DNA from: a virus
DNA: 26,936 bases
Direction: 5' to 3' (one strand)
Virus record (IMG/VR): IMGVR_UViG_3300025300_000084
Span: 1-26,936 of that record
Shown here: positions 1-26,936 of the stretch, one piece after another
Layout: every line of letters begins with the position of its first letter
Numbering within the stretch: the first letter of the stretch is position 1
The notes under the pieces: model-generated
The model's database searches: none
Told to the model about the DNA's origin: nothing
What the model saw: the letters and a program-made list of their open reading frames with translations, nothing else
Position numbers and translations under genes: made by a program

Positions 1-555
1 GCCTTGATTGGTGGACTACATCAACAACCTACACAACCACAGCAGCCAACTGACCAGGCTCAGTTCGAACAACAGCAATATTACGGCTTACTTTCTACAG
101 ACCCCATTGCTGCCCAAAACTATATGGACAAGTTCAGGTTTGGCATGTCTACTGAAGAGCTAACAACTAAACTCAACAACTTCAACCAGACTAACGAGCA
201 GATGCAAATAGGTCTGGCAGCACAGGAATTCCATCGCAGGGTGGGTGAGCAATGGCCTGCGACTCAAGAAGCCTCTGACGCAGTAACTAAACGAATACAG
301 GAGTTGGGTATGGATATCAGTGCCAACTCCCTGGAATTAGCCTTCTATCAACTCAAGAATGAGGGTTCTATCAAGGCCATAGAGCAAACTACAGAAACTG
401 CTGAAGAGACCACCTCTAGAGGATCTAATGCCCCACCAGTTGTAACCACTACAGACACTGGTGAACTCACTACTAATGAACCTGATCCTTACCACATGGA
501 TATGGATAAACTAAAGGTATTGGCAGAGAAAGAAGGAGTATTTGAGCAAACTTAA
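1..555 (+). CDS. Partial scaffolding-like head protein (5' end missing)
   Basis: The reading frame is already open at base 1, so the start lies upstream; the first in-window TTG at base 4 is probably not the real start. The visible 184 residues are hydrophilic, rich in Gln, Glu and Thr, largely helical in character (for example residues around TEELTTKLNNFNQTNEQMQ), and end in an acidic/basic mixed helix. Phage scaffold proteins usually have this composition and normally sit directly upstream of the major capsid gene, as here. The role is inferred from position and composition; no signature motif is visible, and it could instead be another head-assembly protein. A terminator follows 54 bases after the stop. 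Confidence 0.55.
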   Translation, partial: ALIGGLHQQPTQPQQPTDQAQFEQQQYYGLLSTDPIAAQNYMDKFRFGMSTEELTTKLNNFNQTNEQMQIGLAAQEFHRRVGEQWPATQEASDAVTKRIQELGMDISANSLELAFYQLKNEGSIKAIEQTTETAEETTSRGSNAPPVVTTTDTGELTTNEPDPYHMDMDKLKVLAEKEGVFEQT

Positions 556-608
556 TTGAGACATGTTAAGATATGTTAGACTGTTAGAAGCTAATCTCCA
601 TTTACTCC

Positions 609-655
609 TAACCCCCTGGCTGAATTACCTTACGATTTACTGGGGGGTTACTTTT
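609..655 (+). terminator. Rho-independent terminator after scaffold-like gene
   Basis: An 8-bp perfect inverted repeat, TAACCCCC (609-616) and GGGGGTTA (643-650), encloses a 26-nt loop and is followed by CTTTTTGG. It lies between the scaffold-like gene and the capsid promoter, so the capsid gene can be expressed separately and more strongly. The loop is longer than usual and the T-run is only five bases, so partial read-through is likely. Confidence 0.6.
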
Positions 656-675
656 TGGTCTACTGCCCAACCCAC

Positions 676-704
676 TAGACAATAACCACAACATCTGGTA
701 TAAC
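676..704 (+). promoter_or_regulatory. Sigma70-type promoter with extended -10 for the capsid gene
   Basis: TAGACA (676-681) and TATAAC (699-704) are separated by 17 bp, and a TG dinucleotide (696-697) makes an extended -10. It is the strongest promoter-like sequence seen in the window. The transcription start would be near 711, giving a leader of about 150 nt before the capsid ATG. The core ATCTGGTATA recurs upstream of the gene starting at 10306. Confidence 0.6.
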
Positions 705-712
705 TAAATAGG

Positions 713-736
713 ATAGATACAAGACAAGGTATCTAT
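713..736 (+). promoter_or_regulatory. Hairpin at the start of the capsid mRNA leader
   Basis: ATAGATAC (713-720) and GTATCTAT (729-736) form a perfect 8-bp stem with an 8-nt loop, beginning about two bases after the predicted transcription start. A 5'-terminal stem is a common way to stabilise abundant phage mRNAs such as that for capsid protein; that role is inferred here. It could also be a protein-binding dyad in DNA. Confidence 0.45.
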
Positions 737-861
737 TCATTTGCCATACCAAAGACAACTGGCTTGGCCATAGCCTAGAGGCAGACAACCTCAACGGTTT
801 TTGAACTGGGTGGGCAATTTATGCCTATCCACAACAATAACTTCTAGTGAGGTAATTGAAA

Positions 862-1830
862 ATGGCCTATACGCCAGCGTCAACTCTGACGACCTCTCCA
901 GGACTAAATCATTTAGCTACGGTTTATTATGAGCGCACTGCTCTAGATAATCTGAAGCAAATGCTGGTCTTTATGGATGTCACAGAGCCTGATGATATTC
1001 CTCGCAGATCTGGAAAAACAGTTCAGTTTTATCGTTATGGTGTTTTTGGTTCTAACACTGCTCCATCAGCCGAAGGAACAGTAGGAACTGGAATTACTCC
1101 ATCGACCAGCACTATCTCAGCCACTGTCAGTGAGTTTAGTGACTTCATCACTATTGCCTCATTGCTGCAGGAAACAGCTATTGATCCTATAGTTGAAAAT
1201 TCTGCCCGTGAGTTGGGATACCGTGCAGCTCTGTCAATAGATACGATTATCCGAGTGGAGCTGGAGTCCAACACTGGCAACGATACGGCACCTTTATCAG
1301 GTGCATCTACATCCATTTCAGATCTGCGATCCAATGTTAGTTTGCTTAAAGCTGTCAATGTCCTGCCCAGAATGGGTAGTGATTTTACTGGCATCTTTCA
1401 CCCCTATATCACTCATGACATCAAAGCCGATAACACTGCTGGTGGCTGGATTGACGTAATGAAATACGCCAACCCGTCACAGGCTTTGAACCATGAAGTT
1501 GGCAAGTCAGAGGGTGTGAGAATCATGGAGTCCACCAATGTGGGCACCAGTGGTAGCTCACCTAATGTCCTCTATGCTGGCTACATTGTGGGCCGTGGTG
1601 CTATAGGTGCTGTTTCACTTGCTGGACGTGGCCCTAGCCGACCTATGCGTGACCCGCGCAGGGGTGGACAGGCATTTCGCGTTAATGTCATTCCTGGACG
1701 ACCCCAGTTGGCAGATCCTGAAGGCAAGATTGGTGCAGCAATCTCTTATCGTTATGTGTTTGTCTCTGTACTGCTTGATGAGACCACGTTACGGTATCGA
1801 ACTATTAACTCAGACGCCACTCTGGTTTAG
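862..1830 (+). CDS. Major capsid protein, N4-gp56-like HK97 fold
   Basis: This 322-residue protein matches the N4-gp56 family of HK97-fold capsid proteins in layout: an N-terminal arm, a segment with a basic RRSGKTVQFYRYG stretch leading into the 'EGT' loop, a beta strand region ending in the ETAIDP helix, and a C-terminal part with a GRGA...SLAGRG stretch and a final YRYVF strand. It forms the icosahedral shell. ATG 862 is chosen over the in-frame TTG at 856 because GAGGT (849-853) is 8 bases from the ATG but only 2 from the TTG. The gene has its own promoter and a structured leader, as expected for the most abundant virion protein. Family assignment is by recognition of the pattern, not by alignment. 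Confidence 0.85.
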   Translation: MAYTPASTLTTSPGLNHLATVYYERTALDNLKQMLVFMDVTEPDDIPRRSGKTVQFYRYGVFGSNTAPSAEGTVGTGITPSTSTISATVSEFSDFITIASLLQETAIDPIVENSARELGYRAALSIDTIIRVELESNTGNDTAPLSGASTSISDLRSNVSLLKAVNVLPRMGSDFTGIFHPYITHDIKADNTAGGWIDVMKYANPSQALNHEVGKSEGVRIMESTNVGTSGSSPNVLYAGYIVGRGAIGAVSLAGRGPSRPMRDPRRGGQAFRVNVIPGRPQLADPEGKIGAAISYRYVFVSVLLDETTLRYRTINSDATLV

Positions 1831-1841
1831 GGGAGGTCATT

Positions 1842-2399
1842 ATGGGAAGAGCATCTATTATTGCCGTTCCACTTGTTACCCCTCGTGAGTTGAATCAGAG
1901 TGGTACTGGAACTACTGAAGTTGCCTTTACATCTGACGGAACTGTGCCTGTGTTCCTTCGTCTGCCATCAGCTGGTCAATTAGCTGAGGCAAATGGTACG
2001 ACCACGTCAATGTTCAAAGTCAGAGCCTGGGGCAGGGTTACTGGTGGAACTACAACCAATTTCACGGTTCAGATTCACTATCATGCTTCTGCAACTTCTG
2101 CGACTATTACAGCCAGTCGAGAGATTGAAGGTAGCGGAGCACAAGCGGTCAATTCTGAGTCTGGCAATTGGTGGATTGAGTCTTTGCTGACCTGGGACAC
2201 CACGTCCAACAAACTGAATGGGGTTGGCTCATCCATGGTTAACCGTAGTGTCACGACTGCGGCCATCTCAGATAACGAAATTACTTCGATTGACCCTGAT
2301 GCTGATGATACTAATGGCTTTATTGTTGCTGGTACATTTAGTGCTGGTAACGCATCCAACAAGGCTGTCTTAGATGGCTTTGTGCTTGAGGAGGTTTAG
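1842..2399 (+). CDS. Putative capsid decoration / beta-rich virion protein
   Basis: The 185-aa product is rich in Thr, Ser, Gly and Ala and shows the alternating pattern of a beta-sandwich (for example FKVRAWGRVTGGTTTNFTVQIHY broken into short strands). It has no signal peptide or membrane segment. It follows the capsid gene by 11 bases behind a strong GGGGAGGT ribosome site and is followed by a second protein of similar composition. Head decoration or head-fibre proteins often sit here, so that is the favoured role, but no family is recognised. Confidence 0.6.
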   Translation: MGRASIIAVPLVTPRELNQSGTGTTEVAFTSDGTVPVFLRLPSAGQLAEANGTTTSMFKVRAWGRVTGGTTTNFTVQIHYHASATSATITASREIEGSGAQAVNSESGNWWIESLLTWDTTSNKLNGVGSSMVNRSVTTAAISDNEITSIDPDADDTNGFIVAGTFSAGNASNKAVLDGFVLEEV

Positions 2400-2401
2400 C
2401 C

Positions 2402-2875
2402 ATGGGAACAGCATTTACAACTAGTCGTAATTTGGTTACTTCTGCTTCAGTAACCTCAGATACGTCCACTACATTAAGTGGAACGAATAATGCCCTGCCT
2501 ACAGGCACTCCGGCACATATTCGTTTGATATTTGATGTTACTGCTTTTACGGATACTGCTGGTGCTGGGGCTGCTGCTGTTGATTTTCTTTTGGAACACA
2601 GCCCTGATGGAGGGACCACCTTCTATGAGCATAGTCGTACAGCCTCGATAACCACATCCACTGGAACGCGAGAGTTGCGTTTTAAGAACTATCATGGACC
2701 TGGGGATGCAGCTGCCGAGCAGACTTTAGCACAAATTAGTGGTCCAACTGCTGATGCCAATGATGGTCTTATTATGAAGGATCATCGCATCACAGCCAGC
2801 ATATCAGGTACAGGTACAACAACCTTGACCTATACTGTCTGGGGGTCTGTCATGGAGGTTCATCCCTGGAACTGA
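2402..2875 (+). CDS. Second beta-rich virion protein, putative decoration or head protein
   Basis: A 157-aa Thr/Ser/Ala-rich protein with predicted all-beta character, beginning MGTAFT much as the preceding protein begins MGRASI. It contains a HSPDGGTTFYEHS segment typical of a beta-hairpin and a closing TLTYTVWGSVMEVHPW strand. It starts two bases after the previous stop, with GAGGAGG as ribosome site inside the end of that gene, so the two are translationally coupled and may function as a pair on the capsid surface. No named family is recognised. Confidence 0.6.
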   Translation: MGTAFTTSRNLVTSASVTSDTSTTLSGTNNALPTGTPAHIRLIFDVTAFTDTAGAGAAAVDFLLEHSPDGGTTFYEHSRTASITTSTGTRELRFKNYHGPGDAAAEQTLAQISGPTADANDGLIMKDHRITASISGTGTTTLTYTVWGSVMEVHPWN

Positions 2876-2878
2876 TTC

Positions 2879-3451
2879 ATGCTGGTCAAAACTGAAGATA
2901 GCATTGCTAAGGTTGCTGCTGTTGACGCTAAGAAAGCCACCCAGCGGCAGCAATCTGATGCAGTTCGCCAACAGATAAATGCAGATAAAGCGTCTGTACC
3001 AGCTACGGGGGTAGTGACTACACACCCAGAGGCTGATATTGGACAAGTGGGGTGTGCCATGCACTCTACAGAGTTAATCTCAAAACTACACAAGCTCAAT
3101 CCAAACCTTCATTTTGAGGTAGCTCGTGCAGACGCCAATTTGATGGGGGTCTATCGATTACACCCCCAAGCCATTCGTCCAGATGGTGAACATAGAGAGT
3201 TCATCACAAGGATGCAACGGGGTATTATGCCTGAGCATCATATGTTCATACCTCGTTTTGAGGATCGTCCTGATCCTGATCAGACTGGTCAAATGCATTC
3301 CACACCTACAGTTGACGATATGATTTGGGGTTGGAGAACTGTTCTTGCCCGTCTAATTAGAGTTCAGGCCATTACACAGACACAGGTAGACAGGTATTTT
3401 GGTGTGCCTGCTGGAAATAACCCACGCTGGCAAGTGGCAGTCACGCAATAG
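2879..3451 (+). CDS. Hypothetical virion-region protein
   Basis: A 190-aa soluble protein. The first 45 residues are Ala/Lys/Gln-rich and probably helical; the middle contains a compact fold with HFEVARADANLMGVYRLHP and several His, Arg and Asp residues; the C-terminal part has a WRTVLARLIRVQAIT helix. It lies three bases after the preceding stop with only a weak ribosome site, implying coupling. A protein of this kind in the head region may be a head completion or internal protein, but I do not recognise the family. Confidence 0.55.
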   Translation: MLVKTEDSIAKVAAVDAKKATQRQQSDAVRQQINADKASVPATGVVTTHPEADIGQVGCAMHSTELISKLHKLNPNLHFEVARADANLMGVYRLHPQAIRPDGEHREFITRMQRGIMPEHHMFIPRFEDRPDPDQTGQMHSTPTVDDMIWGWRTVLARLIRVQAITQTQVDRYFGVPAGNNPRWQVAVTQ

Positions 3452-3458
3452 GAGATTT

Positions 3459-3863
3459 ATGCCCTTAGAGAAAACATTAAAACCATCCACCACCTTAAAC
3501 CTGACGGCTGAACAACTCACCAAGATTATTGAGGAGTCTAAAAAGCCAGACGAGGAGACACAGGCTGAAGAAGCTCGTCAGAAAAGGTTACGGCAGAACT
3601 CTCGTAAAATGTTGCGAGAGCAAATGCTCAGGGCACAGGAATTAAAACAGGCTCATGAGGATAACTGTAACCATCTTAAGGAAGATGGAACCAGTGCTAT
3701 CATGGGTCAAGCTCATACTAGAGATCATGCCAAGGAAGGATCTGTCCAAATGTATGTGGGTATTTGTATCCATTGCATGAAGGAATGGGAGCCTGTTCCG
3801 GCTGACCGTATACCCAATATAGGTGGCCGTTCAAGGATAGGAGATGGCAGCAGCTTTTTCTAG
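3459..3863 (+). CDS. Small zinc-finger-like hypothetical protein
   Basis: A 134-aa protein with a charged, helical N-terminal half (an EETQAEEARQKRLRQ-type coiled coil) and a C-terminal putative metal site: Cys in DNCNH, then His residues in AHTRDHAKEG, then CIHC followed by a conserved-looking MKEW. ATG 3459 is preferred to an upstream in-frame ATG at 3399 because TAGGAGATTT precedes it and the upstream start would overlap the previous gene by 53 bases. Proteins with a 'C-H...CxxC-xEW' arrangement are common in phage structural regions without a known job. Confidence 0.6.
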   Translation: MPLEKTLKPSTTLNLTAEQLTKIIEESKKPDEETQAEEARQKRLRQNSRKMLREQMLRAQELKQAHEDNCNHLKEDGTSAIMGQAHTRDHAKEGSVQMYVGICIHCMKEWEPVPADRIPNIGGRSRIGDGSSFF

Positions 3864-3865
3864 TC

Positions 3866-4090
3866 ATGAAGCCTTTAGGTGCAGCCTTGGTTCTAATGTT
3901 GGTCACTCAGCTAGCTGGTACAGGTACTGGTGCAACTGAAATAGGGCTGCGTTTAATTGATGTCGTTGGTCTGGGAGTTTCTGGGACTGTTCTATTGGCC
4001 TTAGTTGCTGCTGCTGTCAAGTATGGCAGGCTTCTGGAAAAGGTAGACGATCTGCAAAATGAGGTCGAACGCCTTAGAAATAAGTTTTAA
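3866..4090 (+). CDS. Small membrane protein with C-terminal coiled coil, holin-like
   Basis: A 74-aa protein. Residues about 4-18 are hydrophobic and signal-like, residues about 30-51 form a clear transmembrane segment (VVGLGVSGTVLLALVAAAV), and residues 53-74 are a heptad-type charged helix (LLEKVDDLQNEVERLRNKF). One or two membrane segments followed by a coiled coil is a recurring holin or holin-accessory layout. It could equally be a membrane-anchored virion or spanin-type protein. No endolysin gene is recognised nearby, which weakens the lysis assignment. Confidence 0.5.
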   Translation: MKPLGAALVLMLVTQLAGTGTGATEIGLRLIDVVGLGVSGTVLLALVAAAVKYGRLLEKVDDLQNEVERLRNKF

Positions 4091-4096
4091 AAGAGA

Positions 4097-4151
4097 GATG
4101 GCCCAAGCTGGTGTGTTCGTAGGTTAAACCCCGAAGCCAGCCCAGGCCATC
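4097..4151 (+). promoter_or_regulatory. Long imperfect hairpin in the leader of the adaptor gene
   Basis: The 128-base gap between the holin-like gene and the adaptor gene holds nested complementary segments: GATGGCC (4097-4103) with GGCCATC (4145-4151), GCTGG (4107-4111) with CCAGC (4137-4141), TTCG (4116-4119) with CGAA (4132-4135), and GGT/ACC at the tip. The order is consistent with a single 55-nt hairpin with small internal loops. No T-run follows, so it is not a typical terminator. A second, smaller pairing (GTGCT 4176-4180 with AGCAC 4206-4210) lies just before the next start codon. Confidence 0.45.
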
Positions 4152-4218
4152 ACACCTCACCAAAAATTGGCCAAGGTGCTTTTCTCCGTCATGGGTCTTC
4201 ATCCTAGCACAGATTAAA

Positions 4219-4950
4219 ATGGCTAGCACATATACATTTCAAAACGCCTACGATATTGCCACTGTTGCTTCCTCTTCAACAGCCATTACTACTGCAGCCC
4301 AGATTGGCATTGCAGATATGGTCAACAAGGAAATCTGGAAGTTTTTGCCATGGTCTTTTACATCATCCAATCTGACAAGCATCTCATTATCGGCCAGTGT
4401 TCAAGACTACACAATCTCCAACACTGATGTTTATAAGCTGACAAAATTATGGCTGACTCGCACAGACACAGCCCCTGATCAATATAAGATGCTCAATCTT
4501 TGGCAATATCTACCGCCAAACCTTCAAGTTCAGCAAACCTTTAATGGCCATAGAGGTATTGCCTATATTAAAGAGGGCACTAATGATCGGTTGCGTTTGG
4601 AATATTCTGTAAATCTGCCTACTGATGTCACTGTTCAGATTGATGGTGAATACCAATACAACCCTACAAATGTAACTGCTCTATCAAGTTCCATAGCCTA
4701 CGATGATCGTCATATTGATGTTGTGGTAAATGGCCTGATTTATTACATCTATAGGTTTACTAATGATGTCAGGGCAGGTGAAATGAGGATTGATCGTTCA
4801 GGTAATCGTGCTTATACAGGTGCTTTTGGCACTTATATGAATAGCCTCCAAGCCATGGCAGATACTGAAGACTGGGCAGATCAGCCCCAATTTCCTGATG
4901 CCAATTTTGGTGATTTTAGGGGCACTAATCCTGGTTTATTTGGGACGTGA
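4219..4950 (+). CDS. Head-tail adaptor protein (tail tubular A / gp4-like)
   Basis: A 243-aa protein whose N-terminal half is helical (an early IADMVNKEIWKFLPWSF helix), followed by beta strands with a 'QDYTI' turn, a 'YKLTKLWL' strand, and a C-terminal helical part that ends in an acidic, Pro-rich tail. This layout is typical of podovirus adaptor proteins that form the dodecameric ring beneath the portal. The gene lies immediately upstream of the nozzle-like gene, which is the usual order in short-tailed phages. ATG 4219 has no clear ribosome site, so the preceding structured leader may matter for its translation. Confidence 0.65.
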   Translation: MASTYTFQNAYDIATVASSSTAITTAAQIGIADMVNKEIWKFLPWSFTSSNLTSISLSASVQDYTISNTDVYKLTKLWLTRTDTAPDQYKMLNLWQYLPPNLQVQQTFNGHRGIAYIKEGTNDRLRLEYSVNLPTDVTVQIDGEYQYNPTNVTALSSSIAYDDRHIDVVVNGLIYYIYRFTNDVRAGEMRIDRSGNRAYTGAFGTYMNSLQAMADTEDWADQPQFPDANFGDFRGTNPGLFGT

Positions 4951-4969
4951 GCCTTGCTGAGGTAGCTGA

Positions 4970-6781
4970 ATGCCCCTACCACGCCAAGTCAGACATCACA
5001 AATTCAACCCCATGGCCCTGCCCTATGTGCCATATGCCTCTACCTCTGCTATACAACCTAGACTAGTTGCTGGAGGTAATGTAGCCATTGAAGCCAATGG
5101 TGATCTAGTCCGCAGACCAGGCTTTACAACCCACACGGCAGATAACTTTACCAGTGCCTTTACCATTGAACGATTTGCTCATTGGCAATCTTGGGCAGGT
5201 GTCCATTACGTCTTTACCAATGTTATAAGTAGCAGTCTGTCAAGAATATACAAACAGCAAGTCGGCACAGACACCACATTCCAGCTTATATTCACATCCT
5301 CTACGGCTGAACCCTTTGATTTTACTATTGCCAACAACAACGTCTTCATGGCCAATGGTACAGATATGGAGCGTTATGACGGTACTAATGTTAGAAGCTG
5401 GGGAATTGTTGGCCCCAGCATTGCTCCAACTATGACAGATAGTGGTGCTGGCAATGTTCCAGCATCCATTCAACATACATGGGTTTATGCTTTTGGAAAC
5501 TCCACCACAGAGCATATCTCAGACGTTAGCCTTGTATCTGATGCCCAGACAACTGCCACACAGAACTGGACCCTTTCAGGAAGTGGCACCACAGATGATC
5601 AGGTTGATCGTGTTCATCTTTATCGTACACAAGATGGTGGTAGTATCCATTTTGAATGGTCTGACAGCCCCAAGGCCTACACAGCAAATGGTAGTGATTT
5701 TCAGCATACCGACAGCAATACAGATGCCCAGTTAAAGGCAACTCAATCTCCTATACCAACTATTAATGAGGAACCTAGAGCTGGATTCCAGCCTACTTTG
5801 TTTGCAGGCCGCATCTGGTTTTTTAAGAATGATAGTCTCTACTATACTGGTTTTGAGGAGGTCAATAATGGGCGTTTTGAGGAATCAGCCCCTTTGGATA
5901 ATGAATACAGATTTGGCCAGCAAATCACAGGTCTGGCTGCTACTGGGGGGTTCCTTCTGGTCTTCACAAGAAGTGGCATATTCAGAATCAGCGGAGACTC
6001 TCTCTCAACTTTCAGACGAGACACTTTGTCATCTACTGGAGGGGTACATAACAGAGCAACAGTAGCTTCTGCAGGAGACATCATTGGATGGCTGGACACA
6101 GGAAATATTGTTAGAGTTACCAATGGCGTAGAGATTAAGGAGATCAGCCAGCCTATTCGTAGTGATATAGAAACGATCAATCATTCAAATGCCCATATGA
6201 CATTCTGGGATGATGGTAGAAGACACTGGCTTGTGTTGATGGATGGTGGTGGGAATAAGCTATTTATTTATGACTTTGATTTAGAGTTATGGTATCCCCC
6301 CTGGAGTATTACCACTCCAACAGCTGTAGGCAGAGGAGAGACAGCTAATGGCACTCACAGGCTGTTTTTAGGCCGCACAAACGGCAGTACAAATGTGCCC
6401 TTGCGTATGAATACAGCCACATTTCAAGATGAAAGTACTAACTATTCGGCCAATATTATAACTAACTTATTAGACTTTACAGATCCTGATAACCCAAGAC
6501 AAGTTGGTCAATTGGAGAGCATCATTGTAGAACGTAATTCAATAGTTCCAAGTAATGTCACATTCCTGTTTGATGAAGATCCCAAAACAGGTACGTTCAC
6601 GGCTGCAGCTTCTGCCAAGGACACTCCCAATAGAACAGCAGGAACAACTTTAGTTGAACAATGGTATGATGGGAATCGTAGTGATTCAGGCCGCAGGTGC
6701 TCAATACAAATAACATGGGCAGCGGCCAATAGTGAATTCATCCTGCATGCAATGTCTGTTGGCTATTTAACTAAGGATTAG
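4970..6781 (+). CDS. Tail nozzle / stabilisation protein, beta-propeller (tail tubular B-like)
   Basis: This 603-aa protein has repeating beta-rich blades and begins with the characteristic 'G-G-N-x-x-x...NGDLVRRPGF' opening of podovirus nozzle and packaged-DNA stabilisation proteins. Further propeller-like stretches are RIWFFKNDSLYYTG, GGFLLVFTRSGIFRISG and HWLVLMDGGGNKLFIYDFD. In the virion it would form the tail tube end that plugs the packaged DNA and opens on infection. GAGGT (4959-4963) lies nine bases before the ATG. Size and position next to the adaptor fit T7 gp12 or P22 gp10-type proteins. Functional assignment is strong; exact family membership is not tested. Confidence 0.75.
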   Translation: MPLPRQVRHHKFNPMALPYVPYASTSAIQPRLVAGGNVAIEANGDLVRRPGFTTHTADNFTSAFTIERFAHWQSWAGVHYVFTNVISSSLSRIYKQQVGTDTTFQLIFTSSTAEPFDFTIANNNVFMANGTDMERYDGTNVRSWGIVGPSIAPTMTDSGAGNVPASIQHTWVYAFGNSTTEHISDVSLVSDAQTTATQNWTLSGSGTTDDQVDRVHLYRTQDGGSIHFEWSDSPKAYTANGSDFQHTDSNTDAQLKATQSPIPTINEEPRAGFQPTLFAGRIWFFKNDSLYYTGFEEVNNGRFEESAPLDNEYRFGQQITGLAATGGFLLVFTRSGIFRISGDSLSTFRRDTLSSTGGVHNRATVASAGDIIGWLDTGNIVRVTNGVEIKEISQPIRSDIETINHSNAHMTFWDDGRRHWLVLMDGGGNKLFIYDFDLELWYPPWSITTPTAVGRGETANGTHRLFLGRTNGSTNVPLRMNTATFQDESTNYSANIITNLLDFTDPDNPRQVGQLESIIVERNSIVPSNVTFLFDEDPKTGTFTAAASAKDTPNRTAGTTLVEQWYDGNRSDSGRRCSIQITWAAANSEFILHAMSVGYLTKD

Positions 6782-6797
6782 TAAAAGGTGAGAATAG

Positions 6798-7079
6798 ATG
6801 AGACATTTTCTGTTATCACTAATTCTATTGGTCCTATGCTCTGGCTGTGCTGCTAAAGCACTAAACTCCACTCCTCCAATTTTTAATAATGGTTATTCTT
6901 ATCTAAAACGTAACGATGGGTCTATTCTACTTCTCACTAAAGATGTATCACCTGCAGGGGGGAAATATTTAGATAAAGCAATGAAGGAAGTCGGTTGTGG
7001 TCTTTGTACTGTGACTTGGGCTGGTACAGTCTATGACATTATGCAGTACGAAGAAGTTGCCCCATCTATACCGGAGTAA
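6798..7079 (+). CDS. Small putative lipoprotein
   Basis: A 93-aa protein with a short positive start (MRHF), a hydrophobic core LLSLILLVL and a CSGC lipobox-like ending, so lipidation at about Cys17 is likely although Cys at the -3 position is unusual. The mature part has two more cysteines in a GCGLC cluster and no membrane segment. Phage lipoproteins in this position can be outer spanins or superinfection-exclusion factors. It is not Pro-rich like classical Rz1, and no partner inner spanin is recognised, so the role is open. Confidence 0.6.
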   Translation: MRHFLLSLILLVLCSGCAAKALNSTPPIFNNGYSYLKRNDGSILLLTKDVSPAGGKYLDKAMKEVGCGLCTVTWAGTVYDIMQYEEVAPSIPE

Positions 7080-7083
7080 TTGA

Positions 7084-7911
7084 TTGCAACTTATCTCATT
7101 TTCAATCCCAAAATCGTTAGAAAAATTGGTAGTCTGTCCTCTTGGAGACATCCAATGGTCAGGTGAAGCTGGATCTACAGCTCAAGATCAACTCAAACGT
7201 CATATAGATTACTGCCTTGAGTTGGGGGCATATTTTGTAGGCACAGGTGACTACATTGATTTCCTTAGCCCTTCCAATCGTAAGAGGCTAATGCGTGCTG
7301 ATCTCTATGATACCTCTAAGGATGCTATCAGTCAGAAGTCCCGTGAACTGGTTGAGGAGGTCTTTGACAAGTTTCTCAAGCCAACTGTAGGTAGATGGAT
7401 GGGTATCGTTGAGGGCCATCATTTCTACCAAATTGAGAACGAGACAACAGATGAATGGTTAGCTGAAAAGCTCAAATGCCAATTTCTAGGTACATCTGCC
7501 TTCATTCGAGTGCCCAGTGCTGATTGGGTAATTTATGTTCATCATGGCACAGGTGGTGGCAAGTTACCTGGGAGTACTCTCAACCGCATATATCACCTTG
7601 CAGCTGGTCTACAAGGAGCAGAGGTTTATGTTCTTGGCCATGACACAAAGTTGGGAGCAAGCCATCTATCCAGACCATTCATCAAATGGGGCAAACGCAA
7701 CAGCGAACATGAACTAGAGAGCAGGGATGTGTTTTTGGTTAGTTCTGGAGGATTTAGCAGATCTAACATTGTGGGGCATCGTATAGGTGGTGTTATCAGA
7801 GGGGATTATGCTGAGCGAGGGCTTATGACTCCATCACCGCTTTCAGCTCCAATCATAACTGTAAACCTTAGATCTAAGACCAAGGAGCATCGTACATGGG
7901 TGAGTATATAG
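7084..7911 (+). CDS. Calcineurin-like metallophosphoesterase
   Basis: The 275-aa protein carries the order of metallophosphoesterase motifs: GD at residues 21-22 (GDIQW), GDxxD at 55-59 (GTGDYID), a GHH at 111-113 where most family members have GNH, a His pair at 153-154 (VHHGTG), and GHD at 185-187 in place of the final GHxH. The fold and dimetal hydrolase role are well supported; the substrate is unknown and could be a nucleotide, nucleic acid or phosphoprotein. The TTG start at 7084 has GGAG seven bases upstream. The two altered motifs could change metal use or activity. It is followed by the overlapping ribbon-helix-helix gene. Confidence 0.75.
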   Translation: MQLISFSIPKSLEKLVVCPLGDIQWSGEAGSTAQDQLKRHIDYCLELGAYFVGTGDYIDFLSPSNRKRLMRADLYDTSKDAISQKSRELVEEVFDKFLKPTVGRWMGIVEGHHFYQIENETTDEWLAEKLKCQFLGTSAFIRVPSADWVIYVHHGTGGGKLPGSTLNRIYHLAAGLQGAEVYVLGHDTKLGASHLSRPFIKWGKRNSEHELESRDVFLVSSGGFSRSNIVGHRIGGVIRGDYAERGLMTPSPLSAPIITVNLRSKTKEHRTWVSI

Positions 7912-8072
7912 GCGAAAATATTGGGGATACCCAGCTAATCAATCCAAAGATTTTAATACCTGTTGAGTTGCACAAAAGGCTCAGGATTATGGCAATTTTA
8001 CGTGGGAAACGGGTGAACGAGGTTGTTATAGAGATATTGGTAGAACACACTAAAGATTTGAAGCTAGACTAA
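7896..8072 (+). CDS. Ribbon-helix-helix (Arc/CopG-like) DNA-binding protein
   Basis: A 58-aa gene that is easily missed because of its size. AAGGAG (7882-7887) lies eight bases before ATG 7896. The product has a short N-terminal lead followed by the strand KILIPVELHKRLRIMAI, a turn (LRGKRV) and a second helix NEVVIEILVEH, the standard ribbon-helix-helix order of Arc, MetJ and CopG relatives. These bind operator DNA as dimers through the strand. It overlaps the metallophosphoesterase gene by 16 bases and the next gene by one base (TAATG), so it is part of a coupled late cluster and may autoregulate or repress a phage promoter. Confidence 0.75.
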   Translation: MGEYIGENIGDTQLINPKILIPVELHKRLRIMAILRGKRVNEVVIEILVEHTKDLKLD

Positions 8073-8329
8073 TGAAAATAGCTTATATTGCTTGGCTAGA
8101 TGCTTATCATTTAGAAGGTAGACAGCCTATTGAAGTTACCAAAGAAGATGGTTTTATCATTTTGACGGCTGGAATTCTGCTACGCAACGACAAAAATAGT
8201 GTTGCTGTTAGTCGTGATCTATACTCAAATGGGGATATAGAAGATCCGATAGTCATTCCTAGATCATATATCAAAGAGATCAAGGTGTTTGAGACTAGCA
8301 AGAAACATAAGAAACGATTCAAATCATGA
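8072..8329 (+). CDS. Small hypothetical protein
   Basis: An 85-aa soluble protein that starts in a TAATG overlap with the ribbon-helix-helix gene. It has a beta-rich middle (PIEVTKEDGFIILTAGILLR, then NSVAVSRDLY), an IPRSYIKEIKVFE strand-helix unit, and a strongly basic tail of Lys, His and Arg. The AGILL...IPxxxI pattern resembles small conserved phage proteins of unknown function. The basic tail could bind nucleic acid. No function is claimed. Confidence 0.6.
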   Translation: MKIAYIAWLDAYHLEGRQPIEVTKEDGFIILTAGILLRNDKNSVAVSRDLYSNGDIEDPIVIPRSYIKEIKVFETSKKHKKRFKS

Positions 8330-8335
8330 GGCTCA

Positions 8336-8530
8336 ATGGCAGAAAAACAGATACTTGGCAATATGAATTTGCATGACTGCAAATGGTGCGGAAATATTCC
8401 AGCAACCTACCAACAGGTCATTTCTCCTGAAATCATTGTGAATATCTGCGATACCTGTTATCAAACTGCTAGTAATAGTGGTTCTGCAGGAAGCTGGCAA
8501 CCCATTCTCATAATTGCGAATGCCGACTAG
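8336..8530 (+). CDS. Small zinc-ribbon protein
   Basis: A 64-aa protein with two CxxC knuckles, CKWC at residues 15-18 and CDTC at 38-41, separated by about 20 residues, which is a classical zinc-ribbon spacing. The C-terminal part is short and neutral. GAGG lies just before the ATG. It overlaps the tail-fibre gene start by 11 bases. Zinc ribbons of this size in phages often bind nucleic acid or host proteins; the actual partner is unknown. Confidence 0.55.
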   Translation: MAEKQILGNMNLHDCKWCGNIPATYQQVISPEIIVNICDTCYQTASNSGSAGSWQPILIIANAD

Positions 8531-9689
8531 TTTTACCAAAGGATTTAGAACTAAACTCATCCTGCCAACTGACCGTGAAACAGAAGCTGGCAATCTTCAA
8601 CGGTTTAGGCGAGATGCAAAGGGTAATCCTGTGCCTATTCGCCCGGTACAGGAGGCTACGCAGTTTGGTTTTGGTGCCTCAGCTGGGGGTTTATTAGCTG
8701 CTGCTTTTGGTGTCTATGCCAATGCCCTTGAGGATCGTGCCACTGTTTTAGGCTATCAGGGCAGTGTTAAAGGATTTGCTAGTGTTGGAGCTGGCTACAA
8801 TGTCCAGATAACTGGGACACAAAGCACTGCTGTTGGCGCACAATCTGTTATAAATGGTGTCAATGGTTCCTTGGTTGGCTTTCGATCACATATTAACCAT
8901 AATAATTGTGTTGTTATTGGAAATGATATAGAGACAACTGAAGATGATCAAATCCTTATAGGAGGTCGCCTTGAGGTTAATGCTGATGGCGATTTGCTGA
9001 TTGATGGAATTCGTGTGCTAAGAACTATAATATTCACATCCAGTGGAACTTGGGAAAGAGAAGGTGAAACTGGAGTTCGGGTCTACATTGTTGGTGCTGG
9101 TGGTGGTGGAGGAGGCGCTAATGGTACTGAGGCTGGAGGTGGTGGAGCTGGGGGTGCGGTTGCCATTCGTAATATTCAAGTAACAGACAATGTTACGGTA
9201 ACTCTTGGATCTGGTGGAGCAGGTGGGTCTGCTGGTGGAGGAGGGGGGAGTGGTGTTGCAGGTGGAGACTCTACTTTTGGCTCCCTGCTAAAAGCATCTG
9301 GTGGAGGTGGTGGGGGAAATACTGAAGGTGGCACTGTTGATAGCACTAATTCAACTTTTGGGGCAAGTATGGTTGGTGGAGTTGGTGGGTCAAGTGGGGC
9401 TAATGGAAATCCTCCTGCACGTATTGTTGGTTTGGGTGAGCCTGGAGCAGGTGGAACTGGCAGAGGTGGTTCAGATGGAAGTGGCGGTGGCGGTGGTGGT
9501 GGTGCTCATGCTGCTGGAGCGGCAGGTGGTAATGGTTCAACCTCTGGAACGGCTGTTGTAGGAAGTGCTGGTGCAGCTAATTCTGGTGCTGGAGGGGGAG
9601 GCGGTGGTGGTACTGGCTCAGGTTCAGCTGCTGCTGGTGGTGCTGGAGGCTCTGGTATCTGCATTGTAGTTTCAACAGGTGGTGCATGA
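8520..9689 (+). CDS. Tail fibre / receptor-binding adhesin with YadA-like repeats and polyglycine tip
   Basis: The 389-aa protein has three zones. The N-terminal ~55 residues probably attach to the virion. Residues about 60-150 contain trimeric-autotransporter-like head repeats (units such as ATVLGYQGSVKGFASVGAG and STAVGAQSVINGVNGSLVG). From about residue 170, an 'FTSSGTWE...VRVYIVGAGGGGGG' entry leads into about 200 residues dominated by Gly. That entry is the hallmark of the glycine-rich fibre tip domain, and polyglycine-II bundles form the receptor-contact adhesin in phages such as S16. ATG 8520 is preferred to TTG 8514. The last bases overlap the next gene by ATGA. Confidence 0.8.
   Translation: MPTSFTKGFRTKLILPTDRETEAGNLQRFRRDAKGNPVPIRPVQEATQFGFGASAGGLLAAAFGVYANALEDRATVLGYQGSVKGFASVGAGYNVQITGTQSTAVGAQSVINGVNGSLVGFRSHINHNNCVVIGNDIETTEDDQILIGGRLEVNADGDLLIDGIRVLRTIIFTSSGTWEREGETGVRVYIVGAGGGGGGANGTEAGGGGAGGAVAIRNIQVTDNVTVTLGSGGAGGSAGGGGGSGVAGGDSTFGSLLKASGGGGGGNTEGGTVDSTNSTFGASMVGGVGGSSGANGNPPARIVGLGEPGAGGTGRGGSDGSGGGGGGGAHAAGAAGGNGSTSGTAVVGSAGAANSGAGGGGGGGTGSGSAAAGGAGGSGICIVVSTGGA
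9090..9680 (+). repeat. Low-complexity GGN-rich tract coding for the fibre tip
   Basis: About 590 bases consist mostly of GGT, GGA and GCT-type codons with many G runs on the coding strand, for example GGTGGTGGTGGAGGAGG near 9098 and a G-rich block near 9480-9510. The tract is a polyglycine coding repeat and also has local G-quadruplex potential in DNA and mRNA. It gives spurious open frames in other registers. Such tracts recombine easily, which can diversify receptor-binding tips. Confidence 0.7.
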
Positions 9690-10249
9690 AATCTATCTAT
9701 TTCTATTCCTTGGCAGGGTCTGAGTCAGACACCATTCGAGGGCAGTTGGATGGATCTGGCCTTTCCTACACAGAACTGCGATTGGACCAGGATTTTAGGC
9801 AACACCCCACAGAACACCCTGGATTGCCTGAAGTTATTGTGGATGTGGATAATCAAGTTTATAGTGAATTCCCCACACCCTATGACCATACTGGTTTTTT
9901 GAGTTCATGGACTTCTGCTCCAGCTGCCCTGCCAACCAAGCCAATGGCCAAGGTTATTACCAAGAATGATCTAGGGACTGAGCAAAACATGTTTGTCTTG
10001 GGAGATGCCATCACACTTCGGGTTGAGATATGGGAACCAGATATGTCAGCAATCAAAACAGACTTTGCTGGCACCTTCTATGTGCCCTTTTTTGACGCTC
10101 AGCAGATCACGCATTGGGTTCATCTCAACTTCACAGCAGGTATTGCAGAAAGAGCTATCAACAACCTGGAGGAAGGCCAATATAAGGCTACAACGGCTTC
10201 CAGCACTCTGGTTGTTGTTCGACCTCATGAAATTATCATAGCCATTTGA
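9686..10249 (+). CDS. Hypothetical protein with glutaredoxin-like N-terminus, linked to the fibre gene
   Basis: A 187-aa protein starting in an ATGA overlap with the fibre gene. Residues 1-55 follow the glutaredoxin pattern: strand SIYFYSLAG, helix SDTIRGQLDGSG, strand LSYTELRLD, then a GLPEVIVDV strand with the cis-Pro-like 'LPEV'. The usual CxxC is absent (GSESDT at that site), so it cannot do thiol-disulfide chemistry and the fold, if right, is structural. Residues 90-187 are beta-rich. Coupling to the adhesin suggests a fibre chaperone or tail-tip component. The glutaredoxin resemblance is my inference. Confidence 0.55.
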   Translation: MKSIYFYSLAGSESDTIRGQLDGSGLSYTELRLDQDFRQHPTEHPGLPEVIVDVDNQVYSEFPTPYDHTGFLSSWTSAPAALPTKPMAKVITKNDLGTEQNMFVLGDAITLRVEIWEPDMSAIKTDFAGTFYVPFFDAQQITHWVHLNFTAGIAERAINNLEEGQYKATTASSTLVVVRPHEIIIAI

Positions 10250-10275
10250 TCTACTATCCTTTTAACCCCCATATC

Positions 10276-10284
10276 TGGTATAGT
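10276..10284 (+). promoter_or_regulatory. Extended -10 promoter before the large virion protein cluster
   Basis: TG (10276-10277) plus TATAGT (10279-10284) form an extended -10 in the context ATCTGGTATA, the same ten bases seen in the capsid promoter at 693-702. No good -35 is visible 16-18 bp upstream, which is tolerable for extended -10 promoters. Transcription would start near 10291, leaving a short leader with AAAAGGA as ribosome site before ATG 10306. The gap from 10250 to 10305 contains nothing else obvious. Confidence 0.45.
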
Positions 10285-10305
10285 CAACTCTGAAAAGGAC
10301 TATAT

Positions 10306-11790
10306 ATGGCACGTCTAATTAGAACCCCGTCTGGAACTCTGCTTGAAAGAAATGATGGTACTAAGATTAATGTTATTAATCTTGGTTTGCCTGCTACGAC
10401 TACTGACCTGGCAGCTGCGTTAAATGCTGATCAAGCCCGCACTGGAGGACGTAGTACTACTGGTCTAGACATTGGATTGGATGATGATAACGGTGATGTC
10501 ATTAACGGTAGGGATGATTTCCCAGGTGATAATGGTGATGTTATCGCAGACGATGATCCAGGCCAAAATGGTGGTGGAGCAACACAGTTACCTCCAGGCC
10601 CCAGCAATATCTCTCCAATTGGCCGTGTTGTTAGTCTGATACATCCACAGACTGGGGAAATTAAAAATATCAGACTGGATGTTGGCGACCCTGGTCAAAG
10701 ATCTAGAGATCTCAATAAACTTTTAGCCAGTGGTTTTACGATTACAGGCACACATACTGTTGGCACAGGAGAACCAGGTGGTCCAGGTGACACAGGTGAT
10801 CCAGGAGTACCACCTCCAGGGTCAGGGGGCTTTGAAGGAATACCCCCAGCAGGTGGTAATGAAGCCCAGTCCTTTCTTGCTAAAATTCTTCAGCGAGCTT
10901 TAGGGCGAGCTGGCATTGGTGATCAACTATTAGGACAATTTACTAACCAGCAACAGTGGTTCCAAGACCTATTTGGAGAACAAAGAGGCGTACAACGGGC
11001 TGCAACAATGAAGCAGCTCGGTGTTATCGATCCTGCGTTAACAGAACAGTTAGGTCAGTTTGGTCAGGGTTTATCTGACCGTGAAAGAGCTGCTTTCCTG
11101 CAACAACGTATGGCCGATCTACCTGGACGCCAGAGACAAGCTACAGAGGCCTTAAATACCCAACTTTTGCGTTCTGGTGCTATTGGTGGACGACAACCAG
11201 GAGGATTAGCTCAGATTGCAAGACCATCCCGTCAAATTGCCAGTGAGTTTGCTGGCTTACGCGCACAGTCTGAACGGGATGCCATTATGGCAGATCTTCA
11301 GGCCAGACTTCAAAGCAATCAATTAGCTGGACAGGCATTAGGTACAGCTCCTAGTGTGCTCAGTGCAACTGCAGGAGCCTTAGATCCTTCTAGTTTACTG
11401 CAAGCTTCTCTGGGTAGTGCTCAACAGCGCATTGGGGCAGCTCAATTAGGTACAGGGGCTGTGCAAGCTGCTGCACCATTTGCACAGGCGTTTGCTGGTT
11501 TGGACCCCTCTAGCTTAAGTGCTCAGTTACGTGGATCTTTATTTGGCTCACTTCTTGGCACTGCCCCTAAATTAATTGAGGCTCTCAATAAACTTAGAGG
11601 AAACCCGAATAATAATGAAACCTTTGAAACGATACCTCCTGACATTAGCAACACACCTTTTCCCAACCTTAACAATTTTCCAGTGCGGCCTTGGCCCATA
11701 GACGATCCACTGTGGGGTGTAAGATTCCCTGGAGGCCAAAATCCAAATATTAACTGTGGATTTATGCCAGGACAGAGACCCTGTTTTTAA
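10306..11790 (+). CDS. Large virion protein, putative ejection/internal protein
   Basis: The 494-aa protein has a short beta-type N-terminus, an acidic Asp/Gly/Asn-rich section (around residues 62-88, DNGDVIN and DNGDVIAD repeats that look like calcium-loop motifs), a short collagen-like Gly-Pro stretch (GEPGGPGDTGDPG), and then about 230 residues of Ala/Gln/Leu-rich helix (residues ~190-430). The C-terminus is Pro/Asn-rich with two cysteines. Long Ala/Gln-rich helical proteins placed after the tail genes are typical of podovirus ejection proteins that leave the capsid with the DNA. The gene heads a three-gene cluster with its own weak promoter. Family not recognised. Confidence 0.6.
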   Translation: MARLIRTPSGTLLERNDGTKINVINLGLPATTTDLAAALNADQARTGGRSTTGLDIGLDDDNGDVINGRDDFPGDNGDVIADDDPGQNGGGATQLPPGPSNISPIGRVVSLIHPQTGEIKNIRLDVGDPGQRSRDLNKLLASGFTITGTHTVGTGEPGGPGDTGDPGVPPPGSGGFEGIPPAGGNEAQSFLAKILQRALGRAGIGDQLLGQFTNQQQWFQDLFGEQRGVQRAATMKQLGVIDPALTEQLGQFGQGLSDRERAAFLQQRMADLPGRQRQATEALNTQLLRSGAIGGRQPGGLAQIARPSRQIASEFAGLRAQSERDAIMADLQARLQSNQLAGQALGTAPSVLSATAGALDPSSLLQASLGSAQQRIGAAQLGTGAVQAAAPFAQAFAGLDPSSLSAQLRGSLFGSLLGTAPKLIEALNKLRGNPNNNETFETIPPDISNTPFPNLNNFPVRPWPIDDPLWGVRFPGGQNPNINCGFMPGQRPCF

Positions 11791-11892
11791 ATGACACCCC
11801 AACTCTCCATAGCTATATTAACTCATAGCTTATTGCATAGTAATTGCTGTGGTAATTGCTCTAAGGGCAAACCATGCAAGGGCAAAAGCTAG
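11791..11892 (+). CDS. Possible 33-residue Cys-rich micro-protein filling the gap
   Basis: An ATG directly after the previous stop opens a frame of 33 codons that ends in TAG directly before the next ATG, so it fills the 102-base gap exactly. The product has a hydrophobic start (LSIAILTHSLL) and a Cys/Lys-rich end (NCCGNCSKGKPCKGKS). No good ribosome site precedes it. The gap also contains two GTAATTGCT copies and two CATAGCT copies, so the segment may instead be a regulatory spacer. I rate coding as possible, not established. Confidence 0.3.
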   Translation: MTPQLSIAILTHSLLHSNCCGNCSKGKPCKGKS

Positions 11893-13059
11893 ATGCCAAC
11901 ACAAGATCAAGAAGAACGTACCAACTTTGTTAAAGAACTGCTAACGAACTTTACTTTTGCATTTGGTAGAGGGTTGCAGGCCGCTAGCCAAGCCAGGGGT
12001 AGAGGACAGTTTGCTGCTGGTTTAGGTGGTGCATTGCAGGCTCCATTTGAGCAGGAAGCTATTGACAGGCAGAGGGCAATTCAGGATTTACAGATGTCAC
12101 TGCAACAAGAGTCTGCTAGACGTGCTGCAGAGATGCATGAATTTGACCTAGCTGGGAGGAGATTTGATATTGCTCGCCAACAGCCAGGTATTGATATTGG
12201 CCCCGCACCTGTCCCACAAGCAGCCCCTATTGGTGGTCGTCCAGCTCTTGGCACACAGCAGCAACCAGGGCTAACACGGTTTCAAGCACCTACTCCCTTT
12301 GTAGATATACCTGGCTTAGGTCCACAACAAGTAACTGCCCCAGAGACTTTGGCTGCTCAAGAAAGAAAGGCAACTGGACTAGATCTAATCCAGGAATTAA
12401 CTATTAGGGATCGGTTTGCCCCAGCCCCAAAACGCAATACAGTCGTTGTAGATGGTGTTCTTGTTGATGCAGATACAGGTGATGCGATATATGGTGAAAC
12501 CAAGGTAGATACTAAAGTCATCGGTGATAAGTTGGTTAATAGCAGCACAGGTGTTGTGATAGCTGATTTTAGTGGACCTATACCTGACAATCTAAAGGTA
12601 ATAAACAGCCAACTTGTTAACGTAGATACCTTAGAAATTGTTAAGGATCTCAGAGATCTTGACAAACCAGACACGAGGAATATTCTTAGGAAGGCTATCG
12701 CTGCTCGTGCCCTTGTTAATGCCCAGAAATTGAAAACCCATCCAGGATTTACAGGAGCTGTAGGGGCAAAGGGTTTTGCTTTCTTATTTGGTGCTAAGTC
12801 TGATCCTCTTCCTGGGACTCCTGAGGCAGATTTTATGGCCTCGCTAGAACAGCTTCTTGCCCAGATTACATTACCTAACCTTGAATTAATGCAGGGTTTG
12901 GGAGCTATGTCAGATACAGAATTGGCGCAGGTTAGAGCTGCTGGAACAGCCTTGTCTGCTTCACAGAGTGAGTCTGGATTCCTAAAGGAACTTCAAGTAA
13001 TTATTGACGTTATGATTACAGCTGATAAAAAGCTAGGTGGTAAATTTGAGGAGTTCTAG
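11893..13059 (+). CDS. Putative internal virion / DNA-ejection protein
   Basis: A 388-aa protein. The first ~95 residues are a continuous Gln/Ala/Arg-rich helix, residues 95-155 are a Pro/Gln-rich linker (PAPVPQAAPIGG and similar), residues 180-250 hold short beta repeats of the form VxxDGVLVDADTGDAI and KVIGDKLVNSSTGVVI, and the C-terminal ~120 residues form a helical module with 'HPGFTGAVGAK', 'LPGTPEADFMASLEQL' and 'LMQGLGAMSDTELAQV'. That last module recurs at the end of many podovirus internal proteins. Its stop overlaps the next GTG start by one base, so the two are coupled and probably form one ejection complex. Confidence 0.65.
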   Translation: MPTQDQEERTNFVKELLTNFTFAFGRGLQAASQARGRGQFAAGLGGALQAPFEQEAIDRQRAIQDLQMSLQQESARRAAEMHEFDLAGRRFDIARQQPGIDIGPAPVPQAAPIGGRPALGTQQQPGLTRFQAPTPFVDIPGLGPQQVTAPETLAAQERKATGLDLIQELTIRDRFAPAPKRNTVVVDGVLVDADTGDAIYGETKVDTKVIGDKLVNSSTGVVIADFSGPIPDNLKVINSQLVNVDTLEIVKDLRDLDKPDTRNILRKAIAARALVNAQKLKTHPGFTGAVGAKGFAFLFGAKSDPLPGTPEADFMASLEQLLAQITLPNLELMQGLGAMSDTELAQVRAAGTALSASQSESGFLKELQVIIDVMITADKKLGGKFEEF

Positions 13060-15005
13060 TGCCACAAAAGTATGAAAAGCGCCCTGCTGGTCCGAATAAT
13101 GTTGAGGTTCAATACACAGACCAGAATGGTAAAGTTACTACAGTAACAGTACCCAGTCATCTCTCCGACGACATCATGAAACGGACGGTTTTTGTTCAGA
13201 GTCTCCGGGGTGCTCAAGGACTTGATGAAATTCCCAAGAAGCCTACAACTGGTCCCATTGGTGCTCTGAAACGAGTATTTGGTGATATGGCTGAAGGCAT
13301 CGAGCAAACGGTTCGTGACCCTGTAGGTACTGCCTCTGGCATGGCTCAGCAAGCTATTAGCGGTGTTCAGAATATTCAGCAGGGTCGGGCTGGCATTGAA
13401 AATATACCTGTGTTTGGCCCCATGCTAGGCTCTATTGCCAAAACAGCAGAATCTGGGGATGTAAGTGGGGCCGTTACAGAGGGGTTATTGCAGTCCATTC
13501 CTGCGTTTCAGGGCAGGCTTAAAAGGGTATCTCCTACTGTACCTGGAATTGTCACAGGTATTCCCAAGACTTATCCACAAAGAACTGGCAGGTTACAGTG
13601 GCTGCAGGCAATTTTAGAAGGTGTGCCAGGTGGAGCTGCTGTGTTTAGGCGTATGAGGGATACACAGGAAAAAGCTGCAGTTACTATATCAAATGAAATT
13701 ATTGATAGCATCCGTTCTGGTAAGAGGCCTCTAGATGCTGTAGATGTTGGTGAGCTTTTCCTAAATGCATTGGATGAGGGTGAAGTTAGGTTAAATGCCC
13801 CTGCCCGTGAGATTTATGGAAGGATTGATGCGGAACTGGGTACTACTACAGAGTTAATTACCAAACGTGGATTTGACCCGGATGTAGCCTATCCAAGGAT
13901 TGTGGAAACAAAGGTTCCACGGCGTGTCAGTCCAGTCATGCCAGAGACAGCTAGCCTAAAGGAGCTTGCCAAGCCCATTCTTGAAAGGCTTAAGGATGAG
14001 TCTTTACTAATTAATCCTGCAGACTTTGCCAGCATTCGTGGAACTTTAGATAGGATTGTCAATGCTCCAGATCGTTTACCTTTCCAAGCTTTTCAAGATG
14101 CTAGATCTGACTTGTTAAGGGCTGCTCGTGCATTGGATGATCCCTTACCAGGTAAGAAGGCAGGTATTGTCAATCAACTTGCTCCTGCTACTGATGCAGC
14201 TATGAGTGAAGCTCTAATACAGTCCGGCAGAGCTGATCTATTGACTGAACTAAGGCAGGCCAATGCCATCTGGCGTGAGACTGCAGGAATGCTTGGAGAG
14301 AGAACCATTAAACAGTTGTTGAACTCTTCACCAGAGGCTGTCACAGGTATCCTTTCAAGATCTCCTACACAAACTATTCGTGCTCTGAAGAAGCTGGTAC
14401 CCAGAGACATATTGGATGATGCTGCTGCTGCGATGGTAAGGCGGGATATCATAGACAAGTCTACTGGTGGTCAGCTGACTGAAACAACTCTGAAACGGGC
14501 AGGTGTTTCTGATGATCTTCAAATTGCTCAACAGCGGTTAAGTGCCCAGCAAATGAAGAGAAATGTTGAACGAATGGAAGGCAGGCTTGCAGAGCTTGTT
14601 GGAGAAGGACCAGCTAAGAGAATTGTTCAGTTAACAGCAGATCTGTTTGACATCCAGCCCCAGTCTACCCCAGGTCAGATGGTTGTTCGGTTGGTAGCAT
14701 CAGGGGCCATTATTGGATCTGCTGCTTTAGTACTACAGGGAATTATTGAAGCAGCAGCTTTGATGAGGACAGGTACAATGGTTCTAGCAGCCAATCTTAC
14801 ATCACGTTTGTTAGTCAGACATCCAGGATCTAGGACAGTTTTCAGGAATTTGATAACTGCTTTAAATAAGGGCAATGTACCTCAGGCCACATTTTGGGCA
14901 CAAAGGATTAACGAATTTGAGCGTTCTAGGCAGGAACAGGCACCCAGCCCTGAATTAGCGAGCAGACCTTGGCAGACAACTCCTATACAAGCAGTACCTC
15001 AATGA
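13059..15005 (+). CDS. Large putative ejection protein with C-terminal membrane-active helix
   Basis: A 648-aa protein starting with GTG in a TAGTG overlap. It is mostly helical, rich in Ala, Arg, Glu and Leu. Residues ~1-40 are a small beta lead, residues ~85-165 are amphipathic with Gly, and residues ~548-575 form a hydrophobic stretch (VASGAIIGSAALVLQGIIEAA split from the rest) able to enter a membrane. Such proteins build the transenvelope channel used by short-tailed phages to deliver DNA. No lysozyme or transglycosylase motif is visible. The assignment is by size, composition and position. Confidence 0.6.
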   Translation: MPQKYEKRPAGPNNVEVQYTDQNGKVTTVTVPSHLSDDIMKRTVFVQSLRGAQGLDEIPKKPTTGPIGALKRVFGDMAEGIEQTVRDPVGTASGMAQQAISGVQNIQQGRAGIENIPVFGPMLGSIAKTAESGDVSGAVTEGLLQSIPAFQGRLKRVSPTVPGIVTGIPKTYPQRTGRLQWLQAILEGVPGGAAVFRRMRDTQEKAAVTISNEIIDSIRSGKRPLDAVDVGELFLNALDEGEVRLNAPAREIYGRIDAELGTTTELITKRGFDPDVAYPRIVETKVPRRVSPVMPETASLKELAKPILERLKDESLLINPADFASIRGTLDRIVNAPDRLPFQAFQDARSDLLRAARALDDPLPGKKAGIVNQLAPATDAAMSEALIQSGRADLLTELRQANAIWRETAGMLGERTIKQLLNSSPEAVTGILSRSPTQTIRALKKLVPRDILDDAAAAMVRRDIIDKSTGGQLTETTLKRAGVSDDLQIAQQRLSAQQMKRNVERMEGRLAELVGEGPAKRIVQLTADLFDIQPQSTPGQMVVRLVASGAIIGSAALVLQGIIEAAALMRTGTMVLAANLTSRLLVRHPGSRTVFRNLITALNKGNVPQATFWAQRINEFERSRQEQAPSPELASRPWQTTPIQAVPQ

Positions 15006-15115
15006 CAAAGCTAGGTTATCTCCTCAAGATCATAGTTATGGGTTTTTTTATTAGTGCTGCAGTGGGGTTGGTATTGTTTATCCTAGCCAACCTTGAATAC
15101 GCCCTTAGTCATTAA
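15002..15115 (+). CDS. 37-residue single-pass membrane micro-protein
   Basis: ATG 15002 overlaps the preceding TGA in an ATGA junction and opens a 37-codon frame. The product has a Lys-containing start (MTKLGYLLK), a clear hydrophobic segment IIVMGFFISAAVGLVLFILA, and a short polar end. Its junction, composition and complete membrane span make it believable despite its size. Lysis accessory, ejection accessory and membrane-defence roles are all possible; none is supported by a motif. Confidence 0.5.
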   Translation: MTKLGYLLKIIVMGFFISAAVGLVLFILANLEYALSH

Positions 15116-15126
15116 TAGATAGTTCA

Positions 15127-15142
15127 ATATATATATATATAT
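15127..15142. repeat. (AT)8 dinucleotide repeat
   Basis: Eight AT units lie in the only sizeable gap between the ejection cluster and the glycosyltransferase genes. The tract is easily melted and sits 11 bp before an operator-like dyad, so it may be part of a promoter region, although no clean -35/-10 pair is seen. Dinucleotide tracts also slip and can vary in length between isolates. Confidence 0.6.
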
Positions 15143-15153
15143 CTGTCAGATAC

Positions 15154-15185
15154 TTGTTCATCATGAGGTGAACAAAGCTGAACAA
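15154..15185. promoter_or_regulatory. Operator-like dyad with a third half-site
   Basis: TTGTTCA (15154-15160) and TGAACAA (15169-15175) form a perfect inverted repeat with an 8-bp centre. A second TGAACAA copy (15179-15185) lies exactly 10 bp, one helical turn, downstream in direct orientation. The arrangement suits a dimeric repressor with cooperative binding and sits 20 bp before the glycosyltransferase start. Candidate binders in the window are the XRE protein (16646-17011) and the ribbon-helix-helix protein (7896-8072). Confidence 0.45.
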
Positions 15186-15205
15186 AGCCTGCATACCCCC
15201 ACAAG

Positions 15206-15784
15206 ATGGAAATCTGGTTACCCCTTGAGCTGATAGTAGCCCTGGTTGCCATAATCCCCTATCACCCATTACTGATACGTGGACAAGAACTGGTCTACGA
15301 TGACCTGCCTATTGCCCAGATGATAGATAATCTGGCTACTGAGCATCAAAGGATTGGTCTTAAATTGTTCTCTGTGGGGCCTTACCGATGGTTGGAGAGA
15401 TTAACCTGGTATTGGCAGCTCAAGATATTTGGTAAAGTTCGGCAGACCTGGTTGGCTGTCAATGTTCTTCTACATGTAATCATCAGTTTAGAGGTGCTTT
15501 GGATTGCCATGAGTGTGGATCTGACAACTACTGGCTCTCTACTTGCTGGTTGTCTGTTTGCAGCTCATCCCATGCATGTAACATCCGTAGTGCCAATAGT
15601 TAGTCGAGGTAACCAATTAGTAACCCTGTTCATGCTGGGGTTGGTATTGGGGTTCCTTCATCAGTCCTACCTGCTAATGGCTGTGTGTGCGGCAGGATCT
15701 GTGGGTAGTAATGAGGCTGGTTTAGGGGTTATAGGCTTAACTATATTGTTGATGATTGGAGCTTTATGGCACAGCATATCCTGA
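15206..15784 (+). CDS. GT-C membrane glycosyltransferase, N-terminal half (TMTC-like)
   Basis: A 192-aa membrane protein with about five hydrophobic segments. After the first membrane helix comes a YDD motif at residues 31-33, the position of the catalytic acidic pair in GT-C enzymes. Residues 121-134 read HPMHVTSVVPIVSR, matching the 'HPxHxxxVxxIxxR' loop of TMTC/DUF1736-type O-mannosyltransferases. These enzymes use a polyprenyl-phosphate sugar donor at a membrane. The frame ends where the next, overlapping frame begins, and the pair together resembles one normal-length enzyme. No clear ribosome site precedes ATG 15206. Confidence 0.65.
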   Translation: MEIWLPLELIVALVAIIPYHPLLIRGQELVYDDLPIAQMIDNLATEHQRIGLKLFSVGPYRWLERLTWYWQLKIFGKVRQTWLAVNVLLHVIISLEVLWIAMSVDLTTTGSLLAGCLFAAHPMHVTSVVPIVSRGNQLVTLFMLGLVLGFLHQSYLLMAVCAAGSVGSNEAGLGVIGLTILLMIGALWHSIS

Positions 15785-16728
15785 ATCCCTTACCTGCCAA
15801 GGTATATTATGACTTTACCCTGCGTGGATTAAAGGTAGTTACCACCTATTACCTCTATTTGGGCACCCTTCTAGGCCTGAATCTCAAACTAGATGCTGAT
15901 GATAATGATTTAGATAGATGGATCGGCTTGATAATTGCCCTTCCAGTGGCCTCAGTTGCCTTCTACGGGCTGTTGACAGGTCCAGAGGCAGTTTGGGTAG
16001 GGTTAGCCATGTTTGGTGGCTGTGCGGCGTGGCCACATGCATTTATTGATTTACGTGAACGATGCAGGGATGGCAGAGCCTACATGTTACCTGCAGGATT
16101 GTGCATTATTGCTGGTTGGATTGGTGGGACAGCAGCTTGGTGGCTTTTGATAATTCTGTGGATGGCTTGGTCTACACAACGGGCATTCTGGTACAGGGAT
16201 GGTCTGTTGTTCTGGCAGAAGGCCTTGGAAGGTAGCCCCAATAAAGGTCAGTCATTGCTGGGGGTTACAGTCTACAAACGTATGAAATTTGGGGATGTGC
16301 CGGAGTTGGAACCTGAACTTCTTCATATCATAGACACAGTAACAGATATTGAACGTGAGGTGGCTGCTGCTAATCTGTCTAAGCTGTACATTGCCAGGAA
16401 GGATCTAGACAAAGCTATTGCCATTGCCAGCCGGGGATTAGAGCGATTCCCATATAATGACAGTTGTCGTCACAGTCGTGCCCTGGCTTATATGCATGCA
16501 GGCTTGAATAATGAGGCTATAGCAGACTTTAACGTGGCCATGTCACATAAGAGTTACAAAAACTCCCACCCTACTAGAGTTTGCAGGGCTGTCTGCTATC
16601 ACAATATAGGGCAGATTGACATGTTCAACAGTGAGATGGTTTATGTTATTCAACAGACTTCATTGGAATGGGCTGCGGCTGCTCTGCCTGCTCATATGAG
16701 GCATTTAATTGCTCCTGCTCATACTTGA
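15766..16728 (+). CDS. GT-C glycosyltransferase, C-terminal half with TPR domain
   Basis: A 320-aa product overlapping the previous gene by 19 bases in another frame. Residues ~20-40 (KVVTTYYLYLGTLLGLNL) correspond to the loop-helix that follows the HPxH segment in TMTC-like enzymes. Several membrane helices follow to about residue 145, then 'WYRDGLLFWQKALEGSPNKGQS' in short pieces, then TPR-like helices (AAANLSKLYIARKDLDKAI, ALAYMHAGLNNEAIADFN, RAVCYHNIGQIDMFNSEM). TPRs in this family bind acceptor proteins. A phage could use such an enzyme to glycosylate host surface or virion proteins. The last 83 bases overlap the oppositely oriented XRE gene. Confidence 0.6.
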   Translation: MAQHILNPLPAKVYYDFTLRGLKVVTTYYLYLGTLLGLNLKLDADDNDLDRWIGLIIALPVASVAFYGLLTGPEAVWVGLAMFGGCAAWPHAFIDLRERCRDGRAYMLPAGLCIIAGWIGGTAAWWLLIILWMAWSTQRAFWYRDGLLFWQKALEGSPNKGQSLLGVTVYKRMKFGDVPELEPELLHIIDTVTDIEREVAAANLSKLYIARKDLDKAIAIASRGLERFPYNDSCRHSRALAYMHAGLNNEAIADFNVAMSHKSYKNSHPTRVCRAVCYHNIGQIDMFNSEMVYVIQQTSLEWAAAALPAHMRHLIAPAHT

Positions 16729-17011
16729 TACTCAACTCCTCAGCCTTCAACTTCAGTTCCAATTTTATTTGGTCATCTTCCATCATAGCCAGATGAAGTA
16801 TGAATAGTTCTAGATCCCCCATTTCACTTTTCATGGGCTTGAGAATGGCAATCAATTTTGTGTACTCTTCTGATGTGGGCTGAAGTTTACCACTCTCAAT
16901 ACGGCAAAGACGGTAGCTTGGTATTCCAATTCTCTTTGCCACGTCACGTTGAGATAGATCTTGAGAAATTCTGGATAATTTTAATTGTTTGCCTAAAGTG
17001 TTTGATTTCAT
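16646..17011 (-). CDS. XRE-family (Cro/CI-like) helix-turn-helix regulator
   Basis: The 121-aa protein starts with a complete XRE helix-turn-helix: LKLSRISQDLSQRDVAKRIG, then PSYRLCRIESGKLQPTSEEYTKLIAIL. The second half (residues ~65-121) is a Glu/Lys/Gln-rich helix suited to dimerisation. It is the last gene of the minus-strand unit, 35 bases after the polymerase stop, with GGAGG ten bases and AAGGA directly before the ATG. Its 3' end runs 83 bases into the 3' end of the glycosyltransferase gene on the other strand. It may repress early or late promoters. Confidence 0.8.
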   Translation of the reverse strand: MKSNTLGKQLKLSRISQDLSQRDVAKRIGIPSYRLCRIESGKLQPTSEEYTKLIAILKPMKSEMGDLELFILHLAMMEDDQIKLELKLKAEELSIKYEQEQLNASYEQAEQPQPIPMKSVE

Positions 17012-17046
17012 TCCTTAAACGCCTCCAGAGTAGCACTTAATTCTTG

Positions 17047-19632
17047 TCATGCCATCTCTCCCCAATTAACCCCTTGTTTAACAGACGTTTTAAATATTTT
17101 ACCCCCCTGCTCAACTACTGGAAATTCCATTGCCTGCCTCAAGTAAATTGAAACAGCTGCTGCATCCTGATCATCCTTGGCTCTGGCTATAAGCTCATCA
17201 TGGACTGTCAGGAATAACTGCCCCTGATCCAGCAGGTATTTGGCATCGTTAGAACCCATAGCTCGACGCATGATGATAGCTGCTGAACTTTGCTGTTGAT
17301 TGGCCAGAACCTTTTTAGCATCCTCAGCCCGAACCCATACCCACTTACCACCACGTTTGATTGGCTTCTTGACATACCAGAACCATCTCACATAGCCAAA
17401 GTCATTAACTAGATGGGCTTCTCTATGTGCTCTGTCTACAAGGTTATCCTGCCATTTCTTGATTTTAGGGAATAGATCAAAGTACATCCTGGCAGCGCGA
17501 AGGGCATCTTTTCTAGCTGGAAATACCTCTGGGTAATTGACCTGCATGAGATGAGCAGTCATTCCGTTATTCAGACCATTAACTGTTCGTTTGGCGGCGG
17601 CATAAGTGGATGTATGACCCCCCGGTACACGTTTAGCTTTCGTCCTGATTTTAGCTTCACGTATAAGCTCGTCCAACTGACTGTCTGAGGTGGGTATATC
17701 TGGCTGTTCACCCAGGAAATACAATCCCAGGTATGCGTGAATTCCTCTCTCTGCCAAACGTATATAGTCGCTGTCTCCTGCATAATGACCTACTTGAATT
17801 GGCTCTGCCCCGTTGTAGTCTCTGGACACCAGCCATTTGTAACCAGCACCGGGGATCACCATTTGCCTGATACGCTGGTACTCCTCAGTTCTACCAGGCA
17901 GATTGTGGACATTAGGTCTTTTAGCACTGAACCTGAACGTGGCTGGGTTATTGGTAAAGGTTGTGTGGATCAGCCCATCAGATTGAGGCTTCCACCCTGT
18001 TAAATGGCCTATCTTAGACTGTAGTTTCTTGGACTCTACAGCCATGATCAAAACAGGATCACTGGTCTTCTTAGCCAGACGTTCTATCTGATCACCCTCA
18101 GCAGATGGAGTACCAGTTCGTTTGTGTTTGGGCACAGCAGATTGACCATGCTTAAATTCAATATATTTCAACAACTGCTGATGACTGTTGAGGTTAAAAT
18201 CTACAATCTTGGCCCATCTGGTAAACTCTTTAACCAGCTGCTTACCCTCCTCTAACACCATATCCTCAATCTTTACCTGCCTCATTCCTGTGACATCTGC
18301 CGGAGTATTCTTATAACCCCTTTTGGGATGGATATTCTTTAGGGTGTTGGGTACTAGATCTTGTACCTCACTGACAATAATGGCTTGCCTGCCTTCAATA
18401 ATTTCAATTTGAGTAAGCCTGTCCTTGTTGTCTATGGCTATGCCATTAGCAGACATCTGCCTGGTTCTATGGTTGATCTCTACAATATCCTTTTGGAATG
18501 TATCCCACCTGCCTGCAGCTTTTATCTTGACCTGAATAGCCTGCCAGATCTGTAAGAGGCTGTCACTGTCTACGCAGGAATAGAAAGGTTCCTCTACTCC
18601 CTTGAGATGTTTCCATGGCTTTATTTTGGTGAAAAATGGACTGACAAAGCCTAGCTTCTTTGGTAAGTCAGGATATAAAAAATGCCACCCTTCCTGGGCG
18701 TCAACTGTATTGTTGCAGGCAGCATTTTCTGCTTCCAGTCTGGGAATATCAAATCTATCCCCATTCCAAAAAACAAGACTGCCAGCTGCAGCAAGCATTT
18801 TCCTAGCCACATCCACATATTGTCCCTCCCATGGCATCGTTATTGCATGGCCAGCGCGATAACTAAAACTGATCCTTTCAATCTTCATGGGCAGTTCATC
18901 TACCTTATCCTCAGTAGCATCCTCGTCAGCTGGTTGACGTGGGGTTTCAATGTCACTGGCCAAGGTAGTAGTGGGATCGTTTGCTAATGCCTGCAGGTAG
19001 TCTCTGAGGTATTCCTGAGCAACTGTGGCTGATGGTTGGAGGATGTAGTCTGTGGGTTCTGAGTCAAACAGCTTTTCATGGCCATCCCACTCTCGAACCT
19101 CACAAGCCTTCTCAATATCAAACCTGCCTACCTGGATCATCTCAAAATTGCCACGCATCAAATGTGCAGGATGAAAGGTCGGCACTATCCACTTGTTCAA
19201 TCTATGATGTCGATGCACAGTGCCATGGAAATTGGCTATGCCCTTTTGCCCCAGCAGGTAATACAAAGCCACGTTACCCATGGGCACAATGACTTTGATC
19301 TGTGGGTTATCTGCCAGGGTCTGCTCAAAGTAGGGCCTGCAATGCTCAATAGCATCCTCCTGCCATGGAGCACCCTCAAGCCAGTCTCTGGGGGGCCTGC
19401 AATTGACTACATTGGCCACCAGGAAGTCATCCCTATCCAACCCCAGCCTGTGGAGTAGAACGCCCAGCATGATACCTGCAGGGCCTACAAATGGCCTTCC
19501 TTGTTTAGCCTCTGCAGTTCCCAGAGCTTCCCCCAGCAACATGACTCCATTCTTGCCCGTACCTGTGGGCAGGGCAAAGCCATCACCCTTGTTGTAGAGA
19601 TCACATGCTGGGGGGCACCCTGGTCCTGCCAT
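17047..19632 (-). CDS. Uracil-DNA glycosylase / family A DNA polymerase fusion
   Basis: The 861-aa protein joins three domains. Residues 1-~180 are a family 4/5-like uracil-DNA glycosylase: GEALG...GRPFVGPAG (34-53), NVVNCRPP (74-81), FHPAHLMRG (153-161), and Fe-S ligand candidates C6, C10, C78 and C98. Residues ~215-370 are a 3'-5' proofreading exonuclease: SDIET (226-230), NGDRFD (290-295), YSCVD (351-355). Residues ~380-861 are a pol I-type polymerase: motif A D605-Y-N-G-A-E610, motif B around K681, motif C VHDE (810-813). Motif B is divergent: aligned on K681, the positions of E. coli F762 and Y766 are Asn685 and Asn689, and R754 aligns with Tyr677. No 5'-nuclease domain is present. Replicates phage DNA while probably removing or sensing uracil. 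Confidence 0.92.
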   Translation of the reverse strand: MAGPGCPPACDLYNKGDGFALPTGTGKNGVMLLGEALGTAEAKQGRPFVGPAGIMLGVLLHRLGLDRDDFLVANVVNCRPPRDWLEGAPWQEDAIEHCRPYFEQTLADNPQIKVIVPMGNVALYYLLGQKGIANFHGTVHRHHRLNKWIVPTFHPAHLMRGNFEMIQVGRFDIEKACEVREWDGHEKLFDSEPTDYILQPSATVAQEYLRDYLQALANDPTTTLASDIETPRQPADEDATEDKVDELPMKIERISFSYRAGHAITMPWEGQYVDVARKMLAAAGSLVFWNGDRFDIPRLEAENAACNNTVDAQEGWHFLYPDLPKKLGFVSPFFTKIKPWKHLKGVEEPFYSCVDSDSLLQIWQAIQVKIKAAGRWDTFQKDIVEINHRTRQMSANGIAIDNKDRLTQIEIIEGRQAIIVSEVQDLVPNTLKNIHPKRGYKNTPADVTGMRQVKIEDMVLEEGKQLVKEFTRWAKIVDFNLNSHQQLLKYIEFKHGQSAVPKHKRTGTPSAEGDQIERLAKKTSDPVLIMAVESKKLQSKIGHLTGWKPQSDGLIHTTFTNNPATFRFSAKRPNVHNLPGRTEEYQRIRQMVIPGAGYKWLVSRDYNGAEPIQVGHYAGDSDYIRLAERGIHAYLGLYFLGEQPDIPTSDSQLDELIREAKIRTKAKRVPGGHTSTYAAAKRTVNGLNNGMTAHLMQVNYPEVFPARKDALRAARMYFDLFPKIKKWQDNLVDRAHREAHLVNDFGYVRWFWYVKKPIKRGGKWVWVRAEDAKKVLANQQQSSAAIIMRRAMGSNDAKYLLDQGQLFLTVHDELIARAKDDQDAAAVSIYLRQAMEFPVVEQGGKIFKTSVKQGVNWGEMA

Positions 19633-19672
19633 TAGCTATTCTCTTTCAAGTTATTGACCACACAGAGGTGAA

Positions 19673-19686
19673 TATTTTTATTGACA
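19673..19686 (-). repeat. 14-nt repeat, copy 1 (before the polymerase gene)
   Basis: On the minus strand this reads TGTCAATAAAAATA and is identical to bases 21341-21354, which lie directly before queE. Here it sits about 40 bases before the polymerase start in the 61-base gap after queD. Two identical copies in leader positions of the same operon suggest a shared regulatory or processing site, though A/T-rich words of this length can recur by chance. Confidence 0.35.
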
Positions 19687-19693
19687 TGGTTTT

Positions 19694-20053
19694 TCATTGA
19701 ACCTTTGCCCATTTGTTATGCCCTTCATGCACAGTAACCATGTTTACTATTGGTATCTCTTGTTTAAATTCTGCATACAACATAGTTGCTATATTTTCTA
19801 CAGTTGGTGTTGTAAGGAATAGATTTAAATCCTTATGGTCATACTTGTCTAACACCACTCTGAGCTTCTCCTTAATCAACCCAAAATCCATAACCATTCC
19901 TTGCTCATAGTGAAGCTGATCTGGAACCAGTTTCAGTTCATCTTTCAATTCAATATCTATCTGGTAGGTATGGCCATGCACTCCGCCACATTTAGGATGT
20001 CCTGGCAGGTGGTGAGCACAATCCATATATAATGTAATGCCTATAGTGATCAT
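19694..20053 (-). CDS. queD: 6-carboxytetrahydropterin synthase (QueD)
   Basis: A 119-aa protein with the full QueD active site. Zinc ligands are H14 (CAHHLPGH), H26 and H28 (VHGHTY); the catalytic Cys is C22; MDFG, DHKDLN and PTVENIA follow in the usual order; and the substrate-anchoring Glu is in TVHEG near the end. The enzyme converts dihydroneopterin triphosphate to 6-carboxy-tetrahydropterin, the first dedicated step to 7-deazaguanines. Length is normal for the family. It lies four bases after the transglycosylase stop in the minus-strand operon, so the pterin product feeds QueE, encoded two genes upstream. GTP cyclohydrolase is not in the window and is presumably host-supplied. Confidence 0.9.
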   Translation of the reverse strand: MITIGITLYMDCAHHLPGHPKCGGVHGHTYQIDIELKDELKLVPDQLHYEQGMVMDFGLIKEKLRVVLDKYDHKDLNLFLTTPTVENIATMLYAEFKQEIPIVNMVTVHEGHNKWAKVQ

Positions 20054-20057
20054 TCCC

Positions 20058-20777
20058 TCAACCCCATAATTTTAGTTGTTTACCCGCATTTGACTGCATT
20101 TCCCAAGTTGGTAAGCATTGCTGCATATCCCACCTGTTTGCCATATCTACAGCCGACCTGCCGTACTTTTCCCTGACTTCGTTGTGATGTCTAGCAATGT
20201 CTGAGGAGTCTACAGAAGCAAACGGAAATAGCATCTTGACTGTTTGCATCCCGCGCAACATATGAATAGGAACAGCCAGATCCAGCCTACTTTGCAGTAC
20301 ATCAAAGGCTTCGGAAACGCGCTCCATCCAGTCCTCAGCACCTACTTGGCTATACTTACCACTAGAACCAAAGCAAATGCGGTCGTACCCAATATACAGG
20401 CGCAACAACCTGTCGAAGCTTTCATGCAAGTGCCATACCGGTGCAGCTTGACGCAGATGGCCAATACGGGCATACCACTCACAGAGCAGATAATCATTTT
20501 CTTTTTCAGTACCATCAATCACATCAGGTATGACTGCCCAGGTAGTTACATATCGACACCAATAATCAACCCAGTCATAATAAGGTTGCCAATCTTGGAC
20601 AGGCTTATTCAGTTTCCAAGCACTAAATGCTCCATTGTCTAACATTACAGACTGACCAATTTGGTGGGCTATTTTTACTTGGCAAGGGCGGTGAAAACTA
20701 ACACAAAAATTTCTCCCAACCAGTGTTTCCAATACATTGTTGGGTGTAATTGGAGTGCCGTGATAGTGAATTGTCAT
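20058..20777 (-). CDS. dpdA: DpdA-like 7-deazaguanine DNA transglycosylase
   Basis: This 239-aa protein resembles the tRNA-guanine transglycosylase relatives that insert 7-deazaguanine bases into phage DNA. Key features are LDNGAFSAW (46-54, with D47), IPDVIDG (83-89), CFGSSGKYS (135-143), HMLRGMQ (172-178) and FASVDSSD (186-193), where the Asp of SVDSS matches the nucleophile position. The Cys-rich zinc site of tRNA enzymes is absent. ATG 20777 is chosen because it overlaps the queE stop as ATGA and has GGGGAG four bases upstream; a start 12 bases earlier has no such support. Placement between queE and queD makes DNA-base exchange by far the likeliest role. Confidence 0.85.
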   Translation of the reverse strand: MTIHYHGTPITPNNVLETLVGRNFCVSFHRPCQVKIAHQIGQSVMLDNGAFSAWKLNKPVQDWQPYYDWVDYWCRYVTTWAVIPDVIDGTEKENDYLLCEWYARIGHLRQAAPVWHLHESFDRLLRLYIGYDRICFGSSGKYSQVGAEDWMERVSEAFDVLQSRLDLAVPIHMLRGMQTVKMLFPFASVDSSDIARHHNEVREKYGRSAVDMANRWDMQQCLPTWEMQSNAGKQLKLWG

Positions 20778-21340
20778 AGCACTCCCCATTGTTTATGCTG
20801 TTGAGTGCTGAGATGCCACTTGGGGTACTTCATATAAAAGTCTATAGATGCCTGCAGGTTGTGTTTGTAATTCTTGTCCATAACTGGCTGAATGGACCAC
20901 CATTTGAAGTTGAGGTGAGTATAGGCATGAGGGTCAAACGCAGGATATAGCACTTTTATTTCATCCCCTGTCATTACAACTAACTTTTTTGTCTTTGGGC
21001 TGACGCAAATCCAGTCCAAATTGTGTGGTAATGGATGCCCTCCATGTGTCTCTATATGTGTTGTTAGGCCAACTTCTTGCAGAAGTTGGATCAGGCTTAC
21101 ATTTACCTGCAATGCAGGTTCTCCGCCAGTTAATACAACATGAGTGCAGTTACTGGTATTGGCTTCTTGAATGTCATGTACAAGTTGATTTCCTGAATAT
21201 GTCTTACCTCCCTCAAAATCAGTGTCGCAGAATCCACACTCTAGATCGCAGCCAGCAAACCTACAAAATACAGCTGGTGTTCCAGCCCAATATCCCTCCC
21301 CTTGAATTGTGTAAAAAATGGACTTGATCTTGTACATCAT
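20774..21340 (-). CDS. queE: 7-carboxy-7-deazaguanine synthase (QueE), radical SAM
   Basis: A 188-aa radical SAM enzyme. FYTIQGEG (9-16) and the CX3CX2C cluster C31-C35-C38 (CDLECGFCDTDF) bind the 4Fe-4S cluster and SAM; LTGGEP (70-75) and the VSPK motif are also present. It converts 6-carboxy-tetrahydropterin to 7-carboxy-7-deazaguanine (CDG). An in-frame TTG further upstream would add 17 Cys-containing residues, but homologues start near MYKIKSIFYTIQGEG, so ATG 21340 (or 21337) is preferred; neither has a good ribosome site. Its end overlaps dpdA by four bases. With no queC visible downstream, CDG may be the end product. Confidence 0.92.
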   Translation of the reverse strand: MMYKIKSIFYTIQGEGYWAGTPAVFCRFAGCDLECGFCDTDFEGGKTYSGNQLVHDIQEANTSNCTHVVLTGGEPALQVNVSLIQLLQEVGLTTHIETHGGHPLPHNLDWICVSPKTKKLVVMTGDEIKVLYPAFDPHAYTHLNFKWWSIQPVMDKNYKHNLQASIDFYMKYPKWHLSTQQHKQWGVL

Positions 21341-21354
21341 TATTTTTATTGACA
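21341..21354 (-). repeat. 14-nt repeat, copy 2 (directly before queE)
   Basis: Identical to bases 19673-19686; the minus strand reads TGTCAATAAAAATA and abuts the queE start codon, in the place where a ribosome site is expected but not found. It lies in the 85-base gap between the zinc/winged-helix gene and queE. A site for translational or transcriptional control is possible. Confidence 0.35.
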
Positions 21355-21425
21355 GGCTCAGAAGACAATAACCACAGTCAGCACAAACCAACCAATGGCC
21401 AACGCAAGCCCGAAGGCTATGTCAC

Positions 21426-21830
21426 CTACCCACTCTGGGATTTCGATGAGCATTTTCTCTCCAACTCTCTAATTCGACGTAATACCCACTCAGGGTCTAT
21501 AACCACCTTTGTAGGCTCTGAACCACGGTCTGTTCGTATCAGTGGTACACCTGCTGCTTCCAGGGCCAACAAGGATCTGTATATTGTCCTGCGGGATACC
21601 TCATACCTTTGCTGCAGTGTTGTTGTCGTTTGGTATCTTGACGCAATCAACAACAGGAGCATGTCCACGTTTCTGATGGTTGAGCGGTTTCTATAGAAGT
21701 TGTCATCAGCACAGGATTTACAGTGGCTGTGGAAGCCATAGCGCATCCACTTGGATCTATAGAAATATTCACTGGTCAGTGGTTTCTCCACCTGACATCT
21801 ACAACAACAAGTAGTGGCTGGTATTACCAA
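21426..21830 (-). CDS. Zinc-finger / winged helix-turn-helix protein
   Basis: A 134-aa two-domain protein. Residues 8-45 form a zinc ribbon, with CxxC (C9/C12, within a run of cysteines) and HCKSC (C37/C40), of the type often fused to phage HNH or regulatory proteins. Residues ~55-105 resemble an HTH_11-like winged helix: LLLLIASRYQ, TTTLQQRYEV, SRRTIYRSLLALEAAGVPL, and a wing IRTDRGSEP. The C-terminus is basic. The TTG start lies one base after the preceding stop, with GGAG nine bases upstream. It is probably a transcription factor; its place directly before queE suggests it controls the DNA-modification genes, but no target site is shown. Confidence 0.65.
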   Translation of the reverse strand: MVIPATTCCCRCQVEKPLTSEYFYRSKWMRYGFHSHCKSCADDNFYRNRSTIRNVDMLLLLIASRYQTTTTLQQRYEVSRRTIYRSLLALEAAGVPLIRTDRGSEPTKVVIDPEWVLRRIRELERKCSSKSQSG

Positions 21831-21831
21831 T

Positions 21832-22476
21832 CTAGTTCACTCCAGTGGTTACCTTTGATGTATAAGGCACCCCACCTAGCAGTTGCTTCAGATCACCTTT
21901 GGCCAGATGGCTAAAGTCAGTCTGGGGGGTGATGTAGGGCTTCACGAACTGCATTAGAATGGCTGGTCTGGGGATCTTCGAGTGATTGATTGAACTGGTG
22001 TGTAAGATGTCTGGTCGGCTTATTAGAACGTCACCGCATCTTGATTGTGAATCAGGGACATCCTGTATCAGCGTACAACCACTTGGATTGGCAGAATCAA
22101 CCAGCGGGACAATGACTTGAATAGCCAGGGATTCAGTCAAACCACACTTCAAACCATAAGCCTCAATGTTATAGGGATAATCAATATGCCAATCCATCTC
22201 AAAACATGGGTCTGGATAGATTGTATTTGATTCAAATGCAGACAGGATAAAACCAGATCCAAGCATTTCTCTTGAGGCATCCAAAATTGCTGGATTTAAA
22301 AGCAGCTCGGTAAAGCAATCCTTAGTGCCAAGCAAATCAAAGATTCGCTGATCCGTAAAGCAGGCAGTAGAATGCCGCTCATCTGCACGATACTGCCGAT
22401 TACGCTCCATGACGTAATAGTGCAATGTAGACACCAGTTCGAGTGGGATTACGCCTTCAAGGATTGTCATTTGCAT
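21832..22476 (-). CDS. Phytanoyl-CoA dioxygenase-like Fe(II)/2-oxoglutarate oxygenase
   Basis: The 214-aa protein has the facial triad of the PhyH family: H97 and D99 in MDWHIDYP, H159 in DILHTSS, and R170 (KIPRPA) as the likely 2-oxoglutarate salt-bridge residue. Length is near the family norm. These enzymes hydroxylate small molecules, and related 2OG oxygenases (TET/JBP) act on bases in DNA. It is in the same operon as queE, dpdA and queD, so a role in tailoring the modified base or its precursor is plausible; modification of a host metabolite is the alternative. ATG 22476 overlaps the previous gene by 20 bases. Confidence 0.8.
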   Translation of the reverse strand: MQMTILEGVIPLELVSTLHYYVMERNRQYRADERHSTACFTDQRIFDLLGTKDCFTELLLNPAILDASREMLGSGFILSAFESNTIYPDPCFEMDWHIDYPYNIEAYGLKCGLTESLAIQVIVPLVDSANPSGCTLIQDVPDSQSRCGDVLISRPDILHTSSINHSKIPRPAILMQFVKPYITPQTDFSHLAKGDLKQLLGGVPYTSKVTTGVN

Positions 22477-22657
22477 TCACGTGCTTAAATGCATCCTTCA
22501 GTGCCTTGCAGTGGTTGGTGTTGCTTCTGGTGACACATTGTTCAGGCTTCCTAAATGATACAAATGACACAGACCAAACACCATGCCAGAAGCTGCTTCC
22601 GAACTGCCATTTGTGTTCCAGGCACCATCGCTCAATATCGGCGTACAGCCTACTCAT
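22457..22657 (-). CDS. Small hypothetical protein
   Basis: A 66-aa protein of the pattern 'IERWCLEHKW...FGSSFWHGVWSVSF...KALKDAFKHV', with aromatic-rich strands and a C-terminal helix that looks like a small alpha/beta fold seen in many phage early regions. The ATG overlaps the stop of the preceding ORF by eight bases and the end overlaps the oxygenase start by 20 bases, which supports it as a real member of the operon. Function unknown. Confidence 0.6.
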   Translation of the reverse strand: MSRLYADIERWCLEHKWQFGSSFWHGVWSVSFVSFRKPEQCVTRSNTNHCKALKDAFKHVNANDNP

Positions 22658-22799
22658 TCTTAGGAGGAACCGATACTCTGGTATTCATTCTGTCCTTAAC
22701 AATGTTCTTGAGAATTTTGAGCATCAGACTGACTTCAGATAATGGCGCACTGTGAAACCAGTCGAGGATTCTACTTTCCAGATCTTTAGCTCTAGGCAT
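22650..22799 (-). CDS. 49-residue hypothetical protein
   Basis: ATG 22799 has AGGAG seven bases upstream and is preferred to an ATG at 22865 that would run through a structured RNA element. The product is a charged two-helix protein (AKDLESRILDWFHSAPLSE and VSLMLKILKNIVKDRM). Its end overlaps the next start by eight bases. It is the first gene after the three-way-junction element, so it, or the whole downstream modification operon, may be what that element controls. No family is recognised. Confidence 0.6.
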   Translation of the reverse strand: MPRAKDLESRILDWFHSAPLSEVSLMLKILKNIVKDRMNTRVSVPPKNE

Positions 22800-22823
22800 T
22801 TGTTTACTCCTGAGAAAGGGGGT

Positions 22824-22885
22824 GGGGGTGTTAGGTCTGGCGATTAAAGACCTATTCCAAGCCAATTGTTGGCAAGGACACCCCC
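22824..22885 (-). ncRNA. Candidate structured leader RNA, three-way junction
   Basis: Almost all 62 bases can pair. Outer stem: 824-831 with 878-885 (GGGGGTGT/ACACCCCC, 8 bp). Arm A: 832-838 with 848-854 (TAGGTCT/AGACCTA, 7 bp, 9-nt loop). Arm B: 861-865 with 869-873 (GCCAA/TTGGC, 3-nt loop), extended past an AA/AA internal loop by CC 857-858 with GG 876-877. (Positions are offsets from 22000.) It fills most of the 97-base gap before the 49-aa gene on the minus strand, ending 14 bases before the ribosome site. A second ACCCCC next to the outer stem gives a competing pairing, so a switch is possible. No T-run follows. It matches no riboswitch class I know. Confidence 0.55.
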
Positions 22886-22896
22886 ATAACTACTGA

Positions 22897-23526
22897 CTAA
22901 TTTTCGACTTCATATGGGAGCCAGCTATCTACTGCTGCGAAGGCTTTATAGATCTGGCCATCATAGGTAGCTTCTCCATTCTCATTGAAGTTAACTAGAT
23001 TGATGTAGACCTTTTTGCCATCAGCTATGACAGGCTCTCCCTGTGCATCCAGCTTGGGAATTCCCCTTTTCCACTTGATTTTGCACCTGGCTGGCATTCC
23101 AATGCACCATTCAAGGGCATTTGCGTATTCCTGGTTGGTGTGGATCGACCCCTTATGGCCAATTGCCTTCAACATGTCCGCCATCATGTTAGATCCAACT
23201 CGACTACCCTTTCTGAAAGGTGACCTGCTTATGTACTGAAATCGCACTATTCTGCCCTTGCCCTCATCTGTCACTAGCCCTTCCTGGTCAAACAAACCAA
23301 TAAGCTCCAAAGAGTAGAGAGCAAACAGAAAGTCGTTGTTGTCCAAGTTAAATTTTATCGGCACAGTTCCCGTCTCATCCACTGTGGACATTTGGCCATC
23401 AATGATCTTTGCCAAATATATGCCACGTTTGGGTGGGGCAAAAGTTTCTGACGGGAGTGTGTAACTACTCAGATCAATGGGATCTGACTCTGGTTCTCTG
23501 ACTGGTAAGTGACTGAGATCAGCCAT
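22897..23526 (-). CDS. Hypothetical recombination-partner protein (possible ssDNA-binding role)
   Basis: A 209-aa soluble protein with a Pro/Ser N-terminal lead and a compact alpha/beta body: GIYLAKIIDGQMS, VPIKFNLDNNDFLFAL, GRIVRFQYISRSP, NMMADMLKAIGHKG, ARCKIKWKRGIPK, KVYINLVNFNE. The start overlaps the Sak4-like gene by eight bases, with AGGAG nine bases upstream. Genes next to Sak4-type ATPases often encode ssDNA-binding or DUF669-like partners, and the basic KWKRG segment and central strands would suit that. This is context-based; no OB-fold signature is proven. Confidence 0.5.
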   Translation of the reverse strand: MADLSHLPVREPESDPIDLSSYTLPSETFAPPKRGIYLAKIIDGQMSTVDETGTVPIKFNLDNNDFLFALYSLELIGLFDQEGLVTDEGKGRIVRFQYISRSPFRKGSRVGSNMMADMLKAIGHKGSIHTNQEYANALEWCIGMPARCKIKWKRGIPKLDAQGEPVIADGKKVYINLVNFNENGEATYDGQIYKAFAAVDSWLPYEVEN

Positions 23527-24454
23527 GATGATTTACTCCTAGTTTTGTTGGTTTTAGGATTCCAGCTAATTCCTTGAACACATTATGTTTAAGGTCGTTA
23601 ACTATAAACTTTGGAACTTGACTGTGATCTATGCTGGCAGGTAGCCTCAACCCACATAGATAAGGGATTCTTGGATTGTCCTTGTCGAAGTGCTGCTGAA
23701 TGTAGACTTTGTAGATGTTGCCAACTACCTTTTTACCCCCAGGTCCAGGAACCCAGCCCTCTTCAGATGACAGGCGTAAGGTATGGTAAAACCAACTGGG
23801 CACTTCAGAGGTCAGCTTAGTACCTACCAGAGCCGGTCCAACGACATCACCTATCTTTTTATCCTCCACCTCCTTCTCTCGTGCTGTCCAGGCTGTAATG
23901 CCTGGTAATCCAACTGATTGACTGACATAGCGTTCAATGCGGGAGAAGATTGTGCCATACATGCCAGTAGGCACCCCAATAATCATGGTTGTGCCATCCT
24001 TGAAATGAACAGGAGGCTTTTCATAGCGATTGTTGGTATCAGGATTGACTGAGATCTGACCATCCTCAATTCTCTCGTTAATTCGCCTGTACATGGCACT
24101 GGTGAAGCTTGTGAGGCCCTCATAGACCCTGGCCCCTACTTTGTCCCAAGTCTCAGTGGTGGGTGGTCTGAGGCTGTTTACTGGGTCAGACATGTCTTCT
24201 GGCCACCATGCTTTACTCACTCGATCCAGAGCCTCGAAAGTGTACGGATGAGCCGCCAGGTGCCAGACCTCAATTTTACCCTCGTCAATTTTGTCCTGGA
24301 TGGTTGCATCCCCACCTCCATCAGCACTGTATAGACGGGTGATCATTTTGCCATCTGTAACGTCATGGACATAGTCAGCCAGTTGACCTGCTAGAAGGGT
24401 CTTACCCTGAGCATATCTGCCGTACCAAATATAGCTGGATCTTGGAATGATCAT
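23519..24454 (-). CDS. Sak4-like RecA-fold ATPase (AAA_24 type)
   Basis: A 311-aa ATPase. Starting from ATG 24454, it opens IIPRSSYIWYGRYAQGKTLL, with Walker A GRYAQGKT at 12-19 right at the N-terminus, as in Sak4/AAA_24 proteins. YSADGGG and a GITAWTAREKE stretch follow, then the beta-rich end. Phage Sak4 proteins assist single-strand annealing and replication-linked recombination with an SSB partner. ATG 24454 overlaps the previous stop as ATGA and has GGAGGAGG upstream; an ATG 36 bases earlier lacks these. The neighbours (Cas4-like nuclease on one side, putative partner on the other) complete a recombination module. Confidence 0.75.
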   Translation of the reverse strand: MIIPRSSYIWYGRYAQGKTLLAGQLADYVHDVTDGKMITRLYSADGGGDATIQDKIDEGKIEVWHLAAHPYTFEALDRVSKAWWPEDMSDPVNSLRPPTTETWDKVGARVYEGLTSFTSAMYRRINERIEDGQISVNPDTNNRYEKPPVHFKDGTTMIIGVPTGMYGTIFSRIERYVSQSVGLPGITAWTAREKEVEDKKIGDVVGPALVGTKLTSEVPSWFYHTLRLSSEEGWVPGPGGKKVVGNIYKVYIQQHFDKDNPRIPYLCGLRLPASIDHSQVPKFIVNDLKHNVFKELAGILKPTKLGVNHHG

Positions 24455-24657
24455 TGTCCTGTAATAACCTCCTCCATACCCTTCTGCCATCTATCCGGTA
24501 TGGATACAGCGGGTGGGTTATTAACCCTGGCCAATTGGATCTGAAGGGGCCTGTCACAGGCATGATAGGCCACATCAACAACCTCAAAGTCACCCAGATG
24601 GCTAAAACTGTCTGCCACACACTGTGCAACCTCATGAAGGGTCAGGTTAATCTGCAC
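24451..24657 (-). CDS. Small hypothetical protein in the recombination module
   Basis: A 68-aa protein with a helical start (LTLHEVAQCVADSFSHL), a short strand region (FEVVDVAYHA, PLQIQLARV) and a basic/acidic end. It overlaps the preceding gene by 11 bases, and its stop overlaps the ATPase start as ATGA, so it is almost certainly translated. A similar frame on the opposite strand is judged to be a shadow. Function unknown. Confidence 0.6.
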   Translation of the reverse strand: MQINLTLHEVAQCVADSFSHLGDFEVVDVAYHACDRPLQIQLARVNNPPAVSIPDRWQKGMEEVITGQ

Positions 24658-25063
24658 TTTCCACCCCCAGAACTGCCTCCAGCTGTTCTACTGGCAGGCC
24701 CTCCTCCAACTCCAACCAATCTGCTATAGCCTCACGGGTCCAATTGTGTTTATCATTCAGATGAAAGGTGATAATGGCCCCTAATTCTGCTTTCTTTCTG
24801 CATGCAGGGCAACGAACCTGTTTTGTAATGTTCCACTGCTCCGGGTAGACGATTTGGGAAGACCCTGTTTCCTTGGTAGTCCTCCAGAACTTTCCATTTC
24901 TGCCCAGTATTCTGGTCCCTATAGCTACTTTTTCTGTAGTCATTCCACCAACAGCCAGAAATGCGGCACCTAAGGCGCAGGTGCCTTTGTCTTTATGTGA
25001 GAAGATGCCCTGAACTTGCCTGCTCAAGGTACTACCCAACCGGATTGCTTCGCTTAGTCTCAT
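24647..25063 (-). CDS. Conserved-looking phage protein with zinc site
   Basis: A 138-aa protein. Residues 1-50 are a helical domain containing LSEAIRLGSTLSRQ and CALGAAFLAVGG; residues ~84-110 hold CPAC followed by ITFHLNDKHNWTREAIADWLE, in which the two Cys and the two His could bind zinc. The 'LND...W-T/S-R-E-x-IADW' ending recurs in many phage early-region proteins of unknown job. It begins eight bases after the nuclease stop with GGAGG about 12 bases upstream. Confidence 0.65.
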   Translation of the reverse strand: MRLSEAIRLGSTLSRQVQGIFSHKDKGTCALGAAFLAVGGMTTEKVAIGTRILGRNGKFWRTTKETGSSQIVYPEQWNITKQVRCPACRKKAELGAIITFHLNDKHNWTREAIADWLELEEGLPVEQLEAVLGVESAD

Positions 25064-25071
25064 GTTGTTGT

Positions 25072-26214
25072 TTAACCTCCAATCAATAACTCAGTTTCGT
25101 GATTCGGAATGCGCTTTGTGTACAGCCCACTACCCACAGGATCATCCCTCACAGCCTCGTCAAAGCAAGCTGACACAAATTGGCAAGGATAGCTGTTGGT
25201 GTATTTGTAACAGTGGTCTGTGTTCATCGTTGCAGTCGCTTCAATGGTCTCAATTCGTGACTGTTCCTCAGTTAGTACATATCGCCTCCACCGTTCAACC
25301 ATGAGGGGATTAACCCCAATGGGTTCTGGCTGCACAAACTGGGCTGCTTTGACTTCTCTGGGCAGGTCATTTACATATTGTTCAATGGATATGGACGACA
25401 GGTCTGACAACAGCACTGGAGGGCCTAAACGATAGTTGTCATGGCTTGTCTTGGCAGAAACCAGCCCATCCTCCACCCCAGAGGTATAAGCCCATGTGAG
25501 GGGGCTGTAGTAGCGTTTATATCCCAGCCTGTTGTCCATGCGCTGAGCACCCTTGAGAATACCCTCCAACAAAAATCCCCCCACTGGCTCACCGTAACAA
25601 TGTTCCACAGCTGCCATTTGTCCCTGAACTAAAACACTATGGGCAAGATTGCGATCAAGGTCGCCAATTCTCGCTTGCTTCATGGTCTTCAGGTCCATCA
25701 CATATAGCAGTTTATCGGACTTGCGCCGAAGGATTATGTCTGGCCTGGATAACCAGACAACATCTGTTGAGTAGTAGCCCAATGATTTAGCATGTACCAT
25801 CTCATGCACATAACCCAGTGAGTACTCCAACTCCTTCTCGATAGCCACAATCTCATATTCATCTAGGATCGCAGGCACTCTCACTTCCAGCCATGCCCAC
25901 ATCACAGCCTCTATCCAAGTGGCTTGTTCTTTGGCTGAAAGATCAAGAGGTGGTCCTTCTTCAGGCCATGAGAATTGTTCTGCCTTGTCCATAAAAGACC
26001 AAATCAGCTCCTGAGCAATCCTTGTGGCTGTTTCTTTGACAGGATTCACTATCAGCCTCTCCAAAACCTCATGAACGGTAGTCCCAACCTCAAAGTAGCT
26101 GGGCCTCGCCATGGGTGTTATACCTCTGCCGTTATGTTCATAGCCCAGGTAACGCAGGCGAGAGCAGTTCAGGCCATCAACATACCGAGAGCGGTCTGTA
26201 TAGATGGTTTTCAT
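25072..26214 (-). CDS. Cas4/RecB-like PD-(D/E)XK nuclease with Fe-S cluster
   Basis: A 380-aa nuclease. The motifs are in order: C17 near the N-terminus, FEVGTTVHEVLE with H48, SRPD (D159) then VMDLKT (D174, K176), a downstream Gln in QGQMAA, and C335, C344 and C350 at the C-terminus. One N-terminal plus three C-terminal Cys is the 4Fe-4S arrangement of Cas4 and AddB-type nucleases. It would resect DNA ends to feed the Sak4-like annealing module. GAGGAGGAGG before the ATG is a very strong ribosome site. No CRISPR array or other cas gene is present, so a CRISPR role is not implied. Confidence 0.85.
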   Translation of the reverse strand: MKTIYTDRSRYVDGLNCSRLRYLGYEHNGRGITPMARPSYFEVGTTVHEVLERLIVNPVKETATRIAQELIWSFMDKAEQFSWPEEGPPLDLSAKEQATWIEAVMWAWLEVRVPAILDEYEIVAIEKELEYSLGYVHEMVHAKSLGYYSTDVVWLSRPDIILRRKSDKLLYVMDLKTMKQARIGDLDRNLAHSVLVQGQMAAVEHCYGEPVGGFLLEGILKGAQRMDNRLGYKRYYSPLTWAYTSGVEDGLVSAKTSHDNYRLGPPVLLSDLSSISIEQYVNDLPREVKAAQFVQPEPIGVNPLMVERWRRYVLTEEQSRIETIEATATMNTDHCYKYTNSYPCQFVSACFDEAVRDDPVGSGLYTKRIPNHETELLIGG

Positions 26215-26218
26215 GGAT

Positions 26219-26428
26219 TTACTCCTCCTCCTCTAATATGGCCATGCACTCATCCATCAATGCCAAATATCGTATACGATCTATTGAACTTCCTTTATTC
26301 ACTGGAACATGGCCTTTCTTGAAGTGACGCTCATGGAAGGCAGGTGGGGGCGGTGACCTGATGATTAATCGGAATAGCCGACGAGTCTCACCATGTTGCC
26401 CCCTGCCTCCAATACCCTTCTTAGGCAA
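26219..26428 (-). CDS. Small hypothetical protein with acidic tail
   Basis: A 69-aa protein: a basic, Gly-rich start (PKKGIGGRG), a Pro run (RSPPPPAF), a 'KKGHVPVNKG' stretch like that in NUMOD/AP2-type DNA-binding pieces, and a helix ending in four Glu. The TTG start lies two bases after the preceding stop, and the Glu-coding GAGGAGGAGGAG end doubles as the ribosome site for the nuclease gene. That double use supports it as real. Function unknown. Confidence 0.5.
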   Translation of the reverse strand: MPKKGIGGRGQHGETRRLFRLIIRSPPPPAFHERHFKKGHVPVNKGSSIDRIRYLALMDECMAILEEEE

Positions 26429-26430
26429 TC

Positions 26431-26847
26431 TTATGCACCCTTGATTTCAACTGCAGGCTCACCGTCCATCGACCTCAACATGCTGGCAATTTCATCAGAG
26501 CATTTGTACGTGATTACCTCCTCACACACCTTTCCCCTTGGGCATGTAATGCTCACTTCTACCTTTTTCGGTAGATTTGAGACCTTTATTTCGATATACC
26601 GGCCAGCATCAAAATTTTTTGTAACTGATCCTAGACCTCTGACAGCTGACTTGAGCGATTCCAAATCAAAACACCACTCATTTAGCTTGATACCACCTCG
26701 AAATGTAGGGGCATTTGGGTGAGTCCGCAGGTAGGCCTCTAATTGAGGTAAACTATCCAAGATGGCCTGATTATTGTTGACCTTAGGATTAACGTCAGGG
26801 TTGTCAGCCTTGTCGATCTGAGCAGTAGCTTCATCTTGATATCCCAT
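26431..26847 (-). CDS. Hypothetical early protein
   Basis: A 138-aa protein from ATG 26847, chosen because AAAGGAGA lies eight bases upstream; a start at 26883 in the same frame has no such site, and the frame stays open to the window edge. The product has an acidic N-terminus, a PQLEAYLRTHPNAPTFRGG segment, and beta strands YIEIKVSNLP and KVEVSITCPRG followed by a small helical end. Two cysteines in TCPRGKVC could form a metal site or disulfide. No family recognised. Confidence 0.55.
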   Translation of the reverse strand: MGYQDEATAQIDKADNPDVNPKVNNNQAILDSLPQLEAYLRTHPNAPTFRGGIKLNEWCFDLESLKSAVRGLGSVTKNFDAGRYIEIKVSNLPKKVEVSITCPRGKVCEEVITYKCSDEIASMLRSMDGEPAVEIKGA

Positions 26848-26936
26848 CTTCCATTCTCCTTTAGTTTCTAATTTAACTGTCATTTCTAAGTCATACTCAA
26901 CTCGGTAGCAGGTTATCAGCTGGAGGTTGTGGCTTT

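Follow-up and report, generated by a model that had tools for sequence, protein, structure and literature searches.

The window, which is the whole stretch of DNA that we analyzed (an entire IMG/VR record of 26,936 bases, linear and probably a fragment), carries on its minus strand three contiguous genes, queE, dpdA and queD. We read these, at a probability of roughly 70%, as a phage DNA-modification cassette that inserts a 7-deazaguanine, with the neighboring oxygenase gene lying outside the pathway. An earlier sequence-only reading had proposed a phage DNA 7-deazaguanine pathway built from QueD, QueE and a DpdA-type transglycosylase, and family, motif and fold matches lend support to such a predicted pathway.

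Across the record, head and tail genes occupy the plus strand and replication genes the minus strand; neither a terminase nor a portal was recognized within its 26,936 linear bases. The three cassette genes and the oxygenase gene were all recovered on the minus strand where they had first been placed, save for corrections to start positions. The start of queE was corrected to 21340, and that of dpdA is most likely 20777 rather than 20789, from which the ORF is open. The dpdA ATG at 20777 overlaps the queE TGA stop as ATGA, and the contiguity described from the sequence is borne out by this 4-nt overlap and by the 4-nt gap between dpdA and queD. The order of transcription on the minus strand is oxygenase, zinc-ribbon/HTH protein, a possible 31-aa peptide, queE, dpdA, queD and a glycosylase-polymerase fusion. 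The features are as follows.

17047-19632, minus strand: fusion of a family-4 uracil-DNA glycosylase (UDG) domain with a family A DNA polymerase
19673..19686, minus strand: second copy of the 14-nt element TGTCAATAAAAATA, between queD and the polymerase gene
19694..20053, minus strand: queD, 6-carboxytetrahydropterin synthase, canonical, 119 aa (PTPS match, alignment to 4ntm, Cys/Glu comparison)
20058..20777, minus strand: dpdA, short-type DNA guanine transglycosylase, 239 aa (PHROG 887, identity to Pam5, AF2 model)
20774..21340, minus strand: queE, 7-carboxy-7-deazaguanine (CDG) synthase, 188 aa (TIGR04508, solved QueE 4njg, motifs)
21341..21354, minus strand: 14-nt exact repeat TGTCAATAAAAATA, adjoining the start of queE (repeat comparison in the window)
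21358..21453, minus strand: candidate 31-aa single-transmembrane peptide filling the gap upstream of queE (sequence reading alone)
21426..21830, minus strand: small zinc-ribbon and HTH protein between the oxygenase gene and queE (HTH_11, 4.8e-8; PHROG 1035, 1.5e-6)
21832..22476, minus strand: PhyH-type Fe(II)/2-oxoglutarate oxygenase, a neighbor gene (weak PhyH match, bacterial homologues)

The two copies of TGTCAATAAAAATA flank queE-dpdA-queD and leave the oxygenase gene outside. They may be a shared regulatory element or a chance pair, and we consider them suggestive only, because the window has other 14-nt repeat pairs. The product of 21426..21830 has an endonuclease VII-like N-terminus (the PHROG 1035 match) and is a probable DNA-binding protein, judging from its domains. 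The UDG-polymerase fusion is a long arrangement shared with Microcystis phage Mel-JY34 at 21% identity. On the plus strand, two overlapping ORFs at 15206-16728, one a multi-pass membrane protein and one a membrane protein with TPRs, resemble, taken together, a TMTC/PMT-type glycosyltransferase split in two; their matches are to TPRs only and weak. No RNA families or tRNAs were found in the window. Whole-phage relatives sought through the polymerase or the capsid were all distant, and therefore the completeness of the genome was not judged from a sister genome.

The family assignments of QueE, QueD and DpdA are far above chance. QueE matches NCBIfam TIGR04508 (5e-52), PHROG 2076 (6e-32) and the solved QueE 4njg (1.5e-38), and it retains the CxxxCxxC cluster cysteines (C31/C35/C38) as well as GGEP. 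QueD matches Pfam PTPS (4.9e-23), TIGR03367 (1.6e-21) and the solved QueD 4ntm (1.7e-8); alignment to the latter shows that the catalytic residues C22 and E110 and the zinc histidines H14/H26/H28 are kept. DpdA matches PHROG 887 at 9e-51 and is 49% identical to the transglycosylase of Pseudanabaena phage Pam5. Its D51, H176 and D194 are invariant across 56 relatives, so the key residues of all three proteins are intact, as had been claimed from the sequence. An AlphaFold2 model of DpdA built from those 56 sequences reached a pLDDT of 92.7. The model adopts the tRNA-guanine transglycosylase (TGT) fold, with a Z score of 15.5 over 227 residues to its nearest solved structure, an archaeal TGT, and 50 of the 50 matches listed in the structure search are TGT or TGT-like.

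The same fold would suit an enzyme that serves tRNA, boosting queuosine, in place of DNA. We consider this very unlikely, as the CxCxxC zinc motif and the C-terminal tRNA domain are both missing from the 239-aa DpdA sequence, and the protein groups with phage DpdA (PHROG 887), a short member of which, in Pantoea phage MED16, comes from a phage with modified DNA. Clustering of the precursor genes queD and queE with dpdA is itself a feature of phage DpdA systems and is seen here.

Among known systems, phages 9g and CAjan (Hutinet 2019, PMC6884629) likewise have a single gene cluster that holds QueD, QueE and a DpdA of TGT fold, and DpdA-dependent modification and protection were shown in CAjan (PMC6884629). 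The landmark residues of the window DpdA have counterparts in CAjan DpdA. However, the window lacks the QueC, FolE and amidotransferase of these systems, and its DpdA is of the short, ~240-aa type and only 21% identical to that of CAjan. The short or singleton DpdAs of MED16, Pam5 and Caulobacter phage DMCA belong to the same subfamily, at 35-51% identity (35-37% for MED16). Their surroundings differ from those of the window trio: in MED16 dpdA stands alone, in Pam5 a VUT transporter gene adjoins dpdA, and DMCA has a QueD-like gene without the catalytic cysteine, unlike the canonical QueD of the window. MED16 DNA contains dADG (PMC8306585), but modification is very low (0.13% of G) and gives no visible protection (PMC8306585); therefore, any benefit of a short DpdA is putative.

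The absence of queC was only suspected from the sequence, and it now stands as a trait common to this type of cassette. A search of the 26.9-kb record, a fragment, with PF06508 gave no queC match even at an E value of 10, and a search with PF01227 gave no folE match in the same fragment. We surveyed viral loci to judge how far this absence can be trusted. In 35/35 viral loci having queC, its distance from queE does not exceed 1.3 kb. Searching 50 queE-bearing records over their whole length found queC in 18, all already known near queE, with no additional copy farther away. Furthermore, QueC was found in none of 48 records with a short DpdA, and in 0/15 deduplicated queE loci (near-copies removed) having the most window-like DpdA, defined as 248 bits or more. 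With ~5 kb of the record to one side of queE and ~20 kb to the other, the phage probably has no queC, although in a fragment the gene could still sit outside. The close spacing of queC and queE, the lack of distant copies and the empty short-DpdA records make the lack look genuine. The survey thus shows a missing queC to be the rule for window-like short DpdAs, as a strong tendency in the sequences and not a proof, since many of the surveyed contigs are fragments. In a tree, the window QueE groups mostly with queC-bearing viruses, on a long branch, which would fit a queC recently lost or displaced.

The cassette recurs elsewhere. At least eight other viral contigs (L006, L023, L028, L029, L042, L045, L071 and L079), found from DpdA, carry the same three families contiguously and without QueC, with queD or a QueD-like gene and in shuffled order, different from that of the window; searching from QueE gave the same trio in more contigs. 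The window arrangement is therefore a recurring kind and not a one-off, a point absent from the earlier reading. In seven of the eight, all except L029, the QueD-like protein lacks the catalytic cysteine, whereas the window QueD is canonical. About one third of short dpdA genes lie near a gene for a VUT/YhhQ-type preQ0 transporter in place of queE, for example in L002, L004, L008 and L046.

In the proposed pathway, host FolE would supply dihydroneopterin triphosphate, which phage QueD would convert to CPH4 and phage QueE would convert on to CDG, per the established activities of their families. The short DpdA, with its TGT fold and without the tRNA-type zinc-binding domain, would then by analogy replace guanine in phage DNA with a 7-deazaguanine. 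Protection against host restriction would be expected to follow, as in phage DpdA systems such as that of CAjan. With no queC in the phage, the phage should make CDG, and therefore the inserted base should be either CDG or ADG/preQ0 made by host QueC. We regard direct CDG insertion and host-finished ADG/preQ0 as about equally likely.

Insertion of CDG itself (dCDG), in which the phage raises the CDG pool and DpdA accepts CDG directly with no QueC step, is a possibility somewhat short of even. It is favored by the absence of queC from both the record and the cassette type, queC being the gene that is regularly omitted. Cui et al. 2023 reportedly count dCDG among natural phage bases. Sets of this kind are already known, and the cassette type is not new: phages in which queC is the sole missing gene were described earlier, with CDG suggested as the base of one of them, Mycobacterium phage Bipper (Hutinet 2019, PMC6884629), and Planktothrix cyanophage contigs hold FolE/QueD/QueE sets without QueC (PMC10343443). 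However, QueC is present in most hosts (the QueC profile control gave matches in 12-14/14 genomes), and phage 9g DpdA produced no dCDG in E. coli. Additionally, the nearest DpdA on the tree, that of L008 on a long branch, adjoins a preQ0/preQ1 transporter-like gene.

That last point also bears on the other reading, in which QueD and QueE boost CDG, host QueC completes it to ADG/preQ0 and DpdA inserts the product; we give this close to an even chance. The earlier reading had already allowed for preQ0 from the host. VUT/YhhQ-type transporter genes adjoin 32 of 88 short DpdAs, and in the DpdA tree the link to queE switches six times, so that transporter-linked and queE-linked lineages interleave. 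This pattern suggests that lineages may swap between precursor synthesis and precursor import. The E. coli transporter QPTR/YhhQ carries preQ0/preQ1 (PMC11130926), and MED16, with dpdA and no precursor genes, has dPreQ0 traces beside its dADG (PMC8306585). Completion by the host nonetheless leaves unexplained why many cassettes retain queE yet never queC.

The QueD-like proteins of most queC-less cassettes lack both catalytic residues, Cys and Glu, and keep the zinc histidines; a canonical QueD in such a cassette is restricted to the window and a few others. Examples of the Cys-less form are at L006:9642-9998, L023:2978-3268, L079:11274-11594 and L003:5720-6016 (DMCA), as well as in L045, L071 and L099-L103; the HxH zinc site is retained, and the Glu is often Arg. 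With near-copies removed, 16/18 loci with the Cys-less form lack QueC, versus 6/24 loci without that form (p = 4e-5). This association is strong in raw counts but comes from few independent origins, with 3 pairs usable for a test of independent evolution. The Cys-less protein may be a CDG-acting enzyme such as a decarboxylase. Both dCDG and 7-deazaguanine have reportedly been described in phages by Cui et al. 2023, who are said to predict a CDG decarboxylase, DpdL. The Cys-less QueD-like protein is perhaps this DpdL.

The sequence-only reading had also cast the oxygenase as a possible further step in the pathway, and this part was not supported. The protein is a genuine PhyH relative, based on its motif and on full-length similarity to Streptomyces, Actinomadura and Mycetohabitans proteins. 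The Pfam PhyH (PF05721) match of 17.4 bits falls below the curated cut-off of 22, and a tblastn comparison to annotated PhyH proteins gave 2e-6. The HxD...H iron triad and the 2OG-binding Arg are present (H97, D99, H159 and R170), and these residues, named in the earlier reading, are indeed invariant against bacterial homologues at 25-32% identity (plasmid and Streptomyces) or 24-32% across Streptomyces, Actinomadura and Mycetohabitans. A single-sequence structure model reached a pLDDT of 31, too low to be informative.

Such an enzyme could act on the base or on one of its precursors, for instance by oxidizing or oxidatively decarboxylating CDG, to give a new 7-deazaguanine. The gene shares a strand with dpdA and stands three genes upstream of it in a tightly spaced row, its Fe/2OG residues are intact, and the Cys-less QueD-like protein typical of most queC-less cassettes is missing from the window. 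However, all of the neighboring replication genes lie on the same strand, and therefore gene order says little. Co-occurrence with dpdA, whose lack across relatives the earlier reading had named as refuting the link, was not seen: a PhyH gene turned up in none of 48 short-DpdA and 50 further queE records (98 in total, window excluded; fragmentary contigs). The Pfam profile detects the window oxygenase itself only at an E value of 0.02, so its sensitivity is low and distant relatives could be missed. A home-built profile from the window oxygenase and its bacterial homologues found no such relative either, and PF13640 gave a single sub-threshold match, in the record of L099. No homologue was found in phage records or other viral contigs. 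In bacteria, the homologues have further 2OG genes and radical SAM genes as neighbors or lie in contexts where no 7-deazaguanine genes were noticed, unlike the window gene. We consider a role on the base or precursor highly improbable, and an undescribed oxidized or decarboxylated 7-deazaguanine made in the slot of QueC or of the Cys-less QueD-like protein would be just as improbable.

The oxygenase was set aside as a pathway member for want of co-occurrence. L180, the one alignment-based match to the oxygenase among viruses, is a structural protein that aligned by chance. The gap upstream of queE was abandoned as a transcription-unit boundary excluding the oxygenase because the 31-aa ORF fills it. 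As a separate observation, the gut phage record MT835580.1 (L089, L093) combines queE and queC with a QueD-like gene of the Cys-less kind, and 15 kb from these it has a strong PhyH gene; it is the sole queE-bearing record besides the window having PhyH.

The oxygenase is thus probably a separate gene on the replication-gene strand, unrelated to the pathway, and its removal from the proposed scheme avoids a misleading lead. The queE-dpdA-queD genes of the window now join a type of phage 7-deazaguanine cassette that lacks queC and recurs in viruses, and the predicted nucleoside in phage DNA would be dCDG or host-finished dPreQ0/dADG.
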